A stretch of DNA of 64,000 bases from Hydrogenimonas sp. (GTDB lineage Bacteria > Campylobacterota > Campylobacteria > Campylobacterales > Hydrogenimonadaceae). The stretch lies in the NCBI GenBank assembly GCA_003945285.1, contig AP019005.1:806001-870000 (forward strand), written 5' to 3'. Within the stretch, counting starts at the first letter, position 1. The number at the start of each line of letters is the position of its first letter. The notes beneath the pieces were generated by a model. It was not told the DNA's origin. It did not search any database and was given only the letters and a program-made list of their open reading frames with translations. Shown here one piece after another: positions 1 through 64,000 of this stretch. Position numbers and translations under genes: made by a program.

Positions 1-1
1 A

Positions 2-61
2 AGCTACTGGAAGGAGAAAAACAGCGTAAGCCTCGACGGCAAGCCTATCGAAATGCCTTGA
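2..61 (+). CDS. C-terminal end of an unidentified protein (partial)
   Basis: An open frame enters from the left edge and stops with TGA after 19 codons, ending in the residues KPIEMP. It converges on the peroxidase gene that ends 10 bases later on the other strand, the usual layout of two gene ends. The fragment is too short to identify, and it could be a chance open frame. Confidence 0.4.
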   Translation, partial: SYWKEKNSVSLDGKPIEMP

Positions 62-71
62 GGAGAGCCGG

Positions 72-1055
72 TTACCGGGGGAACTTTTCCGGCGGTACTA
101 TCTTCGGCCGCTCCTCCGTCAGGGTCTCCAGAAACTTTACCACCTTTCTGACCTGCTCCATGCTCAACCCTCTATCTCTGAAAAATGGTGAACGCCCTTT
201 AAGATCCTTGTACCTGCCGCCGTTGCCGCAAATATAGACCGCCTCCTCCAGGGTATGGACCGATCCGTCGTGAAAATAGGGGGAAGTTTCAGCTACATTC
301 CTGAGTGTAGGGGTCTTGAAGCTGCCTCTCCAGATAGGGTTTTTGTTCAAAACATAGGCACCGGGGTCGTCGTCGCCGAGTGCTATGTTGTTGAGGCTCT
401 CGTTTGTAAAGTTGAATCCGTTGTGGCAGGACTTACAGTGCCCCTCGTCGACAAATATTTCATAACCCTCTTTCGCCTCATCGCTGATCGCACTCTTATC
501 CCCCTTTACCCACCTGTCGAAAGGCGTCTCTTTCGATACGACGGTCCGCTCGAACGACGCTATGGCACCCGCTATGGTCTCTTTGGTGATACCCCTGCCC
601 GGATAGGCCCTCTCGAAAAGTGTGACGTAACCTTCTATTTTCTTCAGCTTCTGCACAAGCTCTTCCGGTTTGAGATCCATCTCCGCTTTCGCCTCTACGG
701 GGCCGAGTGCCTGCTCCTCCAGGGAGTTCGCCCTTGCATCCCAGAAGAGAGTGTTGAGGTAGCCGCTGTTTATGATGGTAGGTGTATTCCTTTTTCCCTT
801 GCGGCCGTCTACTCCGACCGCTTTGGGCAGCCTATCGGTCCAGTAGTAGTACGGTATGTGGCATGTGGCGCATGAAACCGTGTCGTTTCTGGAGAGCCTG
901 GGATCGAAAAAGAGCAGCTTTCCAAGCTCAATCTTCTCTTTGGTGAGGGGATTTTCTTCCGGAACCGGAACGGAGTCGGGACGGAGCCAGAGGCTCATAT
1001 TGGAAGCGGACGATGATGCAAGAAGAAGAGAGATGAGTATGATCGTTCTAACCAT
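72..1055 (-). CDS. Di-haem cytochrome c peroxidase (CcpA/MauG family)
   Basis: Periplasmic enzyme expected to reduce hydrogen peroxide to water with electrons from small c-type cytochromes. The 327-residue protein has a signal peptide (about residues 1-18) and two haem c sites, CATCH at 62-66 and CKSCH at 207-211. Other family marks are GKRNTPTIIN near 87, FKTPTLRN near 246 and YFHDGSVHTLEEA near 260. Length and motif order are normal. AGGAG lies six bases before the ATG. It is 9 bp downstream of nnrS on the same strand, so the two probably form a stress operon. A MauG-like oxidase role is less likely without partner genes. Confidence 0.93.
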   Translation of the reverse strand: MVRTIILISLLLASSSASNMSLWLRPDSVPVPEENPLTKEKIELGKLLFFDPRLSRNDTVSCATCHIPYYYWTDRLPKAVGVDGRKGKRNTPTIINSGYLNTLFWDARANSLEEQALGPVEAKAEMDLKPEELVQKLKKIEGYVTLFERAYPGRGITKETIAGAIASFERTVVSKETPFDRWVKGDKSAISDEAKEGYEIFVDEGHCKSCHNGFNFTNESLNNIALGDDDPGAYVLNKNPIWRGSFKTPTLRNVAETSPYFHDGSVHTLEEAVYICGNGGRYKDLKGRSPFFRDRGLSMEQVRKVVKFLETLTEERPKIVPPEKFPR

Positions 1056-1064
1056 GAAAATCTC

Positions 1065-2252
1065 CTAAAATGTTATTGCAAGAATCCTGAAATATTTCAG
1101 GCACCATGCCAGCAGCAGGGCCAGGGTGAGCGCCGCACTTACGGCTATCATCGTAGTGTATCCGCCGAAATTCAGTGAAAATGCGGCGGCGACCCTGGAT
1201 AGTGCGGCAACCTGTGCAAAAAAGAATATGGCGACCGCTGTTCTGTCAGCGGTAGGTACACGTCCGGAGTGGCCGAGTACGACTCTTGTCGCAAAACCTA
1301 TCAGAACCGTCAGGAAGTAGCCGACGGCGATCGCATGGAGCGCCGCCTTTTCAAACAGAACCGTTCCGTCGAAGAAGATAGTAAGCGACTCGGCGGCTGA
1401 TATGGCGAACGCCGCCGGTATCCACGCCAGCGAGAGATAGAGAACCCAGATTATAGGCGGTACCTTCGATACCGGAAGTTTCCAGAGAAGAAACTCCCTC
1501 ACAAAAAAGATAAGAAGCGGAATATCGGCCGCAAATTCATATTCGACCGCACCGGAGAGGGTGAATGATAGCTTCAAAAGCAGCAAGGCAAAGAGTATCT
1601 CCATAAGATTCCTGCTCTTTTTGACTCTGTACCCCTCTACCTTGACCTCCGTAAAATGGGGTATCATCCTCTGGCTTACGGTAAAAATGAGTAGAAAAAG
1701 AAAGAGATAGAAACCTATGTTTACGGCACTTTTCTGCAAAATCGGATAGTCCGGGGCAATCAGGTATATTACGGCAACTATATTGGCGGCAATCCCGCAT
1801 CCGAAGGCTATCAGTATCCACCGTGTATCGTATTTATCCTTTACGATGCTTTTTCTGTATATGGAGAGAAGCAGCGCAAAGGAGTTTATCTGGGCGGCCA
1901 GAATCGTGAGAGCGGCTATCGGAAGAAGGGGCTCGAAAAAGAGAAGCCCCGCAATATAGAGAACGGAACCGGATGCAAAGAGATAGAAGTGCCGCATATA
2001 TACCGCCGGCTGAATGAGAGCCTGCATCAGGAACCTGGGGAATACGACAAAGAGAAATCCGAGAAAGAACTGAATGAAGACGAGGAAGATCATCGGGTAT
2101 GCGTGCAGCTTGAAAACCGAAGAGTCTATCGGCATGGTTCCGGTATAAAGAAGCAGTAAAAGGGTTATGAAAAAGATAAAAAGAGTGAAACCGGCCGCAA
2201 AAAACGGCTGATGCGGCTGAGATGAGAATTTTTTATACCATTCTGAGACCAT
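1065..2252 (-). CDS. nnrS: NnrS family multi-pass haem/copper membrane protein
   Basis: The 395-residue integral membrane protein has about 10-12 hydrophobic segments. Family signatures are HQPFFAAGF at 14-22, an HAYPM motif at 50-54 and a C-terminal segment with FATRVVLGHSGR. NnrS proteins are haem- and copper-containing and are linked to nitric oxide stress and denitrification; the exact activity is unsettled. AGGA six bases before the ATG supports the start. It lies directly upstream of the di-haem peroxidase and 70 bp downstream of tpx on the same strand, a grouping that suggests defence against reactive nitrogen and oxygen. Confidence 0.88.
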   Translation of the reverse strand: MVSEWYKKFSSQPHQPFFAAGFTLFIFFITLLLLLYTGTMPIDSSVFKLHAYPMIFLVFIQFFLGFLFVVFPRFLMQALIQPAVYMRHFYLFASGSVLYIAGLLFFEPLLPIAALTILAAQINSFALLLSIYRKSIVKDKYDTRWILIAFGCGIAANIVAVIYLIAPDYPILQKSAVNIGFYLFLFLLIFTVSQRMIPHFTEVKVEGYRVKKSRNLMEILFALLLLKLSFTLSGAVEYEFAADIPLLIFFVREFLLWKLPVSKVPPIIWVLYLSLAWIPAAFAISAAESLTIFFDGTVLFEKAALHAIAVGYFLTVLIGFATRVVLGHSGRVPTADRTAVAIFFFAQVAALSRVAAAFSLNFGGYTTMIAVSAALTLALLLAWCLKYFRILAITF

Positions 2253-2322
2253 TCGCTATCCTGAAAGGCCGCAAAGCAGCCTTTCTGGCGATTATACCCA
2301 ATATGAAAACCTTACAGATTGA

Positions 2323-2859
2323 CTATTGACAAGTTCCGCAGCAGCTTGTGGAAGTTGCGGCTTTCGCCGCGTTGAGTACCTCTTCGTAGTCGGGCTCTTC
2401 GGTAATCTCCGGCACAATCTGCTTATAAGTCACGACTCCGTTGGCGTCTATTATAAATACCGCCCTGCATGTGAGTCCGGCAAGCGGCCCCTCGGCTATC
2501 AGTACCCCGTATGCTTCGGCAAAATCTCTGTTCTTGTAGTCACTTGCGGTTTTCAGGTTCTCTATCCCCTCGGTTGTACAGAAACGCTTCATGGCGAAAG
2601 GGAGGTCCATCGATACCACTACCACTTCGGCATTCTCTATCTTCGCCGCCTCTTCGTTGAATCTCCTGGTCTCCGCCGCACATACATCCGTATCCAAAGA
2701 GGGTACAACCACTACGATCTGTGCTTTACCCTGCTGGCCGCCTATCTGAATCTCCCCGAGATCTCTATCCGTTACCTTGACTACAGGTGCTATATCTCCG
2801 ACATTCACTTCATTGCCGGCCAGTTTGACTTCGTTCCCCTTCAGTTTTGTAGTTGCCAT
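2323..2859 (-). CDS. tpx: Thiol peroxidase Tpx (atypical 2-Cys peroxiredoxin)
   Basis: Reduces hydroperoxides using thioredoxin. The peroxidatic Cys60 sits in PSLDTDVCAAETRRFNEE and the resolving Cys94 in KRFCTTEG, the spacing of Tpx. I start at the ATG at 2859 (MATTKLKG) because AAAGGA lies six bases upstream; an in-frame ATG 36 bases earlier would add residues encoded by a dispersed repeat. The 178-residue product ends in an unusual Cys-rich tail, SCCGTCQ (Cys173, 174, 177), beyond the normal Tpx C-terminus. It heads a same-strand group with nnrS and the di-haem peroxidase. Confidence 0.95.
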   Translation of the reverse strand: MATTKLKGNEVKLAGNEVNVGDIAPVVKVTDRDLGEIQIGGQQGKAQIVVVVPSLDTDVCAAETRRFNEEAAKIENAEVVVVSMDLPFAMKRFCTTEGIENLKTASDYKNRDFAEAYGVLIAEGPLAGLTCRAVFIIDANGVVTYKQIVPEITEEPDYEEVLNAAKAATSTSCCGTCQ

Positions 2860-2884
2860 ATCTATCCTTTCTCTGTTTGTTGCC

Positions 2885-2987
2885 GCCATGAGCAAAGCCC
2901 ATACTCCGGCAATAAGATCCTCTCCCCTCTACCCACTCCCTAAAACTGTGAAACAGGCGAAGAGCAGTTTTCGGGATGATGTTACAC
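2885..2987 (-). repeat. Dispersed repeat family 2, diverged single unit
   Basis: Read on the minus strand this begins GTGTAACATCATCCCGAAAA, continues with a TTTTAGGGAGTGGGTAGAGG stretch and ends in ATGGGCTTTGCTCAT. This matches, with divergence, the 94-bp tandem units at 52057-52244 and the unit at 47836. An AAAACTG/CAGTTTT inverted pair replaces the GAAATC/GATTTC hairpin. It lies immediately upstream of tpx. Boundaries are approximate. Confidence 0.6.
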
Positions 2988-3234
2988 TTTTTGCGTAAAA
3001 CCGGTGAGTGTGCAACTATTATATTTTTTTAATATAAAAACGATCTTAACCGGATTTTAAATATATCATGTCGGGCTTTTGGAGCCAGTGTTGTCTCAGG
3101 CAACGGAAATAGATAGGCGTTTACATAGATTTTACAAATATTTGCGATAATCATCCGAAAGAGATTGTTTCGTGACAGTACGGAACGCGGGCCGGTACAG
3201 AGTGGCGGTAATCTTGAAGATCGGGGAAATTGTG
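2988..3234. other. AT-rich divergent intergenic region
   Basis: This stretch separates tpx (minus) from the secreted protein gene at 3235 (plus). It carries ATTATA at 3018-3023, which read on the minus strand is a TATAAT box that could drive tpx through the repeat. On the plus strand a GATAAT near 3147 lies after TTTACA but with poor spacing. No gene or RNA was recognised. Confidence 0.4.
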
Positions 3235-4254
3235 ATGAAAAGGGTGTTATCTCTTCTTGCCGTAATGGGTTTCTTGATGTTGGGCTCTTCATCGGAAGCG
3301 TCTCAGAGCAGTGTCTGGAAAGAGGCGACCTCTCTGTTCGGCAGCAATGCGGATAGATATCTCTATCTCGCACTGCCGCTGAAAGTCGGGAGCGACAGAA
3401 CGCTTTTCCCGCTCAACAAAGGGGGAAAACACTACTATGTCAAAAGAGCCTCCTACACGATCGTAGTCAAGAACGAAACGTCTCAGAGCACTTTCGATGT
3501 CGAATTCGGGGTGGAAAAGAGGAAGTTAAACATCAGAGGGATAAAAAACAATCTAATTGTCGATATAGGCGAAAAAGAGGTTGTCGATATCTCATACGAT
3601 GTAAAAGAGAGAGGCGGCGGAAGAGAGATTATTCACAACTATTTCAGAGCGTTTCCGGCTATGAACAGCGTTCAGCTTTTTCCCGGTTTTTACGGCTCAA
3701 AACTTTTCGGAAGATTTGAAAAGGCGGAAACGGCATCTTCGGCGGAGTATATAGGGTTCAAAATATCCGACTCCGAAAAGGAGTATATCCGGATAGACCC
3801 TTCATGTTATACGGATATGGATGCCGAACCATACGCAGCGGGCGAAAACTCTCTTTTGAAAAAGCGCTCACTTCTGGACTACGCTTCAAGCCATTGGGGT
3901 CTCATATCTGAGCTGAGGATATGGAATCTTTTCCATTACGGAATCGACAGGCCGAAAGAGAGGAGGCTTACGGGCTTTCTTAAAATAGAGTTTTATGTCA
4001 AGCCTGTTGCCGATCCCCAGAGCTTCGGCAATCTTTCGCTCCCATTTTCGAATGTCTGGTACGAGGTCAACTATAAGCTCTCATCGGAGCTTGCGAAAGC
4101 CGCTCTTCTGGCATCCGACAACTCCCTCGTTCCCAAGAGAAGCTATTTCGCTTTCAAAAAAAGGAGCGAAGGGCTGAAGATAGATATGGATATAGAGATA
4201 ACCGTCAACGATATAGAGTTTGCGGAAGCTGACTGGAGCGACATCCGGGAATAG
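3235..4254 (+). CDS. Putative secreted protein of unknown function
   Basis: I do not recognise this 339-residue protein. It begins with a convincing signal peptide (MKRVLSLLAVMGFLMLGSSSEA), so the mature part should be periplasmic or surface exposed. I choose the ATG at 3235 because it places the signal peptide at the N-terminus; the frame is open 63 bases further upstream. The rest alternates beta-type and charged segments, with an aromatic stretch SSHWGLISELRIWNLFHYG near 225, and there are no further membrane segments, CXXCH sites or repeats. It stands alone: tpx diverges upstream and a repeat copy follows before acnB. Confidence 0.75.
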   Translation: MKRVLSLLAVMGFLMLGSSSEASQSSVWKEATSLFGSNADRYLYLALPLKVGSDRTLFPLNKGGKHYYVKRASYTIVVKNETSQSTFDVEFGVEKRKLNIRGIKNNLIVDIGEKEVVDISYDVKERGGGREIIHNYFRAFPAMNSVQLFPGFYGSKLFGRFEKAETASSAEYIGFKISDSEKEYIRIDPSCYTDMDAEPYAAGENSLLKKRSLLDYASSHWGLISELRIWNLFHYGIDRPKERRLTGFLKIEFYVKPVADPQSFGNLSLPFSNVWYEVNYKLSSELAKAALLASDNSLVPKRSYFAFKKRSEGLKIDMDIEITVNDIEFAEADWSDIRE

Positions 4255-4300
4255 ACTGAGATCACTGCAGTACAGGTGGTCGGACGGCTTCGTGACAAAC

Positions 4301-4442
4301 TTGTAGCGCTTACGCCGGGCGGGATTTACCCTGTCAGACACCAAAAATTGATGACAACTTCGACCGCTGACGGGTAAGCCGTTTTTTGAACGATATTTTT
4401 CCGTTCAAATCCCGTGATGTGACAAATTATGCGTAAGGGGAG
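4301..4442 (-). repeat. Dispersed repeat family 1, degenerate copy
   Basis: Read on the minus strand from 4442 it starts CTCCCCTTACGCATAATTTG and continues with TTTGAACGGAAAAATATCG and TTCAAAAAACGGC, the family 1 left half seen at 8235, 37981 and 50400. The hairpin TTGAACG/CGTTCAA is intact. The other end is not clear; CTTACGC at about 4309 may be its remnant. It lies between the secreted protein gene and acnB. Confidence 0.6.
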
Positions 4443-4587
4443 TAAATAATATTACTTTTTTGAGTTATGCCTGTTACTATTTAACACATAGAAAAAACAA
4501 AATGTTACATAAGGTTACACCCCTTTTGGGAATATATCTTCAGTTTGATACAATAGGCCTAAATCAAATTTCTATGAAGGAGAAGTA
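4443..4587. promoter_or_regulatory. acnB upstream region with -10-like box
   Basis: The stretch is AT-rich. GATACAAT ends at 4554, about 33 bases before the acnB start, and AAGGAG lies just before the ATG. TTTTGG near 4524 is a weak -35 candidate. Two TGTTACAT/GGTTACAC-like runs near 4503-4518 resemble each other and could be an operator, which is only a suggestion. Confidence 0.4.
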
Positions 4588-7161
4588 ATGGGTTTTATGG
4601 CCGATTATGAAAAGCATGTGAAAGAGCGTGAGGCGCTCGGTGTACCTCCGCTCCCGCTGACTGCGGAGCAGACGGCTCAGGTGATTGAGCTATTGAAAGA
4701 GATACCTATCGTTGAAGAGGAGAAGCTTCTCGACCTTCTGGAAAACCGTGTACCGCCGGGTGTGGACGATGCCGCCTATGTCAAAGCGGCTTTCTTGAAC
4801 GATATAGTACAGGGAAATGCAAAGTCGGCCGCCATCTCTCCCCTGCGTGCTGTCAAAATGCTGGGAATGATGCTGGGTGGATTCAACGTCAAACCCCTTA
4901 TAGACGCCCTCGAACACAAAGATGAAGAGATCGCGAAAGAGGCTGCCAACCAGTTGAAGCATACGATGCTCGTATATGACAGCTTCAACGACGTCAAGGA
5001 GCTCGCAGACAAAGGTAACAAGTACGCCAAAGAGGTACTGCAGAGCTGGGCCGATGCAGAGTGGTTCACCAGCAGACCAGAGCTTCCGGAGGAGATTACG
5101 GTAACCGTTTTCAAGGTTCCAGGCGAAACGAATACGGACGACCTCTCTCCCGCGAGCGAGGCTTTCACCAGAAGCGACATCCCCCTTCACGCAAACAGTA
5201 TGCTCGGTGCGAAGATGGAAGATCCTATCGGGACTATCAAAAAGCTGAAAGAGAAGGGGTATCCAGTAGCTTACGTCGGTGATGTCGTAGGTACCGGATC
5301 AAGCCGCAAATCTGGTATCAACTCCGTTCAGTGGCACCTTGGGGAGGATATTCCGGGCGTTCCTAACAAGAGAACCGGCGGTATCGTCATAGGCGGTATC
5401 ATAGCCCCCATCTTCTTCAATACCGCCGAAGATTCCGGGGCACTTCCGATAGAGGCTCCTGTAGATAGACTCGAAACCGGTGACGTTATAACAATCAAAC
5501 CATACGAGGGTAAAATATATAAAGATGGAGAGGTCGTAAGCGAGTTCAAACTCAAACCGAACACTCTTCCGGACGAGTTCCGTGCCGGCGGACGTATTCC
5601 GCTCATTATCGGGCGAAACCTGACCAGGAAAGCGCGTGAAGCCCTCGGCCTCGGCGAAGAGAACATATTTGCCCGCCCCGAGCAGCCGGAGGGGAAAGAG
5701 GGTGTCGGTTACACTCTCGCACAGAAGATGGTAGGTAAAGCGTGCGGTCTTGAAGGAGTGCGCCCCGGTATGTACGTGGAGCCCGAAGTTTCTACTGTCG
5801 GAAGCCAGGACACTACCGGCCCCATGACACGTGACGAGATAAAGGAGCTTGCGGCTCTCAGCTTCGGTGCAGACCTTGTTCTGCAATCATTCTGCCATAC
5901 CGCGGCCTATCCGAAGCCTTCGGATGTAAAGCTTCAGCATACACTACCTCCGTTCTGGACCAGCCGCGGCGGCGTCATTCTCAGGCCGGGTGACGGTATC
6001 ATCCACAGCTGGCTAAACCGAATGGTACTGCCCGATACCGTCGGAACGGGCGGAGACAGCCATACCCGCTTCCCCATAGGAATCAGTTTCCCCGCCGGGT
6101 CCGGACTAGTGGCTTTCGCGGCTGTAACAGGTACCATGCCTCTGAACATGCCGGAGTCGGTTCTCGTACGCTTCAAAGGTGAGCTGCAGCCCGGCATCAC
6201 TCTAAGAGACCTCGTCAACGCAATACCGTATGCGGCTATAAAAGAGGGTTTGCTCACTGTCGAGAAGAAGGGTAAAAAGAATATCTTCGCCGGTCGAGTT
6301 CTCGAGATAGAAGGGCTCCCCTTCCTGAAGTGCGAGCAGGCTTTCGAACTTTCGGACGCATCGGCCGAAAGGAGTGCCGCGGCATGTACGGTCAAGCTCG
6401 ACAAAGAGCCGGTCATCGAGTATATCAACTCCAACATCAAACTCCTGGAGGCGATGATCGAGAACGGGTATGAAGATAAGCGGACGATTCAACGCCGAAT
6501 CGACAATATGAAAAAGTGGCTCGAAAATCCGCAACTCATGGAGGCTGATGAAAATGCCGAGTATGCAGCTGTTATCGAGATAGATTTGAACGAGATAACC
6601 GAACCTATCGTAGCCTGCCCCAACGATCCTGACGACGTCGCTACACTCAGTGAAGTTCTTGCCGATCCCAAGAGGCCGAAAAATATTGATGAAGTCTTCG
6701 TAGGCTCCTGTATGACCAACATAGGTGTCTTCCGTGCACTGGGTGAAGTCCTTCGGGGCAAGGGCCAGGTCCCGACACGCCTCTGGGTCGTACCTCCCAC
6801 GAAAATGGATGAGAAGGAGCTTATCGAAGAGGGTTACTATGCCGTCTACGGCGCAGCGGGAGCCAGAACTGAGATTCCCGGATGCTCTCTGTGCATGGGT
6901 AACCAGGCACGCGTTCACGACAATGCGGTCGTATTCTCCACATCTACCAGGAACTTCGACAACCGCCTCGGAAAAGGTGCGCAGGTCTATCTAGGAAGTG
7001 CCGAGCTCGCTGCCGTATGTGCGCTTCTGGGAAGGATACCTTCCAAAGAGGAGTACCTCGATATCGTACCGCAGGCTATCGCGGGCAAAGAGGAGGATGT
7101 CTACAAATATCTGAACTTCCACGAGGTGGACAAAGAGACTCTCGACTATATGGTGGGCTGA
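4588..7161 (+). CDS. acnB: Bifunctional aconitate hydratase / 2-methylisocitrate dehydratase AcnB
   Basis: Interconverts citrate and isocitrate in the TCA or reductive TCA cycle. The 857-residue protein has the AcnB order: a helical N-terminal domain (about 1-160), the mobile domain placed second (about 165-380), then the catalytic core. The three iron-sulfur ligands are Cys708 (GSCMTNIG), Cys766 and Cys769 (GCSLCMGN). The substrate loop [12 protein letters not shown] and [20 protein letters not shown] are intact. Length is normal. It is preceded by an AAGGAG ribosome site and followed by a GC-rich hairpin, so it is probably monocistronic and lies about 8.7 kb from the icd cluster. Confidence 0.98.
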
Positions 7162-7174
7162 TATCCACATTTTC

Positions 7175-7192
7175 GCCGGGCTTTTGCCCGGC
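7175..7192 (+). terminator. Hairpin after acnB
   Basis: GCCGGGC (7175-7181) pairs perfectly with GCCCGGC (7186-7192) across a TTTT loop. It starts 13 bases after the acnB stop. The following bases are pyrimidine-rich but not a clean T-run, so termination may be partial. Confidence 0.6.
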
Positions 7193-7206
7193 TCTCCACT
7201 TTCTGC

Positions 7207-7212
7207 TAAAAT
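7207..7212 (+). promoter_or_regulatory. -10 box placed six bases before the 7219 start
   Basis: TAAAAT lies six bases upstream of the ATG and no Shine-Dalgarno sequence is visible between them. If used, transcription would start at or next to the start codon, giving a leaderless mRNA. Confidence 0.45.
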
Positions 7213-7218
7213 GGCCAT

Positions 7219-7593
7219 ATGAAAAAAACAGCAATAACCCTCCTTTTCACACTCACTCTTTTTGCGGGGCAGATCAGTTTCGGTGATATAGATACTACGG
7301 TTCTCTCCAAAAAGAGCGGTGAGCCGGTAAACATCAAAATCTCTCTTGTGCTTCAGGGGCGCGATATAGAGGAGAACAGAATAGCGCTGATGGATGTAAT
7401 CCAGAGTGCGCTGGGCAGTTTCTGGGCCGAGACTCTTGTTACGGCACCGGGGAAAGAGGAGTTTAAAAAGAGGGTGGTATCACTTGCCGACAAAAAGTAC
7501 GGTATAGAGGTCGATTTTGTCTATATCACCAATCTCAAAATCGATACCTGTACACTTCAGAAGCTGCGAAAACTTCTTAAAGGGAGACCCTGA
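7219..7593 (+). CDS. Small periplasmic FliL-like protein
   Basis: The 124-residue protein has a signal peptide (MKKTAITLLFTLTLFAG). Residues 45-110 follow the pattern of the FliL periplasmic domain: a helix, a TAPGKEEFKKRV-type segment and a final VDFVYITNLKI strand. It compares with [13 protein letters not shown] and [12 protein letters not shown] in the real fliL at 34812. FliL binds stator rings around the flagellar motor, but this copy has a cleavable-looking signal instead of a membrane anchor, so a motor role is only a guess. It stands between acnB and the convergent lolA. The family call rests on pattern, not alignment. Confidence 0.6.
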   Translation: MKKTAITLLFTLTLFAGQISFGDIDTTVLSKKSGEPVNIKISLVLQGRDIEENRIALMDVIQSALGSFWAETLVTAPGKEEFKKRVVSLADKKYGIEVDFVYITNLKIDTCTLQKLRKLLKGRP

Positions 7594-7650
7594 GACGGCT
7601 GAAAAAGCGCTCACCTGCACTGGTTCGCATCTACCCTTAGGCGAGGCCGC

Positions 7651-8175
7651 TCAATAGCGCCCGTCGATAATGTCGTAATCGTCCGGTATTTCGCACTCCA
7701 GCTTCGATGAATCGAAAGGCTCCGTCTTTACATTCTGGAAACGCAGGGTGACCCTGTTACCCATCTCATCCAGATAACTTATCGATTTCACACTATTTTG
7801 CGGATCTGTCGCGATCAGATATTTGGTACCGCCAAACTCTGCTTCGTAGTCGCCGTTTTTCCTCTTTTTCGCATTTTTCAGGATCTCCATCAGCGGTATA
7901 CTCTTTTTCAGTCTGAAGAGAGTCGCCTGCTCGAGTTCTGGTTCGATCACCCAGGCCTTGTGGTCTATCAGGCATATTGTCTTTTTAAGGGGAATAAAGT
8001 AGTCCCACTTGGCATCGGACGGCATCTTCATGAAGAGTCTGCCGCTGTAGTAGAGCTGTTTTTTTGTCTCTCTGTTCTGTACGACCTGTGTAAAGTCCGC
8101 ACTGAAATAGTCCGGTACAGGAAGGGAGGCCATCAGAAGTTTGGCCGCAAGCGCGGTCACTATTATTATTTTCAT
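7651..8175 (-). CDS. lolA: Outer membrane lipoprotein carrier LolA
   Basis: Periplasmic chaperone that takes lipoproteins from the LolCDE exporter to the outer membrane. The 174-residue protein has an N-terminal signal sequence, then the LolA start YFSADFTQVVQNRETKKQLYYSG, a LFMKMPSDAKWDYFIPLKKT segment and a GNRVTLRFQNV strand near the end. Length is slightly below the usual 180-200, typical of this phylum. A LolC/E-type permease gene lies about 3 kb away at 11020. Identification rests on these conserved strands; LolA is weakly conserved in sequence. Confidence 0.85.
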   Translation of the reverse strand: MKIIIVTALAAKLLMASLPVPDYFSADFTQVVQNRETKKQLYYSGRLFMKMPSDAKWDYFIPLKKTICLIDHKAWVIEPELEQATLFRLKKSIPLMEILKNAKKRKNGDYEAEFGGTKYLIATDPQNSVKSISYLDEMGNRVTLRFQNVKTEPFDSSKLECEIPDDYDIIDGRY

Positions 8176-8234
8176 GCGGGGATTTTATAGCAACCTATGT
8201 AAAAGTGTGATAAAATCGATCCCTTAAACTATAA

Positions 8235-8397
8235 CTGACCTTACGCAAAGTTTGTCACCCCCTGGATATGAGGGTAGAAGTATCGCTCGAAACCGTGTCT
8301 CTCCGCCAGGGGTGAAGGCGCCAGCGTTACATTTGGATTTTATACGGCGTCTGGCAGGGAAGATCCCGTTATGTGTGCAGATTTTGCGTAAGGTCAG
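8235..8397 (+). repeat. Dispersed repeat family 1, complete 163-bp copy
   Basis: This is the clearest member. The perfect 15-bp terminal inverted repeat CTGACCTTACGCAAA (8235-8249) is mirrored by TTTGCGTAAGGTCAG (8383-8397). The left half matches the other copies (TTTGTCACCCCCTGGATATG, then CGCTCGAAACCGTG). The right half (TGTGTGCAGATTTTGCG) matches the ends at 50236 and 57375. It fills the gap between lolA and secA and creates a false 62-residue extension upstream of the secA start. No target-site duplication is evident. Confidence 0.85.
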
Positions 8398-8437
8398 ACT
8401 AAAATACGTGAACCATGAACGAAAAGGTATAGCCGAA

Positions 8438-11023
8438 ATGATCAAAACTATATTTCGCTCGATTGTCGGAACGGCAAACGACAGGGAGCTGAAAAAGTAC
8501 AGCAAACGTGTGGCAAAGATCAACGCACTGGAGCCGAAGTATGAGAAGATGAGCGACGATGAGCTCAAAGAGGCCTTTTTGCAGCTCAAGGAGCGGGTAA
8601 GAAGCGGGGAGGCGACGCTGGATGAGGTTCTGGCCGACTCTTTCGCCATCACCAGGGAGGCGTCGAAAAGGACCATCGGCCTTCGTCACTTCGATGTACA
8701 GCTGATCGGAGGGATGGTTCTGCACGAAAACCGTATCGCGGAGATGAAGACGGGTGAAGGTAAAACGCTAGTGGCGACGCTGCCCGTGGTTCTCAACGCC
8801 ATGACCGGACGCGGTGTGCACGTAGTTACCGTCAACGACTACCTCGCCAGACGTGACGCAACCGAGATGGGGAAGATCTACGAGTTTCTCGGCTATAGCG
8901 TCGGGGTCATAACGGCGGATATTCCGGACGATGCAGGGAGGAAGGAGCAGTATGCCGCAGATATCACCTACGGAACCAACAACGAGTTCGGATTCGACTA
9001 CCTTCGTGACAATATGAAATACTCACTCGACGATATGGTGCAGCGGGAGCACTACTACGCGATCGTCGACGAGGTGGACTCCATCCTGATAGACGAGGCG
9101 AGGACTCCGCTCATAATATCTGGGCCTACAAGCAGCAAACTCGACAACTATATCCGCGCCGACAAGGTAGCAAGGCAGATGGTCCGTGACGAGGATTTCA
9201 CCGTAGACGAAAAGAACAGGGTCATACTAGTAACAGAAAAGGGGATAGAGAAGGCCGAAAAGCTTTTCGGAGTGGACAACCTCTATTCGATGGAGAATGC
9301 CATCCTCTCCCACCATCTCGACCAGGCGCTCAAGGCCCACAACCTATTCGAAAAAGATGTAGACTACGTGGTGAAAGATGGCGAGATCGTCATTGTCGAT
9401 GAGTTTACCGGCCGGCTTTCGGAAGGCAGAAGGTTCAGCGAAGGTCTCCACCAGGCGCTTGAAGCGAAAGAGGGTGTGGAGATAAAAGAGGAGTCTCAGA
9501 CCCTTGCCGACATAACGTTCCAGAACTACTTCAGGATGTATGAAAAGCTTGCGGGAATGACCGGTACGGCCCAGACGGAAGCGACCGAGTTCGCCGAAAT
9601 CTACAATCTAGATGTCATCTCCATCCCTACCAACGTTCCGGTTATCAGGAAGGATCAGCCCGACCTGATATACAAGACCGAGAGAGAGAAGTTCGATGCT
9701 GTCATACGCGATATAAAAGAGAGAAACAAAAAGGGACAGCCTATTCTGGTAGGTACGGCGTCGATAGAGAAATCGGAAGCACTTCACGCTCTTTTGAAGA
9801 AGGAGAAGATTCCCCATAATGTACTGAATGCAAAGAACCACGAGCATGAAGCGGAAATAATCAAAGATGCCGGGAAAAAGGGGGCTGTCACCATCGCTAC
9901 CAACATGGCGGGACGCGGTGTCGATATAAAGATAGATGATGAGGTCCGCTCTCTCGGCGGGCTCTACATCATAGGTACAGAGCGCCATGAGAGTCGCCGT
10001 ATAGACAACCAGCTGCGGGGACGCTCCGGGCGGCAGGGAGACCCGGGGGAGAGCCGTTTCTATCTCAGCCTGGAAGATCACCTTCTCAGAATCTTCGGTA
10101 GTGACCGCATCAAGACGATCATGGAGAGGATGGGAGTCGAAGAGGGTGAATATATTGAGTCGAAGATGGTGACCCGTGCGGTGGAGAAGGCCCAGAAAAA
10201 GGTGGAGAACCTCCATTTCGAGTCCAGAAAGCATCTTCTCGAGTATGACGATGTGGCGAACGAACAGCGGAAGATAATCTACCGCTTCCGTCACGAACTT
10301 CTCAATCCGGAGTACGAAATAGGTGCGAAGATCGATGAGATAAGAGAGGAGTACCTTCACAAGCTTCTGATGGAGTGCTCGATATTCGAAGGTGCCCCGG
10401 AAGAGGATTTCGAACTCGAGAAGCTGAAGTTGAAGCTTATGGAAGAGCTGGGAGAGGAGTTCAGCGAAGAGGAGCTCGCCGGCCGCGACTACCATACACT
10501 CTATGAACTTCTTCTCAATCAGCTCAAAGAGCGGTATGAGACAAAGATGGGTGCAATAGATCCTCACCAGCGCAACGAGATAGAGCGGATAATCTACCTC
10601 CAGGTGCTCGATAACGCCTGGAGAGAGCATCTTTACCAGATGGATATTCTAAAGACCGGGATAGGACTTCGCGGATATAACCAGAAAGATCCTCTGGTAG
10701 AGTATAAAAAAGAGAGCTACAACCTCTTTACGGAGCTGGTCGAGTCGATCAAGTCCGAAACCATTAAAACACTCTATATGATACGCTTCAGATCAGAAGA
10801 GGAGATGGCCGAAGAGGAGGCTGCCCTTGAGAGAATGAAGGCTCAAATGGAGGCTGCAACTGCCGAAATAGCCACAAACAAGGATGAGGAGTTGAAGCCT
10901 ATCGTCCAAGGCAAAAAGCCGGCAAGAAACGACCCTTGCCCCTGCGGCAGCGGAAAGAAGTATAAGCACTGCTGCGGGAAGAGCGGTCCCAAACGCGGAG
11001 TACTGGCTGCCCAACAGGCATGA
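8438..11023 (+). CDS. secA: Preprotein translocase ATPase SecA
   Basis: Motor ATPase that drives secretory proteins through SecYEG. The 861-residue protein starts at the ATG giving [18 protein letters not shown], a normal SecA N-terminus. The frame is open upstream only because it runs through repeat family 1. Visible marks are Walker A ([14 protein letters not shown]), the [19 protein letters not shown] segment, [10 protein letters not shown], and the [11 protein letters not shown] motif of the second nucleotide-binding fold. A C-terminal zinc SEC-C motif ([13 protein letters not shown]) binds SecB or ribosomes in other bacteria. The next gene overlaps its stop by 4 bp. Confidence 0.98.
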
Positions 11024-12219
11024 ATTCCAGATTCGTAAACACTATGGTCAGGCGCTATCTGCGCTTCGACCCGGAACACCCTTTCATATTCCTCTCCGCC
11101 ATTCTCGCTTTTCTCGGTATCGCAATCGGTGTAACGGTCTTGATTATCGCTATGGCGATCATGAACGGAATGGAGAAGGAGTTCGAAAAACGGCTCTTCG
11201 TTATGAACTACCCCTTGACTATATATCCGAAAGTGCGGGGCTCTGTCGATGAAGATCTTCTGGAGTCGCTTGAGAACAAGTTTCTGGACCTCAAGTTCAG
11301 CCCCTATATGCAGACGCAGGTACTTATAAGAAAGGGGAGTACTCTGAAAGGGGGGCTGCTCTTCGGGGTCGACCCGGAGAGGGAGAGAGAGGTAAATCCT
11401 GTTTTTGCGAAGGCATATACCGAACCTTTGGGGAAATACGGCGTAATCGTAGGCAAGCCTCTGGCGAGAGAGCTCGGAATAAGCAGGGGCGGGAAGATCA
11501 TGTTTCTCTTCTCCCGCATGGAGCCTGCAGGTCTGAGCTTCATGCCTCTTTCGAAGAGATTCACGGTAGAGGGGCTTTTCCGCTCAGGACTCAACGCATA
11601 TGACGAGAGCTACTACTATACAACCTTCAGAACCTTCGAAAAGATTCTGAAACGGGAGAAGGGCGAATATGACGGAATTCATATTGAGTCTAGAAATCCT
11701 ATGCGGGATATAGAGACTATACGCTCGGAACTTCCGTCCGGTGTAGGAATAATGGGTTGGTGGCAGCAGAACGGAAACTTTTTCGCAGCTATGCAGATGG
11801 AGAAGAGGGCACTCTTCATCGTTTTGATGCTCATCATTCTCATAGCCTCCTTGAACATCGTAAGCTCTCTGCTCATGACCGTTATGAACAGACGCAGCGA
11901 AGTGGCGCTGCTGCTCTCACTGGGGGCATCCAAAAAGGAGATTCTACACCTCTTTTTCAGGCTGGGGCTTATAATAGGTCTAGGCGGTATTGCCGTCGGT
12001 ACCGTTCTGGGTCTAGGCGGTATGGAACTTTTGAGCCGCTTCGATATCATTTCTCTGCCCGAAGATGTCTACGGTACGAGTAGGCTGCCGCTCGATCTCG
12101 ACTGGAAAGATTTTGCCGGCATTATTGCGGGAGCACTACTGATTACGCTCCTCTCCTCTCTATATCCGGCGAAAAAGGCGTCTCAGATCGACCCGCTGAA
12201 AGTACTCAGAAACGAATAG
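11020..12219 (+). CDS. LolC/LolE-type lipoprotein-releasing ABC permease
   Basis: Inner-membrane permease of the LolCDE system, which extracts lipoproteins and hands them to LolA. The 399 residues show one N-terminal membrane segment (about 25-47) with the family sequence [22 protein letters not shown] large periplasmic domain follows, then three C-terminal segments of an FtsX domain (about 265-290, 313-340, 365-385) and the ending [18 protein letters not shown]. The start overlaps the secA stop in ATGA, so the pair should be co-translated. No LolD ATPase is adjacent; it may be elsewhere in the genome. LolC and LolE cannot be told apart here. Confidence 0.88.
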
Positions 12220-12228
12220 ACAGCTCTC

Positions 12229-14826
12229 TCATTCGAAGATTTTGAACGGCAGAGTCAAGGTTCTTTCTAGTATGTTCAGAGGCGCCTTTATGAGATCTTT
12301 GGTCGCTTCGGTGGATATCTTGGGATCGTGGAGCGCCCCTTTTACATTAAGGGTAACGGCGAGTGTTCCATCTTTACCGAATATCAGGTAACCTGCGACC
12401 GGTATCTTGTTCAAGATGTTTGTAAGACTCTCCAGGAAATGGATCTGCATCTTCAGTGCGATCATACCGTTTTTCAAATCTATGGTACCTTTTCCCGTAA
12501 TCTGGGCGCTGTAACCCTCTATGACTATTTTTTTGAAAAAGATCCTTCCATCTTTGAACCGGTAATCGAGCGCACCGCGTTTTATCTTGAAGCCATTTTT
12601 GCTGAAGCCCGGATTTTTAAGTGTCAAAATTGCTGGAATGGTATTGAGTGTGGCTAGCAGGTTGTTGTAAAAAGCGGTCTTGGTCCACAAAGTATCGCGC
12701 ATCAGGATGGTCCCGTTGAAGTCCTCTACGGCTCCTACGGCATTAAAATCGAAACTTCCCCCTTTTAACTGGTCGAGGGTTGTCAGCCCTCTCATCACTC
12801 TGTCCGGCAGATTTTTTCCCGCCACATTCAATTTACCCTCTTCGATGATACCTCTTATCTCACCTTCTCCATGTTTCGTTTCGAATTTGATATTCAAAGG
12901 ATCCGGCCTGAATTTTACATTGTAAAAGTCGCAGGGAAGATCGAGCTTTTTATATGTAAGCCTGCTTCTGTGCCCTTCGATATAGAAGAGGTGGGGTTCG
13001 TTTGACGATTGTGAACCGCTCTTTTTCGCATTGCCGATATAGGACTCTATAGTCCGCAGAAGCGAGTCTACATCTATATCGATCTCTTTTATGTTGAAAA
13101 AGGTCCGCTCATGCTGGGCTATTACGGAGATGGTATCGTTGATTCGTATGTGAAGCTGATTTTCGCCGCTCTCCGCTCTTATCTCGAACGAATCAATACT
13201 CTTCGAATCTTTGGTGAAGATATCGTTGGGGTAGACTATCTTCGCATCCGCATCAATCTTCAAACCGGCCAGAGATATATTTAGGGAGCCGCTTTCAACC
13301 GGCTCGAGAGGGCCTGCCAGGAACGGTTTGAGCAGTTTAAGCTCTTTCGCTCTCGCCTCCAGACCGCCTCCCCGTCTATATGTTATATCTACTCCGAGAG
13401 CGGGAAGAGAAAAATCTATATTGTTCCTGAAATCGAGGAGAACCTCCGTTTTCAGAGGACTTTTCGCATCTATCAGGTGCAACCCATGATACTCGTAAGT
13501 GAGCCTCTCTATTACTGTGGAGAAGCTGCCGCTTTTTGTATGAAGATCTATTACGCCGCTCAGATTTGCGTCAAGGTAGGGATCAAAAACGATTCTGCAG
13601 GGGTGGATCACTATCTTCGAATCCTCGGACACCACCTTCAGATTTTTCACAGGCAGAGGGATCACGTTATCGAACAGAAGCTTCGCAAAGCCGGAGCTGT
13701 ATATCCCTTTGTATCTTGTCACTTTGCCGTCGACGAGCTTGACGGTGAAATCTACAACCGCATCCGTCACGCCTTCGGTCTGTACGAAAGGGAGATCTAT
13801 GCCGTAGGCATTCAGGATAGTTCTGATAGATTCATCTATTTTGTCTTTTACGACGATGTGGGCGTCGAGTTCAGCTTTTCTGTTTGTAAGATTACTTATC
13901 TTCACGAAGCTTCCGTCCAGCCTTTTACCCTCATAAACGGGCCTGTATAGTTTGAATGAGAGTGTATCGTTTTGCAGGGTGATATCGATCTTCGGGGTGG
14001 ATACGGGAGGAACATTTCTGTGAAAGTGTATTTTTGCGTCATAAGCGGTTGCGAAGGCGCGCAGTTTTCGCGGATCGAAATCGACCGTACCCTCTTTGTT
14101 GATGGTAAAACCCCCCTTTAGATAGTGAAGAAGGTACTTTTTCGCCGGGATATTCGGATATATCCACACTTTTATCTGCTCCGGCGGATCGATATAGTCA
14201 ACAAGAGCCTTGATGGAGCCGCAGGGTTCGGAGTCTACTTCGAAAGAGAAGTAGTCGTTCACGTGGCTTATTTTGAATCCGCCGCGAATACCGAATGCCT
14301 CATACTCCCCTCTGCCGCTCCATGCTCTTTTGTGAAGGTCATATATTATGCTGCCCGTCAGTCGAACCTCCGGCTCTTTGATGAGCAGCCTCTCTATCTC
14401 GGTCTTCAGCTGTTTCGAGTCCGGGTCGAAAGTGATTTTCGAAGCAATCTGGAATCTGTCGGAATCGAAGTGGAAAATATCTTTATCGTAGAGAAGATGG
14501 AAAGTCCGCTTTCCTATGACAAGGTTTTTTATCGCAACCCTGTTGAAGTAGTTCGGCAGATACTCGACCAGAGTAGCAACCCTGTCGAGCTCTTTAAGAG
14601 TCCTTGCAGGTTTGTTACGCTTCTTTACGGTGACTCTATCGGCGGAGATGATAAGCTTTTTATCGAGTTTTATGTAGAATTGATTGATTTCCAGGCCGGG
14701 AAGGGTGATTTTCGGTATCGTTACACCTGAAAGAAGAAAAAAGAAGAGAGTGATGAGAATCAGCAAAAGTGCGAGAAAAATTTTGACTATCGTAGAGTGG
14801 AGTAGTTTTGCCGTAGTAATGATCAT
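12229..14826 (-). CDS. Large AsmA-like (DUF3971/YhdP-type) membrane-anchored protein
   Basis: The 865-residue protein has one N-terminal membrane anchor (about 15-35) and a long beta-strand-rich periplasmic part. The C-terminus has the AsmA_2-like pattern: a low-complexity DALDYRFKDGRIFFKK-type strand, ITGKGTIDLKNG and VTLNVKGALHDPKIS. AsmA-like proteins are thought to bridge the envelope and move phospholipids to the outer membrane. The start overlaps the divergent mltG gene by 74 bp, and its ribosome site is weak (AGAG 8-11 bases upstream), so the true start is uncertain. The Mla-like genes elsewhere in the window fit a lipid-transport theme, which is an inference. Confidence 0.8.
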   Translation of the reverse strand: MIITTAKLLHSTIVKIFLALLLILITLFFFLLSGVTIPKITLPGLEINQFYIKLDKKLIISADRVTVKKRNKPARTLKELDRVATLVEYLPNYFNRVAIKNLVIGKRTFHLLYDKDIFHFDSDRFQIASKITFDPDSKQLKTEIERLLIKEPEVRLTGSIIYDLHKRAWSGRGEYEAFGIRGGFKISHVNDYFSFEVDSEPCGSIKALVDYIDPPEQIKVWIYPNIPAKKYLLHYLKGGFTINKEGTVDFDPRKLRAFATAYDAKIHFHRNVPPVSTPKIDITLQNDTLSFKLYRPVYEGKRLDGSFVKISNLTNRKAELDAHIVVKDKIDESIRTILNAYGIDLPFVQTEGVTDAVVDFTVKLVDGKVTRYKGIYSSGFAKLLFDNVIPLPVKNLKVVSEDSKIVIHPCRIVFDPYLDANLSGVIDLHTKSGSFSTVIERLTYEYHGLHLIDAKSPLKTEVLLDFRNNIDFSLPALGVDITYRRGGGLEARAKELKLLKPFLAGPLEPVESGSLNISLAGLKIDADAKIVYPNDIFTKDSKSIDSFEIRAESGENQLHIRINDTISVIAQHERTFFNIKEIDIDVDSLLRTIESYIGNAKKSGSQSSNEPHLFYIEGHRSRLTYKKLDLPCDFYNVKFRPDPLNIKFETKHGEGEIRGIIEEGKLNVAGKNLPDRVMRGLTTLDQLKGGSFDFNAVGAVEDFNGTILMRDTLWTKTAFYNNLLATLNTIPAILTLKNPGFSKNGFKIKRGALDYRFKDGRIFFKKIVIEGYSAQITGKGTIDLKNGMIALKMQIHFLESLTNILNKIPVAGYLIFGKDGTLAVTLNVKGALHDPKISTEATKDLIKAPLNILERTLTLPFKIFE

Positions 14827-15712
14827 ATTGTCGCTCTGCTATTATCTCGTTCAGCCGGTCGGGAGCAGTAGGGTGTTGTATCTTCCCGCCGGTTCGGTGG
14901 CGTCGATTATATCATATTTGAATAGAAGCGGGGTGGATGTAAACTACATCGACAGATATCTGATAAGGTTTTTCGGGTATCCGCAGAAAGGGTGGATCGA
15001 TATAGGGAGCACAAAACTTTCGAAAGGGGATCTCTTTTACCGGCTGACACACGCAAAGGCCGCCATGACGGAAGTGACACTTATACCGGGAGAGACGAAG
15101 GCGATATTTTTCGAGGATATCTCAAAAGAGCTCCATCTTGACAAGAGTGAGCTTGAGAAGGCTTATGAGAAATATGCTCCATACCCTGACGGGGTGATAT
15201 TTCCCGATACCTATTATATGCCTATGGGGATAAGCGAAGAACATCTGGTCTACTATCTGGTGAAAAAATCGCTGGCCCGCCATGAAGAGCTGGCAAAGAA
15301 GTTTTTCGGTTTATATAACCCCAAAAAGTGGTTTCGATATGTAACGATAGCCTCCATTATCCAGAAAGAGGCGGCGGATATCAAAGAGATGCCGATAGTC
15401 TCCTCTGTAATATACAACAGGCTGAAGAGAAGGATGCCGCTCCAGATGGACGGAGCGCTCAACTACGGTCTCTACTCCCATCAGAAGGTGACCAGAAGCC
15501 GTATTCTGTCGGATAGGTCGCGCTTCAATACATACAGGTATGCGGGGTTGCCTCCATATCCGGTTGGAAGCGTATCGCTCGACGCACTCAAAGCAGCTAT
15601 AAAGCCCGCTAAAACAGATTTTCTCTATTTTGTCAAAGGAAAAAACGGGAAGCATATCTTTACAAAGAGTTACAAATCGCATTTGAGGGCTCTGAAAAGT
15701 GTGAATAAATGA
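14753..15712 (+). CDS. mltG: Endolytic murein transglycosylase MltG (YceG family)
   Basis: Inner-membrane enzyme that cuts nascent glycan strands and so sets their length. The 319 residues show a membrane anchor (10-32), a LysM-like region (about 40-115) and the catalytic domain with Glu206 in SIIQKEA. YNRLKRRMPLQMDGALNYG and the NTYRYAGLPPYPVGSVSL loop are intact. I chose the ATG at 14753, after AAGAGAG, because it gives a normal cytosolic tail and anchor. A later ATG at 14819 would cut the anchor. The 5' end is antisense to the anchor-coding part of the AsmA-like gene. Both starts deserve mapping. Confidence 0.93.
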   Translation: MRISKSARKILTIVEWSSFAVVMIILSLCYYLVQPVGSSRVLYLPAGSVASIISYLNRSGVDVNYIDRYLIRFFGYPQKGWIDIGSTKLSKGDLFYRLTHAKAAMTEVTLIPGETKAIFFEDISKELHLDKSELEKAYEKYAPYPDGVIFPDTYYMPMGISEEHLVYYLVKKSLARHEELAKKFFGLYNPKKWFRYVTIASIIQKEAADIKEMPIVSSVIYNRLKRRMPLQMDGALNYGLYSHQKVTRSRILSDRSRFNTYRYAGLPPYPVGSVSLDALKAAIKPAKTDFLYFVKGKNGKHIFTKSYKSHLRALKSVNK

Positions 15713-15780
15713 AACAGTAGGCGGATATGGCGCTCTATTATTAGTCTATTTATAACGAACTAAAAGATAGCTTGCTACTA

Positions 15781-15786
15781 TAGAAT
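15781..15786 (+). promoter_or_regulatory. -10 box upstream of icd
   Basis: TAGAAT (preceded by TA, giving TATAGAAT) lies 27 bases before the icd ATG, with AAGGAG in between. No -35 match is visible, as is common for promoters in this phylum. It is the best candidate for the promoter of the rTCA cluster. Confidence 0.45.
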
Positions 15787-15813
15787 CTACAAATCACATA
15801 AGGAGAGAGAGTT

Positions 15814-18003
15814 ATGGCATCAACTCCAACCATAGTTTGGACCAAAATCGATGAGGCGCCGGCACTGGCAACCTATTCACTGCTTCCGATAGTAGAGAAG
15901 TTCGTCGGAAAGGCGGGCGTCAACGTACGTCTCAGCGATATATCACTGGCCGGAAGGGTCCTCGCCGCGATGGGCAAGCAGGAAGATGAGCTTGCGAAAC
16001 TCGGTGAACTGGTACTCAAGCCGGAGGCGAACATCATCAAGCTTCCGAATATTTCGGCTTCCGTAACGCAGCTTAAAGAGTGTATAGCCGAGCTTCAGGA
16101 GCAGGGTTACGATATTCCCGACTATCCCGAAAATCCGCAGACAGACGAGGAGAAAGAGATTGCGGCAAAATATGCTGGATGCCTCGGTTCTGCGGTAAAC
16201 CCCGTTCTTCGTGAAGGGAACTCCGACAGACGCTCCGCGCATGCGGTCAAGAATTACGCGAAGAAAAATCCCCACAGACTCAAACCATTCGCAGAAGACT
16301 GCAAAGCACGTGTGGCTCATATGGAGGGCAAAGGCGACTTCTACAGCAACGAGAAGTCGGTTATAATACCCAAAGCCCAGACACTCAAGATACAGCTCAA
16401 CGGCAATGTCCTGAAAGAGGTTGAAGTAGAGACCGATGAGGTCATAGATGCCACTTTCATGTCGGTCAAAGAGCTTCGTGACTTCTACCTCAGAACGATC
16501 GAGGAGGCGAAGGAGAAGGGGCTGATCTGGTCGCTCCACCTGAAAGCCACCATGATGAAGATCTCCGACCCCATCATGTTCGGCCATGCGGTTGAAATCT
16601 TCTTCAAAGATGTACTCGACAAATATGCCGATGAACTTGAGAAGATCGGCTTCAACCCCAAGCTGGGGCTGGGTGACCTTTACGACAAGCTCAAAAAATC
16701 GGATAAAGCGGAAGAGATCGAAGCGGCCATAAAGGATGCAATAGTCAACTCCGATCCGGCTCTGGCGATGAGTGACAGCGACAATCTGGTAACCAACCTT
16801 GATGCATCGAACCTGGTAATCATCGACGCCTCCATGCCTGTTGTCATCAGGGAAGGGGGCAAGCAGTGGGACAAGGACGGCAATGCGCGTGAGACCCTCG
16901 CCGTTATCCCGGACAGTACTTACGCCATGTTCCATGAAGCGATGCTGGAAGACTGCAAGAAGAACGGACAGTTCGACGTCACTACGATGGGTCGTGTATC
17001 CAACGTCGGCCTGATGGCGAAAAAAGCGGAAGAGTACGGCTCACACCCGACTACATTCGAAGTGGCAGAGGACGGTGTTATGCAGGTGGTCGACGAAAAC
17101 GGTGCCGTTCTTATTGAACACAATGTGGAAAAGGGTGATATCTGGCGACTGGTTCGCACCAAAGATATTGCCATCCGCGACTGGGTGCGCCTGGCGGTTG
17201 AGCGTGCCCGCATCGAGGGTGTGCCCGCCGTATTCTGGCTCGACAAAAACAGAGCTCACGACGCCAACCTCATTAAGCTTGTAGAGAAGTACCTCAAAGA
17301 GCACGACACTACAGGTCTCGATCTGCCCATAATGGCGGTAACGGAAGCTACAAACTACACCAACGAGCGTGTACGTGCGGGCAAAGATACTATCTCCGTA
17401 ACCGGTAACGTTCTGCGTGACCACCTGACCGATATGTATCCTATCCTCGAGCTCGGAACATCTGCAAAAATGCTCTCTATCGTACCTCTTCTCGCCGGCG
17501 GCGGACTCTTCGAAACCGGTGCGGGCGGTTCAGCACCGAAGCATGTCGAGCAGTTCCTGAAAGAGGGTCACCTCCGCTGGGACAGCCTCGGTGAATTCCT
17601 TGCACTCGCCGAATCCCTCCGCATGGAGTACATGAAGTCTGAAAATGAAAAGATAGGTGTCATGGCGGATACTCTCGACAAAGCGAACGAAGGGTATCTC
17701 GACAATGACAAAGCCCCCGGCAGAAAGTGCGGAGAGCCTGACAACAAAGCCTCCCACTACTGGCTGGCACGTTACTGGGCCGAAGCGCTGAGCACACAGA
17801 CAGTCGACGAAGATCTCAGCAAGACATTTACACCGGTAGCGGAAGAGCTCATCAAAAACGAGGAGAAGATAATCTCCGAGCTTCTTGCCGCCGAAGGAAG
17901 TCCCAAGGATGTAGGTGGTTACTTCAAGCCGGATGACATAAAAGCAGAAAAAGCGATGCGCCCTAGTGAAACTTTGAACAAAATCATCGATTCGATCGCA
18001 TAA
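15814..18003 (+). CDS. icd: Monomeric NADP-dependent isocitrate dehydrogenase
   Basis: Interconverts isocitrate and 2-oxoglutarate; in a reductive cycle it would run as the carboxylating enzyme. The 729-residue length and the start [24 protein letters not shown] are those of the monomeric IDH family, unrelated in sequence to the dimeric Icd. Further family marks are [66 protein letters not shown] and [39 protein letters not shown] precedes the ATG. It is followed by a GC-rich hairpin and then mdh. Confidence 0.98.
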
Positions 18004-18015
18004 ATCGTCTCTTCA

Positions 18016-18033
18016 CCCCGCCTCCGGGCGGGG
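18016..18033 (+). terminator. GC hairpin between icd and mdh
   Basis: CCCCGCC (18016-18022) pairs perfectly with GGCGGGG (18027-18033) over a four-base loop, 12 bases after the icd stop. No T-run follows on the plus strand. It could attenuate transcription or protect the icd mRNA end rather than terminate fully. Confidence 0.5.
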
Positions 18034-18176
18034 TAGGAAAAGATAGGTGGATAAAGCTTTGAGAAGAAGTTTTATTCGTTTATCTTCAGCGTCCCTTCTT
18101 TTTACAGGAAATACAAAGGGCACCTCTAAAGTCTCCCGAAACGGCAGGCTGAAAAATTCAACGAAAAGGATTGCCA

Positions 18177-19133
18177 ATGGGAAAAGGAAAACGTGTCGGA
18201 ATAGTAGGAGCCGGAAACGTCGGCTCCACAGCGGCATTTATTCTTGCCATGAACGGTGTATGCCACGAAATAATTCTTCGTGACAACAAGATAGATATAG
18301 CGAAAGGGAAAGCTCTCGATATGAGCCAGGCGGCAGCTGCCGCCAGAAGCCATACGATTGTTTCGGTTGCTGAAGAGCCGAGCCAGTTGAGTGATTGCGA
18401 TGTAGTCGTAGTGACTGCAGGAAGCCCGAGACTTCCGGGCATGAGCCGCGACGACCTGCTTCTGAAAAATGCGGAGATCACCAGAGAGGTGGTGAGAGAT
18501 ATAAAGACTTTCTCGCCGAACGCCATCATCATCATGGTATCGAATCCGCTAGATGCCATGACCTATGTAGCTCTCAAAGAGAGCGGCTTCGAAAGAAATC
18601 GGATTTTGGGGATGGCCGGCATACTCGACAGTTCACGTATGGCCTACTTCATTCAGGAGAAACTCGGATACGGAGCGGGACAGATAAGAGCCTCCGTCAT
18701 GGGCGGCCACGGAGACGATATGGTTCCCCTTCCGCGCTACTCTACGGTCGCCGGCGTACCGCTCAACGATCTGCTGACGGACGAAGAGATCGACGAGATC
18801 GTAGAGAGAACCAAGCACGGCGGTGCGGAGATCGTAGGTTATCTCAAGACCGGCTCCGCATACTACGCCCCTGCCAAAGCTACTACCATCATGGTAGAGG
18901 CGATTTTGAAAGATACCAAGCAGATATATCCGTGCGCAGTCTACCTGGACGGTGAGTACGGCTACAGCGATGTGGTCAGCGGTGTCCCGGTAAGTATCGG
19001 AGCCAACGGAGCAGAAGATATCATAAACGTATCTCTCAACGCCTGTGAGCGTAAAATGTTCAGAAAATCGGTAGAATCGGTCAAATCGCTGATAGATGCT
19101 CTCGACTCCCACAACTTCTTCGGAGAGAGCTGA
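18177..19133 (+). CDS. mdh: Malate dehydrogenase (LDH-like type)
   Basis: NAD-dependent interconversion of malate and oxaloacetate. The 318 residues have the Rossmann start [13 protein letters not shown] (8-20), DVVVVTAG at 75-82, substrate arginines Arg85 and Arg91 in the mobile loop, NPLD at 123-126, and catalytic His178 in [12 protein letters not shown] use the ATG at 18177, six bases after AAAAGGA; an in-frame TTG two codons earlier sits directly against that site. The stop overlaps the fumarase alpha start by one base (TGATG). Confidence 0.96.
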
Positions 19134-19984
19134 TGAGAGAGATAAAGTATGAAGATATAGTCAAAGCGGTAAAAAACATGGTTATCCATACCGCTACCAA
19201 TCTGCCGGAAGATGCCCTCAAAAAGCTCAGGGAGGCCCATGAAAAAGAGAAGAGCCCCGTTGCGAAAAAAGTTTTGGAGCAGCTTCTGGAGAATGCGGAT
19301 ATCGCCCGTGAAGAGAAACGACCGTTGTGTCAGGATACCGGCCTGGCAGTCTACTTCGTAAAGGTGGGGCAGGATGTAAAGATAACCGGCGGTCTGCTCA
19401 AAGATGCCATAAACGAGGGTACAGAACAGGGGTATATAGAAGGGTATCTTCGTGCATCGACATGCGACTGCTTTACAAGAGAGAATCTGAAAGAGAAGAT
19501 AGGTTACAACCTTCCGGCGGTGATACATATCGATCTGGTTGAAGGTGATTCTATCGAGATTGAGTATGCCGCAAAGGGCGGCGGTAGTGAAAATGTGAGC
19601 AGGGCGCGTGTTCTGGCACCCGCTCAGGGGCGCCAGGGCGTTATCGATTTCGTCAAGGAGGTTATCTCCGAAGCCGGGCCCAACCCCTGCCCCCCGATAA
19701 TTGTAGGAGTGGGAATAGGCGGTACATTTGAAAAGGCAGCGATTTCCAGCAAACACGCACTATTCAGAGAGGCCGGAAAACCGAACAGCGACCCCGATGT
19801 GGCGGAGTTCGAAAAGGAGCTTCTCTTTGAGTTGAACAAACTCGGAATCGGTGCGATGGGAATGGGTGGAACCGAGACTGTTTTGGCGGTTCATGTAGAG
19901 AAGAATCCCTGCCATATAGCGAGTCTGCCTGTCAGTGTAAATGTCCAGTGTCACAGCAGCAGACACAGCCATATAACGCTATAA
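19133..19984 (+). CDS. Class I fumarate hydratase, alpha subunit
   Basis: Oxygen-sensitive [4Fe-4S] enzyme that interconverts fumarate and malate, here split into two genes. The 283-residue subunit carries the cluster-binding part: RPLCQDTGLAVYF near 63, the CDCF cysteines near 110, the RAKGGGSENVS-like segment and CPPIIVGVGIGGTFEKAA. The C-terminus GMGGTETVLAVHVEKNPCHIASLPVSVNVQCHS is typical. It starts inside the mdh stop and is followed nine bases later by the beta subunit. C. jejuni lacks fumarase genes at this point in the cluster, as far as I recall. The related tartrate dehydratase is possible but unlikely in this context. Confidence 0.94.
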   Translation: MREIKYEDIVKAVKNMVIHTATNLPEDALKKLREAHEKEKSPVAKKVLEQLLENADIAREEKRPLCQDTGLAVYFVKVGQDVKITGGLLKDAINEGTEQGYIEGYLRASTCDCFTRENLKEKIGYNLPAVIHIDLVEGDSIEIEYAAKGGGSENVSRARVLAPAQGRQGVIDFVKEVISEAGPNPCPPIIVGVGIGGTFEKAAISSKHALFREAGKPNSDPDVAEFEKELLFELNKLGIGAMGMGGTETVLAVHVEKNPCHIASLPVSVNVQCHSSRHSHITL

Positions 19985-19993
19985 GGATAGAGA

Positions 19994-20554
19994 ATGAGCC
20001 AAGTACACTACTTAACTACGCCGCTAAGCGACGAAGATGTCGAGAATCTGAAAGCGGGAGATATAGTCTACCTGTCCGGCATCATCTTTACAGCCCGCGA
20101 CGCCGCCCACAAGCGTCTTGTAGACCTTATAGAGAACAAAGAGGAGCTCCCTTTCCAGCTTGACGGTGCAGTCATATATTTTGTCGGACCCACCCCGCCG
20201 AAGCCCGGTGAGCCTATCGGAAGTGCGGGCCCGACGACCAGCTACCGTATGGACAGCTACTCCCCCACACTGATCAAACACGGCCTGAAAGGGATGATAG
20301 GCAAGGGAAAGAGGAACCAGGATGTCAAAGATGCCTGCAAAAAATACAAAGCCGTCTACTTCGGTGCGACCGGCGGCGCGGGCGCTCTGCTGGGCAAGCT
20401 GATAAAAGAGGCGAAAGTTATCGCCTACGAAGAGCTGGGACCGGAAGCGATAAGGATGCTTCGTGTCGAAAACTTCCCCGTTACGGTGATAAACGACGCA
20501 TACGGCAACGATCTTTACGAAGAGGGCCGCAAGCAGTACGAAGTTAAAGACTGA
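19994..20554 (+). CDS. Class I fumarate hydratase, beta subunit
   Basis: Partner of the alpha subunit. The 186 residues show the family sequence [21 protein letters not shown] (about 25-45), [26 protein letters not shown] and [32 protein letters not shown]. Length is typical for a separate beta subunit. AAGGATAGAGA lies before the ATG. It sits between the alpha gene and sucC, all on the same strand with short gaps, so it belongs to the same transcript. Confidence 0.94.
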
Positions 20555-20577
20555 AATTCAAAGAAAAGGATGGAATC

Positions 20578-21741
20578 ATGAATATACATGAGTATCAAGC
20601 GAAAGAGATTTTTCGTCACTACAACGTACCCGTTCCGAACGGACAGGTTGCGTTCAGTCCCGACGAAGCTGTCGAAGCCGCACGCAATCTAGGCGGGAAG
20701 CTCTGGGTCGTCAAAGCGCAGATTCATGCAGGCGGACGCGGACTCGGCGGCGGTGTCAAGCTCGCCAAATCACTCGATGAGGTGAGAGAGCTTGCCGATC
20801 AGATTCTGGGAATGACACTTGTTACACACCAGACCGGACCGGAGGGTAAAGTCGTTCACAAAGTCTATATCGAAGAGGGTGCCGACATAGCGAAGGAGTA
20901 CTATCTGGGTATGCTGCTCGACCGTGCCGCCGAGATGCCCGTTATGATGGCCTCTACCGAAGGGGGTATGGAGATAGAGAAGGTGGCCGAAGAGACACCG
21001 GAGAAGATTGTAAAGGTAAATATCGATCCAGCTATCGGCTTCCAGGGATTCCACGGACGGAAGCTGGCGTTCGGACTCGGACTTGCCAAAGAGGAGATAG
21101 GACCTTTCATAAAATTCGCGAAAGCTCTCTATGAAGTCTATATGGACAAAGATGCGGAGATGATCGAGATCAACCCCCTCATCAAAACCGGCGACGGAAA
21201 ATTCCTCGCGCTCGATGCCAAGATGGGCTTCGACGACAACGCCCTGGGGCGGCATCCAGACATTCTTGAGATGAGAGACCTCAATGAGGAGGAGCCTACC
21301 GAGATAGAAGCGAAAGAGCACGGACTGAGCTACATCAAACTCGACGGAAATGTCGGATGTATGGTAAACGGTGCCGGACTGGCGATGGCTACGATGGATA
21401 TCATAAAGCATGAAGGAGGCGAGCCGGCCAACTTCCTCGATGTGGGCGGCGGAGCGAATCCGGAGACCGTTGCGAAGGGCTTCGAAATCATCCTGAAAGA
21501 TCCAAACGTAAAAGCCATTTTCGTCAATATTTTCGGCGGCATAGTCCGGTGCGACCGGGTGGCAAACGGAATCTTGGAAGCGACCAAAATCACCGATGTC
21601 AATGTTCCGGTCATCGTCAGACTGGACGGTACGAATGCCAAAGAGGCGGCTGAAATCCTGAGCAGTGCCGGAATCAAGAATATCATAGCTGCCGAAGATC
21701 TTGCCGACGGTGCGAAAAAAGCCGTTGAAGCTGCGAAGTAA
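20578..21741 (+). CDS. sucC: Succinyl-CoA ligase (ADP-forming) beta subunit
   Basis: Interconverts succinate and succinyl-CoA with ATP; in the reductive direction it activates succinate for 2-oxoglutarate synthase. The 387 residues begin [20 protein letters not shown] and show the ATP-grasp start [20 protein letters not shown], the EINPLIKT metal-binding segment and [16 protein letters not shown] near the end. AAAGGA precedes the ATG. sucD follows after 13 bp. Confidence 0.98.
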
Positions 21742-21754
21742 AAGGAGTTAATAT

Positions 21755-22627
21755 ATGAGTATTCTAGTAAACAAAGATACGAAAGTGATCGTCCAGGGAT
21801 TTACCGGAAAAGAGGGTACCTTCCACGCTTCACAGTGTATAGAGTACGGTACTAAAATTGTCGGTGGCGTCACACCGGGCAAAGGTGGGCAGGAGCATCT
21901 TGGGCAGCCCGTTTTCAACACGGTAAAAGAGGCCGTCGATTCTACCGGGGCAACTGTCTCCATGATCTTCGTTCCCCCGGCATTCGTCTCCGATGCGGTT
22001 ATGGAAGCGGCCGATGCGGGAATAGAGCTGGCCGTGATAATTACAGAAGGTGCGCCTGTAAAAGATATGATGTATGCAAAGGCGTATGCCGCCAAAAAGG
22101 GTATGAACACGATAGGGCCGAACTGTCCGGGAGTAATTACTGCCGAAGAGTGTAAAATCGGAATCATGCCGGGCTTCATATTCAAGAAGGGGCCTGTAGG
22201 ACTCATTTCAAAGTCGGGAACACTCACATATGAAGCGTCGAACCAGGTCGTAAAAGAGGGGCTCGGGATAACGACTGCCGTCGGTATAGGCGGAGATCCT
22301 ATAATCGGTCTCAGCTACAAACAGCTTCTTCCAATGTTCGAAGCGGATCCGGAGACTGAAGCGATCGTCATGATAGGAGAGATCGGCGGTGATCTGGAGA
22401 TTCAGGCAGCGGAGTTCATCAAGGAGCATATCAGCAAGCCGGTTGTCGCCTTCATCGCCGGTCAGACCGCACCCAAAGGAAAGAGAATGGGCCATGCGGG
22501 AGCCATCATTTCCGGCGGAAGCGGTACTGCCGCAGAAAAGATGGCTGCTCTTGAAGCCGCGGGTGTCAAAGTGGTCGTCTCACCCGCCGACATCGGTAGG
22601 GCTGTCAAAGAGGTGATGGGAAAATAA
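21755..22627 (+). CDS. sucD: Succinyl-CoA ligase (ADP-forming) alpha subunit
   Basis: CoA-binding partner of SucC. The 290 residues show [20 protein letters not shown] near the start, GPNCPGVI, the [10 protein letters not shown] phosphate loop and the active-site His in [18 protein letters not shown], which carries the phosphohistidine. Length is normal. AAAGGAG precedes the ATG. The HMA-domain gene begins six bases after its stop. Confidence 0.98.
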
Positions 22628-22633
22628 GAGGCG

Positions 22634-22933
22634 ATGTTGAAGACATATGAAGTTGCCAATATACGCTGCGAAGGGTGTGCCAATTCGATAAAGAAGGCCC
22701 TCTCTGAGCAGTTCGGTAACAGTGTGGAAGTCGATTTGAGTGTGATGCCACGAAAGGTAACAGTGGAGATAAAGGGTGATAAGGAAGAGGAGCTTTTTAT
22801 TTCGACCTTAAGAAAGCTGGGTTATCCTCTAATCGACGATGAAATTTCAAACATCGAAGGTGTGGTGATGAAAGGTAAAAGTTTCGTATCCTGCGCCGTA
22901 GGAAAATTCAATCCAACGAAGGAGAAGCAATGA
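22634..22933 (+). CDS. Small HMA-domain (heavy-metal-associated) protein inside the oor operon
   Basis: The 99-residue cytosolic protein has a ferredoxin-like HMA fold: YEVANIRCEGCANSIKKAL (Cys12 and Cys15, the metal-binding CXXC) and a VTVEIKG strand. An extra 30-residue tail follows, with Cys87 and a basic end. HMA domains usually bind Cu(I), Zn(II) or similar soft metals as chaperones. The gene starts six bases after sucD (AGAGG site) and overlaps oorD by 4 bp, so it is translated with the 2-oxoglutarate synthase subunits. A role in metal supply or protection of this iron-sulfur enzyme is my inference. Confidence 0.85.
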   Translation: MLKTYEVANIRCEGCANSIKKALSEQFGNSVEVDLSVMPRKVTVEIKGDKEEELFISTLRKLGYPLIDDEISNIEGVVMKGKSFVSCAVGKFNPTKEKQ

Positions 22934-23247
22934 GTCTGATGAAAGCGCCGGAAAATACACCGGTATGGACCGATGAGAGTCGCTGCAAAGCGTGTGATAT
23001 ATGCGTATCTGTCTGCCCGGCAGGAGTACTTGCAATGCGTTATGAGCCGCATTCGGTACTCGGGGCCATGATAACCGTGGAAGAGCCGGAACTGTGTATA
23101 GGTTGCAACGACTGTGAACTTAGCTGTCCCGACTTCGCTATTTTTGTAGCCGACAGAAAAGAGTACAAATTCGCCAAGTTGACCGATGCCGCAAAAGAGC
23201 GGGCGGAAGCAATCAAGAAAAACAATTATATGACGCTGAGCGCATAA
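22930..23247 (+). CDS. oorD: 2-oxoglutarate:ferredoxin oxidoreductase, delta (ferredoxin) subunit
   Basis: Electron-carrying subunit with two [4Fe-4S] sites. Cys19, 22, 25 and 29 (CKACDICVSVCP) and Cys56, 59, 62 and 66 (CIGCNDCELSCP) form the two motifs in 105 residues. The order D-A-B-C is that of the four-subunit OorDABC enzymes of Campylobacter and Helicobacter, which act on 2-oxoglutarate. The start overlaps the HMA gene in ATGA and oorA follows after nine bases. Confidence 0.95.
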   Translation: MSLMKAPENTPVWTDESRCKACDICVSVCPAGVLAMRYEPHSVLGAMITVEEPELCIGCNDCELSCPDFAIFVADRKEYKFAKLTDAAKERAEAIKKNNYMTLSA

Positions 23248-23256
23248 GGAGTTAGA

Positions 23257-24387
23257 ATGGCAAGAGAAGTAATATCCAGCGGTAACGATCTGGCTGCACA
23301 CGCTGCGGTCGATTCCGGATGTATGTTTTTCGGTGGTTATCCGATTACACCTTCGAGTGAGGTGATGCACACCATCTCAGACCTTCTTCCCAAAGTGGGA
23401 GGCACCTGTATACAGATGGAAGATGAGATAGCAGGTATCTGTGCCGCTATCGGCGCTTCGATGAGCGGAGTCCGCTCCATGACTGCTACATCAGGACCGG
23501 GAATATCGCTGAAAGCGGAAAACCTGGGATTGGCACAGATGGCGGAAGTGCCTCTCGTCGTCGTAGACGTTATGCGAGGCGGCCCCTCTACCGGTCTTCC
23601 CACCCGTGTTTCACAGGGTGACGTATCGCAGGCAAAAAACCCTTCGCACGGTGACTATAAATCCATCACCCTCTGCGCCGGAAATCTTGAAGAGTGCTAC
23701 ACCGAGACTGTACGTGCATTCAATATAGCCGACCGTTTCATGCAGCCCGTCATCGTTCTGCTCGATGAGACTATCGGTCATATGCACGGTAAAGCGATCC
23801 TACCGGATCTTGAAGAGGTCAAAGCGGGTATCAAGCCGCGAAAAACGTTCGACGGCCCGCCGGAAGAGTACAGACCTTACGGTGTGGCGCAGGACGAGCC
23901 TGCGGTTCTGAACCCGATGTTCAAAGGGTATCGCTACCACTTCACCGGACTCCATCACGATGCGATGGGCTTCCCCACCGAGGAGATCGAGACTTGCCGC
24001 AAGTTGATCGACCGCCTCTTCAGAAAGGTTGACGAACACCTCGATGAACTCGAATGCAACGAAGAGTATATGCTGGATGACGCAGACATTCTAATCATTG
24101 CCTACGGCTCCGTCTCCCTGGCGGCAAAAGAGGCTATAAACAGACTTCGAGAAGAGGGAATCAAAGCGGGACTTTTCCGCCCGATCACTCTCTGGCCGAG
24201 CCCGGAGAAGCGAATGTATGAGCTTGGACAGAAGTTTGACAAGATACTGAGTGTAGAGTTGAACATGGGTCAATATCTTGAAGAGATTCAGCGTGCCACG
24301 GGCAGACACGATATTGAAAAACTGATAAAGGTCAACGGACGACCGTTTTCGCCTCAGGATATTATTGACAAAGTAAAGGAGTTTTAA
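23257..24387 (+). CDS. oorA: 2-oxoglutarate:ferredoxin oxidoreductase, alpha subunit
   Basis: With OorB it interconverts 2-oxoglutarate and succinyl-CoA plus CO2 using ferredoxin; run reductively it fixes CO2. The 376 residues show GNDLAAHAAVDSGCMFFGGYP and the YPITPSSEVM motif near 27, then MEDEIAGICAAIGASMSGVRS and TSGPGISLKAENLG. The C-terminal part with LRPI-like FRPITLWPSP and VELNMGQYLEEI is typical of KorA. AAGGAG precedes the ATG. Confidence 0.97.
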   Translation: MAREVISSGNDLAAHAAVDSGCMFFGGYPITPSSEVMHTISDLLPKVGGTCIQMEDEIAGICAAIGASMSGVRSMTATSGPGISLKAENLGLAQMAEVPLVVVDVMRGGPSTGLPTRVSQGDVSQAKNPSHGDYKSITLCAGNLEECYTETVRAFNIADRFMQPVIVLLDETIGHMHGKAILPDLEEVKAGIKPRKTFDGPPEEYRPYGVAQDEPAVLNPMFKGYRYHFTGLHHDAMGFPTEEIETCRKLIDRLFRKVDEHLDELECNEEYMLDDADILIIAYGSVSLAAKEAINRLREEGIKAGLFRPITLWPSPEKRMYELGQKFDKILSVELNMGQYLEEIQRATGRHDIEKLIKVNGRPFSPQDIIDKVKEF

Positions 24388-24388
24388 T

Positions 24389-25246
24389 ATGGCTTTTAAT
24401 TATGACAGCTATCTGCGTATGCAAAAGATGCCCACACTCTGGTGCTGGGGATGTGGAGACGGAGTTATTCTCAAAGCTTTCATCAGAGCTATCGACAAAT
24501 TGGGAATTAAAAAAGATGATGTCTGTGTAGTATCAGGCATCGGATGTTCGGGCCGATTCAGCTCCTATGTCGACTTCAACACTGTTCATACGACACACGG
24601 AAGAACCGTAGCATACGCTACAGGAATCAAACTCGCAAATCCCGACAAGCATGTGATCTGTGTGGCGGGAGACGGAGACGCGCTGGCTATAGGCGGTAAC
24701 CACACGATTCACGGATGCCGAAGAAATATCGATATCACTATGATCGTTATCAACAACTTCATCTACGGTCTTACCAACTCCCAGACGTCACCGACGACTC
24801 CGCGTGGAATGTGGTCCGTTACGATGAAACAGGGTAACATAGACCCGACATTCGACGGTTGTAAACTTGCCGAAGCGGCCGGTGCCTCTTTTGTCGCGAG
24901 GGAAAAGGTTACAGAGCCGAAGAAGCTTGAAAAGATATTTGTCGCTGCGCTTCAGCACAAAGGGTTCGCATATCTGGATATTCTTTCCAACTGCCACATC
25001 AACCTTGGTCGTAAAAACAAGATGGCTTCGGCTATCGAAAATCTCGACTGGATAGATGAGATTACAGTTTCGAAGAAGAAGTACGATGCAATGAGTGAAG
25101 AGGAGAGAGTCAACCTACTTCCCACAGGAATATTGAAGCAGGATACAGAAGCGGAAGAGTACTGCGATATGTATCAGCAGCTTAGAGAGGTCTATCAGGG
25201 TAAGCGCAGCAGGTTTACGCAAGAAGACTTCAAGAAAACGATTTAA
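24389..25246 (+). CDS. oorB: 2-oxoglutarate:ferredoxin oxidoreductase, beta (TPP) subunit
   Basis: Thiamine-diphosphate subunit. The 285 residues show the CWGCGDG cluster or TPP motif (Cys19, Cys22), SGIGCSGRFSSYVDFNTVHTTHGR, and the TPP-Mg site AGDGDALAIGGNH followed by NNFIYGLTNSQTSPTT. Length is that of the OorB/KorB class. It begins one base after the oorA stop with AAGGAG in the end of oorA. Confidence 0.97.
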   Translation: MAFNYDSYLRMQKMPTLWCWGCGDGVILKAFIRAIDKLGIKKDDVCVVSGIGCSGRFSSYVDFNTVHTTHGRTVAYATGIKLANPDKHVICVAGDGDALAIGGNHTIHGCRRNIDITMIVINNFIYGLTNSQTSPTTPRGMWSVTMKQGNIDPTFDGCKLAEAAGASFVAREKVTEPKKLEKIFVAALQHKGFAYLDILSNCHINLGRKNKMASAIENLDWIDEITVSKKKYDAMSEEERVNLLPTGILKQDTEAEEYCDMYQQLREVYQGKRSRFTQEDFKKTI

Positions 25247-25255
25247 GGAGTTGAT

Positions 25256-25828
25256 ATGAGCAAAATTGTAATGCGCTTTACCGGTGTCGGCGGACAGGGA
25301 GTCCTGCTCGCCGGTGAAATATTCGCCGCCGCCAAGATAAAGATGGGAGGTTACGGTGTAAAGACTGCTACATACACCTCCCAGGTACGGGGAGGCCCTA
25401 CCGTTGTCGATATCCAGCTTGACGACAAGGAGATCTACTATCCGTATGCAATCGACGGTCAGATCAACTTCATGCTCTCCGTCGCCGACAAAAGCTACCA
25501 GCTCTTTAAAAACGGGGTTGCCGAAGGGGGTATTATCGTTATAGATCCGAACCTCGTCTATCCTACCGAAGAGGATAGAAAAAAGTGGAAGATCGTAGAG
25601 ATTCCGATTATAACCATCGCAAAAGAGGAGGTGGGCAACGTTATTACACAGAGTGTCGTGGCGCTTGCGATTGCAAACACCTTCACCAATGCGATCCCGG
25701 AAGATGTACTTATAGAGACTATGCTCAGCAAAGTTCCCAAAAAAGTGCATGAAGCGAACCTCAAGGCGTATGAACTCGGAAAAAAATATGCCCTGGAGGC
25801 GCTTGAAAAGATGAAAAAAGAGAGCTGA
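25256..25828 (+). CDS. oorC: 2-oxoglutarate:ferredoxin oxidoreductase, gamma subunit
   Basis: The 190 residues show the gamma-subunit start RFTGVGGQGVLLAGEIFAAA, the VKTATYTSQVRGGPTVVDIQLDD segment and the IPEDVLIETMLSKVPKKVHEANLKAYELG ending. It is the last gene of the cluster and is followed by a GC-rich inverted repeat and the RNase P RNA gene. AAGGAG precedes the ATG. Confidence 0.97.
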   Translation: MSKIVMRFTGVGGQGVLLAGEIFAAAKIKMGGYGVKTATYTSQVRGGPTVVDIQLDDKEIYYPYAIDGQINFMLSVADKSYQLFKNGVAEGGIIVIDPNLVYPTEEDRKKWKIVEIPIITIAKEEVGNVITQSVVALAIANTFTNAIPEDVLIETMLSKVPKKVHEANLKAYELGKKYALEALEKMKKES

Positions 25829-25842
25829 TTTTTCAGCTTTTC

Positions 25843-25868
25843 CGGTGCAGGGTTCCTCTCCTGCACCG
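25843..25868 (+). terminator. Inverted repeat after oorC
   Basis: CGGTGCAGG (25843-25851) pairs perfectly with CCTGCACCG (25860-25868), starting 15 bases after the oorC stop. The bases after it (ACTTATACC) are not a strong T-run. It probably ends the rTCA transcript before the RNase P promoter. Confidence 0.6.
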
Positions 25869-25901
25869 ACTTATACCTGATAAACCCCAAAAATGAATTC
25901 C

Positions 25902-25930
25902 CTGAAAATTTCCTGAAACTATGATATAAT
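25902..25930 (+). promoter_or_regulatory. Promoter of the RNase P RNA gene
   Basis: TATAAT at 25925-25930 is a perfect -10 box, with CTGAAA at 25902-25907 as a 4/6 match to a -35 box at 17-bp spacing. The predicted RNA 5' end lies six bases downstream at 25936, which agrees with this promoter. Confidence 0.75.
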
Positions 25931-25935
25931 ACGTC

Positions 25936-26326
25936 AAAGGTACGGCGGATGCTTGCGTGGAGTTTTCCATGAGGAAAGTCCGGGCTGCTGTGAAGCAGGG
26001 TTCCGTCTAACGGACGGCCACCGTAAGGTGAGGGACAGTGCAACAGAAAGCAGACCGCCCGCCCATATTTCGACCTTGACTTCTCTTGACTCTTGAGTAG
26101 ATCAGGAAAAAGTCCAATCATGGAAATATGGGCGGGTAAGGGTGAAACGGCGGGGTAAGAGCCCACCAGCGCCTTGAGTAATCATGGCGGCTATGTAAAC
26201 CCAACCCGCAGCAAGAAGGGTATGGTAAAAGCTTCACAATATTAACCCTTCGCTTGAACGTCACGGCAACGTGGCGGCTAGATAAATAAGCATCCTAGAC
26301 ATAACCCGGCTTACAGCCGTGCCTTT
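25936..26326 (+). ncRNA. rnpB: RNase P RNA (bacterial type A)
   Basis: Catalytic RNA that cleaves tRNA 5' leaders. Conserved blocks are GAGGAAAGTCCGGGCT near 25971, ACAGAAAGCAGACCGCC near 26043, GGGTGAAACGGCGGGGTAAG near 26140 and ACCCGGCTTACAG near 26303. The ends were set by the P1 helix: AAAGGTACGG at 25936-25945 pairs over ten positions (one G-U) with CCGTGCCTTT at 26317-26326. The P12 helix is long, about 14 perfect pairs (CCCGCCCATATTTC with GAAATATGGGCGGG), closing a loop of roughly 50 nt that contains further pairing. The length of about 391 nt is normal. Confidence 0.97.
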
Positions 26327-26586
26327 CTCAACTCTTAAGCCCGAAATATTTTACAAACAATGTTACCGGAAGATTTTTTATCAAAAGTATACATTTATCA
26401 AATTAATACATTGTATTTAAAATAAAGTCAAATTTTTTTTCTCTACCACTCCTCCTCTTGGAAAAAAAGTGTTACTTTTTTACCACATCGAGCAATCTTA
26501 AGCATCTATTTAATTTATTTATATGTTATTAAGGCCCTCTTTTTTAGAATCTAACTACCGAAACTAAATGTATGAAAGGGGTAACA

Positions 26587-27333
26587 ATGAAAAAAATCAC
26601 TTCATTGTTTTTGGGTGCTGCGACAGCTTCTGTATTGATGGCAGGAGGACACGGTGTCGAGTGGGGGTACACCGGTCATACAGGACCGGAGCACTGGGGG
26701 GATCTCTCAGACAAGTATATCATGTGTAAACTCGGAAAGAACCAGTCTCCTATAGATATAAAAACTGCCGACGCTTTCGAAACAGATCTTCCGGAAATTG
26801 CAATAGACTACAAATCAGCTTCCGTCAATGAGGTCAATAACGGCCATACCGTACAGGTGAATATAGTTCCGGGAAGCTCTATAACTGTCGACGGAATCAA
26901 GTTCGAACTTAAACAGTTCCACTTCCATACACCTAGTGAAAATACTATCGACGGACGATACTTCCCGTTGGAAGCCCACTTCGTTCATGCCGACGAGAAC
27001 GGAAACCTCGCTGTTATCGGCGTAATGTTCGAATATGGAAAAGAGAACCCGGTTCTAAAGAGTGTCTGGGAGAGAATGCCGGAGCACGCAAAAGATGTGG
27101 AAAAGATCACTCTATCGGCTGAAGAGGTTAAAAATCTTCTACCTGCAAACAAAGAGTACTACCGTTTCAACGGATCTCTTACCACTCCTCCGTGCTCAGA
27201 GGGTGTCCGATGGTTCGTTATGAAAGAGCCCGTTACGGTAAGCAAAGATCAGGTTAAGAAGTTTGCAGAGGTAATGCATCATGACAACAACCGTCCGGTA
27301 CAACCTGTAAACGCGAGAATCATTCTCAAATAA
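26587..27333 (+). CDS. Alpha-class carbonic anhydrase, periplasmic
   Basis: Hydrates CO2 to bicarbonate outside the cytoplasmic membrane. The 248-residue precursor has a signal peptide (about 1-20), QSPIDI at 53-58, and zinc ligands His112, His114 (QFHFHTPSEN) and His131 (EAHFVH). The LTTPPCSEGVRW loop includes Cys203, likely disulfide-paired with Cys47. I start at MKKITSL (26587), seven bases after GAAAGGGG; an ATG 15 bases earlier overlaps the ribosome site. In a CO2-fixing cell it would supply inorganic carbon, which is an inference from the rTCA cluster next door. Confidence 0.96.
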   Translation: MKKITSLFLGAATASVLMAGGHGVEWGYTGHTGPEHWGDLSDKYIMCKLGKNQSPIDIKTADAFETDLPEIAIDYKSASVNEVNNGHTVQVNIVPGSSITVDGIKFELKQFHFHTPSENTIDGRYFPLEAHFVHADENGNLAVIGVMFEYGKENPVLKSVWERMPEHAKDVEKITLSAEEVKNLLPANKEYYRFNGSLTTPPCSEGVRWFVMKEPVTVSKDQVKKFAEVMHHDNNRPVQPVNARIILK

Positions 27334-27344
27334 CAGTACTTTTC

Positions 27345-27382
27345 CGAAACGGCTACTTATATGCCGTTTCGACCCTTTTTCT
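27345..27382 (+). terminator. Rho-independent terminator of the carbonic anhydrase gene
   Basis: CGAAACGGC (27345-27353) pairs perfectly with GCCGTTTCG (27363-27371) over a nine-base loop, followed by ACCCTTTTTCT. It begins 11 bases after the stop codon. Confidence 0.8.
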
Positions 27383-27392
27383 ACATAATCAA

Positions 27393-27554
27393 CTCTCCTT
27401 ACGTAAAATTTGCCAATCCATGGCTTATAGCTGAAAAGTGTTGTTAAAAAATCCGGTTTGCCCGAAAGCATGCCGAAAGCATCATGGTTTTTATATATTT
27501 GCAGCTTCGTGCAGGGCTAATCCAGTTTGGCATGCATATTTTGTGTATGGTTGG
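27393..27554 (+). repeat. Dispersed repeat family 1, 162-bp diverged copy
   Basis: The left end CTCTCCTTACGTAAAATTTG and the right end ATTTTGTGTATGGTTGG (ending 27554) are diverged versions of the 15-bp inverted ends. Inside are the family features TTAAAAAATCCGGTTTGCCC and GGCATGCATATTTTG. The length agrees with the 161-165 bp of other copies. It starts about 20 bases after the carbonic anhydrase terminator hairpin. Confidence 0.7.
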
Positions 27555-27775
27555 TTATCAATTCAAGCTTCCCGTCCGAGAGCACCGGATCATATATATG
27601 GTATTGATCATGAGATTTTGATCAGTTCGGTGGCCTAGCGCAATCCTACATCGGATATGTGTTTCAGGATTTGTACATATACTTCTTTGTAAGCACGGTA
27701 TATACTCCCTATTCAAAGCACAATCTTAAGAGAGTAGTTGTACAATAGGCGTATTTTATAGCGGGTAGGAGAGAG
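27555..27775. other. Intergenic region upstream of the adaptor-protein gene
   Basis: About 220 bases without a recognisable gene. A TACAAT at 27750-27755, about 20 bases before the ATG, could be the -10 box of the following operon. TGATCATGAGATTTTGATCA near 27605 is an imperfect palindrome (TGATCA at both ends) that could bind a regulator; this is unproven. Confidence 0.35.
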
Positions 27776-28573
27776 ATGAAAAGTCTGTTCTTGGGTTTGT
27801 TCGTTATGCCTTTGGCACTATATGCCCAGATTCACTATGCAAAACTTGAGCCTGTAGAGACCTATCAGATAAAATCGGCGGTGAGCGGGAAGGTTCTTTT
27901 TGCTGACGATTCGCTGGAGGGGAGCGTCGGCGGCCCGTCTCCAGTTGTAAAGATCGACGATGCCGTGGACAGGGAGCAGAGAGAAGCTCTTAAGATTACG
28001 CTGGATGTTCTGGAAGAGACGCTGGAGCTTACAAAGGATATGGTAGAGAACCAGGAGAGGGTATATAGCCGCGACAGAGACTACTATGAGCGGATAAAAG
28101 ATCTGAAGACAAAATCGAAAACGGAGAAGGATAGGATTTTTGCCGCAATGGCGACATCGAAGAACCAGCTTCTGAGCCTGAAAGAGAAGCTGGCCTCTCT
28201 AAGACAGCAGATAGCCGATACCCGGTTCAGGATCGCCCAGTTGGAGGACATCATAAAGAAGAAGTCTGTCGCTGCCGAAGGGCTTTACATATATAAGGTG
28301 GCTGTACGAGCCGACGACTATGTAAATCCCGGGGTGGTTCTTCTGACGGCTATGGATACAAGCAGGGGAAGGCTCTCCCTCTTTCTCGATGCGGATGAAG
28401 TGGAAAATATCGATTCGAAGAAGATATATCTAAACGGTAAAGAGACGAATCTGAAGTTTTCCAAAGTACTGAAGGTGGCTGACACTGTACATATATCCTC
28501 CTACAGGGCGGAGATTATAGTGAATAAGCCAGAAGGGCTCTTTTCCAAACTTGTAAAGGTGGAGATAAAATGA
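27776..28573 (+). CDS. Periplasmic adaptor (HlyD/RND membrane-fusion-like) protein
   Basis: The 265 residues have a signal peptide (to about 17), a short lipoyl-like strand pair (KLEPVETYQIKSAVSGKVLF), a long coiled coil (about 65-170, rich in E, K, L, R) and a second strand region (about 178-265). That is a compact adaptor that would link an inner-membrane pump to a TolC-like channel. A TolC-family gene lies three genes downstream in the same operon, but no pump gene is present. TAGGAGAGAG precedes the ATG. The stop overlaps the next start by 4 bp. Confidence 0.75.
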   Translation: MKSLFLGLFVMPLALYAQIHYAKLEPVETYQIKSAVSGKVLFADDSLEGSVGGPSPVVKIDDAVDREQREALKITLDVLEETLELTKDMVENQERVYSRDRDYYERIKDLKTKSKTEKDRIFAAMATSKNQLLSLKEKLASLRQQIADTRFRIAQLEDIIKKKSVAAEGLYIYKVAVRADDYVNPGVVLLTAMDTSRGRLSLFLDADEVENIDSKKIYLNGKETNLKFSKVLKVADTVHISSYRAEIIVNKPEGLFSKLVKVEIK

Positions 28574-30315
28574 GAGTGACAGCATGTCCGCTTGACTGCT
28601 ACGACGCATGTGCCGTGGTGGTCGACCCGGAAACTTTGAAGATGACCGGGCTGGAGAGCCACCCTTTCACTCAGGGAGCTCTGTGTGCCCATCTCAACAG
28701 GCACTACAAGGAGGCCGAGCGTATCCGCAAACCGCGAATCGACGGCAAAGAGGTCTCAATGGAAGAAGCCCTGGAAGCCGCTGCCGAGGCTATCAGAGAG
28801 GCGGGAGAGGACTTTCTGCTCTACAGGGGAAGCGGAAACGTAGGCTTCATGCAGTCGGTAACGGAGCACTTCACAGCCGCATACGGCGGATGGACCACAG
28901 AAGGGTCGCTCTGCGACGGTTCCGGGCAGGCCGGTATCGAGGCGGGCCGCGGTCTCTCGCTGGCCCTTCCGCCTGAGTCGATAGAGCAGGCCGAAGCGAT
29001 CGTCGTCTGGGGGAGAAACATATCTGTCACCAATCCCCATATGAGACGTCTGCTCAAAGGTAAGAGACTCATCGTCATAGACCCGGTAAGGACCAAGATA
29101 GCGAAGGAGGCGGATCTATACCTTCAGATTCGGCCGAGAAGCGACTTCTATCTGGCCGTTCTGCTGGCGCGCTTCATGTTCATGGAGGATATGGAAGACA
29201 AAGCGTTCATGGAAGAGAGATGCGAAGATGCCGACTGGTACTACGACTTTCTCAGAACCTTCCGGATAAAGGTTTCGCTCGCCAAATGCGATATCGAGCT
29301 TGACGACCTGGGCGATCTTCTATATCAGATGCAGAACAAGAAGACGGTCTTCCTCGTAGGCACCGGGGTTCAGAAGTACTCCATAGGTGACCAGGTACTG
29401 CAGGCGATCGACGGGCTTGCGGCCGTACTCGGCTTTTTCGGAAAACCGGGATGCGGGGTGAGTTTTCTTTCCGACTCCACGGCGGGCTTTCGCATACCGT
29501 TCAACTTTTCGAAAAAGAGGTGTGCCAAGCCTGTAGCCCCTTTCGGGCGCTTCAAGACGGTACTGGTGCAGGGAGCCAACCCGCTGGCGCAGATGCCGGG
29601 CCTCTCAAAGGTCGAAGAGGAGATCGGGAAGGTCGAAAATCTCATCTACTTCGGTCTATATGAGAATGAAACCAGCCGAAAGGCGAAGATTGTCATACCG
29701 GCCAAAGATTTCCTCGAAAAAGAGGATCTCCGCCTCAGCTACGGCCATCAGTATGTACAGCCCATGCCGAAGATCAAAGAGGCGGAGTACGGAATAAGTG
29801 AGTATGAGTTTGCCAGGTACATGTTCGACAAACTGGGCCTCGAAGGGCTCAGGGAGGAGCGCTACTACATCGAATATATGCTCGACCAGTGTATAAAAGA
29901 GGGGGAGATTCTGAAATCTCCCGCATACAAAGAGCTTCCCTACGCAGAAGAGTTCGAAACAGATAGCGGCAACTACGAGTTTCTCGAGGAGTTCGAGGAT
30001 GATTTCGATGAAGAGGAGGAGGGTTTCTGGCTCCTTACACCCAAAAGCCCACACTCGCTCAACAGCCAGTTCCGGCGTGAGAATTTCGTTATGCTCCACC
30101 CCTGCCACGGCTTTGCGGAGAGTGATAGAGTCAGGGTCTCTTCCGAGTACGGGGAGGTCGAGCTTCCGGTAAAGGTGAGCGAAGATCTGCGTAAAGACTG
30201 CGTACTGATCTATGCAGGCACTCCGGGAGTGAACTACCTGACTCCGCCGATGAGAAGCCTGATGGGCAAGAGTGCCTGCTACCAGGAGGTAAAAGTGAAA
30301 GTTGAAAGGATATAG
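28570..30315 (+). CDS. Molybdopterin-dependent oxidoreductase (DMSO reductase superfamily), substrate unknown
   Basis: The 581 residues begin without a signal peptide, so the enzyme should be cytosolic. Cys6, 10, 14 and 39 (CPLDCYDAC and GALCAH) form an N-terminal [4Fe-4S] site. Later marks are LYRGSGNVGFMQS, EGSLCDGSGQAG (Cys115, a possible metal ligand position), VVWGRNISVTNPHMRR, LIVIDPVRTKIAKEAD and a C-terminal MopB-binding barrel (MLHPCHGFAESDRVRVSSEYG). It is shorter than formate dehydrogenases and has an acidic insert near 455-480. It overlaps the adaptor gene and abuts argD. The substrate cannot be deduced. Confidence 0.85.
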   Translation: MRVTACPLDCYDACAVVVDPETLKMTGLESHPFTQGALCAHLNRHYKEAERIRKPRIDGKEVSMEEALEAAAEAIREAGEDFLLYRGSGNVGFMQSVTEHFTAAYGGWTTEGSLCDGSGQAGIEAGRGLSLALPPESIEQAEAIVVWGRNISVTNPHMRRLLKGKRLIVIDPVRTKIAKEADLYLQIRPRSDFYLAVLLARFMFMEDMEDKAFMEERCEDADWYYDFLRTFRIKVSLAKCDIELDDLGDLLYQMQNKKTVFLVGTGVQKYSIGDQVLQAIDGLAAVLGFFGKPGCGVSFLSDSTAGFRIPFNFSKKRCAKPVAPFGRFKTVLVQGANPLAQMPGLSKVEEEIGKVENLIYFGLYENETSRKAKIVIPAKDFLEKEDLRLSYGHQYVQPMPKIKEAEYGISEYEFARYMFDKLGLEGLREERYYIEYMLDQCIKEGEILKSPAYKELPYAEEFETDSGNYEFLEEFEDDFDEEEEGFWLLTPKSPHSLNSQFRRENFVMLHPCHGFAESDRVRVSSEYGEVELPVKVSEDLRKDCVLIYAGTPGVNYLTPPMRSLMGKSACYQEVKVKVERI

Positions 30316-31497
30316 ATGGGAATTGAAGAGATCGACAAGAGCTATGTACTCCAGACATATGCCAGAAACTATGTAAATTTCGTCAGGGGGGAGAATTCGA
30401 TCCTTTACGACGAAAACGGAAAAGATTATGTAGATTTCGGAAGCGGTATAGCGGTCTGCAGCGTAGGTCACGCAAACCCGAGGCTCTCAAAGGCTATCTG
30501 CGACCAGGCTTCCAGACTGATACATGTTTCAAACCTCTATCTCATCGAGCCGCAGGCTCTTCTGGCGAAGCGGCTGGCAGAGCTCAGCGGCTACGATGTC
30601 AGGACCTTTTTCGCAAACAGCGGGGCGGAGGCGAACGAGGGTGCGATAAAGATGGCGAGAAAGTACGGTGAAGTTGAGGGAGAGGTGAAACGGTACAAAA
30701 TCGTAACGCTCGAACACTCTTTCCACGGACGCACCATTACCGCACTAAAAGCTACCGGGCAGGAGTCGATGCACAACTATTTCGGCCCTTTTCCCGACGG
30801 ATTCGTCTATGCGAGAGATATAAACCATGTATATGAACTGCTGGACGACCATACGGTAGCCGTGATGATAGAGCTGGTACAGGGGGAGGGCGGTGTTCAG
30901 CCTATGGACCGTGAAGAGGTTCAGAGACTGGCCGCGGAGCTGAAAAAGAGGGATATTCTGCTGATAGTGGATGAGGTTCAGACAGGCATCTACCGTACCG
31001 GAGAGGTATTGGCAAGCAACCTCTACGAGATAACACCCGATATTATAACCCTGGCCAAGGGGCTTGGCGGAGGAGTGCCGATAGGTGCCGTGATGACTAC
31101 CCACAAGGAGATACTCAAAACCGGTGAGCACGGCAGCACGTTCGGCGGGAACCTCCTCTCTACAAGGGCGGCTCTGGAGGTGCTTGATATACTAGAAGAG
31201 CACAAAGAGAGCGGTGTACTCGACCATATGCTGCTCCTTTTTGAAGAGCGTCTAAAAAGTGTCTGCTCCGGCCACCATGAGCTCTTCGAGAAGGAGGTGG
31301 GAGTCGGCTTCATGCGGGGGCTTCGCGTCAAAGATGGGCGTGACGCCTCGGAAGTGATAAAAGCTGCCTTCGAAGAGGGTGTCGTAGTACTCAAAGCCGG
31401 GAAGAACACTGTACGTTTCCTGCCGGTCCTGACAATTACGAAAGAGGAGATGGAGCTTGGTTTCGAACGTTTCGAACGTGCGCTCACTCATCTGTAG
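30316..31497 (+). CDS. argD: Acetylornithine aminotransferase
   Basis: PLP enzyme of arginine synthesis (N-acetylglutamate semialdehyde to N-acetylornithine), often also acting in lysine synthesis. The 393 residues show FGSGIAVCSVGHANP, FFANSGAEANEGAIKMARKYG, LEHSFHGRT, IVDEVQTGIYRTG and the PLP lysine in TLAKGLGGGVPIGA. GEHGSTFGGNLLS completes the site. It starts directly after the oxidoreductase stop, and the next gene begins inside its 3' end. argB lies 20 kb away, so arginine genes are scattered here. Other class III aminotransferases are possible but the motifs favour ArgD. Confidence 0.93.
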   Translation: MGIEEIDKSYVLQTYARNYVNFVRGENSILYDENGKDYVDFGSGIAVCSVGHANPRLSKAICDQASRLIHVSNLYLIEPQALLAKRLAELSGYDVRTFFANSGAEANEGAIKMARKYGEVEGEVKRYKIVTLEHSFHGRTITALKATGQESMHNYFGPFPDGFVYARDINHVYELLDDHTVAVMIELVQGEGGVQPMDREEVQRLAAELKKRDILLIVDEVQTGIYRTGEVLASNLYEITPDIITLAKGLGGGVPIGAVMTTHKEILKTGEHGSTFGGNLLSTRAALEVLDILEEHKESGVLDHMLLLFEERLKSVCSGHHELFEKEVGVGFMRGLRVKDGRDASEVIKAAFEEGVVVLKAGKNTVRFLPVLTITKEEMELGFERFERALTHL

Positions 31498-32680
31498 TGT
31501 ACTCCTTGCCGCTTCTCTTCATGCCGGAACGAAACCAGAATCTCTCCTCTCTACCCTGAAGGAGAGCTCTTTTGCGCTTCAGCATGAGAAAAACAGTGCC
31601 GAGAGCGGAAAGCTTGAGTATAGCTGGATAAATCCGATTACGGTCGGATACGACTACTCGAAATCGAACCAGTTCGACCGCACCCAGATAAACCGTTCAC
31701 TCTCTGTCAGGGTCGATCAGCCCATATTCAAAAGCGGCGGCATCTGGTATGCCGTAAAGTATGCCAAAGCTTCTCGTATAGTGGGCGATATCGGCATAGA
31801 GGCGCAGAAAAGAGCTATGGTGAAGCTTGCCCTGAGCTCTCTTTTCAATATAAAAAAGAGCCAGCTGCAGATTAAAAAGCAGAAGCTTCTTATAGAGAAC
31901 GACCGTATAGACATAGAGAGAAAGAAGGAGCAGTATCTCAGCGGAGATCTCGACGGAAGTTTCCTTGATCAGGCCATTTTGCAGAAGAACCGGGATACGA
32001 TGGCCCTCTTCTCTTTAGAAGAGGGTCTTGCAAGCTTCAGAAAAAGCTTCGCCGACCTGAGCGATCTGGACCCGCAAAAGGTGAAGCTCCCGCACTTCAG
32101 CCTTGTCAGCGAAGATAGTTTTTTGAAAAACAATATTGACCTTGCGTTGAGTGCCGAAGAGATAGAGCAAAAAGAGTACTTCAACATTATGACTTGGACG
32201 AGATACATGCCTACTCTCTCCGTACAGGGTTCATGGGTCAAACCCTACAAAAACGGCTCTATCTATCTGAGTAGCTACCCAAACGCCACAAAGTCCTATT
32301 ATGTTTACGGATTCAGGATATCAATTCCTATAGATGTCACATCGTACCATGCGATAGAGTCTGCCAGGGCAGATTATCTCCGTGCGAAGATAGATCATGA
32401 CGACAAGAAGATCGAGGCCTCAAACCTCTATGGAGAGGTTTTGAAGCGTCTGAATATAGTTGAGAAGAAGGTTGAGCTCGCCAAAGAGGATGAGGCTCTC
32501 TATGAGAGCCTTGTCAAAAGAACAGAAGAGAAGGTGAAGGCCGGGGAGATGACGATATTCGATCTGCAGACTATGGAGAATTCAAGAGAGATAAGGGTGC
32601 TTGACAGGAAAATTTACGAAATAGAGAAGCAGTTGATACTTCTAGATCTTTACGAGAAGATGTATGAGAGTTCCGTTTAG
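31457..32680 (+). CDS. TolC-family outer membrane efflux protein
   Basis: The 407 residues have a signal peptide (RSLICSVLLAASLHAG) and two long helical repeats typical of OEP proteins (LEYSWINPITVGYDYSKS start, then coiled segments near 110-190 and 310-400). DQPIFKSGGIWYAVKYAKAS is the usual first-strand region. The frame lacks an ATG: TTG at 31457 has AGGAG seven bases upstream, while GTG at 31478 gives a tidier signal peptide. Either overlaps argD. With the adaptor gene upstream it would make two parts of a tripartite system. The next gene overlaps its end by 17 bp. Confidence 0.85.
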   Translation: MVSNVSNVRSLICSVLLAASLHAGTKPESLLSTLKESSFALQHEKNSAESGKLEYSWINPITVGYDYSKSNQFDRTQINRSLSVRVDQPIFKSGGIWYAVKYAKASRIVGDIGIEAQKRAMVKLALSSLFNIKKSQLQIKKQKLLIENDRIDIERKKEQYLSGDLDGSFLDQAILQKNRDTMALFSLEEGLASFRKSFADLSDLDPQKVKLPHFSLVSEDSFLKNNIDLALSAEEIEQKEYFNIMTWTRYMPTLSVQGSWVKPYKNGSIYLSSYPNATKSYYVYGFRISIPIDVTSYHAIESARADYLRAKIDHDDKKIEASNLYGEVLKRLNIVEKKVELAKEDEALYESLVKRTEEKVKAGEMTIFDLQTMENSREIRVLDRKIYEIEKQLILLDLYEKMYESSV

Positions 32681-33677
32681 CGAATATATGAACGAGTGGC
32701 TCTACGGGCCGGACGGCTACTACGCTTCGTTCAAGACGATAGGGAAAGAGGGTGACTTCTATACGGCTGTAAGCACCAGCCGTTTTTTCGGAGCGACCAT
32801 AGCCCATTACTTTGTCTCTCTTGTGAAAGAGAATAGGCTCTCTCCGGCATCTACGGTAGTGGAAATAGGGGCACACCAGGGGTATTTGCTGGGAGATATG
32901 ATAGAGTGGATAGCCCAGGAGGCTCCTGAGCTGCTGGAGACGCTGAGCTTTGCGATTGTCGAGAGGCAGCCGGGACTTCAGAGGGTTCAAAGAGAGTATT
33001 TCAAAGAGCGCTTCGGTGCGGAGATAGAGCTTATACACTATACAGATCCGCGGCAGATGGGCGGGAAAGAGGTTTTTTTCGTTGCAAACGAGATATTCGA
33101 CTCGTTTCCGTGCGATCTGGTCTACAAAGAGAAAACCGCGCTGGTGGAAGTAGGGGAAGAGCTAGATAGCGTAGAGTTCGATGGGGATGATGAGCAGGTG
33201 TTGGATATTGCCGACAGGTACGGCCAGACGAAAGGGGAGGTGGCACGCGGCTACGAGGCGTTTGCCGCTTCGCTTTTCGATGCGGCTGAGCGGATCGTTT
33301 TCGTCTCTTTCGACTATGGTGACAAAGAGGTTAGGAACGACTTCTCCATACGGATATACAAGGGTCATGAAGTCTTTCCCCTTTTCGAGGATGGGGTGGA
33401 GCTCAAATCTCTTTTCGGTAGGAGCGACATAACCTACGATGTCAACTTCTCACACCTGATAGACGCTTTCAAGGAGGCAGGTTTTAACCTGCACGCATAT
33501 AAAACCCAGTTGCGCGCACTCACCGAGTACGGTCTGCCGGAGCTGATAGAGCAGCTTGCTAAACTCGGCAACCGTACGCTCTACATCAGGGAGGTAAACA
33601 AGATCAAAACCTTAATCGATCCTACGATTATGGGAGAGCGTTTCAAACTTGTTGAATTCCATAAGAATATCGGTTAG
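32664..33677 (+). CDS. SAM-dependent methyltransferase, MidA/NDUFAF7 family
   Basis: The 337 residues match the COG1565 family. Marks are FSEYMNEWLYGPDGYYAS near the start, GDFYTAVSTSRFFGATIAHYF, the SAM-binding VVEIGAHQGYLLGDM segment, and FFVANEIFDSFPCDLVY. The eukaryotic member methylates an arginine of complex I; the bacterial substrate is not known to me. The ATG lies inside the 3' end of the TolC-like gene, so translation is probably coupled. Length is slightly below the family norm of about 370-390. Confidence 0.85.
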   Translation: MRVPFSEYMNEWLYGPDGYYASFKTIGKEGDFYTAVSTSRFFGATIAHYFVSLVKENRLSPASTVVEIGAHQGYLLGDMIEWIAQEAPELLETLSFAIVERQPGLQRVQREYFKERFGAEIELIHYTDPRQMGGKEVFFVANEIFDSFPCDLVYKEKTALVEVGEELDSVEFDGDDEQVLDIADRYGQTKGEVARGYEAFAASLFDAAERIVFVSFDYGDKEVRNDFSIRIYKGHEVFPLFEDGVELKSLFGRSDITYDVNFSHLIDAFKEAGFNLHAYKTQLRALTEYGLPELIEQLAKLGNRTLYIREVNKIKTLIDPTIMGERFKLVEFHKNIG

Positions 33678-33680
33678 AAT
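33675..33680 (+). promoter_or_regulatory. -10-like box at the ankyrin gene start
   Basis: TAGAAT lies six bases before the ATG at 33687, overlapping the stop of the methyltransferase gene. No good Shine-Dalgarno sequence separates them, so an internal leaderless transcript is possible. Confidence 0.35.
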
Positions 33681-33686
33681 ATAGGT

Positions 33687-34295
33687 ATGAAGAGAATAAT
33701 TATTATTGCACTATTTTTATCTGTTTACCTATTCGCAGACTCCTCGAACGGATGGAAGCCGTTGCACGAAGCGGCCTATGCGGGAGATATGAAGAGGGTA
33801 GAGAGTATCGTATCGAAAGGCGGCAGCGATATAGACGCGCAGTCTAAAGCGGGTATTTCGCCGCTTCATATTGCGGTTAAGACCAGAAATCTGAAGATGG
33901 TGGAGTATCTGCTGGATCACGGTGCGGATGTGGATATTCAGGATAACAACGGATACACACCGCTGCACTATGCGGTCTCTCAGCATAGATTAAAGATAGT
34001 ACACTCGCTTATATTGCATGATGCAGATGTAAATCTGCAAAACGGTGCAGGTATAACTCCGCTTCAGCAGGCTGCGTACAGCAACGACTTTACGATAGCC
34101 GATTTTCTGCTGAGAAACGGGGCTGACCCCGACATTTTGAATCTCAACGGGGTCAATGCCTGTGAACTGGCTTACGCCAAAGGGAATTTCGCGATGGCGG
34201 AGCATCTTAAGCCGTTTACGCACGGGGAGTGCGGAAAGTATGTAGATGAACTGAAAAAGGGAGGAAAGAGAGATGAGAGTCACGGTAAACGGTGA
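33687..34295 (+). CDS. Exported ankyrin-repeat protein
   Basis: The 202 residues have a signal peptide (MKRIIIIALFLSVYLFADS) and about five ankyrin repeats between 22 and 180, with clear cores such as GWKPLHEAAYAGD, GISPLHIAVKTRN, GYTPLHYAVSQHR and GITPLQQAAYSND. Ankyrin arrays bind other proteins; in related bacteria some sit near catalase or stress genes, but no such neighbour is here. The C-terminus ([24 protein letters not shown]) is basic and overlaps thiS by 23 bp. Confidence 0.85.
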   Translation: MKRIIIIALFLSVYLFADSSNGWKPLHEAAYAGDMKRVESIVSKGGSDIDAQSKAGISPLHIAVKTRNLKMVEYLLDHGADVDIQDNNGYTPLHYAVSQHRLKIVHSLILHDADVNLQNGAGITPLQQAAYSNDFTIADFLLRNGADPDILNLNGVNACELAYAKGNFAMAEHLKPFTHGECGKYVDELKKGGKRDESHGKR

Positions 34296-34473
34296 GGTTA
34301 AAGAGTTCAGGGAGGGAGCGACTCTTCAGCAGATAATGGAGAAGCTGGGAATCGCCGAAAAGGTTATGGCTGCCGCCGTAAATATGGATGTGGTGAAAAA
34401 GGAGAGGTGGGGGAGTTTTTCCCCGAAAGACGGAGACAGGGTAGAGCTTCTACACTTTGTTGGAGGAGGTTGA
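34273..34473 (+). CDS. thiS: Sulfur carrier protein ThiS
   Basis: The 66-residue beta-grasp protein begins [11 protein letters not shown], contains [17 protein letters not shown] and ends HFVGGG. The terminal Gly-Gly is adenylated and thiocarboxylated to give sulfur to the thiazole of thiamine. AGGAAAGAG lies before the ATG inside the ankyrin gene. No thiG, thiF or thiH is adjacent. Its 3' end runs 24 bp into the convergent acpS gene. A MoaD-like role is possible given the upstream molybdopterin enzyme, but the sequence looks like ThiS. Confidence 0.85.
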
Positions 34474-34815
34474 CTCCAGAGCGGCTACGGCTATCGCGAA
34501 ACCTCCGTCGTGGGCGATGGATAGGGATGTGGAGCCGATGCCGAACCTCTCTGCAATATGATCTGAAAGGGTAAAAGAGGGGGAGCCTTTTTCATCTTTC
34601 GATATTTTGATATCGTGAAAACCGAGCTCTTCGCCTATGCCGGTACCGAGAGCTTTTGAGACGGCCTCCTTGGCGGCCCAGAAACCTGCGGCGGTCTGAG
34701 GCGTCTTGGCAAGAGCCGCCTCATCTTCGCTAAGATATCTGAGAAGAAACCTCTTTCCATGTTTTTGAATGGACTTCTCGATCCTGTCGATCACCACTAT
34801 ATCGACACCTATCAT
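34450..34815 (-). CDS. acpS: Holo-[acyl-carrier-protein] synthase
   Basis: Transfers phosphopantetheine from CoA to acyl carrier protein. The 121 residues show the AcpS start [15 protein letters not shown], the [17 protein letters not shown] motif with the catalytic acidic residues, and [13 protein letters not shown] near the end. The start overlaps the fliL stop in ATGA and the stop overlaps thiS tail to tail. Confidence 0.95.
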
Positions 34816-35351
34816 TGAATGACAAATTCCGTAAAGTATATTCGGCGTATCTCGCCGTCTTCCAGATATTTGTTTATCTGTGAAACGATCTCATCTTTCA
34901 ATTTCGACTTCCCTTTTGCCGTGGTGATCTCTTCGACCGTTTTGGACGAAAGTACGGATATTACGATGTCTCTTATGAGCGGAGTCTTCTTGTCGAGCTC
35001 CGGAGTCAGCTCCTCTCCATCCTCTTCAAGGTTCATCTTCACTACCAGGTAGCGGCGGCCGTTTTCACTCATGAGGTTGACGGTAAATTTGTCGAGCGGG
35101 TACATAGGGCCGACCGTCATGTCGTCGCTTCTGCTCCTCTTCCGTTTCTTTTCTACCTTCTCCTGTGTTACCTGTGTGCCGTCTCCACCGTCATCACCGG
35201 AGAGCATCAGGTAGGCAACAATGCCGCCGATGGCCAGTACCAGCACCAGAAGAACGACTACGATTATAAGGACTATATTGCTTCCGCCGCCCTTTTTGCT
35301 TCCGCTTTCCGTTTCGCTCTCCCGGTTCTCTTCTTTCTCTTCTTCAGCCAT
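34812..35351 (-). CDS. fliL: Flagellar basal body-associated protein FliL
   Basis: Single-pass inner-membrane protein that surrounds the flagellar stator. The 179 residues have a short charged N-terminus, a membrane segment (about 25-50, [25 protein letters not shown]), an acidic/basic linker and the periplasmic domain ending [30 protein letters not shown] is characteristic. AGGAGA lies before the ATG. It is co-transcribed with acpS; no other flagellar gene is in the window. Confidence 0.94.
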
Positions 35352-35683
35352 CTCTTCTCCTAAAGATAATTTGTTCCGTACAAAACCGCATTTGTGCGCA
35401 TCCGTGTTGCGGAATCTTTTATCCTATATCGGCCTATAGAGTTTGTAGGTTTAGCCGCAATTATACCAGATAGAGTTTCCGGAATCCCGAAACAGGTAAG
35501 ATTGAAATCGTTGTGATACTTGTTATCAGGCGGTTTCGGGAGATTTTGGGCGCACCTGCAGGAGGTGTCGAGAAATCTTGCGGTATATCACGGCGATTGT
35601 CGTAACGGGATATTATACTCCCTGACTTGGAAATGTTCTCCATTCAGCCGTTTTTCGATAAAATGGCATTAAAAAGAGTTGGA
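35352..35683. other. Gap between fliL and the mlaE-like gene
   Basis: This 332-base gap holds ATTATA at 35460-35465, which on the minus strand is TATAAT within TGGTATAAT, an extended -10 candidate for fliL. It also holds a copy of repeat family 3 from 35481. GATAAAATGGC near 35655 is a plus-strand -10 candidate for the permease gene. No other gene was found. Confidence 0.5.
35481..35616 (+). repeat. Dispersed repeat family 3, copy with poor right end
   Basis: GGAATCCCGAAACAGG, then TTGAAATCGTTGTGATACTT and TCAGGCGGTTTCGGGAGAT, line up without gaps with the copy at 60727 (GAATCTCGAAATAGA, TTGAAATCGTTACGATGCTT, TCAGGCGGTTTCGTGAAAA). GCGCACC also matches. The right inverted end is not clear; AACGGGATATT near 35606-35616 may be its remnant. 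Confidence 0.65.
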
Positions 35684-36484
35684 ATGATGTGGATTGAGAA
35701 TTTTTTTGCATGGATCGGAAAACCGTTTGTCCATCTGTACGAAATGATGAACGGTTTCGGACGTTTCATAGAGTTTCAGCTCTCACTGGTTCCGCTCTAC
35801 TTCAGGAGACCATACAGGGTCAGGGAGTTTTTCCAACAGATGGAAAGCATCGGCATCGGTACACTGGGAGTCATTCTGCTTACAGCTCTCTTTACCGGAA
35901 TGGTCGAAGCGATACAGCTCTACCACGGATTTCACCGTTTCGGTGCCGAAAACTTCATGGGATACACCATTTTTGTCTCCATATCGAGGGAGCTTGGGCC
36001 GGTCTTCGCCGCACTTATGCTCATTTCACGTGCCGTCAGTGCGATGGCAGCGGAGCTTGGAACCATGCGTGTGACCGAACAGATAGACGCCATTGAGACA
36101 CTTGCTGTAGATTCGAAGAAGTTTCTCATCATTCCACGCATACTTGCGACTACGGTCTCGCTTCCGCTTCTCGTGATAACTTTCGATTTCGTAGGAAATA
36201 TAAGCGCATACCTTATTTCCACGAAGGCTCTCGGAGTCAACCCCATAGCCTACCAGAACACTATACAGCAGTATCTGGAGTTCGGAGATATCGGTACAGG
36301 TGTCATAAAAGCGACTGTGTTCGGATTTTTAGTCAGCTCCATAGGAAGCTATCTGGGATATATCGCGAGGGGCGGTGCCAGGGGGGTCGGCATTGCGACC
36401 ACCTCCGCGGTAGTCTATTCGGCCGTAACGATTTTCGCGGCCAACTACCTGCTATCTTCTCTCTTTCTTTTCCTCGACTGGTAG
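35684..36484 (+). CDS. MlaE-family ABC permease
   Basis: Inner-membrane permease of Mla-type phospholipid transport between the membranes. The 266 residues show the MlaE marks RREFFQQMESIGIGTLGVI-like segment, FTGMVEAIQLYHGFHRFGAE, ISRELGPVFAALMLISRAVSAMAAELGTMRVTEQIDAIETL and GYIARGGARGVGIATTSAVVYS. I use the ATG at 35684 because GATAAAATGG just upstream looks like the promoter and AGAGTTGGA like the ribosome site; the frame is open 57 bases further. Its likely ATPase partner type is seen at 63586, far away. An MlaF gene next to it would be usual; here none is adjacent. Confidence 0.9.
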   Translation: MMWIENFFAWIGKPFVHLYEMMNGFGRFIEFQLSLVPLYFRRPYRVREFFQQMESIGIGTLGVILLTALFTGMVEAIQLYHGFHRFGAENFMGYTIFVSISRELGPVFAALMLISRAVSAMAAELGTMRVTEQIDAIETLAVDSKKFLIIPRILATTVSLPLLVITFDFVGNISAYLISTKALGVNPIAYQNTIQQYLEFGDIGTGVIKATVFGFLVSSIGSYLGYIARGGARGVGIATTSAVVYSAVTIFAANYLLSSLFLFLDW

Positions 36485-36491
36485 CGGAGCG

Positions 36492-36770
36492 TCAGCTGCA
36501 GCGGTCGATGCCGAGTTTTCTCATAAGAGAGTCGAAAAAAGGGCCAGACTCCTTGTCGTAATCATCATGAAACTCTATGGAGACTATGCCGCGGCCGTCA
36601 CGCTCGTTCGTGTCGCTCACTTCGACGTTGCACTCTTTTCTGTAACTGAGTCTATTCAGGGCATCGAAGATCTTCTCTCTCTCCTCTTCGGATCTGTAGA
36701 GAAGTTCGAGTCTTGCGTAACGCTCCTCTCTTGAGTGTATAGCGGTTATGGAATCTAGAATATCGGGCAT
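36492..36770 (-). CDS. Small DDYDK-motif protein of unknown function, paralogue A
   Basis: I do not recognise this 92-residue soluble protein. It shares HSREERYARLELLYRS and a C-terminal block IEFHDDYDKESG...KLGIDRC with the 100-residue protein at 43601 (FRREERYEGLQLVFKE and IEFNDDYDKDGG...KLGIDRC); 19 of the last 31 aligned residues are identical. No membrane segment or known domain is visible. It converges on the mlaE-like gene seven bases away and diverges from pssA. A single Cys near the C-terminus is shared by both paralogues. Confidence 0.75.
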   Translation of the reverse strand: MPDILDSITAIHSREERYARLELLYRSEEEREKIFDALNRLSYRKECNVEVSDTNERDGRGIVSIEFHDDYDKESGPFFDSLMRKLGIDRCS

Positions 36771-36822
36771 TTGAAGCTTTCTTTATGTAAAATATCGGTG
36801 TGATTATAGCAAAAGGAAACCG

Positions 36823-37377
36823 ATGAATATGTTTTTCGACCCCAAATCGCACTTCAATCTTGCCAACCTCTTCACGATGGTAAACATCACATCGGGGCTG
36901 ATTGCGACCTACCTCATAACGCAGGAGAACTTCTTCTATGCGATAGTCTTCGCATGGATAGGCGGTGCATTCGACATATTCGACGGAAAGATAGCAAGGA
37001 AGTTCAACCTATCCGACGAATTCGGCATACAGCTCGACTCCTTCGCAGACTTTCTCTCGTTCGTACTAGTACCGGTTTTTCTGATCTTCCAGGCGGTCTA
37101 CACACACTTGGAGGGTTTCTGGTTCTATCTCGCCGCGGCGGTAAGCATCTACTACGTAATAAGCGGTCTCAGACGCCTCATACAGTTCAACATAAACGCA
37201 GAAGCAGGAGAAGTCGGAAAGTTCTTCGTAGGGGTCCCGACACCTCTGGGAGCCATCCTGCTGTGGCTCGTCTATCTCGGCTACACATACGGCATAGTGC
37301 CCGGTCAATTAGTCATACTCTTCATGGCGGCCATTGGGTGGCTGCTCAACTCCAGGGTGAAAGTTCCGCACCCGTGA
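36823..37377 (+). CDS. pssA: CDP-diacylglycerol-serine O-phosphatidyltransferase (phosphatidylserine synthase)
   Basis: Makes phosphatidylserine, the precursor of phosphatidylethanolamine. The 184-residue membrane protein has the CDP-alcohol phosphatidyltransferase signature spread as D, DG, AR, G, D, D in FDIFDGKIARKFNLSDEFG and LDSFAD, plus about five membrane segments. FNLANLFTMVNITSGL at the N-terminus is typical of PssA. It is shorter than the usual 230-260 residues at the C-terminal side. AAAAGGAAACCG precedes the ATG. A phosphatidylglycerophosphate synthase is less likely from the N-terminal motif. Confidence 0.88.
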   Translation: MNMFFDPKSHFNLANLFTMVNITSGLIATYLITQENFFYAIVFAWIGGAFDIFDGKIARKFNLSDEFGIQLDSFADFLSFVLVPVFLIFQAVYTHLEGFWFYLAAAVSIYYVISGLRRLIQFNINAEAGEVGKFFVGVPTPLGAILLWLVYLGYTYGIVPGQLVILFMAAIGWLLNSRVKVPHP

Positions 37378-37427
37378 AACCGGGTAGAAGTTAGAGAGTC
37401 AAAGGTGAGAGGGAGGGGTAGACTTTT

Positions 37428-37955
37428 CTACCAGCCTCCCTTTTCAAGATTTTTCGGCTCAACCCCTCTTGCAATCCGGTCGGCTTTTTTCAACATATAT
37501 GGTATGCGGAAATCTCCATACATCGACATAACGAACTCTTTCGCCTCATTCAGGGAAACTCCTGCACTTGTGACATAGAGCGGTGATCTGCTCCTGCCGC
37601 GGTAAATCGCCGTCTCATCTGGTATAGTTTTAAACCTGCTCTTGGCTACACCTATAACAGGCACACTCTTTTCAAGAGCGTCAAACAGATATTTTCCAAG
37701 TCCGGGTCTGCCCTTTTCATCAAGAAAAACGTAGCCGTCAATCAGAATCATATCCGGTGAAAGGGTGTATTTGCTGATCAGATGCAGAATGCATGGAAGC
37801 TCTCTTTTGAAAAAACTGCCTGGAATATACTCTTCAACACTGTTCAGGCGGCTTCGAAATACCGCTACTTCCTTCTTGCAGAAGCGGTCTGAAAATGCTA
37901 CACCCGCGACTGTAGCACCGTTTCGATGATAGCTTACGTCAATGGCCAGAATCAA
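37428..37955 (-). CDS. nfi: Endonuclease V
   Basis: Repairs deaminated bases by cutting DNA near deoxyinosine. The 175 residues show AIDVSYH (Asp6), EEYIPGSFFKRELPCI (Glu52), LIDGYVFLDEKGRPGLGKYL (Asp73) and PVIGVAKSRF, which are the active-site blocks of the family. It is shorter than the usual 210-230 residues. The only start giving a full first strand is TTG at 37955 with a weak ribosome site; an upstream ATG is out of frame. It stands alone between pssA (convergent) and a repeat copy. Confidence 0.85.
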   Translation of the reverse strand: MILAIDVSYHRNGATVAGVAFSDRFCKKEVAVFRSRLNSVEEYIPGSFFKRELPCILHLISKYTLSPDMILIDGYVFLDEKGRPGLGKYLFDALEKSVPVIGVAKSRFKTIPDETAIYRGRSRSPLYVTSAGVSLNEAKEFVMSMYGDFRIPYMLKKADRIARGVEPKNLEKGGW

Positions 37956-37980
37956 GAAAACTCTTTTCCATAATCTCTAT

Positions 37981-38070
37981 CTTTCTTTATACGCCAAATT
38001 TGTCAGCCCCTGGATTTGAGCGGAAAAATATCGTTCAAAAAACCGTGCTTGCCCGTCAGGGCGATTTTTA
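37981..38070 (+). repeat. Dispersed repeat family 1, left half only
   Basis: ACGCCAAATTTGTCAGCCCC, TGGATTTGAGCGGAAAAATA and TCGTTCAAAAAACCGTGCTT, then GCCCGTCAGGGCG, match the left halves at 8235, 50400 (minus) and 57535 (minus). The right terminal repeat is missing in the expected place near 38143. The remaining bases to 38229 hold no gene I can recognise. Confidence 0.65.
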
Positions 38071-38229
38071 GATATCGATCTATTTAACCAAAAAATGGCT
38101 GACCGCCTTATTGATTACAATACTATTTTCCTCATCACTCTCTTCAAATGAAATCTCCGGCACAATACTTGTTCGAAAATCATTCTGAGTGCCACATGTG
38201 GTGGACTAATACATTGGATGAAGAGCTCT

Positions 38230-39579
38230 CTACATCCACTCCACCACTTTGGCGACCTCTTCGGCTATGAAGCACTTCATGGGTGTCTTGAACGACGGTT
38301 TGTTGGGGACTATAGCTTTTGAAAAGCCGAGTGTATGGGCCTCTCTGAGGCGCTGTTCGAGGTGGAACACTTCACGTATGTCGCCTATCAGGCTCACCTC
38401 TCCTATAAAGACGCTCTCACCGCTGAGAGGGCGGTTTCTGAAGCTGCTTATTATGGCGGCTATAATGGCGAGGTCGGCGGCCGGTTCGTTTATCTTTATG
38501 CCGCCTGCGATGTTTACGAAGACATCGTACTGGTTGAATGGAAGGTCGAGTTTTTTCTCCAGAAGTGCCAGCAGCATCGTAAGGCGGCTGGCGTCGTAGC
38601 CGGTGGTTGAGCGCTTGGGATTGCCGTAGCCGCTCTCCGCTACAAGCGCCTGAACCTCTATGACGAGCGGCCTTGTTCCTTCCATGATGACGGTAACCGC
38701 GCTTCCCGCCTGCGGTTTGCCGCGGCTGAAAAATTTGCCGGCGATATCTTTTGCGCTGACCAACCCCTCGTGGGTCATCTCGAAAATACCGACTTCGCTG
38801 GTGCTGCCGAAGCGGTTTTTGAAGGCTCTGAGCATACGTATCTCTTTGCTTGCGTCCCCTTCGAAATACAAGACGGTATCGACCATATGTTCGAGTACGC
38901 GGGGACCGGCTATCGAGCCCTCTTTCGTTATGTGGCCTATGATGAAGACGGGAATCTGCTTCTCTTTCGCAAGCCTCATGAGGTCGAACGTTATGGTTCG
39001 CACCTGCGTTACGCTGCCGGGAGCCGAGGGTATAGAGTCGGAGTAGAGGGTCTGGATGGAGTCTATGATGATGAGGTCGTATCCGCTTTTGGAGATCTCC
39101 GCCATTACCGCTTCGAGCCGTATTTCGCCGAGCAGGTACAGAGAGTCGCTGTTGGCTCCAAGCCTGTTCGCACGCATCTTTATCTGTGCGCCTGACTCTT
39201 CGCCGCTTACATAGAGAACTCTTCTGTTGCGATTAGCCAGGTTTCCCCCGATTTTAAGGAGCAGGGTCGACTTTCCGATACCTGGGCTGCCGCCGATGAG
39301 TACGAGAGAGCCGGGTACTATACCGCCGCCGAGTACCAGGTCCAGCTCGCTGTCTCCGCTGGTAAACCTTGTAACCTCCTCCTCTTCTATTTCAGTTATC
39401 GGTTTGGCATTCGCCGCGGAACCGGAGCTCTGAGAGATTTCGGCCATCACCTTCCGCTGCTCTGCGGAGAGCTCAATGAAACTCTCCCATGCGCCGCAGT
39501 TCGGACACTTGCCCATCCATTTGGCGCTCTGCATTCCGCATGCCTGGCACTCGAAGAGCGGGTTTTTCTTCTTAGCCAT
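38230..39579 (-). CDS. radA: DNA repair protein RadA (Sms)
   Basis: RecA-like ATPase that helps branch migration in homologous recombination. The 449 residues have the N-terminal zinc motif (Cys11, 14, 25, 28), Walker A in IGGSPGIGKSTLLLKI, the RadA KNRFG motif (RAFKNRFGSTSEVG) and a C-terminal Lon-like domain (SGYGNPKRSTTGYDASRLTMLLALLEKK). It overlaps the end of ftsY by 8 bp and is the last gene of the tlpA-ftsY-radA operon. Confidence 0.97.
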   Translation of the reverse strand: MAKKKNPLFECQACGMQSAKWMGKCPNCGAWESFIELSAEQRKVMAEISQSSGSAANAKPITEIEEEEVTRFTSGDSELDLVLGGGIVPGSLVLIGGSPGIGKSTLLLKIGGNLANRNRRVLYVSGEESGAQIKMRANRLGANSDSLYLLGEIRLEAVMAEISKSGYDLIIIDSIQTLYSDSIPSAPGSVTQVRTITFDLMRLAKEKQIPVFIIGHITKEGSIAGPRVLEHMVDTVLYFEGDASKEIRMLRAFKNRFGSTSEVGIFEMTHEGLVSAKDIAGKFFSRGKPQAGSAVTVIMEGTRPLVIEVQALVAESGYGNPKRSTTGYDASRLTMLLALLEKKLDLPFNQYDVFVNIAGGIKINEPAADLAIIAAIISSFRNRPLSGESVFIGEVSLIGDIREVFHLEQRLREAHTLGFSKAIVPNKPSFKTPMKCFIAEEVAKVVEWM

Positions 39580-40705
39580 TTTCGGCCAGTTCCTCCGCTT
39601 TGTACCTTTTTAAAACGCTCCCCTCTTTTGCGACGACCTCTACAGAGTCTGTGGCCGGATCGGCCCGGAGTCTGAATGTATCTCCGCTCTCTGTCTCTTT
39701 GACGAAGTGTTTTGAGAGCATCTCGTAACCGTCGGCTTCCAGAAGCTTTTGGAGCCTGCCTATCTCTTTTTCGGAGAGGTTCTGTACATCTACATTGTGG
39801 AGTCTGCCGCTCGACGGTACCGCACCCTTCGACTCTTCCGTAAAGATGGCGTCCAGAATCGTGTCGACGAACTCTTTCGGATCGAAAGGTATGAGGTCTT
39901 CGGCCTTTTCCCCAACGCCGACAAAGTAGATGGGCAGCTTCAGCTCTTCGGCGATGCTGAAGAGTGCTCCCCCCTTTGCCGTGCCGTCAAGTTTGGTGAT
40001 TATTATGCCGTCTATCGAAATCATATCGTTGAATGCTCTCGCCTGGTTGATCGCACTGTTACCCTGTGTGCCGTCGAGGATAAGTATCTTTCTGTGGGGC
40101 GCCCCCTCCATCGCCTTGGAGCAGACCCGGACGATCTTTTTCAGCTCTTCGGCCAGGTTCGTCTGGGTGTGCAGACGCCCTGCCGTGTCGATAATGACAC
40201 GGTCTATCCCTTTCGCTTTGGCGGAGCTGATGGCGTCGTAGGCGACGGCGGATGGGTCGTGCCCCTGTTTTGTGTAGACGATGGGAACATCCAGCTTTTC
40301 TGCCCAGGTTTTCAACTGCTCTATGGCGGCTGCCCTGAATGTGTCGGCAGCCCCCAGCATCACCGTTTTCCCTTCGCTTCTGTACCTCTGTGCCAGTTTC
40401 GCTATCGTCGTAGTTTTGCCTGCACCGTTTACACCGACTATAAGTTCCACGAAGGGCTTCTGATCACCCGGCTCTATCTTTTCAGCGCGATAGATGAAGA
40501 GCGAAATCAGCGTGTTGTAGAGTTGTGTGCGGTTTATCTTTTCCGGAAGTGACTCGATGATTTTTTCCACAAGGTCGTAGCTGACATCGGCTTCAAGCAG
40601 AAGATCTTCGAGCTCTTCCGAAGAGATTTTGTCACGTTTTGCCGGCTCCGCCGACTGTATCGCCTCTATGGTCTTTTTGAGTCCTTTTTTGAGAAATGAG
40701 AACAT
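39572..40705 (-). CDS. ftsY: Signal recognition particle receptor FtsY with a C-terminal extension
   Basis: GTPase that docks the SRP-ribosome complex at the membrane. The 377 residues lack a long acidic N-terminal domain and have the NG domain: Walker A GVNGAGKTTT (91-100), DTAGR (173-177), TKLDGTAKGG (237-246) and GVGEKAEDLIPF (263-274). The NG domain should end at about 288 (DTILDAIF). A further 88 residues follow (ESKGAVPSSG to the end) with a helix, a strand-rich FRLRADPATDSVEVVAKEG and an acidic tail. I know no such extension in classical FtsY. It overlaps the thioredoxin-like gene by one base and radA by 8. Confidence 0.95.
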   Translation of the reverse strand: MFSFLKKGLKKTIEAIQSAEPAKRDKISSEELEDLLLEADVSYDLVEKIIESLPEKINRTQLYNTLISLFIYRAEKIEPGDQKPFVELIVGVNGAGKTTTIAKLAQRYRSEGKTVMLGAADTFRAAAIEQLKTWAEKLDVPIVYTKQGHDPSAVAYDAISSAKAKGIDRVIIDTAGRLHTQTNLAEELKKIVRVCSKAMEGAPHRKILILDGTQGNSAINQARAFNDMISIDGIIITKLDGTAKGGALFSIAEELKLPIYFVGVGEKAEDLIPFDPKEFVDTILDAIFTEESKGAVPSSGRLHNVDVQNLSEKEIGRLQKLLEADGYEMLSKHFVKETESGDTFRLRADPATDSVEVVAKEGSVLKRYKAEELAENG

Positions 40706-41274
40706 TATCTGCCTGCCTCCTTCAGAGCATCTTTGATATCGCTCTCGAGCATCTCTTCGGGCACCATTCCTATGTAGTGGCGGAAGTACTTTCCGTTTAC
40801 GAAGAGAACCATCATCGGGATGGAGAAGTTTTGCGGTTGGTGCAGCATATCGGCGGTTACCGAAGCGAGCTTCATGTTTTCCGCGGAGTTGGAGACGAAA
40901 TAGTTTATTTCATGATCCTGTTTGAACCTCTTTATGACTCTTTGGGGTACATGCTCTTCAACCAGTACGGCGACTACTTTGATCTTTCCGGCATATCTGT
41001 TCTGAAGGCTGACCAGGTGCGGTATTTCGGCTTTGCACGGAGGGCACCATGTAGCGAAGAAATTGAGCAGCACCACCGGTTCTTCGACATCGAAAGATAT
41101 CCCTTCGTCGTTCAGGGTCGCTTTTACTGTAGTGTTCGTATCTTTTAAAACGAAAGATTTGACTCTCTTTTCGACCTTTTCACTCTTTGTGCTCTCCTCT
41201 CTCTTCTCCGTACAGCCTGTAAGAAGAGAGGCCGCCAGCACGATGGCACACAGCGATACTATTTTCAATTTCAT
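40705..41274 (-). CDS. TlpA-like thioredoxin-fold lipoprotein
   Basis: The 189-residue protein has a lipoprotein signal (SLLTGC, lipidated Cys21), a charged linker and a thioredoxin fold with WCPPC (Cys77, Cys80). It should be membrane-anchored in the periplasm and reduce or exchange disulfides, for example during cytochrome c maturation; the target is not shown by the sequence. I start at MKLKIVS (41274) because the earlier in-frame ATG overlaps AAGG. It is the first gene of the operon with ftsY and radA. Confidence 0.88.
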   Translation of the reverse strand: MKLKIVSLCAIVLAASLLTGCTEKREESTKSEKVEKRVKSFVLKDTNTTVKATLNDEGISFDVEEPVVLLNFFATWCPPCKAEIPHLVSLQNRYAGKIKVVAVLVEEHVPQRVIKRFKQDHEINYFVSNSAENMKLASVTADMLHQPQNFSIPMMVLFVNGKYFRHYIGMVPEEMLESDIKDALKEAGR

Positions 41275-41339
41275 AATGATTCGCATCCTTCGGATATTTT
41301 GTTAAAATAGAGCCCATTATATTCAAAAAGGGCTTAAAC

Positions 41340-41933
41340 TTGGACAAACGGGTATTTAGGGAAATCTGCCTGAAACGGCTCGAAAAGGCTTCCGGAAGGG
41401 GCAGGTTATATAGAAGCCGCCTGGTTATGCGGCGCGTAGAGTATATTATAAAAAAATATAATCCAAAATCCGTTTTGTTCTATATGCCGATCTCTCATGA
41501 ACCGGACCTCAGACCGCTATTCAGACGGTTTGCCGGGCGTATGAAGATATATGTTCCATTTATGGAAGGAAAAAGTTTTAAACTGGTACAATATAGACTG
41601 CCTCTGCGAAAAAAACGCTTTGGCATAATAGAACCGAATAATTCACATTTTTATCTGCCGAAAATAGATATGGCGGTCGTTCCGGTCGTGGGGGTTGACG
41701 GAAAGATGCGCCGCATAGGATTTGGAAAAGGTATGTACGACAGGTTTTTTGCATCGTTGAAAGAGAGACCGATAACACTGTTTGTACAGATCTCCAAGTG
41801 TTATACGAAGGAGATCGTTACCGATAGTTTTGATATCGAGGCAGACTATTATATAACCCCCGAAGATATTATAGTCCGAGGGAAACGATATGTTGACAGA
41901 GATTTTGATAGGAGGTGCCGCAGCAGCCGTTAG
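41340..41933 (+). CDS. 5-formyltetrahydrofolate cyclo-ligase family protein
   Basis: Converts 5-formyl-THF to 5,10-methenyl-THF with ATP. The 197 residues show SVLFYMPISHEPDLRPL, YVPFMEGKSFKLVQY, KKRFGIIEP and the signature RRIGFGKGMYDRFF. The start is TTG at 41340, seven bases after AAAAGGG; no ATG fits. TAAAAT near 41303 is a likely -10 box. Its last 44 bases overlap the RNase Y start, so translation is likely coupled. Confidence 0.88.
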   Translation: MDKRVFREICLKRLEKASGRGRLYRSRLVMRRVEYIIKKYNPKSVLFYMPISHEPDLRPLFRRFAGRMKIYVPFMEGKSFKLVQYRLPLRKKRFGIIEPNNSHFYLPKIDMAVVPVVGVDGKMRRIGFGKGMYDRFFASLKERPITLFVQISKCYTKEIVTDSFDIEADYYITPEDIIVRGKRYVDRDFDRRCRSSR

Positions 41934-43458
41934 CGGAGTTGCAGCATTTTTTATAACGAGAAAGATAGACGCTTCCAAGTACGATATATACGTAGAGCAG
42001 GCCAGGGCGAAGGCCAAGGCGATAGAGCACGAAGCGGAGGTGGTTCTTCAAAACGCCAAGCTGAAAGTCGCCGAAGCCGAGCTGGAAGCGAAGCAGAAGT
42101 ATGAAGAGGAGATTAAGCGGGTCAACAGTGAGTTCAACGCCCGCATGGCACAGTTGGAGAAGAGGGAGGAGGCGCTCACCTACAGACTCGAAAACGAGTT
42201 GAAACAGGCGGCCGAAGAGAAAGAGGAGATAAAAAAGGAGAAGGCCGAACTCAAGCTGATTCACGAGAGGCTGGAGTCTCTGAAAAGAGAGTATGAGCAG
42301 AAACGGAAAGAGGCGCTGAAGATTCTCGAACGTGCATCCGGGCTTACGGATGAAGAGGCTCGTGAGCTGGTACTTAAAGAGGCGGAGAAAGAGGCACGGG
42401 GAGAGATAGCCCATATAGTGCGAAAATATGAAGCTGAAGCGAAGGTGGAGGCGAAGCGCAAAGCCAACTATATACTTGCCCAGGCTACCACGCGCTATGC
42501 AGGGGATTTTGCCGCGGAGCGACTCATAAATGTCGTTCATCTTCCGGATGACGAACTGAAGGGGCGCATTATCGGAAAAGAGGGTCGCAACATAAAGACT
42601 CTCGAGATGCTTCTCGGCGTAGATATAATTATAGACGATACTCCCGGTGCCATAATTTTGAGCAGCTTCAACCTCTACCGCCGTGCTATAGCCACCAGAA
42701 CCATAGAGCTTCTTATCGAAGATGGCAGGATACAGCCCGCCCGCATAGAGGAGATATACGAGAGAGTTACCGAAGAGTTCGAACAGAAGGTGCTTGAAGA
42801 GGGGGAACAGATTGTAGTGGATCTGGGACTCTCGTCGATGCATCCTGAGATCGTCAAACTCATAGGCAGGTTACGCTACCGTGCAAGTTACGGGCAGAAT
42901 GCGCTGGGTCACTCTCTGGAGGTCGCACACCTCGCCGGGATCATGGCCGCCGAGATGGGAGGAGATGACGTACTGGCCAGGCGCGCCGGAATACTTCACG
43001 ATATCGGCAAGGCGCTGACGCACGAGTATGCGGGAAGCCACGTAGATCTCGGTGCCGAAATATGCAAACGCTACAAAGAGCACCCGGTAGTTATAAACGC
43101 CATATATGCCCACCACGGCCATGAAGAGCCCGAAAGCGTCGAGTCGGCCGCCGTATGTGCCGCAGATACACTCTCAGCCGCAAGGCCGGGTGCGAGACGC
43201 GAAGTGCTGGAGAGCTTCCTTAAAAGGGTGAAGGAGATCGAAGAGATTGCGACATCCAAACCGGGAGTTCATCACGCCTACGCCATAAACGCAGGCCGGG
43301 AGGTGAGGGTTATCGTTAACGCTTCACTCATAAACGACGACGAAGCCGTACTCCTAAGCAAAGAGATTTCGGAAGATATAGAAAAAAGTGTACAATATCC
43401 GGGCGAGATAAAGGTGAATGTTATCCGAGAGACACGGGCGATCAACTACGCCAGATAG
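41890..43458 (+). CDS. rny: Ribonuclease Y
   Basis: Membrane-anchored endoribonuclease that starts mRNA decay. The 522 residues have an N-terminal membrane helix (about 4-23), a long coiled coil (25-175), a KH domain (GRIIGKEGRNIKTLEMLLGVDIIIDDTP, about 217-245) and an HD domain with LHDIGKALTHE. VHHAYAINAGREVRVIV near the C-terminus is typical. Length is normal. The ATG lies inside the folate cyclo-ligase gene. Confidence 0.97.
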   Translation: MLTEILIGGAAAAVSGVAAFFITRKIDASKYDIYVEQARAKAKAIEHEAEVVLQNAKLKVAEAELEAKQKYEEEIKRVNSEFNARMAQLEKREEALTYRLENELKQAAEEKEEIKKEKAELKLIHERLESLKREYEQKRKEALKILERASGLTDEEARELVLKEAEKEARGEIAHIVRKYEAEAKVEAKRKANYILAQATTRYAGDFAAERLINVVHLPDDELKGRIIGKEGRNIKTLEMLLGVDIIIDDTPGAIILSSFNLYRRAIATRTIELLIEDGRIQPARIEEIYERVTEEFEQKVLEEGEQIVVDLGLSSMHPEIVKLIGRLRYRASYGQNALGHSLEVAHLAGIMAAEMGGDDVLARRAGILHDIGKALTHEYAGSHVDLGAEICKRYKEHPVVINAIYAHHGHEEPESVESAAVCAADTLSAARPGARREVLESFLKRVKEIEEIATSKPGVHHAYAINAGREVRVIVNASLINDDEAVLLSKEISEDIEKSVQYPGEIKVNVIRETRAINYAR

Positions 43459-43506
43459 CGGAGGGTACACTTTTTTCAAAGGCGCAAGGCGCAGCGTCGC
43501 ACGCCG

Positions 43507-43533
43507 AAGAGGATATGCGCAAAGCATCCTCTT
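43507..43533 (+). terminator. Inverted repeat after rny
   Basis: AAGAGGAT (43507-43514) pairs perfectly with ATCCTCTT (43526-43533), with an inner GC pairing possible. It lies about 48 bases after the rny stop in a GC-rich region (GGCGCAAGGCGC). No T-run follows on the plus strand. Confidence 0.35.
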
Positions 43534-43600
43534 ACGGCCGGAGACTTCGCCGCAGCAGAGCATATAAAACAATCTATCAACAATCAAGGAGCTTAAAACC

Positions 43601-43903
43601 ATGTCTGAAAGAACTGTAAACAGATGCGGCCAGATCGAGGCCTACTTTAGGCGTGAAGAGCGGTACGAGGGTCTGCAGCTGGTTTTCAAGGAGCATCCCG
43701 AGCTGAAAGATGAGATTCTTCAGGCTATAGACGAAACGATAAAAGAGACCGGTGCAGCGCCTGCTGTTTTCGAAAACAGTGAAAAGGTAGGCTCTACCCC
43801 TTACGCCTTCTACATAGAGTTCAATGACGATTACGACAAAGATGGGGGAAACTTTTTCGAAATACTCCTGAAGAAGCTCGGAATAGACAGGTGCGAGCAG
43901 TAA
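43601..43903 (+). CDS. Small DDYDK-motif protein of unknown function, paralogue B
   Basis: The 100-residue soluble protein has REERYEGLQLVFKE in the N-terminal half and IEFNDDYDKDGG followed by KLGIDRCEQ at the end. Both blocks recur in the 92-residue protein at 36492. Between them lies a variable stretch. I know no family for it. AAGGAG precedes the ATG. It sits between rny and the convergent CDF transporter. The paralogy argues for a real, conserved family rather than a chance frame. Confidence 0.8.
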   Translation: MSERTVNRCGQIEAYFRREERYEGLQLVFKEHPELKDEILQAIDETIKETGAAPAVFENSEKVGSTPYAFYIEFNDDYDKDGGNFFEILLKKLGIDRCEQ

Positions 43904-43915
43904 CGGCCCGCAACG

Positions 43916-44830
43916 TCAGCTCTTCCCGGCGCTCTCTCCGAGTGCCTGCTCCTCTTCGTTTATGACGGAGTCGTCGTAGGGGTCGAGATGAATGTTTATC
44001 AGCCAGTCCGCTTTCGGGTTGATCGCTTTTATCTTAGCCTCGACGTTATCGCCTATCCTGTGCGCTTCCAGCAGTGAAATATCGGGCGTAAATACAAGGT
44101 GTACATCTACAAAGTAGTCATTCCCGGCTTTCCTTGTCTTAAGCCAGTGGTAGTCGGTAATACCGGGTTCGGACTCGATCACGCTCCTGATCTTCTGAAC
44201 CGTCTCTTCATCTAGCGATACATCCATCAGCACCAGAATCCCCTCTTTTATGAGCTCGAATGCGGAGTAGACGATATAGAGTGCTATCAGAATACCCAGA
44301 ATTGCGTCTATCATGAAAAAGTCGGTGAAGTATATGATCACCAGGGAGACGAGTATGGCACCGTTGCTCAAAAGGTCGGTCTTGTAGTGGAGCGCGTCCG
44401 ATTTTATTACCATGCTGTTCGTCACTTCGGCCACATGGTTCAAAAACATTACAAGAGCTCCGGTCATCACTATGGATACAACCATGACACCGATAGAGAT
44501 GTCCAGGTGTGTCACCGGTTCGGCACCGATTATCTTCTGAATCGCTTCGTAGAAGATGTATATACCGGATGCGGTGATGATTACACCCTCTATGACCGCG
44601 GCTATCGCTTCTATCTTGCCGCGTCCGTAGTTGAATCTCTCATCCGCCGGTTTTTCCGCATTCGTAACGGCAAAAAGGTTGAAGAGAGATACGGCCAGGT
44701 CTAGGCCGGAGTCTATAGCAGAGGCGAGTACGGCCACGGAGCCGCTGATGATTCCTACGATCAGTTTTATAACTACAAGCGTAACGGCTACCGACGAACT
44801 TATGATTGTGGCTTTTTTCTGCAGGGTCAT
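43916..44830 (-). CDS. Cation diffusion facilitator (FieF/CzcD-type metal exporter)
   Basis: Proton-coupled exporter of divalent metals such as Zn or Fe. The 304 residues have six membrane segments, SAIDSGLDLAVSLFNLFA and ALHYKTDLLSNGAIL as the two metal-site helices (Asp pairs, with DALHYKTD carrying the H-x3-D of segment V), and a C-terminal cytosolic domain with HWLKTRKAGNDYFVDVHLVF. GGAGAG precedes the ATG. It diverges from cmoB. The exact metal is not shown. Confidence 0.93.
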   Translation of the reverse strand: MTLQKKATIISSSVAVTLVVIKLIVGIISGSVAVLASAIDSGLDLAVSLFNLFAVTNAEKPADERFNYGRGKIEAIAAVIEGVIITASGIYIFYEAIQKIIGAEPVTHLDISIGVMVVSIVMTGALVMFLNHVAEVTNSMVIKSDALHYKTDLLSNGAILVSLVIIYFTDFFMIDAILGILIALYIVYSAFELIKEGILVLMDVSLDEETVQKIRSVIESEPGITDYHWLKTRKAGNDYFVDVHLVFTPDISLLEAHRIGDNVEAKIKAINPKADWLINIHLDPYDDSVINEEEQALGESAGKS

Positions 44831-44903
44831 TTTGAAATTTCTCTCCGGTTTTAATGCTCATTGCGGGATGAAGAGCAGTGGCGGAATTTTATCCAACTTT
44901 AAC

Positions 44904-44909
44904 TATAAT
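44904..44909 (+). promoter_or_regulatory. -10 box seven bases before cmoB
   Basis: TATAAT lies seven bases upstream of the cmoB ATG with only CTTCTTT between, so no Shine-Dalgarno site is possible. It predicts a leaderless cmoB mRNA. No -35 match is visible. Confidence 0.55.
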
Positions 44910-44916
44910 CTTCTTT

Positions 44917-45822
44917 ATGGAGTTGAAAAAGATAATAGAGGAGCGCAGGGCCTGGCTGAAGTGGAAAAATATTGCACCGCTTCGAGAGGCGCTTTCGGCC
45001 CTGCCCGAGATAGAAGATGTTGAGGTGGAGCTGGGAGACTGGATAAGACTCCGTTCCCCGTCGTGCACGGAGGAGCATAGAGTTGTGCTGGATGAAGCAG
45101 CTAGGATGATGAAGCCGTGGAGAAAAGGCCCTTTCGATCTCTTCGGAGTCCGCATAGACAGCGAGTGGCGCAGCTATATGAAGTACAATCTGCTGAGGCC
45201 ATTTCTCGACCTGGAGGGGAAGTGTGTGGCCGATGTCGGGTGTAACAACGGCTACTATATGTTCAGAATGCTGGAGTTTTCTCCGAAATCGATTGTCGGT
45301 GTAGATCCGTCGCCGCTCTTTTTTACGCAGTTCGGGCTTATAAACCGCTACCTGCGCAGCGACAGGGTGCGTTACGAGATGCTGGGAATTGAACATATGC
45401 CCGGTTTTGCCGATATGTTTGATACGGTTATATGTCTCGGAGTGCTTTACCACAGGAGTGATCCGATAGTCGCACTGAAGGCCCTGAAGAGCTCTTTGAA
45501 AAGAGGCGGAGAGCTGATTTTGGATACATTCATGATAGATGGGGAGGAGCCTCTCTGTCTGGTACCGGAGTCTACCTATTCGAAGATATCGAATGTACAT
45601 TTCGTTCCTACGGTGACGGCTCTGGAGAACTGGTGCAAAAAGGCCGGCTTCGAGCGTTTCGAGGTTCTTGCCGCGGTGAAAACCGGGACGGAAGAGCAGC
45701 GCAAAACGGAGTGGATCGAGGGGCAGAGCCTCCAGGAGTTTCTGCATCCGCAAAATCCGGAACTTACGGTTGAGGGTTATCCTGCACCCAGAAGGGTCTA
45801 TGTGAGAGCCTACAGAAAGTAG
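44917..45822 (+). CDS. cmoB: tRNA U34 carboxymethyltransferase CmoB
   Basis: Uses carboxy-SAM to form 5-carboxymethoxyuridine at the tRNA wobble position. The 301 residues show [21 protein letters not shown], the SAM site [28 protein letters not shown] and the CmoB segment [15 protein letters not shown], ending with [11 protein letters not shown] start at [11 protein letters not shown] (44917) because the upstream in-frame ATG adds non-family residues and precedes the TATAAT box. The next gene follows after eight bases. Confidence 0.94.
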
Positions 45823-45830
45823 AGGTAACT

Positions 45831-46307
45831 ATGGCAAAAGAGAGAGAAGATAATCAAGAGTCCGGAGAGAGTGGGGCAGAGCCCTCTTTCCCGGAAAATA
45901 TCGAACTAAAGACGCACGAACGAATAGACCAGTCTTTGTGCGGAACACTGCTGGAACTCAAAGAGGGGTATGCCAAAGTGGAGCTTCAGACGACAAGACA
46001 GATGGCGGTCGACGAGATGGGGCTCGTTCACGGGGGCTTCACTTTCGCCGCGGCTGATTTTGCGGCTATGGCGGCGGTAAACGATCCCAACGTGGTTCTT
46101 GTCGGTAGTGAGTGCCGTTTTCTCTCTCCTGTAAAGGTGGGCGACAGAGTTCTTTTCGAGGCGCACGAGCAGTACAGGGAGTCAAGAAAAAGGAAGATCA
46201 AGGTTATCGGTACGTTCGAAGATATAAAAGTGTTCGAAGGTGACTTTATGGCGGTTGTACTGGAGAGACACGTTCTCAAGCTGAAACTCCTCAAAGAGGA
46301 GGAGTAG
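45831..46307 (+). CDS. Hotdog-fold thioesterase (PaaI-like)
   Basis: The 158 residues have a charged 25-residue N-terminal stretch and one hotdog domain: MGLVHGGFTFAAADFAAMAAVN is the active-site helix with its HGG, and CRFLSPVKVGDRVLFEAHEQY the following strands. Such enzymes cleave acyl-CoA thioesters; the substrate is not evident. It follows cmoB after eight bases and converges with the MBL hydrolase gene. Confidence 0.82.
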   Translation: MAKEREDNQESGESGAEPSFPENIELKTHERIDQSLCGTLLELKEGYAKVELQTTRQMAVDEMGLVHGGFTFAAADFAAMAAVNDPNVVLVGSECRFLSPVKVGDRVLFEAHEQYRESRKRKIKVIGTFEDIKVFEGDFMAVVLERHVLKLKLLKEEE

Positions 46308-46320
46308 AGGTTCCGGTCGG

Positions 46321-46917
46321 CTAGAGTATATCTATCCAGTAAGGGATGCTGCCTCTTTTCTCGTTTTCGAGTGTAGACTTGGGGCCGTGTCCCGGATAGA
46401 GTGTCACGTTTTTCGGATAGGCCAGCGCCTTTTTGAGACTCCGCTTCATCGCTTCCGGGTCCGAGTATGGAAAGTCGACCCTGCCTATCGACCCCCTGAA
46501 GAGAAAATCCCCGCAGAACCAGTTGTCGCCTATCTCTATCGCGCTGCAGCCCGGGGTGTGGCCCGGGAAGTGTAGAAATGTGACATCGATCCCGCCTATT
46601 GTATATTTTGCATCCGGTTCTACGGCGACATCCGCTTTGCTTGGAGGAACCCTCTGGCCGAAAGGGTCCTTTTCAAGCATGAAAATATCCTCTTTCGGGC
46701 AGTAGATGGGAACTTTCAGCAGCTCTTTGAGCTCTTTGTTGCTCCAGATATGGTCGAAGTGGCCGTGCGTATTCAAAATGGCGGCAGGTTTTCGGACATT
46801 TTGCATTACCCACTCGGTAGCGCCTACGCCCGGATCTATTATGAGGTCCGTACCGGCCTCCGAGACTATATAGCAGTTGGTCTGGTATTGGCCCATCGGT
46901 TTTACTTTTATCTGCAT
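46321..46917 (-). CDS. Metallo-beta-lactamase-fold hydrolase (glyoxalase II-like)
   Basis: The 198 residues have the zinc motif THGHFDHIW (HxHxDH), FPGHTPGCSAIEIGDNWFCGDFLF and LYPGHGPKSTL, giving the binuclear site of the hydroxyacylglutathione hydrolase-like family. The start QIKVKPMGQYQTNCYIV is typical. The lack of a C-terminal glutathione-binding domain makes true GloB activity uncertain. It diverges from the DUF455 gene. Confidence 0.88.
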   Translation of the reverse strand: MQIKVKPMGQYQTNCYIVSEAGTDLIIDPGVGATEWVMQNVRKPAAILNTHGHFDHIWSNKELKELLKVPIYCPKEDIFMLEKDPFGQRVPPSKADVAVEPDAKYTIGGIDVTFLHFPGHTPGCSAIEIGDNWFCGDFLFRGSIGRVDFPYSDPEAMKRSLKKALAYPKNVTLYPGHGPKSTLENEKRGSIPYWIDIL

Positions 46918-46973
46918 GAAATCAAAATCCTTTTATACCAAAATTACAAACTACTCTGTTTCGAAATTTGGGC

Positions 46974-46979
46974 TATAAT
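46974..46979 (+). promoter_or_regulatory. -10 box seven bases before the DUF455 gene
   Basis: TATAAT lies exactly seven bases before the ATG at 46987, the same spacing as at cmoB, with only CTCTCTT between. It predicts a leaderless mRNA. Confidence 0.55.
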
Positions 46980-46986
46980 CTCTCTT

Positions 46987-47814
46987 ATGAAAACTTCGGA
47001 CTTTTTTACCCTCGCACTTGAAGCTTTGAGAGAGAGTGCTCCGAATCAAAAATGCGCTCTAGTCGGGAAATTGTACTCAAATTTAAAGCAAGGCGCGCTT
47101 ACGTTTGACCACTCATCGCCGGTTTTGGAGATCGAACGGCCCTCTTATGCCGGTTTCGCGACCGTTGTGAAGCCGTCCGAAGTACCTTCCAGAAAGCGTT
47201 TCGATACGAAAGAGGGGCAGGCGGTTCTTCTTCATGCCATCGCTCACATAGAGTACAGCGCGATAGACCTGGCGCTCGATTCCGCATACCGGTTCAGGGG
47301 TATGCCGACCGACTATTACATCGACTGGATTGAGGTCGCCGACGATGAGGTGAGGCACTTTGGAATGCTCGAAGTTTTAATGGAAAATATCGGTGTAAAA
47401 TATGGCGAGTTTCCGGTTCATACCCTGCTGTTTGATGCAGGAAGAAGAAGCGGCGGTGATCTGCTGGAGAGGATGGCGGTCGTACCCCGCTATCTCGAAG
47501 CGGGCGGTCTGGACGCAAATCCAAAGATAGTGAAGAAGCTTCAGAGCTATCCTAAAACGGGGCAGATAGAAGCGATGATAGAGTTTCTCGAGACAATTTT
47601 GCGTGAAGAGGTGGATCATGTCGGCAAAGGTGACAAATGGTTCAAGTTCGAGGCGGCCCGCCGCGGAGTGGATGAGAGTGTCTATTTCGAGATAATAGAA
47701 CGGTTCTATCCGGGCTTTGAAAAACGGGGAGCACAGATGAATGTCCATGCGCGCCTGAAAGCCGGTTTCAGCTGCAGTGAACTCAAAAGGATGGGTGCAG
47801 AAAAGTGCAATTGA
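46987..47814 (+). CDS. DUF455 family ferritin-like protein
   Basis: The 275 residues form a helical protein with carboxylate/His motifs spaced as in ferritin-like di-iron proteins: AIAHIEYSAIDLALD, EVADDEVRHFGMLEVLM and REEVDHVGKGDKWF. FATVVKPSEVPSRKRFDTKEGQA is a DUF455 mark. MiaE-type tRNA hydroxylases share this fold, so an oxygenase role is possible but unproven. I start at MKTSDFF, seven bases after TATAAT; the frame is open 237 bases further, but that part is antisense to the MBL gene. Confidence 0.85.
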   Translation: MKTSDFFTLALEALRESAPNQKCALVGKLYSNLKQGALTFDHSSPVLEIERPSYAGFATVVKPSEVPSRKRFDTKEGQAVLLHAIAHIEYSAIDLALDSAYRFRGMPTDYYIDWIEVADDEVRHFGMLEVLMENIGVKYGEFPVHTLLFDAGRRSGGDLLERMAVVPRYLEAGGLDANPKIVKKLQSYPKTGQIEAMIEFLETILREEVDHVGKGDKWFKFEAARRGVDESVYFEIIERFYPGFEKRGAQMNVHARLKAGFSCSELKRMGAEKCN

Positions 47815-47835
47815 AAAGCTGATGCTATGCAAAAA

Positions 47836-47929
47836 GCGTAACATCATCTCGAAATATACAATTTGAAGCTTTAGGGGGTGTAGGGGCGGCCGGTTCCCGC
47901 CAAAGCTTGCAAAGCTATGGCGGAGATGG
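47836..47929 (+). repeat. Dispersed repeat family 2, single unit
   Basis: GCGTAACATCATCTCGAAAT, then AGCTTTAGGGGGTGTAGGGG and GGTTCCCGCC, match the tandem units at 52057-52244. The third hairpin differs: AAAGCTTGCAAAGCTATGGCGG replaces the ATGGGC/GCCCAT stem, although AGATGGG is still present. It lies just after the DUF455 gene. The right boundary is set by analogy to the 94-bp unit. Confidence 0.65.
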
Positions 47930-48035
47930 GTTTTTAGAGGTGCCCTTATGTCTACAGATTATATATAAAAGCTTGATTTAACATTTACTTCAGTAATATA
48001 TAGCAACTATTTTTGATTTTACAGGAGCCCTGAAG

Positions 48036-49172
48036 ATGGCACGCAAGATCCCTTTTTACAAACCCGATATAGGGCAGGCCGAGAAGGCCCAGATAGAAGA
48101 GGTACTGGAACTAGAAGAGCTGCAGAAAGCCGAGGAGCTGGAGGAGGCTTTTCTGAAGAGAACCGGAGCGTCGTACGCTATATCGACCAACAGCGGTACT
48201 TCGGCACTCCATCTTTCGATGTGTGCCATGGACCTGAAGAGGGGAGACAAGATAATCTGTTCCGTAAACTCCTTTCCCTCCGTTCCGGAAGTGGTGCGCC
48301 ACTTTGATGCCGAGCCGATTTTTGTAGATATCGATCCGGAAGATTTCAATATAGACCTCGACGCCTTCGAGAAGGTATTGGAAGAGAATATCTCAAAAAA
48401 GCTCAAAGGCGCCATCATAAACCATGTCGCCGGACAGCCTACCGATCTTGACCGACTATACAAGATAGCCAAACGTTTCAATATCAAAATTGTCGAAGAC
48501 GCAAGTGATGCACTGGGTGGAACCTATGAGGGCAAACCTATAGGTGCTACCGGTGCCGATATAACCTGTTTCAGCTTTTCACCGCATATGAAAAACTCCG
48601 TTGCGAATGCCGGAGTCATGCTATGTGAAGACGAGACGCTATACAACAGGGGAATGCTGCTCAGAAACCACGCCATAGAGTCTTCAGGGTGGGACAAGTA
48701 CGGCAACCTGGAGTATATCTACGATGTCGTAGACATCGGATGGAAGTACGACATAAGCGAACTGGACGCGGCGTATGCGCTGGCACAGTACGGACGTCTC
48801 GAGAAGATGATCGGACGCAGAAAAGAGATAGCCAAAATGTACGATGAGGCTCTTGAAGGTGTCAACCATGTCTCTATCCCGGTTCGCAAAAGGGACCACA
48901 TATACCAGCTCTATATCATCAAGATAGACAGAAACAGGGACGGTTTCGCGAGAGAGCTGAAAGATAGAGGCATACACTGCGGTCTCCACTATATTCCGCT
49001 CCATCTGATGAGCTACTACAAGCAGAAGTACTCTCTCAGGGTAAACGACTTCCAGTCTGCTCTGCAGACCTACCAGCAGGTGCTCTCACTCCCTATATAC
49101 AACAATATGACGGATGCGGAGGTTGAGTATGTCTGCGATATGGTCAAAGAGGTGGCGGCCAAACATATTTGA
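48036..49172 (+). CDS. DegT/DnrJ/EryC1/StrS-family aminotransferase
   Basis: PLP aminotransferase that in this family adds amino groups to nucleotide-linked keto-sugars. The 378 residues show TNSGTSALHLSM (51-62), PSVPEVVRHFDAEPIFVDID, Asp155 in VEDASDALGGTYEGKPIG, the PLP Lys186 in FSPHMKNSVANAGV, and RDHIYQLYIIKID. The product sugar is unknown and no other sugar-modification genes are here. The stop overlaps the lpxK start by one base, so a lipid A or surface-sugar role is possible, as inference. Confidence 0.88.
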   Translation: MARKIPFYKPDIGQAEKAQIEEVLELEELQKAEELEEAFLKRTGASYAISTNSGTSALHLSMCAMDLKRGDKIICSVNSFPSVPEVVRHFDAEPIFVDIDPEDFNIDLDAFEKVLEENISKKLKGAIINHVAGQPTDLDRLYKIAKRFNIKIVEDASDALGGTYEGKPIGATGADITCFSFSPHMKNSVANAGVMLCEDETLYNRGMLLRNHAIESSGWDKYGNLEYIYDVVDIGWKYDISELDAAYALAQYGRLEKMIGRRKEIAKMYDEALEGVNHVSIPVRKRDHIYQLYIIKIDRNRDGFARELKDRGIHCGLHYIPLHLMSYYKQKYSLRVNDFQSALQTYQQVLSLPIYNNMTDAEVEYVCDMVKEVAAKHI

Positions 49173-50098
49173 TGTCCTCCTTGGTAGCTTTTTTTGAAAA
49201 CCTCTACTACCGGCCGAGGTGGTACCACTGGCCGGTAGCGATAGCTCTTCTTCCTCTCTCTCTTCTCTACGCCTCCTTGATGCTGTTACGCAGATATGCC
49301 GCAAAACCCGGAAGTTACGGCGTACCGGTCGTAAGCATAGGCAATCTTCTCGTCGGCGGCAGCGGTAAGACACCCATGACGATAGAGCTCGCCGGACGTT
49401 TCGAAAAAGCGGCTGTAGTTCTACGCGGATACGGCAGAAAAAGCAGCGGACTTGTAGTTGTCAGCAGATGGGGTAAAATCGGGTGTGGAGTGGAAGAGAG
49501 CGGTGACGAGGCGATGCTTCTGGCAAAATCTCTGCCCGATGTATGCGTAATAGTCTCGCAAAACAGGCCGGAGGCCATAGAGAAGGCGAAGGAGCTCGGT
49601 GCAAAAGTCGTTTTTCTGGATGACGGCTTCAGCAAAGTCGACATAGAAAAATTGGATATTCTATTGTATCCGCCGAAAGTTCCCAACCCCCTGCCGCTTC
49701 CTTCGGGCCCTTTCCGGGAGTTTGCGTTTGCCAGGCGGTATGCGGATCTAACCCTTGTGGAGGGGAGAGATTTCAGGCGTGTAGTGAGTTGTGAAGGGTG
49801 TGACGAGCCTATGCTACTGGTTACAGCCATAGCCAATCCCCGGCGGCTCGAACCCTATCTGCCGGACGGCCTCGTAAAAGGAAGAGTGGTTCTGCCCGAT
49901 CATGCCTGGTTTGAGAGAGAGCAGATAGAGGAGGCGATGAAAAAGGCGGGTGTAAAGAAGATTCTTACAACCGAAAAAGATCTGGTCAAGCTCGAGGGGT
50001 TCGGTTTCGAAACGGCGCTTTTGAAACTGAGACTCGATCTTGATCCGCATGTATATGAGAGTGTAGAGAGGAGCATGGGACTTGAGAATTTCCCCTAA
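49172..50098 (+). CDS. lpxK: Tetraacyldisaccharide 4'-kinase LpxK
   Basis: Phosphorylates the lipid A precursor at the 4' position. The 308 residues show YRPRWYHWPVAIALLPLSLLYA (membrane-associating N-terminus), VPVVSIGNLLVGGSGKTPMTIELA with the P-loop, LRGYGRKSSG, GDEAMLLAKSLPDVCVIVS and FLDDGFSKVDIEKLDILLYP. I use ATG at 49172; a TTG codon lies one codon earlier. It is translationally coupled to the DegT gene. lpxK near thrC recalls the Campylobacter gene order. Confidence 0.93.
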   Translation: MSSLVAFFENLYYRPRWYHWPVAIALLPLSLLYASLMLLRRYAAKPGSYGVPVVSIGNLLVGGSGKTPMTIELAGRFEKAAVVLRGYGRKSSGLVVVSRWGKIGCGVEESGDEAMLLAKSLPDVCVIVSQNRPEAIEKAKELGAKVVFLDDGFSKVDIEKLDILLYPPKVPNPLPLPSGPFREFAFARRYADLTLVEGRDFRRVVSCEGCDEPMLLVTAIANPRRLEPYLPDGLVKGRVVLPDHAWFEREQIEEAMKKAGVKKILTTEKDLVKLEGFGFETALLKLRLDLDPHVYESVERSMGLENFP

Positions 50099-50235
50099 TA
50101 GAGTCATATTCCAGCTAGCTGGGCGGCACTTATGAAAAACCTGCATGTTAAGCCGGGTTTCGACGAGCTCCTATGATATACTTGATGGTCCTTTCTTTTA
50201 GTTTTACCTCCAAACTGCTATACTCTTTTTGATTT

Positions 50236-50400
50236 CTGACCTTACGTAAAAATCTGTACACAGAACCGGATATGGAGTGAGGTATTTAGCAAAGTATACA
50301 AAAAAGAGCTGACACTTTATAACCGTGGCTTGTAAATGAGGCTCTTTGAACGATATTTTTCCGTTCAAACCCTATGGCCGACAACTTTACGCAAAGTCAG
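50236..50400 (-). repeat. Dispersed repeat family 1, 165-bp full copy
   Basis: The plus-strand ends are CTGACCTTACGTAAA (from 50236) and TTTACGCAAAGTCAG (ending 50400), matching the consensus terminal repeat with two to three changes. On the minus strand the left half reads GGGTTTGAACGGAAAAATAT, then CGTTCAAAGAGCC. It lies between lpxK and argB and ends 22 bases before the argB start, so it could influence argB expression. About 137 bases before it (50099-50235) hold no gene I can see. Confidence 0.8.
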
Positions 50401-50422
50401 TCAATTTTTTACGGAGAGTTAT

Positions 50423-51274
50423 ATGCAAAAAAAGATGCAGGTTGTACAGACACTTCTGGATACACTGCCGTTTATAAAAAAGTTCGCCGGGCAGACGATA
50501 GTGATCAAATTCGGGGGTGCGGCACAGAAGTCGCCGCAGCTCAAAGAGAAGTTCGCGCAGGATATTGTTCTCATGCACCTTGTGGGGATACGTCCGGTGA
50601 TCGTTCACGGAGGCGGACCGAAGATCACGCAGCTGCTGGCCGACCTTGGGATAGATACGGAGTTTGTCGAAGGGCAGCGTGTCACAACCAAAGAGGCTAT
50701 GAGAATCGTCGAGATGGTGCTCAGTGGAGAGGTGAACAAGGAGATCGTCTCGGCTTTGAACGACCACGGTTCCAAAGCCATAGGTATAAGCGGCAAGGAT
50801 GCCCACTTCATTCTGGCGCGTGCTAAAGACCGCAGCAAATGGGGATATACCGGTATCATAGAGGAGATTCACGCCGAGGTGGTCCAGAACCTCATGAACG
50901 AGGATTTCATACCGGTGATAGCGCCGATAGCAGCGAGCAAAGATCCCGGAGAGCCCGGTTTCAACATAAACGCCGACCTTGCGGCCAGCAAGATAGCGAT
51001 GGCTCTGAAAGCGAGCAAAGTGGTCTTTCTGACCGACACTCCCGGTGTACTGGACTCAGAGGGAAAACTCATAGGGACGCTCGGTACAGAGAAGATAAAT
51101 CTACTTAAAAACGAGGGGGTCATAAGCGGCGGAATGGTTCCCAAGGTGGATGCCTGCCTGGAGGCTATAAACGGCGGGGTACAGAAGGCGCACATAATAG
51201 ACGGGCGCATAGAACATTCGATACTTCTGGAGATATTTACGAGCGAAGGTATCGGTACACAGATAGTTCATTAG
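50423..51274 (+). CDS. argB: Acetylglutamate kinase
   Basis: Second step of arginine synthesis. The 283 residues show FAGQTIVIKFGGAAQKSPQL, VGIRPVIVHGGGPKI, NADLAASKIAMALKASKVVFLTDTPGVL and SGGMVPKVDACLEAINGG. I start at MQKKMQVVQ (50423), which has GGAGAG six bases upstream; the longer open frame runs into repeat family 1. A perfect palindrome follows before the next gene. Confidence 0.97.
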   Translation: MQKKMQVVQTLLDTLPFIKKFAGQTIVIKFGGAAQKSPQLKEKFAQDIVLMHLVGIRPVIVHGGGPKITQLLADLGIDTEFVEGQRVTTKEAMRIVEMVLSGEVNKEIVSALNDHGSKAIGISGKDAHFILARAKDRSKWGYTGIIEEIHAEVVQNLMNEDFIPVIAPIAASKDPGEPGFNINADLAASKIAMALKASKVVFLTDTPGVLDSEGKLIGTLGTEKINLLKNEGVISGGMVPKVDACLEAINGGVQKAHIIDGRIEHSILLEIFTSEGIGTQIVH

Positions 51275-51277
51275 CTT

Positions 51278-51292
51278 TTTGCGTAACGCAAA
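51278..51292. repeat. Perfect palindrome between argB and the ABM gene
   Basis: TTTGCGTAACGCAAA is a perfect 7+1+7 inverted repeat, three bases after the argB stop and just before the AGGAGGGG ribosome site of the next gene. Its half TTTGCGTAA equals the inner part of the family 1 terminal repeat. It may be a remnant of two repeat ends joined head to head, or an operator. Confidence 0.6.
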
Positions 51293-51298
51293 GGAGGG

Positions 51299-51664
51299 GT
51301 GATGTCAAAAAAGATATACTGCCTGGCCCACTTCAAGCCGAAGGCGGGAAAAGAGATGGAGCTTTTCGAGCTGCTCAAATCTCTGGAGCCCGATACTCTC
51401 AGGGAAGATGGGTGCATTCAATATATAGTGACGAGAAAGATAGAGAATCCGTGCGCCGACGGCGAGGGGTTCCCGATAGTTTTCAACGAGATATGGGCGG
51501 ACAGAGATAGTTTCGAGGCGCACTGCAACCGCAGGGCGATAAGGGAGTTTTTCCAGAAGCAGTGTGTAGATGAAGAGGGGCTTGTGGAGGCTTACAATGT
51601 CTGTGTATACAGTGATGAACCGAAGGATTACGATGCACCAGTTCAGGGCTCGACCTGTGAGTAG
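51299..51664 (+). CDS. Antibiotic biosynthesis monooxygenase (ABM) domain protein
   Basis: The 121 residues form a single ABM or dimeric alpha-beta barrel domain: IYCLAHFKPKAGKEMELFELLKSLEP, CIQYIVTRKIENP and FNEIWADRDSFEAHCNRRAIREFF. Small proteins of this fold act on quinones or haem, or have no known function. The start is at the ATG of MSKKIYCL or one codon earlier; AGGAGGGG precedes it. The C-terminus overlaps cutA by 32 bp. Confidence 0.82.
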   Translation: MMSKKIYCLAHFKPKAGKEMELFELLKSLEPDTLREDGCIQYIVTRKIENPCADGEGFPIVFNEIWADRDSFEAHCNRRAIREFFQKQCVDEEGLVEAYNVCVYSDEPKDYDAPVQGSTCE

Positions 51665-51974
51665 ATACATTTTGGTTCTGGTTACCGCTCCGACTGCGGA
51701 TGAAGCGGAGCTCATAGCGCAGAAGCTGCTGAAAAAGAGGCTTGCCGCCTGTGTGAATATCGTACCGAATCTACTCTCGATATACCGCTGGAAAGGGAAG
51801 GTGGAGAGGGACGAGGAGTGTATGATGATTATCAAGACCGAAAAGAGGGTGCTCAAAAAGCTGGAGAAGAGGATAAAGAAGATGCACAGCTATGAAGTGC
51901 CGGAGATTCTCGTTTTCAGGGTCGAAGAGGGGGAGAAGGAGTATCTGAAGTGGATATCTTCAGTCGTGAAATAG
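51633..51974 (+). CDS. cutA: Divalent-cation tolerance protein CutA
   Basis: Trimeric small protein linked to metal tolerance, with an unsettled function. The 113 residues show YILVLVTAPTADEAELIAQKLLKKRLAACVNIVPNL, SIYRWKGKVERDEECMMIIKT and HSYEVPEILVF, all CutA marks. I chose the ATG at 51633, five bases after AAGGA; a GTG at 51657 is the alternative. It overlaps the ABM gene. Confidence 0.92.
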   Translation: MHQFRARPVSRYILVLVTAPTADEAELIAQKLLKKRLAACVNIVPNLLSIYRWKGKVERDEECMMIIKTEKRVLKKLEKRIKKMHSYEVPEILVFRVEEGEKEYLKWISSVVK

Positions 51975-52056
51975 CTCCTTTTGGATATAATCGCGCCAAA
52001 ATAACCGGACTACATTTTGCAAAACAGGCAAATCGATAACCGGCGTTGTGCAAACA

Positions 52057-52150
52057 GCGTAATATCATCCCGAAATCTGCGATTTCGCAGCTTTAGGAGG
52101 GTGCAGGGGACGGTCAGTCCCCGCCGGAAGATGGGCTTTGCCCGTCTTTC
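52057..52150 (+). repeat. Dispersed repeat family 2, tandem unit 1 (94 bp)
   Basis: The unit begins GCGTAATATCATCCCG and contains three hairpins: GAAATC-TGC-GATTTC, GGGGAC-GGTCA-GTCCCC, and an 11-bp stem in which AAGATGGGC faces GCCCGTCTT over TTT. It is followed at once by a second unit that differs at six positions. The arrangement lies between cutA and thrC. Confidence 0.9.
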
Positions 52151-52244
52151 GCGTAACATCATCTCGAAATCTGCGATTTCGTAGCTTTAGGGGGGTGCAG
52201 GGGACGGTCAGTCCCCGCCGAAAGATGGGCTTTGCCCATCTTTC
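52151..52244 (+). repeat. Dispersed repeat family 2, tandem unit 2 (94 bp)
   Basis: Exact length match to unit 1, starting GCGTAACATCATCTCG. Its third stem is perfect: GAAAGATGGGC pairs with GCCCATCTTTC over a TTT loop. A truncated third start, GCGTAACAT, follows at 52245-52253, about 23 bases before thrC. Confidence 0.9.
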
Positions 52245-52275
52245 GCGTAACATTAAATAGAAAGCAGGATGTTTT

Positions 52276-53742
52276 ATGAGATTCACAGAGACACGCGGTA
52301 ACGACTCGAAAAAGTCACCGGAAGTGAGCTTCAGCGAAGCAGTTTTGAGCCCGAGTGCGAGCTTCGGCGGTCTATATGTACCGAAAGCTCTTCCGCGGCT
52401 GGATTTCGATTTTTTTAAAAAACATGCAAAGAGCCGATACAAGGAGCTCTCTCTGGCTCTTTTCGAGAAATTCGATGTGGATATAGATAGAGGGGATCTG
52501 GAAGCGGCATTGAACAGGTATGACGCTTTCGACGATCCGAACGACCCGGTGCCGCTGGTGAAGGTGGAAGAGGATGCCTTCATCAGCGAACTGTGGCACG
52601 GTCCGACCCGCGCGTTCAAAGATATGGCCCTGCAGCCGTTCGGCTACATACTTTCTCGTCTGGCAGAAAAGCGCGGCGAGCACTATCTGATCATGGCCGC
52701 CACCAGCGGAGATACCGGGCCAGCGACACTGGAGACATTCAAAAACGCATCCAATGTAAAGGTCGCATGTCTCTATCCGGAGGGCGGAACCAGTGATGTG
52801 CAGAGGCTTCAGATGGTTACCGAAGATGCGGCGAATGAAAAAGTGATAGGTATACACGGCAACTTCGACGATGCCCAGACCGCACTCAAAAACCTGCTTG
52901 CGAGCGACAGCTTCAAAGCGAGGCTGAAAGAGAGCGGCACAGAGCTCTCGGCCGCCAACTCCGTCAACTTCGGACGTATAATTTTTCAGATCATCTACCA
53001 CGTCTACAGCTACCTGAAGCTTGTAGATCGAGGTGAAGTCTCGATGGGAGAGAGTGTCTACCTGATAGTTCCAAGCGGAAATTTCGGCAATGCGCTTGGA
53101 GGATATTATGCGAAAAAGATGGGACTGCCGGTAGAAAAGATATTGATATCATCTAATATCAACAATATTCTGACAGATTTGATAACGAAAGGGGAGTATG
53201 ACCTTACATCCAGATCGCTGGTTCAGACCACATCTCCCGCGATGGATATTCTTAAATCTTCAAACGTAGAGAGGGTACTTTTCGACAAGTTCGGCCCGGA
53301 GCGCACAAAGAGCCTGATGGACGAGCTGAACGAGAAGGGCAGGTACGTTCTGACAAAAGAGGAGCTCGATATTCTCAGGGAGGATTTCGACGCCACATTC
53401 AGCAGCGATGAAGAGGGTAGGGAGGTTATAGCCGAATATGCCAAGAGGGGCTATATCATGGACCCTCATACGGCAACCTGCTTCAAAGCGTATGAGAAAC
53501 TCCGCAAAAAGAGTCTCAAAAGCGTGATCTATTCGACTGCCGAGTGGACGAAGTTCAGCCCTACGGTCTGTGAGGCTCTCGGTCACAGAGTCGAACACGA
53601 CAGAGAGGCTCTGGAGTGGATCTCTTCTCATTACGGCGTGAGCGTTCCGAAGATGATAGCGGAGCTTTTCGAAAAACCGATAATCCATAAAACAGTGATC
53701 GACAAAGAGCGGATCGAAGAGGAGATTCTCGGGTTTATCTGA
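52276..53742 (+). CDS. thrC: Threonine synthase
   Basis: PLP enzyme that converts O-phosphohomoserine to threonine. The 488 residues show FSEAVLSPSASFGGLYVPKALP at the start, the PLP lysine in WHGPTRAFKDMALQPFG, MAATSGDTGPATLETFKN, NSVNFGRIIFQIIYHVYSY and IVPSGNFGNALGGYYAKKMG. Length is that of the long ThrC class. The tandem family 2 repeats lie directly upstream. The next gene starts at the last base of its stop. Confidence 0.97.
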   Translation: MRFTETRGNDSKKSPEVSFSEAVLSPSASFGGLYVPKALPRLDFDFFKKHAKSRYKELSLALFEKFDVDIDRGDLEAALNRYDAFDDPNDPVPLVKVEEDAFISELWHGPTRAFKDMALQPFGYILSRLAEKRGEHYLIMAATSGDTGPATLETFKNASNVKVACLYPEGGTSDVQRLQMVTEDAANEKVIGIHGNFDDAQTALKNLLASDSFKARLKESGTELSAANSVNFGRIIFQIIYHVYSYLKLVDRGEVSMGESVYLIVPSGNFGNALGGYYAKKMGLPVEKILISSNINNILTDLITKGEYDLTSRSLVQTTSPAMDILKSSNVERVLFDKFGPERTKSLMDELNEKGRYVLTKEELDILREDFDATFSSDEEGREVIAEYAKRGYIMDPHTATCFKAYEKLRKKSLKSVIYSTAEWTKFSPTVCEALGHRVEHDREALEWISSHYGVSVPKMIAELFEKPIIHKTVIDKERIEEEILGFI

Positions 53743-54971
53743 TGCGAATAGCTATTGTAGGGGGCGGAGCCTCCGGATTGACGGCGGCTCTGGCCGCCTC
53801 CGGAAGAGGTCTGAAGATAGATCTCTACGAGCAGAACAGCGAGCCCGGTAGAAAGATACTCGCCTCCGGAAACGGCCGCTGCAACATTTCGAACATATCG
53901 CTCTCTTCGGAAGACTACTACGGGGAGCACCCCTCTTTCGTAAAGCCTGTTCTGAACGGTTTCGACTTCAAGGCATTCGAGCGCTTCTCTTTTTCGTATG
54001 GGCTTATGCTCGATGTCAGAGAGGATGGACGGGTATATCCTCTAAGCAACGAGGCCAGGTCTGTGCATGAGATACTCTGTTCCTCGGCAAAGGAGCGCGG
54101 GGTGAATTTTCAGACGCGAACCTTCGTCGAGAGTATAGATAGAGTAGCCGGATCGTTCATTATCGAAACATCCGGCCGTAGCGAGCGTTACGATAGAGTG
54201 TTGCTGGCGACCGGTTCTCCTGCCGCACCTCAGCTCGGAGGGGGGATGAGCGGACTGAGAATGGCCGAAGCTCTTGGTCACCGCATAGTGGAGCCCTACC
54301 CGACACTGGTAGGGCTTCATCTAAAAGGGTCGCTGCACGAGGTTATGAGCGGTGTGAAGTGTAGAGCGGGGATCACACTGTATGTAGACTCGAAAAGGAG
54401 AACGGAGATTGTCGGAGATCTACTCTTTACGCGCTACGGGGTTTCCGGTTTCGGGGTGCTGGATATCTCCACGGAAGCCTCCCATGCGCTTCGTAGAGGC
54501 CGGAATGTCTCCCTTGGCATAGACCTTATGCCTGGGCTTGCAAGACAGGGCCTGGTACAAAAGATGGAGAAGATCCGCAGAAGAGTCCCGCAAAGTTCCA
54601 CCTTTTTGATGCTTCACGGTTTTCTGCCCAGAAGAGTCGTTTCAGCCGTAGTCGAAGATCTGAAGCTGGATCCGAAAAAAATCTGCGCAGACCTGGGGCC
54701 CAAGGAGATACGCCGCATCGCTTCCACCATCTGCGATTGGCGCTTTGAAGTGTCGGATACACATGGATATCGACACGCCGAGACGGCCGGAGGAGGCGTA
54801 TCTACGGAAGATGTGGACTCGTCGACGATGGAGTCGAAAATCGTCCCCGGACTCCATTTCAGCGGGGAGATTCTGGATATCGTAGGCCGCAGGGGCGGCT
54901 ACAACCTCCATTTCGCCTGGGCCAGCGGCTATCTTGCCGGCAGGGCGATCCGTACGAAGATGAGCCGGTAA
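53742..54971 (+). CDS. HI0933/BaiN-family FAD-dependent oxidoreductase
   Basis: Flavoprotein with an N-terminal dinucleotide site IAIVGGGASGLTAALAASG and the family block SEPGRKILASGNGRCNISN. Later marks are VLLATGSPAAPQLGG and the C-terminal ETAGGGVSTEDVDSSTMESK and LHFSGEILDIVGRRGGYNLHFAWASG. The 409-residue length is normal. The activity of most members is unknown. It is translationally coupled to thrC (overlap TGATG) and converges on the class V aminotransferase. Confidence 0.9.
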   Translation: MRIAIVGGGASGLTAALAASGRGLKIDLYEQNSEPGRKILASGNGRCNISNISLSSEDYYGEHPSFVKPVLNGFDFKAFERFSFSYGLMLDVREDGRVYPLSNEARSVHEILCSSAKERGVNFQTRTFVESIDRVAGSFIIETSGRSERYDRVLLATGSPAAPQLGGGMSGLRMAEALGHRIVEPYPTLVGLHLKGSLHEVMSGVKCRAGITLYVDSKRRTEIVGDLLFTRYGVSGFGVLDISTEASHALRRGRNVSLGIDLMPGLARQGLVQKMEKIRRRVPQSSTFLMLHGFLPRRVVSAVVEDLKLDPKKICADLGPKEIRRIASTICDWRFEVSDTHGYRHAETAGGGVSTEDVDSSTMESKIVPGLHFSGEILDIVGRRGGYNLHFAWASGYLAGRAIRTKMSR

Positions 54972-54997
54972 CCGATGGTGCGCCGATATGGCGACGG

Positions 54998-56302
54998 TCA
55001 GCGGGCGAGTGACTCTTCAAGCGCCTTTGCGAGTCTATCGAGGCTCTCTTTCGTCTGGATAGGGTGTATAGATATACGTAGCCAACCGGGTAGTTCACTC
55101 ATATCCGTATCGTCTTCGAGCCCAAGCAGGTCGTGTCCGTACGGGCCCGCACACGAGCAGCCGGCCCGCGTTTCGATTCCGTAGTCGCGGGAGAGGGTTC
55201 TGCAGAGGTCGTAAGGAGAGCCCTTTTCCGGGACCAGAGAGACTATTCCGATATTTTCGGCTCTTCTATTGCCGAGGATTTGGTAACCTCCGATACTCTC
55301 TATTCTCGAAACGAAGTGGGTATAGAGCTCTTTTTTGCGCTCTGCTATCCACTCCAGCCCCATCTCGTTTCTGAGCTGATAGGCGAGTGCGGCTTTGATA
55401 AACTGCAAAATTGCCGGGGTGCCGGCATCTTCACGCACTTCGGCATCTTCGTGGAAGCGGTGGCTTTTGCGGCTCACATATGTCACAGTTCCCCCTCCCG
55501 GATAGGTCGGGGCGATAGAGGTGTCCACCATCCCTTTTCTAATTAGCAGCAGACCGCTGCTCCCCGGACCTCCAAGCAGTTTGTGGGCAGATAGGAACAT
55601 CGCATCGTAAAGTTTGGACGGTATGTTCATATAGGCCGAAGTGGCCGCCGCATCGAAGCAGACAGTCGCGCCGTAATCTCTCAGCAGAGCCGATATATCG
55701 GCATAGGGAGTTATGATGCCGGTTGCGTTCGAAGCGATACAGAAGGAGCCTATTATCTCCCGCCCTCTATTTTTTTTGAGAATCTTTTCCAGGTCATACA
55801 GATCTACATACCCCTCGTCGGTCAGAGGGACTCTGTGAATGTCGCACAGGGACTCTCTGAAACCGAGTTCGTTGGAGTGGTGTTCGTAGGGCCCCACAAT
55901 GACCAGCGGTCTCTTCTCTACTTCCGGTTTGCTGCCAAGCCTTTTGCAGACGGCCGGAGGGATGTAGAGGCCCATCAACTCCTGGAAACGCTTTATGGCC
56001 CCGGTGGCACCGAAGCCTGTCGGAATAACCAGAAAATCATCCTCCAGATCCAAAGAGTCTTTGAGCGATCTTCTTGCAGCTTCGTAACACTCCTGCATCG
56101 TCTCCGCAAGATAGGCCTCTTTTGAGTGTGTGTTTGCATAATACTCCAACAGCTCCCGCATTCTATCTTCGATCGGCCTGTATGCCAGTCCTGTTGCCGT
56201 GAAGTCGAAATAGGTCGCTTTGCGTATACCGATGGTATTTTCAAAGAGTTCGTTCTGAATATCGCCGCTCCCAAGCAGCGGTCGGAACAGTTCCGGGTGC
56301 AT
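54998..56302 (-). CDS. Class V PLP aminotransferase / cysteine desulfurase-like protein
   Basis: The 434 residues have the desulfurase-type PLP site: GPYEHHSN with His141, CFDAAATSAYMNIP with Asp217, and Lys241 in FLSAHKLLGGPGSSGLL. A Cys-bearing loop GCSCAGPYGHDLLGL near 392 could carry the sulfur-accepting Cys. The N-terminus DFTATGLAYRPIEDRM resembles SufS-like selenocysteine lyases. Genes for scaffold proteins are not adjacent, so whether it is a desulfurase or an aminotransferase is open. AGAGGACAC precedes the ATG. Confidence 0.82.
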   Translation of the reverse strand: MHPELFRPLLGSGDIQNELFENTIGIRKATYFDFTATGLAYRPIEDRMRELLEYYANTHSKEAYLAETMQECYEAARRSLKDSLDLEDDFLVIPTGFGATGAIKRFQELMGLYIPPAVCKRLGSKPEVEKRPLVIVGPYEHHSNELGFRESLCDIHRVPLTDEGYVDLYDLEKILKKNRGREIIGSFCIASNATGIITPYADISALLRDYGATVCFDAAATSAYMNIPSKLYDAMFLSAHKLLGGPGSSGLLLIRKGMVDTSIAPTYPGGGTVTYVSRKSHRFHEDAEVREDAGTPAILQFIKAALAYQLRNEMGLEWIAERKKELYTHFVSRIESIGGYQILGNRRAENIGIVSLVPEKGSPYDLCRTLSRDYGIETRAGCSCAGPYGHDLLGLEDDTDMSELPGWLRISIHPIQTKESLDRLAKALEESLAR

Positions 56303-56366
56303 GTGTCCTCTGTTTTTATAAAAGATTTTTTTATAGATGGTATTGTATCATATCCGGGAAATCTAT

Positions 56367-56380
56367 TCTATTTCGAGATT
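56367..56380 (+). repeat. Solo end of repeat family 3
   Basis: TCTATTTCGAGATT equals 14 of the 15 bases of the right terminal repeat at 60871-60885. No matching left end lies within 160 bases, so it is a remnant or a coincidence. Confidence 0.35.
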
Positions 56381-56407
56381 TGGGTTGCAGAGGAAAAGTG
56401 TGTTTGC

Positions 56408-56426
56408 TGCCGGGAGAGTCCCGGCA
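56408..56426 (-). terminator. Terminator hairpin of the cytochrome c gene
   Basis: TGCCGGGA (56408-56415) pairs perfectly with TCCCGGCA (56419-56426) over a three-base loop. On the minus strand it lies 14 bases after the stop of the cytochrome gene and is followed by a weakly T-rich stretch. Confidence 0.6.
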
Positions 56427-56439
56427 TGTCAACTCTATC

Positions 56440-56874
56440 TCACCACTTCCACTTTCTTAGTTTCTGATGGCATCCGACACACTCCTGCATGATGTGGGTA
56501 TAGCCTGCGGTGATACGACTGAAGTCCTGTTTCGAAAAGATGTCGCTTCGCATCATTCTTATGTATCTTTCGATATTCTTCTCGCTCAGTTTGGCGAGAC
56601 TCACCGCAAATTTCGGGTTTTCAGGCATATACTTTTTCAGCACTTCACCGTGTCTTGTCAGGAATCCCTCTTCGGTACGCTTTATCATGCGTACTCCGGC
56701 AAGAAGTTCGACCCTGTCGTTATAGAGGATACCGTGCTGAATTCTGGAGAGACCTTTTGCGAAGGTTTTCATTGTTTTTTGAAGCGCTTTTTGCTCCGGG
56801 GTCATTGGTGTATTTGGCTGACCGGCAACCGACAACGAAATTACGAGACCGAGTGAAAAAACCATCTTTTTCAT
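56440..56874 (-). CDS. Small monohaem cytochrome c (cytochrome c'-like)
   Basis: The 144-residue exported protein has a signal peptide (about 1-18), four predicted helices and one haem site, CVGCH at 132-136, near the C-terminus. That order is that of class II cytochromes c, which bind gases or carry electrons. Met62 or another residue could be a distal ligand, but this cannot be decided from sequence. GAAAGGGG precedes the ATG. The thioredoxin-like gene lies 142 bases upstream on the same strand. Confidence 0.82.
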   Translation of the reverse strand: MKKMVFSLGLVISLSVAGQPNTPMTPEQKALQKTMKTFAKGLSRIQHGILYNDRVELLAGVRMIKRTEEGFLTRHGEVLKKYMPENPKFAVSLAKLSEKNIERYIRMMRSDIFSKQDFSRITAGYTHIMQECVGCHQKLRKWKW

Positions 56875-57016
56875 GGCGTCCCCTTTCTTTCGTAATGGAA
56901 CTGACTATAGAGAGTGCTCCATAAAAAAATTTTATCTGATAAAAGATTTTGATATGCTGAATAATTATTAGTAAAATTAATATCTGTCAAAAGAAAACAG
57001 AAGGGATGCCGGTATT

Positions 57017-57334
57017 TTATGAGAACATCATTTCGTAGGGACGTTTTATCTGCTCTACAAGAGCTGCGATGCTTACGTTTCTGCCGACTCTCGCAAACTC
57101 TTTGGAGTCGAGAAAGATGATGGCCGTCGGTATGGAAAAGACTCCGAATTGAGCCGCAACTTCGCTATTTCCTCCCACATCGACCGCTACTTTTTCTATC
57201 TTCGGAAAGTTTTTGTCGAAAGCCTCGAAAAGTTTCGGTTTCAGTGCGCGGCAGACATTGCACTGTTCGCCTTCGAAGTAGAGCATAATAGCCGGACTGT
57301 TTTCGATACGTCTTTTCAGGTCTGATATCTGCAT
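57017..57334 (-). CDS. Thioredoxin-like protein with CNVC active site
   Basis: The 105 residues form a thioredoxin domain without signal peptide: AIMLYFEGEQCNVCRALKPKL with Cys25 and Cys28, KVAVDVGGNSEVAAQFGVFSIPT with the cis-Pro, and FLDSKEFARVGRNVS. The active site CNVC replaces the CGPC of normal thioredoxin, so its redox partner and potential may differ. GAGAGA precedes the ATG. Confidence 0.85.
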   Translation of the reverse strand: MQISDLKRRIENSPAIMLYFEGEQCNVCRALKPKLFEAFDKNFPKIEKVAVDVGGNSEVAAQFGVFSIPTAIIFLDSKEFARVGRNVSIAALVEQIKRPYEMMFS

Positions 57335-57374
57335 TTTCTCTCACTTATCTGTTGAGTTGTATTGAAATTATACA

Positions 57375-57535
57375 CTGACCTTACGCAAAATCTGCATGCC
57401 GGACGGAATTTGCAGCCGGACAATGTGTAGTATCGAAAATCTGCTGCTGCTTTCGGTGGCCTTACGGGAAAGCGCGGTTTTTTGACCTCTTTTTCCCCTT
57501 AAACCCCTGGGCTTACAGAATTTGCCTAAGAATAG
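57375..57535 (-). repeat. Dispersed repeat family 1, 161-bp copy
   Basis: The left plus-strand end CTGACCTTACGCAAA is perfect; the opposite end TTTGCCTAAGAATAG has three to four changes. On the minus strand the left half reads GGGGTTTAAGGGGAAAAAGA, then GGTCAAAAAACCGCGCTTTC, matching other copies. It separates the thioredoxin-like gene and sir2-like gene. Confidence 0.8.
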
Positions 57536-57551
57536 ATAATTGAATTTGCTG

Positions 57552-57557
57552 TAGAAT
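57552..57557 (+). promoter_or_regulatory. -10-like box before the Sir2 gene
   Basis: TAGAAT lies eight bases before the ATG at 57566. Transcription would start at or a few bases before the start codon. Confidence 0.4.
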
Positions 57558-57565
57558 TACAGGTG

Positions 57566-58384
57566 ATGGATGAAGATATAGAGAGTTTTGTAAAAGAGTC
57601 GGAAGCAGTGTTGATAACAGCCGGCGCCGGCATGGGAGTCGACTCCGGTCTGCCGGACTTCAGGGGAGATGAAGGGTTCTGGCGCGCATATCCTGCGGCG
57701 AAGAGGCTGGGGTTGAGTTTTGCGGAGCTTGCAAACCCCCGCTGGTTCGAGACCGATCCGGCGCTTGCATGGGCCTTTTACGGCCATAGGCTCCATCTAT
57801 ACCGCGACACGGTGCCGCATGATGGGTTCGGTATGCTGTTGGAGTTTGCAAAGAGTAAAGATGAGTGGTTTGTCTTTACCTCCAATGTCGACGGCCAGTT
57901 TCAGAAAGGGGGCTTCGACGAAGAGAAGATAGTGGAGTGTCACGGCTCCATTCACCATCTGCAGTGCACCGTATGCGGCAGCGGCATATGGAGTGCGGAT
58001 GGAGTCGATATACCGGTGGATATGGATAGCTTCCGAGCTCTGGAGTGGCCTGCATGTCATGCCTGCGGTGCCACGGCAAGACCCAACATACTGATGTTCG
58101 GCGACTGGGGGTGGGATTCGGCCCGGACTTTGGCGCAGGAGGAGAGGTTCGACGACTTTTTGCAGAGAGTTTCAGTAAAGAGAGCGAAACTTCTCATAGT
58201 CGAGATAGGTGCGGGAACGGCGGTACCTACCGTGCGCCTGACAGGAGAGCGGATAGCCAGAGCCACAGGCGGGAGACTCATTAGGATAAACCCGAGAGAG
58301 CCGCAGATAGAGAGTTCGCTGGGGGTAGGGCTGGCTATGGGCGGATTTGATGGAATAGAAAGGATTATAAAAAAATGTCGATAG
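57566..58384 (+). CDS. Sir2-family NAD-dependent protein deacylase
   Basis: Uses NAD to remove acyl groups from lysines. The 272 residues show the NAD-binding GAG (20-22) with GLPDFRGDEGFW, TSNVDGQFQKGGF in place of the usual TQNVDGLH, catalytic His126 in VECHGSIHHLQC, and zinc cysteines 134, 137, 164 and 167. RPNILMFGDWGWD and the C-terminal VEIGAGTAVPTVR are also atypical but aligned with the fold. It may act on a small ligand rather than protein. Start at ATG 57566, or GTG one codon earlier. The lipoprotein gene follows closely. Confidence 0.87.
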   Translation: MDEDIESFVKESEAVLITAGAGMGVDSGLPDFRGDEGFWRAYPAAKRLGLSFAELANPRWFETDPALAWAFYGHRLHLYRDTVPHDGFGMLLEFAKSKDEWFVFTSNVDGQFQKGGFDEEKIVECHGSIHHLQCTVCGSGIWSADGVDIPVDMDSFRALEWPACHACGATARPNILMFGDWGWDSARTLAQEERFDDFLQRVSVKRAKLLIVEIGAGTAVPTVRLTGERIARATGGRLIRINPREPQIESSLGVGLAMGGFDGIERIIKKCR

Positions 58385-58392
58385 GAGAATTA

Positions 58393-58683
58393 TTGAAAGT
58401 TTCGGGAACGGCGCTGCTTGCGGTTGCCTTTTTGACAGGGTGTGCATCTGAAAGTTCATACCTATCCGCACACTCCGCTTCGTTTGTAAGCGGTTACAAA
58501 GACGGGTGTGAAAGTGCAAAGAGATACTTCGAAAACAGCCTTATAGAGGTTGAAAAACCTCCTGTTTACAGTGAGAATGAGGAGTACAGAAAGGGGTGGG
58601 ATGACGGTTACGAACGCTGCTACTCCTACGAAGAGATGGAGATAGATCTAAGCAGGCCGGCTATTTTCGGAGCTCTCCGGTAA
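58393..58683 (+). CDS. Small lipoprotein with two GxxDG segments
   Basis: The 96-residue protein has a lipoprotein signal (MKVSGTALLAVAFLTGC). The mature part holds two similar pieces, SGYKDGCESAKRYFE and KGWDDGYERCYSYEE. I do not recognise the family. I prefer the TTG at 58393, five bases after AGGAG, because it gives a typical short lipoprotein signal; an ATG at 58375 adds six residues and overlaps the Sir2 gene. Its stop touches the convergent ABC-F gene. Confidence 0.72.
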   Translation: MKVSGTALLAVAFLTGCASESSYLSAHSASFVSGYKDGCESAKRYFENSLIEVEKPPVYSENEEYRKGWDDGYERCYSYEEMEIDLSRPAIFGALR

Positions 58684-60633
58684 TCACCCCTCCAGCTCCT
58701 CCTGCAGTTCGAGAAGCTCGAGGTAGCGGTCCGCCTTCGTATTGTACTCCACTTCCAGTTCGTTAAGTTCATCCGTCAGTTTGACTATACCTCTCTCCTG
58801 ATAGCACTCCGGGTCTGCAAGACACTCGTTCAGCTCCGCTATCCGGTTTTCGAGCCTCTCTATCTCCTCCGGCAGTGAGTCTAGTTCCCGCTGATCCTTG
58901 TAACTCAGTCTTTTCCTCTTTTTCGCCGGCCTCCGCTCTTCATTCGACGTTTGCTCTTTTCTTGTATTGAGATCGTGCTCGAAGTGCTCTATGCTTTTTA
59001 GCTCCTTTTCTATAGCCAGAAACTCGGAGTAGGGCTGATAGCTCTCCTCAACGATGCCGCTGCCTTTGAATATGAAGAGTTTTTTGGCGATCTTGTCGAC
59101 GAAGTAGCGGTCGTGGCTTACAAATATCAGAGCTCCGGGAAAATTGAGCAGATACTCCTCGAGTATGTTGATGGTCGGAATATCCAGATCGTTCGTAGGC
59201 TCGTCCAGTATAAGGCAATCGACCTTTTTCGTAAATAGAAGCGCAAGTGCGACGCGGTTCTTCTCTCCTCCGCTTAGTACACCTATTTTTTTGTCGAGAT
59301 ACTCCTTGGGAAAGAGGAAGTTTTTCAGGTAGCCGTATACGTGCATGTTTTTTCCCTGAACGTCTACACGGTCCCCTCCGTAGGGGCAGAAGGTCTCTAT
59401 CAGGTTTTTGTCGTCGTCCAGCATTTCACGGTGCTGGTCGAAGTAGCCTATTTTGAAATCGCCTCTTTTTATGACCCCTCCGTCCGGCTTTTCACGTCCC
59501 AGGAGCAGATGCAAAAATGTGGACTTTCCGCTTCCGTTTTTCCCGACGATGGCGATGCGGTCTTTCTGGAGAATCCTGTTCGAGAAGTTGTGAATCAGGA
59601 GCTTTTCACCAAGTCTCTTTTCGAGATGCTCTATTTCGAAAAGCACCTTTTTGCGGCTTACACCCTCTTCGCGGTTGAAGTGGTGCTTCTCCCGCTCGAG
59701 CTCCAGTTTTATCTTGTGTATGACAGACGGATTCTTTTTCGCCTGCTCACGCATCTGCATGACCCGCTTTTTCCGCCCCTCGTTTCTTTTCAGGCGCGCC
59801 TTCACACCCCGGCTCAGCCACTCCTCTTCTGCCTTCAGGAGTTTGAGAAGATTCTCGTGCTCCTTGGCCATCGCGTGAAGAAGCTGCTCTTTCTGGTGCA
59901 GGTAGCTCTCATAGCCCCCTTTGAAGCTTCTGAGTTTATGGTCGTCTATCTCCACGGTTCTGGTGGCTATACGGTCTATGAAATATCGGTCGTGGGAGAT
60001 AAGCAGAAGCGTGAACTTCTCCTTTAGGAGCAGCTCCTCGAGGAACTCGACCATATATACATCCAGGTGGTTCGTAGGCTCGTCGAGCATCAATATATCA
60101 GGTTTTTTGAGCAGCAAGGAGGCGAGCGCGACACGTCTCTGCTCACCGCCGCTGAGTAGGTTGACCGGCCTGTTTTCATACGCTTTCAGGTCGAACTCCT
60201 TGAGAATCCTCTCTATCTTGTCATCGAGATTCCAGGCATTATGATAATCGAGGAAAGCGGTAAGCTTCGCATGTTCATCCAGCAGCTGGGGGTTTTCGAA
60301 ATCTTCCGCAAGTTCGGCGGAAAGCTCTTCAAAACGTTTTTTCGCCTCCTGTATCTCTGTCAGCTCCTTCTCTACCGCATCCCGTACGCTTACCCCTGCT
60401 TCAAAGTGCGGCTGTTGCGGAAGCATCTCTATGCGAATCCCCTGCCTGACGACCCTTTTGCCGCTGTCTGGCTCTATCTCACCGCTTACAATCTTCATGA
60501 GAGTGCTTTTGCCGCTTCCGTTCCTCCCTACAATGACAATACGTTCATATTCGTCAATATGAAAATTGATTCCCTTGAAAATTGTTTGTGCTTCGAACTG
60601 TTTATCTACATCGAGCAGGTCTACAAGTGCCAT
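58684..60633 (-). CDS. ABC-F family ATPase (Uup-like)
   Basis: Soluble protein with two ATPase domains and no membrane part, of the group that acts on ribosomes. The 649 residues show Walker A GRNGSGKSTLMKI and GKNGSGKSTFLHL, signature LSGGEQRRVALA and LSGGEKNRVALA, and the interdomain linker helix pair (about 230-330). A C-terminal coiled coil (about 560-649) marks the Uup subgroup, which binds DNA in E. coli. AAAAGGCTGCC precedes the ATG. Confidence 0.94.
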   Translation of the reverse strand: MALVDLLDVDKQFEAQTIFKGINFHIDEYERIVIVGRNGSGKSTLMKIVSGEIEPDSGKRVVRQGIRIEMLPQQPHFEAGVSVRDAVEKELTEIQEAKKRFEELSAELAEDFENPQLLDEHAKLTAFLDYHNAWNLDDKIERILKEFDLKAYENRPVNLLSGGEQRRVALASLLLKKPDILMLDEPTNHLDVYMVEFLEELLLKEKFTLLLISHDRYFIDRIATRTVEIDDHKLRSFKGGYESYLHQKEQLLHAMAKEHENLLKLLKAEEEWLSRGVKARLKRNEGRKKRVMQMREQAKKNPSVIHKIKLELEREKHHFNREEGVSRKKVLFEIEHLEKRLGEKLLIHNFSNRILQKDRIAIVGKNGSGKSTFLHLLLGREKPDGGVIKRGDFKIGYFDQHREMLDDDKNLIETFCPYGGDRVDVQGKNMHVYGYLKNFLFPKEYLDKKIGVLSGGEKNRVALALLFTKKVDCLILDEPTNDLDIPTINILEEYLLNFPGALIFVSHDRYFVDKIAKKLFIFKGSGIVEESYQPYSEFLAIEKELKSIEHFEHDLNTRKEQTSNEERRPAKKRKRLSYKDQRELDSLPEEIERLENRIAELNECLADPECYQERGIVKLTDELNELEVEYNTKADRYLELLELQEELEG

Positions 60634-60699
60634 GGCAGCCTTTTCTTATAAATATGATTTAGATTGGTTAATTGAAAAGAGATTTTAACCTAACTTGGC

Positions 60700-60705
60700 T
60701 ATAAT
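60700..60705 (+). promoter_or_regulatory. -10 box upstream of the protease gene
   Basis: TATAAT on the plus strand, about 22 bases before repeat family 3. If used, the repeat would lie in the 5' untranslated region of the protease mRNA. TTGAAA at 60672 is too far for a normal -35. Confidence 0.4.
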
Positions 60706-60726
60706 CACCATTATTTACGACAGCCA

Positions 60727-60885
60727 GAATCTCGAAATAGATATGGTTTGAAATCGTTACGATGCTTGCGGTCAGGCGGTTTCGTGAAAATTTGAGGCGT
60801 ACCAGTCATGTGCGTCGACGGTTTTTCCGGAAGTACACGGCTGCAATGATCGTGACTGGTTCTTCCATTCTCTATTTCGAGATTC
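60727..60885 (+). repeat. Dispersed repeat family 3, complete 159-bp copy
   Basis: GAATCTCGAAATAGA (60727-60741) is mirrored perfectly by TCTATTTCGAGATTC (60871-60885). An inner pair ACCAGTCA (60801-60808) and TGACTGGT (60853-60860) is also perfect. The left half matches 35481 onward. It lies between the ABC-F gene and the Ste24-like gene. Confidence 0.8.
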
Positions 60886-60925
60886 GTGGAGAAGGAGGGT
60901 CTATGAACAAGCAGGGGAAAGCACG

Positions 60926-62173
60926 ATGATAGAGGCTCTTTCGGTAATATTTTTTCTTTATGTTCTCTTGAAAGTCTACATAAGCGTGATGCAGATAGGC
61001 TTCGTTTCGCGTGCAAAACATATGAACCCTGTTTTGATGACTCCCAGCCGCTACATGAAGGCCGCAAACTACCTGATCTCCACGGAGCGTCTGAAGATCG
61101 TCGAAACCCTTATAGAGTATGCGCTTTTCGTATTCTGGCTCTCATGGGGGATAAGATGGCTTGATACCCTTACATGGAATATGGACCCGGTACTGCAGGC
61201 TGTGGTAGCGGTAAACCTCTTTCTCATAGTCAACTATATAGTGGAGCTTCCCTTCTCGATCTATAAAACTTTTGTGATAGACGAGCGCTACAAGTTCAAC
61301 AATATGACTCCGGAGCTCTTTGTCAGTGACCAGTTGAAGGGAGGCCTGATGACGCTTGCATTCGCATCGGTACTGAGTGCCGCGATAGCCTGGATAATCA
61401 TGCACGTGCCCATGTGGTGGTTTTTCAGTTTCCTTCTGATCTTTGCGGTAATAGTGATTGTAAATCTGCTCTATCCGACCCTGATCGCTCCAATGTTCAA
61501 CAAGTTCACTCCGCTTGAAAACGATACGCTCAATGCTAAGATAAAAGAGCTTCTTCAAAAGAGCGGGTTCGAGAGTGAAGGGGTATTCGTGGTAGATGCC
61601 AGCAAGCGTGACTCGAGACTGAACGCATATTTCGGAGGGCTTGGAAAAAGCAAGAGGGTGGTACTCTTCGATACGCTTCTGCAAAAACTTACCGAAAACG
61701 AACTTCTCGCTGTACTGGCGCATGAGCTTGGACACTTCAGGCACCACGACATCTACAAAAACATAGCTATGCTCGGAGGAATTCTCTTTGTAGGTTTCTA
61801 CATTTTCGGCCACATCCCGACAAGCTTTTTCATGGAGCTCGGTGTAAGAGAGACACCGGCCATGCTTATGGTTCTTTTCATGCTCCTTATTTCGGTATTC
61901 CTCTTTATCTTTATGCCCGTCATAAGCTTTATCAGCAGGAGAAACGAATATGAGGCCGACAGGTATGCCGCACAGGTTTGCAGCGCGGAGGATCTTGTCA
62001 GCGCTTTGAAGAAGCTGGTGGAGGAGAATCAGAGCTTCCCCAAGGCCCACCCCTTGACCATATTTTTCTACTACTCCCACCCCCCTATAGTAGAGAGGCT
62101 GAAGGCTCTGGGCGACAAGAGCGTAGCGGTAGACAAAAGTGACGAGGCGTTAAAGGGAGAGTGTACTCTGTGA
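60926..62173 (+). CDS. M48-family CAAX protease-like membrane metallopeptidase (Ste24-type)
   Basis: Integral membrane zinc protease. The 415 residues have about seven membrane segments, the zinc motif HELGH (His266, Glu267, His270) in LAVLAHELGHFRHHD, and a third ligand in EYEADRYA (Glu343). FVVDASKRDSRLNAYFGGLGKSKRVVLFDTLL is the Ste24 signature block, and the C-terminal HPLTIFFYYSHPPIVERL is conserved. In bacteria the substrate is unknown. AGGGGAAA precedes the ATG. It overlaps prmC. Confidence 0.93.
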   Translation: MIEALSVIFFLYVLLKVYISVMQIGFVSRAKHMNPVLMTPSRYMKAANYLISTERLKIVETLIEYALFVFWLSWGIRWLDTLTWNMDPVLQAVVAVNLFLIVNYIVELPFSIYKTFVIDERYKFNNMTPELFVSDQLKGGLMTLAFASVLSAAIAWIIMHVPMWWFFSFLLIFAVIVIVNLLYPTLIAPMFNKFTPLENDTLNAKIKELLQKSGFESEGVFVVDASKRDSRLNAYFGGLGKSKRVVLFDTLLQKLTENELLAVLAHELGHFRHHDIYKNIAMLGGILFVGFYIFGHIPTSFFMELGVRETPAMLMVLFMLLISVFLFIFMPVISFISRRNEYEADRYAAQVCSAEDLVSALKKLVEENQSFPKAHPLTIFFYYSHPPIVERLKALGDKSVAVDKSDEALKGECTL

Positions 62174-63003
62174 CTGTAGAAGAGGCTCTGAGAGAGGCTT
62201 CCTCCATGCTGAAAGGTGTAGCCCAGAGGCCGCGCCTGGAGGCTGAGATTCTTCTAACCCGCTTTTTGGAGTGCGATAGAACTCAACTGCATCTAAACGG
62301 TTCGAAGGCTCTAGAATCTGCCGAGTCCTATTTTGAAACAGTACAAAGGCGTGTCCGTTCGGAGCCTGTCGAATATATAACCGGCAGAGTCTCTTTTTAC
62401 GATATCGAACTTGAGGTTGGACCGGGAGTTTTGATAGCAAGACCGGAGACGGAACTGTTGGTCGACAGGTGTGCGCAGGTTATATCTTCCAACTCGATTT
62501 CCACCGTAGCGGAGATAGGGGTAGGGAGCGGTGCCGTAAGCATAGTGCTGGCACGTATGTTCCCGCGCCTGCGTATAACGGCTACCGATATCAGTGCAGA
62601 GGCGCTGAAGTATGCGAAGAGAAATGTAGAGCGCTACGGACTTGAAGAGAGAATAGAGCTCGTAGAGTGCAGCCTTCTGGATGGTGTCGATCGGGAAGTG
62701 GATATGATCGTCTCCAATCCGCCATATATATCCGAGGAGTATGAGCTTCCCCCGCCTCTACGCTATGAGCCTCTAAATGCCCTGGTAGGGGGAGAGAGGG
62801 GTGACGAGATTCTGAAAAAGATAATCTCTCTCTCCATCGAGCGAAGAGTACCGCATCTTGTTTGTGAAATGGGTTATGACCAGAGGAAGCCGGTTTTGGA
62901 GTATTGTGAGAGCCTCTCGCTAAAAGAGCCCGAATTCTACAAAGATCTATCCGGGCTGGATAGAGGATTTTATCTGAAACCTGTACATAAAGATTTGACC
63001 TGA
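62170..63003 (+). CDS. prmC: Peptide chain release factor N5-glutamine methyltransferase
   Basis: Methylates the GGQ glutamine of release factors. The 277 residues have an N-terminal helical domain, EPVEYITGRVSFYDIELEV, VLIARPETELLVD, the SAM site VAEIGVGSGAVSIVLAR and the catalytic NPPY (IVSNPPYISEEYELPP). I use GTG at 62170, which forms a GTGA overlap with the protease stop and has GGGAGA about nine bases upstream; GTG at 62161 is the alternative. Confidence 0.94.
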   Translation: MTVEEALREASSMLKGVAQRPRLEAEILLTRFLECDRTQLHLNGSKALESAESYFETVQRRVRSEPVEYITGRVSFYDIELEVGPGVLIARPETELLVDRCAQVISSNSISTVAEIGVGSGAVSIVLARMFPRLRITATDISAEALKYAKRNVERYGLEERIELVECSLLDGVDREVDMIVSNPPYISEEYELPPPLRYEPLNALVGGERGDEILKKIISLSIERRVPHLVCEMGYDQRKPVLEYCESLSLKEPEFYKDLSGLDRGFYLKPVHKDLT

Positions 63004-63063
63004 TTCACTGATGTTACGTCTATAGCGTAAAATATCGTACTAGACGACTTTAAAGGATTTATT

Positions 63064-63570
63064 ATGAAAAAAAGCCCCAGCCAGGCTGTTGAACTATCCA
63101 TGCCGAAATATCTATGGATACCTTACCTGATACTGCTCGGTGTGACTCTCGGTATCGCTCTTTGTGCAGGGGTTTTTGCGGCCCCGGTCATCTTTCATGC
63201 CGATGACCTTCTGGGTGGAGGGGTCCTTACCCACTACCAGGAGGGGCTGATAATGACACAGATATTCCTTAAGAGCAATATCGTAGTCAATATAACCTGT
63301 GCCTCCATACTGGTGGCCGAGGGATACCACTTTCTTCGCTTCTATCGCGACCCGGTAACATTCTATAGCGCCTTTGTGGCTGTATGGAGCGGATTTATGT
63401 TCACTCTCTACTACACTCCCCAGATTGTAGAGTTCCAGGCTCAGGGTGAGTCGATACTCGAAAACGAGCTTTTCCAAAAGGCGCATATAGCTTCTGAGTG
63501 GGATTTCAAGATCTTTGTGGTAGCATTGGCGATACTTTTAGGACGATACCTTTACAGAAAAATCGTCTGA
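63064..63570 (+). CDS. DUF4149-type membrane protein
   Basis: The 168-residue protein has four membrane segments (about 17-42, 68-90, 100-120 and 148-165). The pattern GVFAAPVIFHA in the first helix and EWDFKIFVVALAILLG in the last fits the DUF4149 family. The function is unknown. AAAGGA precedes the ATG. It lies 15 bases before the MlaF-like ATPase, so it may be co-transcribed with it. Confidence 0.72.
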   Translation: MKKSPSQAVELSMPKYLWIPYLILLGVTLGIALCAGVFAAPVIFHADDLLGGGVLTHYQEGLIMTQIFLKSNIVVNITCASILVAEGYHFLRFYRDPVTFYSAFVAVWSGFMFTLYYTPQIVEFQAQGESILENELFQKAHIASEWDFKIFVVALAILLGRYLYRKIV

Positions 63571-63585
63571 TTCCAAGGTTGGGCA

Positions 63586-64000
63586 ATGATAGAGATCAAG
63601 GGCTTGAAGAAGAGTTTTGGCCCGAAACAGGTGCTGAAGGGGGTCGACCTGACAATCCCCAAAGGCAAGACAACTGTTATTCTGGGGCTCTCCGGAGGAG
63701 GGAAGTCCACTATCATAAAGCATATAGTGGGCCTTTTGAAACCGGATGAGGGGGAGATATGGGTAGACGGCGAAGAGATAAGCCATGCCGATGAGGAGCA
63801 TATACGCCGCATAAGAAAGAAGGTGGGTTTTCTGTTTCAGAGCGGAGCGCTATTTGACAGTATGAATGTCTATGAAAACGTCGCTTTTCCGCTCAGAGAG
63901 CATACCGATATGGATGAAGAGTCTATAAGGGAGAGAATCGTTGAGCGTCTGGAGATGGTCGCACTTAAGCCCAAGGAGGTCATGAACCTCTTTCCGGATG
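63586..64000 (+). CDS. MlaF-like ABC transporter ATPase (partial, cut by window end)
   Basis: The 138 visible codons begin MIEIKGLKKSFGPKQVLKGV and include Walker A VILGLSGGGKSTIIKHIVG, the Q-loop GFLFQSGALFDSMNVYENVAFPLRE and the helical LVALKPKEVMNLFPD part. FQSGALFDSMNV is characteristic of MlaF, the ATPase of phospholipid transport. The permease of this type at 35684 is far away, so a second permease gene may follow beyond the edge. Confidence 0.88.
   Translation, partial: MIEIKGLKKSFGPKQVLKGVDLTIPKGKTTVILGLSGGGKSTIIKHIVGLLKPDEGEIWVDGEEISHADEEHIRRIRKKVGFLFQSGALFDSMNVYENVAFPLREHTDMDEESIRERIVERLEMVALKPKEVMNLFPD

Follow-up and report, generated by a model that had tools for sequence, protein, structure and literature searches.

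Bacterial MITEs such as ERIC, Correia/NEMIS, RUP, YPAL, and Nezha are short, gene-less sequences with inverted ends and target duplications (PMC2229807, PMC3733652). CGTC-tagged REPs are simple stem-loops of 20–40 bp with a 4–5 nt loop and a CCA tail; they have been reported in Sulfurovum, and a dedicated transposase is not known for them (PMC3733652). Within the IS4 family, the ISPepr1 subgroup has ends of the form YT-AA-YTT---A and makes duplications of 7–8 bp in AT-rich targets (PMC2266710). The 165-bp repeat described here is a MITE, a small gene-less mobile element of vent bacteria (Hydrogenimonas). It resembles ERIC, Correia/NEMIS, RUP, YPAL, and Nezha in being often intergenic, in its palindromic fold and in its many copies. 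In contrast to these elements, its centre covaries across the order and is found with at least four unrelated sets of ends and duplication lengths. MITEs are a known kind of element; the new part is this conserved, covarying centre within different end sets. A literature search found no description of a covarying core common to MITEs of different transposase types.

The window, i.e., the whole 64,000-nucleotide stretch of DNA that was analyzed, contains six members of the repeat family (Table 1). A preliminary description of the window had proposed four full and two partial copies, and all six were found where it had placed them and follow one consensus. This consensus of 165 bp was derived from 33 copies aligned in one orientation, folds nearly end to end (−79.9 kcal/mol) and carries the terminal inverted repeat CTGACCTTACGCAAA at both ends. 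A scan of the 2.19-Mb Hydrogenimonas genome, with the copy at 8235 as query, returned ~40 copies, and the stretches around such matches were used in the analysis. Full copies were mostly 161–165 bp long and the length peak is real, in agreement with the near-constant length noted in the window, apart from a 175–178 bp variant with an internal insert of ~13 bp. This insert or replacement lies around TAGAGGTGCCCTA in L017, L020, L026, L029, and L030, in either orientation and at slightly differing places. The end motif occurred seven times in the 64-kb window with up to three mismatches, where 1.6 occurrences were expected, and at 151 sites genome-wide with up to two mismatches, compared to four for the reversed control. 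The full window copies aligned with scores of 61–84, compared to at most 8.5 in 100 shuffles. Eight copies were 96–99% identical to the consensus, some reaching 98–99%, and the movement of the family is therefore recent. The identity of the window copies was 69–77%, with the exception of the 37990–38063 fragment (96%). The six window copies are thus old, diverged family members: the copies themselves are real, but the common motifs that had been read from them represent the family poorly.

Table 1. Copies of the repeat in the window and the four sets of ends found around the core.
Feature	Position	Strand	Details
Full copy, 163 bp	8235..8397	+	Perfect 15-bp inverted ends; 128/168 identical to consensus (global alignment)
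Left terminal inverted repeat CTGACCTTACGCAAA	8235..8249	+	
Right terminal inverted repeat	8383..8397	-	Reverse complement identical to left
Full copy, 162 bp, diverged	27393..27554	+	121/165 identical to consensus (global alignment)
Full copy, 165 bp, most diverged (69%)	50236..50400	-	116/167 identical to consensus (global alignment)
Full copy, 161 bp	57375..57535	-	125/165 identical (global alignment); 77% over 160 bp
Partial copy	4301..4442	-	120/169 (global alignment); BLAST 4312–4438, 74% over consensus 5–144
Truncated copy	37981..38070	+	74-bp piece 37990–38063 = consensus 8–81, 96% identity
Type A ends, CTGAYSTTACGC			7–8 bp duplication; Hydrogenimonas, G083, G053 (three families)
Type B ends, TACCAATCC			3 bp duplication, 11/13; G007, G001, G005
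Type C ends, CAGGGYTGTTTCA			10 bp duplication, 6/7; G246
Type D ends, GGCAYTGACTAAATA			8 bp duplication, perfect in 3/8 only; Nautiliaceae

The younger copies are flanked by perfect, AT-rich target duplications of 7–8 bp, such as TTAGGATA, TTAGTAA, TGACATCA, and TTGGAAA at full copies. Perfect duplications accompanied 17 of the 52 screened pairs of type A ends, a set that includes a few chance pairs; they were exactly 7 bp long in 13 cases and 8 bp in four. The shuffled means were 0.39 (7 bp) and 0.07 (8 bp), and none of 2000 shuffles was as good. One copy (L102, 201–364) has unlike ends, CTGACC on the left and CTGATG on the right, with a perfect 7-bp duplication, so both end variants are usable together. 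That no target duplication had been seen in the window does not hold for the family: window copies lack a perfect one because of their age, and two of them still match at six of seven positions (ACTATAA/ACTAAAA around the 8235 copy and TAATCAA/TTATCAA around the 27393 copy). The 8235 copy is located in the gap between a lolA-like gene (7651–8175, minus strand) and a secA-like gene (plus strand); the open reading frame of the latter is listed from 8252, its real start being probably further in. An empty orthologous site was also found. One copy of the element sits between pstA and pstB, within the pst operon, and this junction is empty in six other Hydrogenimonas genomes, where it measures 11–57 bp compared to the 165-bp element. 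Two further genomes have another short sequence at the junction. The inverted ends, the 7–8 bp duplications, the dispersed multiple copies, some of them recent, and the empty site bear out the earlier assignment of the repeat to non-autonomous transposable elements.

In other members of the genus Hydrogenimonas, repeats matched only the middle of the consensus, with different sequence outside. This core of ~110 bp is a covarying three-way-junction palindrome. An A5:T5 tract closes the junction with its two small hairpins. Further parts are a stem in which changes occur in pairs, a CGTT/CGTC that is left unpaired and, on the right side, a third hairpin. A covariance model of the core matched 42 of 399 genomes of the order. 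These belong to 12 of 87 genera and to seven or more families, and many of them have several copies, whereas the remaining 357 genomes gave no match at E 0.001. It still matched the old 27393 copy (model R1, 27411–27536, E 6e-5). Lineages known from hydrothermal vents, namely Hydrogenimonas, Nitratiruptor, and Nautiliaceae, are among those whose genomes carry the core. Among 83 copies, aligned by fitting to the covariance model so that the pairing counts lean towards structure, 92.1% of cells were paired, compared to 69.3% after shuffling and 38–55% in slid alignments. The same alignment had 687 cells with compensated double changes (223 shuffled) and a covariation score of 0.569 (0.178 shuffled, 0.06–0.11 slid). 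In an unfitted alignment of nine copies, double changes were already present in 19 of the 37 core pairs. Sequence is constrained as well: four pairs of the A/T tract were A:U in 77–82 of 82 copies, whereas adjoining pairs vary freely. When one genome of each GTDB species was scanned with a pattern, 53 stretches were obtained, ~40 of them from Campylobacterota and the rest at about chance level. No match to the core was obtained in a viral collection, and no Rfam family reached threshold over the element, which had weak chance matches only. In a strand test of RNA versus DNA structure, G-U mismatches outnumbered A-C mismatches (58 versus 22) in well-paired core positions across genomes; the outer arms of the copies in the own genome showed the same lean (17 versus 4), and this lean cannot separate RNA from DNA structure.

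The unpaired CGTC/CGTT of the core adjoins a 9-bp stem that begins with A:T pairs, which resembles CGTC-tagged REPs. The core differs from them in its size of ~110 bp, its three-way junction and its position inside transposon ends with duplications. Identity with these REPs was rejected, as their size, loop, and tail do not fit the consensus and structure of the core. The likeness bears on the suggestion, made in the preliminary description, that the repeat is REPIN-like, i.e., two REPs in inverted orientation that are mobilized by a RAYT, a Y1 tyrosine transposase. The element is indeed palindromic, intergenic, non-autonomous, and ~160 bp long, a single Y1_Tnp gene is present in the genome (at 1004553), and the CGTT/CGTC beside an A/T-starting stem recalls the REPs that are also present in Sulfurovum (PMC3733652). 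However, long inverted ends and clear duplications of 7–8 bp set it apart from REPINs, and the duplications argue against a Y1 transposase. The 4–5 nt loop and the CCA tail of CGTC REPs (PMC3733652) are also missing from the core. Moreover, the 33-bp inverted repeat on both sides of the sole Y1 gene, GGGGTCAGGTGATAACAATAAC, is unrelated, and the core model had no match within 1.5 kb on either side of this gene. A search for a RAYT or other transposase gene with the ends of the element, as had been recommended, found none in the genome and the relatives sampled. With duplications present and the Y1 gene not associated with the element, a REPIN/RAYT origin was rejected as highly improbable. The Y1_Tnp gene itself (G000:C1:1004553–1004882, L289; open frame of 265 aa) looks like a tyrosine transposase flanked by terminal inverted repeats, with an extra copy of GGGGTCAGGTGATAACAATAAC downstream.

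The strong covariation of the core could also indicate a structured non-coding RNA or a bidirectional terminator that is useful to the host and only looks mobile. The nearly invariant A/T tract, which closes a hairpin and is readable as a terminator on both strands, fits such a function, as does one terminator-like match on L002. This explanation conflicts with the target duplications and with the empty site in relatives, and the element has no Rfam match. It also conflicts with the way in which copies change. At the paired positions of 33 copies in the own genome, the consensus pair was altered on one side only in 167 cases (71 mismatches, 61 G-U and 35 A-C) and on both sides, with compensation, in 13; because most changes are uncompensated, the copies decay after landing. 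The gene context gives the same picture: neighboring genes were tandem in 15 cases, divergent in nine and convergent in four, which matches the background of the gaps in the window (15:9:5), and copies were not enriched at the 3′ ends of genes. Furthermore, one copy lies inside the pst operon, 24 bp before the predicted pstB frame. We therefore consider a host-serving RNA or terminator quite improbable. The preliminary description had regarded covariation of a conserved RNA, together with sites filled in all relatives, as evidence against mobility. Covariation of the core is indeed present across the order, but the relatives have an empty site: the element is a mobile element and a conserved structure at once. 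We infer that the core is kept by selection on the copies that still move and not by usefulness to the host. It may help the element to spread. Its A5:T5 tract suggests termination in both directions, although a strong terminator role is disfavored by the context of neighboring genes and by the insertion within the pst operon. The weakest step in our reasoning is the tentative proposal that the core acts as a hairpin that blocks transcription or pairs the ends, in which we have low confidence.

The flanks of ~60 copies in other genomes were read for end sequences. The same core was found within at least four sets of ends that are unrelated to one another and differ in duplication length (7–8, 3, 10, and 8 bp; Table 1), and for each of the four sets, at most eight of 2000 shuffles were as good at the respective length. 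With DDE transposases, it is the enzyme that sets the length of the duplication, and the four end sets therefore point to a minimum of three enzymes and probably to four. The C- and D-ended elements of Nautiliaceae closely resemble each other in their cores and subterminal arms (AACGAAAAAGTAAAAATA ... TATTTTTATCTTTGTAGTT), and their differences are confined to the sequence beyond these arms; ends have therefore been exchanged. One contig of G246 carries a C-ended and a D-ended element, each with a core match, that of the D-ended element being weak (19.5 bits). A core tree was built from 133 columns; its forks are weakly resolved, many of them not at all. This tree requires repeated changes of end type, with the 10-bp type (C) nesting among the 8-bp types (D), and its well-supported branches force at least 4 changes for A, 2 for B, 2 for C, and 4 for D.

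These end types could, in principle, be divergent versions of one end in a single transposon lineage, whose ends drifted along with its transposase. The end sets do cluster partly with taxon, and type A ends are common to three families (Hydrogenimonas, G083, and G053). However, duplications of 3, 7–8, 8, and 10 bp imply different enzymes, and cores of close similarity bear either C or D ends, both of which are also present within one genome; a single lineage is therefore unlikely. We consider it likely that the element is a MITE moved in trans, with an old and persistent core and with ends exchanged among several transposases. Several different transposases would have carried the core, and between close relatives the outer 15–35 bp on each side have been replaced. 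Such an exchange may proceed by nesting or by copying of one palindrome arm onto the other. The two ends of one copy had the same non-consensus base at five positions, compared to 0.62 expected (2 of 5000 shuffles); this concerted change within a copy fits inherited subfamilies or the copying of one arm onto the other. The recurrence of the old core inside at least four sets of ends suggests that the middle of the element, not its ends, is what persists.

The assignment of a transposase to each end type is putative. Movement of the Hydrogenimonas element is probably effected in trans by a transposase of the DDE type, similar to those of the ISPepr1 subgroup of the IS4 family. Such an enzyme would recognize CTGAYSTTACGCA ends and make AT-rich target duplications of 7–8 bp; the best candidate would be an IS4-family enzyme of this subgroup that is absent or lost in this genome. 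CTGATGTTACGCA agrees with the ISPepr1 end consensus YT-AA-YTT---A at six of eight conserved positions and differs at two. Like ISPepr1-type elements, the type A element has 5′-CT ends with A at position 4, Y at 7, T at 8 and A at 13, as well as 7–8 bp duplications in AT-rich targets. It differs in being gene-less and in being without the published A at 5 and T at 9. The likeness to IS4 is judged from ends and duplication length, and as the searches gave no gene for a related transposase bounded by such ends, the element is likened to the ISPepr1 type but not classed as a member. PF01609 (DDE_Tnp_1) had no match in this genome, and a DDE_Tnp_1 search of the genus Hydrogenimonas and the genus of G083 returned a few unrelated IS with other ends. 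No convincing IS-length inverted pairs of the end motif were found at the 36 unpaired sites of the own genome. For the type C and D end patterns, the pairs that stood out among the matches listed in Nautiliaceae and Nitratiruptor genomes were all of MITE length. Overall, neither the own genome nor the sampled relatives yielded an autonomous element bearing one of the four end sets, which agrees with the earlier remark that the window has no transposase. The autonomous partner of a MITE is often lost. Loss of the transposase is plausible here because Nautilia profundicola has been reported to be without typical transposons (PMC2628731).

MITEs are usually viewed as deletion relics of one transposon, which are defined by their ends and whose interior drifts freely. 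The present element reverses this picture, as its interior is conserved and its ends are replaceable. A possible, though rather speculative, interpretation is that the core is the true selfish unit, with neither a mobility gene nor fixed ends, and has repeatedly been adopted by different DDE transposons, template switching between the arms re-matching the ends. Since the whole element is one long palindrome, template switching could copy an end gained on one side to the opposite side; the two ends would then be alike once more, and the core could pass to another transposase. The element is also a case in which one can test how an element without genes could outlive its transposase by changing ends. 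The core, which is absent from Rfam, can serve as a marker for this class of repeats across vent Campylobacterota.

Other elements with related ends were also observed. A second MITE family of ~123 bp is present in the window (47819–47909, 52044–52253, and 2966–2998). Its ends are related (CTGATGTTACGCAAAGCTTGAGC ... GCGTAACGTCAG) and its interior, which includes a tandem 94-bp duplication, is unrelated; its end motif is spread over several Hydrogenimonas genomes. Pairs of ends ~435 bp apart (G000:C1:341596–342030 and a 434-bp pair starting at 1577438) are possibly nested elements. Finally, palindromes of 38–49 bp, hardly more than two type A ends, were located in Hydrogenimonas genomes (L036, 1720–1768; L069, 840–888; L070, 137–174).

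Follow-up and report, generated by a model that had tools for sequence, protein, structure and literature searches.

The two hairpin-rich units upstream of thrC in Hydrogenimonas sp. are a copy of a MITE-like, non-autonomous transposable element. The explanation that best covers the observations as a whole, and one that we consider very probable, is that such an element, containing a folded core, inserted at thrC and was then doubled. In the window, which is the whole 64,000-nucleotide stretch of DNA analysed here, the units adjoin each other on the + strand at 52057-52150 and 52151-52244, as an earlier note on this DNA had described, and are 94% identical. The six differences counted there lie at 52063, 52070, 52088, 52098, 52127 and 52144; four fall outside the stems and two within, and none breaks a stem of hairpins H2 to H4. 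The two stem differences are A-U/G-U exchanges, A-U and U-A in unit 2 corresponding to G-U and U-G in unit 1, and the 11-bp stem already recognised in the note is entirely Watson-Crick in unit 2 and contains one G-U and one U-G pair in unit 1. H2 (7 bp) and H3 (6 bp) are the same in both. The hairpins occupy 52071-52087 (H2), 52106-52122 (H3, after a linker) and 52126-52150 (H4) in unit 1, and 52165-52181, 52200-52216 and 52220-52244, again with a linker between H2 and H3, in unit 2. A pattern for the core matched the window twice, against no match in 100 shuffles, and computed folding of the unit pair gave -95.5 kcal/mol (z -7.1).

The 94-bp stretch is the interior of a longer element, about 125 bp in length, which has inverted ends (ACTGAYGTTACGCAAA...TTTGCGTAACATCAGT). 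This longer sequence, which adds H1, a fourth hairpin, on the left, is the natural unit rather than the 94 bp. Matches obtained with nhmmer and a covariance model place the whole, internally duplicated element (left end, unit 1, unit 2 and right end) at 52039-52257 (+). H1, a left-end palindrome that is degenerate at thrC, lies at 52042-52066 (+) according to its position in the alignments of copies. What had been taken for the truncated start of a third unit turned out to be the right end of the element, GCGTAACATTAAA (52245-52257, +), in the position held by GCGTAACATCAGT in other copies. The 94-bp period spans the internal GCGTAATATCATC to the next GCGTAACATCATC, and GCGTAACATTAAA closes the array. 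The doubling would have followed the insertion, and its simplest origin is probably recombination between internal and terminal GCGTAAYATCA stretches (here GCGTAAYATCATC and GCGTAACATCA), which would generate the exact 94-bp period.

The element is located between a cutA-like gene (51570-51974, +; NCBIfam NF041095, E 7.5e-34, with 115.9 bits slightly below the cut-off of 120) and thrC, which encodes threonine synthase (52276-53742, +; TIGR00260, E 1.1e-79, exceeding the cut-off). It was absent upstream of thrC in all 13 related loci viewed, and the spacer between cutA and thrC, 301 nt here, is about 41-47 nt in six relatives in which cutA is adjacent. Upstream of thrC, TATAAT occurs in this context in 10 of the 13 related loci and TATACT in the other three; the corresponding GGATATAATCGCG (51983-51995, +) is a conserved -10-like element of a putative thrC promoter, and a simple sigma-70 scan reported no promoter in 51900-52400. 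The short spacers with TATAAT in the relatives indicate that the insertion took place between the -10-like element and the thrC ribosome-binding site, where the copy lies with its sense strand forward. Given the conserved TATAAT upstream, transcription into thrC likely passes both units, as had been proposed; the thrC 5' leader would then carry both as stable hairpins and leave the ribosome-binding site outside. Any effect of the units on thrC is one that we infer, and a local effect there is possible. No clear 5-bp duplication was seen at the flanks of this copy. As a clean insertion between promoter and gene, the locus lends itself to measurements of how such repeats act.

A DNA search of the genome (2,193,435 bp in one contig) returned 51 matches, and the genome-wide covariance-model search that the note had recommended, with a model built from 41 copies, found 107 copies at E<=0.1; 99 of these, all except the 8 weakest, were taken for the per-copy listing, 93 of them with their DNA sequence. 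The related units noticed previously elsewhere in the window are real: one copy, with a decayed 3' half, lies at 47818-47931 (+) upstream of an ORF at 48036, and another, strongly diverged, at 2872-3005 (-). Full copies are about 125 bp long, up to 162 bp in other genera, and consist, in this order, of the left end, H1 (the left end paired with its own inverse), H2, an unpaired linker, H3, H4 and the right end. The pattern TGAYSTTACGCAAA had 95 matches in this genome, a count that includes the second family described below (family B), and the reversed control had none. Since core-only copies without element ends are also present, the core may spread otherwise, or these copies may have lost their ends. 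Some core-only copies are arranged in tandem, at genome positions 1187981-1189833, 1218773-1218959 and 1224741-1224991, followed by genes for phosphofructokinase, a short protein without NCBIfam match, PEP synthase and a TIGR00730-family gene. Within such a tandem, the H4 arms of neighbours are identical.

For evidence of mobility we searched for target-site duplications, taking as input 60 of the 82 matches in genus relatives and the 48 best matches of this genome, of which 32 and 19, respectively, had recognisable ends. Perfect 5-bp duplications flanked 14 of the 32 copies from relatives, while 1000 shuffles gave a mean of 0.95 and a maximum of 4. In this genome they flanked 3 of 19 (shuffled mean 0.42, maximum 3); as shuffles reach this value too, this genome alone is no proof of mobility, and its copies are apparently older than those of the relatives. 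Nine further elements bounded by ends, 124-162 bp long and in loci mostly of other genera, all contained the core; five had perfect 5-bp duplications and eight matched in at least 4 of the 5 positions. The copies have these features of a MITE: they are short, dispersed in many places and free of a transposase gene, with inverted ends and a duplication of fixed length. Taken together, the 5-bp duplications in relatives and the absence from the 13 related thrC loci lead to the reading of a MITE-like, non-autonomous element. Its ends (ACTGAYSTTACGCA and its inverse) would be cut and joined in trans by a presumed transposase that leaves 5-bp duplications. A pattern search for an autonomous element with matching ends gave no candidate in nine genomes (this one, G007, G016 and six others), and no transposase was recognised by eye among the ORFs of the 3.8-kb stretch between two ends in this genome (L157).

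In order to determine how the hairpins are conserved, we compared observed and shuffled pairing in two sets of copies; the shuffles leave relatedness in, the alignments are fitted to the model and the cells counted are non-independent events. In 111 copies, nearly all from the genus, 95.5% of pair cells were paired (80.6% when shuffled) and 504 cells showed a double change, against 135. A second set of 95 copies, drawn almost entirely from other genera of the order, gave 90.7% against 67.2% and 683 against 245; this order-wide alignment omits 8 of 97 fetched loci, retains three matches from a genome of the same genus (G001) and consists mostly of loci fetched with a pattern on the linker. Alignments slid as a control were at most 55% paired. 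In the order-wide set, H2, H3 and H4 were paired in 97% of cells and H1 in 73%. Pairing despite sequence change is most evident in H4, whose arms read AAAGCTT, AAATAGC, TTTTCC, GAAAGAT, ACTAAAACG and others, each with a fitting partner. The earlier suggestion of selection on structure is thus supported by the double changes of the genus set and again by those across the order; additional copies did not show stems broken as often as loops.

The pairing also shows a preference on one strand. On the + strand of the genus set, G-U cells outnumbered A-C cells by 186 to 50, or 129 to 50 without a fixed G-U column, with ratios of 67:27 in H1, 13:4 in H2, 15:8 in H3 and 91:11 in H4. The order-wide set gave 166 to 63, or 103 to 61 without two G-U-rich columns, and by hairpin 63:47 (a weak excess) in H1, 13:5 in H2, 5:4 in H3 and 85:7 in H4, where 63 of the 85 G-U cells fall in two columns. 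This excess suggests that the + strand folds, either as RNA or as single-stranded DNA; a mutational strand bias could also be its source. Conservation is also among the highest in the unpaired linker, where the commonest base has a frequency of 0.97; this is partly by construction because most loci were fetched with the linker pattern. When orthologous insertions were compared for compensatory change in place, most of the listed pairs were false, their 'flank' being an adjoining element copy. Three pairs appear orthologous: L088/L091 has no change in stems and two at unpaired positions, L286/L256 has one T-A to C-G double change in H4 and mismatches in H1, and L252/L337 has eight changed pairs, two being A-U/G-U exchanges and six involving a mismatch. 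Three pairs are too few to count, and the last speaks partly against maintenance in place.

The core is distributed widely. Of 398 genomes in the order, 85 had the core at E<=1e-4; for near-complete genomes the count was 75 of 343, and for genera 23 of 87. The named genomes among the matches listed belong to Hydrogenimonas, Sulfurimonas, Sulfuricurvum, Sulfurovum, Sulfurospirillum and other Campylobacterota. Within the genus the copy number is patchy: of 18 genomes, this one among them, 14 have a match, and the counts range from 0 (G009, G013, G014 and G015) to at least 88. The linker pattern had one match among plasmids, in a Sulfuricurvum plasmid, and none among viral contigs. It also occurs in a contig of an Oscillospiraceae MAG (L299), where the covariance model detects no core and the match is probably due to chance.

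The note had compared the units to REP/BIME sequences or terminators. A palindromic repeat moved by a RAYT (Y1) transposase would agree with the many intergenic hairpin copies and with the single Y1_Tnp gene (256 aa) of this genome; Y1_Tnp proteins occur in 8 of the 18 genus genomes. That gene, however, is not flanked by the repeat, and the copy-rich genomes G001, G012 and G016 have no Y1_Tnp match, so the REP/BIME identity is unsupported. The 5-bp duplications and terminal inverted repeats moreover indicate a different chemistry, and we regard this identity as very improbable. The terminator reading is likewise unsupported, since TTTT follows the last stem (H4) within 8 nt in none of 204 copies and a scan found no terminator at this locus. 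The hairpins might instead be by-products of events at the DNA level, template switching perfecting palindromes without any selection on a folded strand; the common H4 arms of tandem neighbours and the small extra hairpins that several copies have in the loop of H2 or H4 would fit this. Such a process seems unlikely in view of the excess of G-U over A-C on one strand, the G-U pair found at the same place of H4 in about half of the copies, and the linker, which is highly conserved although unpaired. At gathering score, Rfam covariance models did not match the element; with a lax E-value nothing convincing appeared there, the best match at the units being Clostridiales-2 (15.4 bits, gathering score 58.6). 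Lax matches to microRNA models at 1066-1138 of L260 lie away from the element copy and were rejected. A bacterial RNase P RNA of class A is present in the window at 25937-26329 (+). In integron attC sites, R'' and R' boxes (RYYYAAC and GTTRRRY) enclose a folded site that adjoins cassettes.

The interesting part of this family is what maintains the fold of its core. The core could act as a cis-acting leader RNA, each folded core regulating the stability, translation or termination of the gene behind it, and the mobile ends having only helped it to spread. In this genome, with genes called by a simple longest-ORF rule and not taken from annotation, 38 copies between codirectional genes are in sense and 10 in antisense orientation (P 6e-5), or 33 and 10 after collapsing tandem copies (P 6e-4). 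Many copies end immediately before a ribosome-binding site, the gene start lies 10-60 nt beyond the element for 34 of 65 sense genes and, on the opposite side, for 6 of 37 antisense genes, and tandem core-only copies precede the phosphofructokinase and PEP synthase genes. The computed openness of the start region is also slightly higher in sense than in flipped orientation (0.495 vs 0.459, n=34, P 0.01), a small effect with P 0.09 against shuffled sequences. Across the order, however, where 79 of 94 copies were flanked by genes on both sides, there was no preference (21 sense and 23 antisense), so that sense orientation does not hold as a general rule and a general role as gene leader or regulator is unsupported. 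The genes downstream have no obvious common function, the copies lack an intrinsic terminator and their number in the genus is uneven, and we consider a leader role rather doubtful. In the reading of a MITE-like element, the core (H2, the unpaired linker AGCTTYAGGGGGKTGYA, H3 and H4) is strand-specific and compensatory changes keep its fold. Far more tentatively, we raise the possibility that the element itself needs this folded strand, as RNA or single-stranded DNA, for example as a structure recognised during mobilisation. Such a need would account for the preference for G-U on a single strand even though copies are not generally oriented toward host genes. If this is true, the element would be an order-wide parasite of Campylobacterales that is maintained through structure rather than sequence.

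Among known kinds, ERIC, Correia and BOX-type MITEs come nearest to the element, as far as the available text of the respective papers goes (PMC10969869, PMC2229807, PMC3049150); ERIC and Correia are set beside the element by description and not by alignment of consensus sequences. In the accessible passages, ERIC is likewise intergenic, folded and present across related families with very variable copy number (PMC10969869, PMC2229807), and its length of 127 bp (from the portion available of PMC2759123) is near the approximately 125 bp of the element. The two presumably differ in sequence, and the element stands apart by its 5-bp duplications, by a core that is separable and undergoes compensatory change, and by copies consisting of this core only. 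The Correia element of Neisseria (NEMIS/CREE) is described there as a MITE with inverted ends, often located just upstream of genes and folded in transcripts (PMC10969869, PMC2229807); for it, unlike for the element described here, RNase III cleavage and internal promoters are reported to have been shown. BOX and RUP of the pneumococcus are small modular or TIR-bounded repeats that also fold in RNA, confined, by the text available, to this species and near relatives (PMC3049150), while the element is order-wide. In the literature searched, mostly outside subscription papers, we found no element of this kind from Campylobacterota, and the Sulfurimonas passage in the available part of PMC12306157 is a row in a table of REP counts. 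The element is likely a new family of an already known kind, which adds a MITE-like family across an order of environmental Campylobacterota (Hydrogenimonas, Sulfurimonas, Sulfuricurvum, Sulfurovum and others). With a core of changing sequence and constant structure, it offers a test of whether selection can act on a small transposable element as a folded strand.

A second MITE-like family in this genome (family B, about 163 bp, ends ACTGACCTTACGCAAA; L158-L168) is represented in the window at 8234-8398 and from 57374 onward. It has the same ends as the element and, judged by eye, 5-bp duplications in its flanks as well; its interior is different, with no core seen. The G run of the linker has 5 or 6 residues in most genus copies and up to 8 in two, possibly by slippage; it has 5 in 91 of 92 order-wide copies, most of which were fetched by a pattern that requires at least 5. 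The extra loop hairpins (CTAAAGAAAC ... GCTTGTTTT or shorter, within the H2 or H4 loop) occur in this genome and in other genera, at L035, L273, L293, L317, L331, L333 and L337, and are possibly still smaller insertions or products of template switching.
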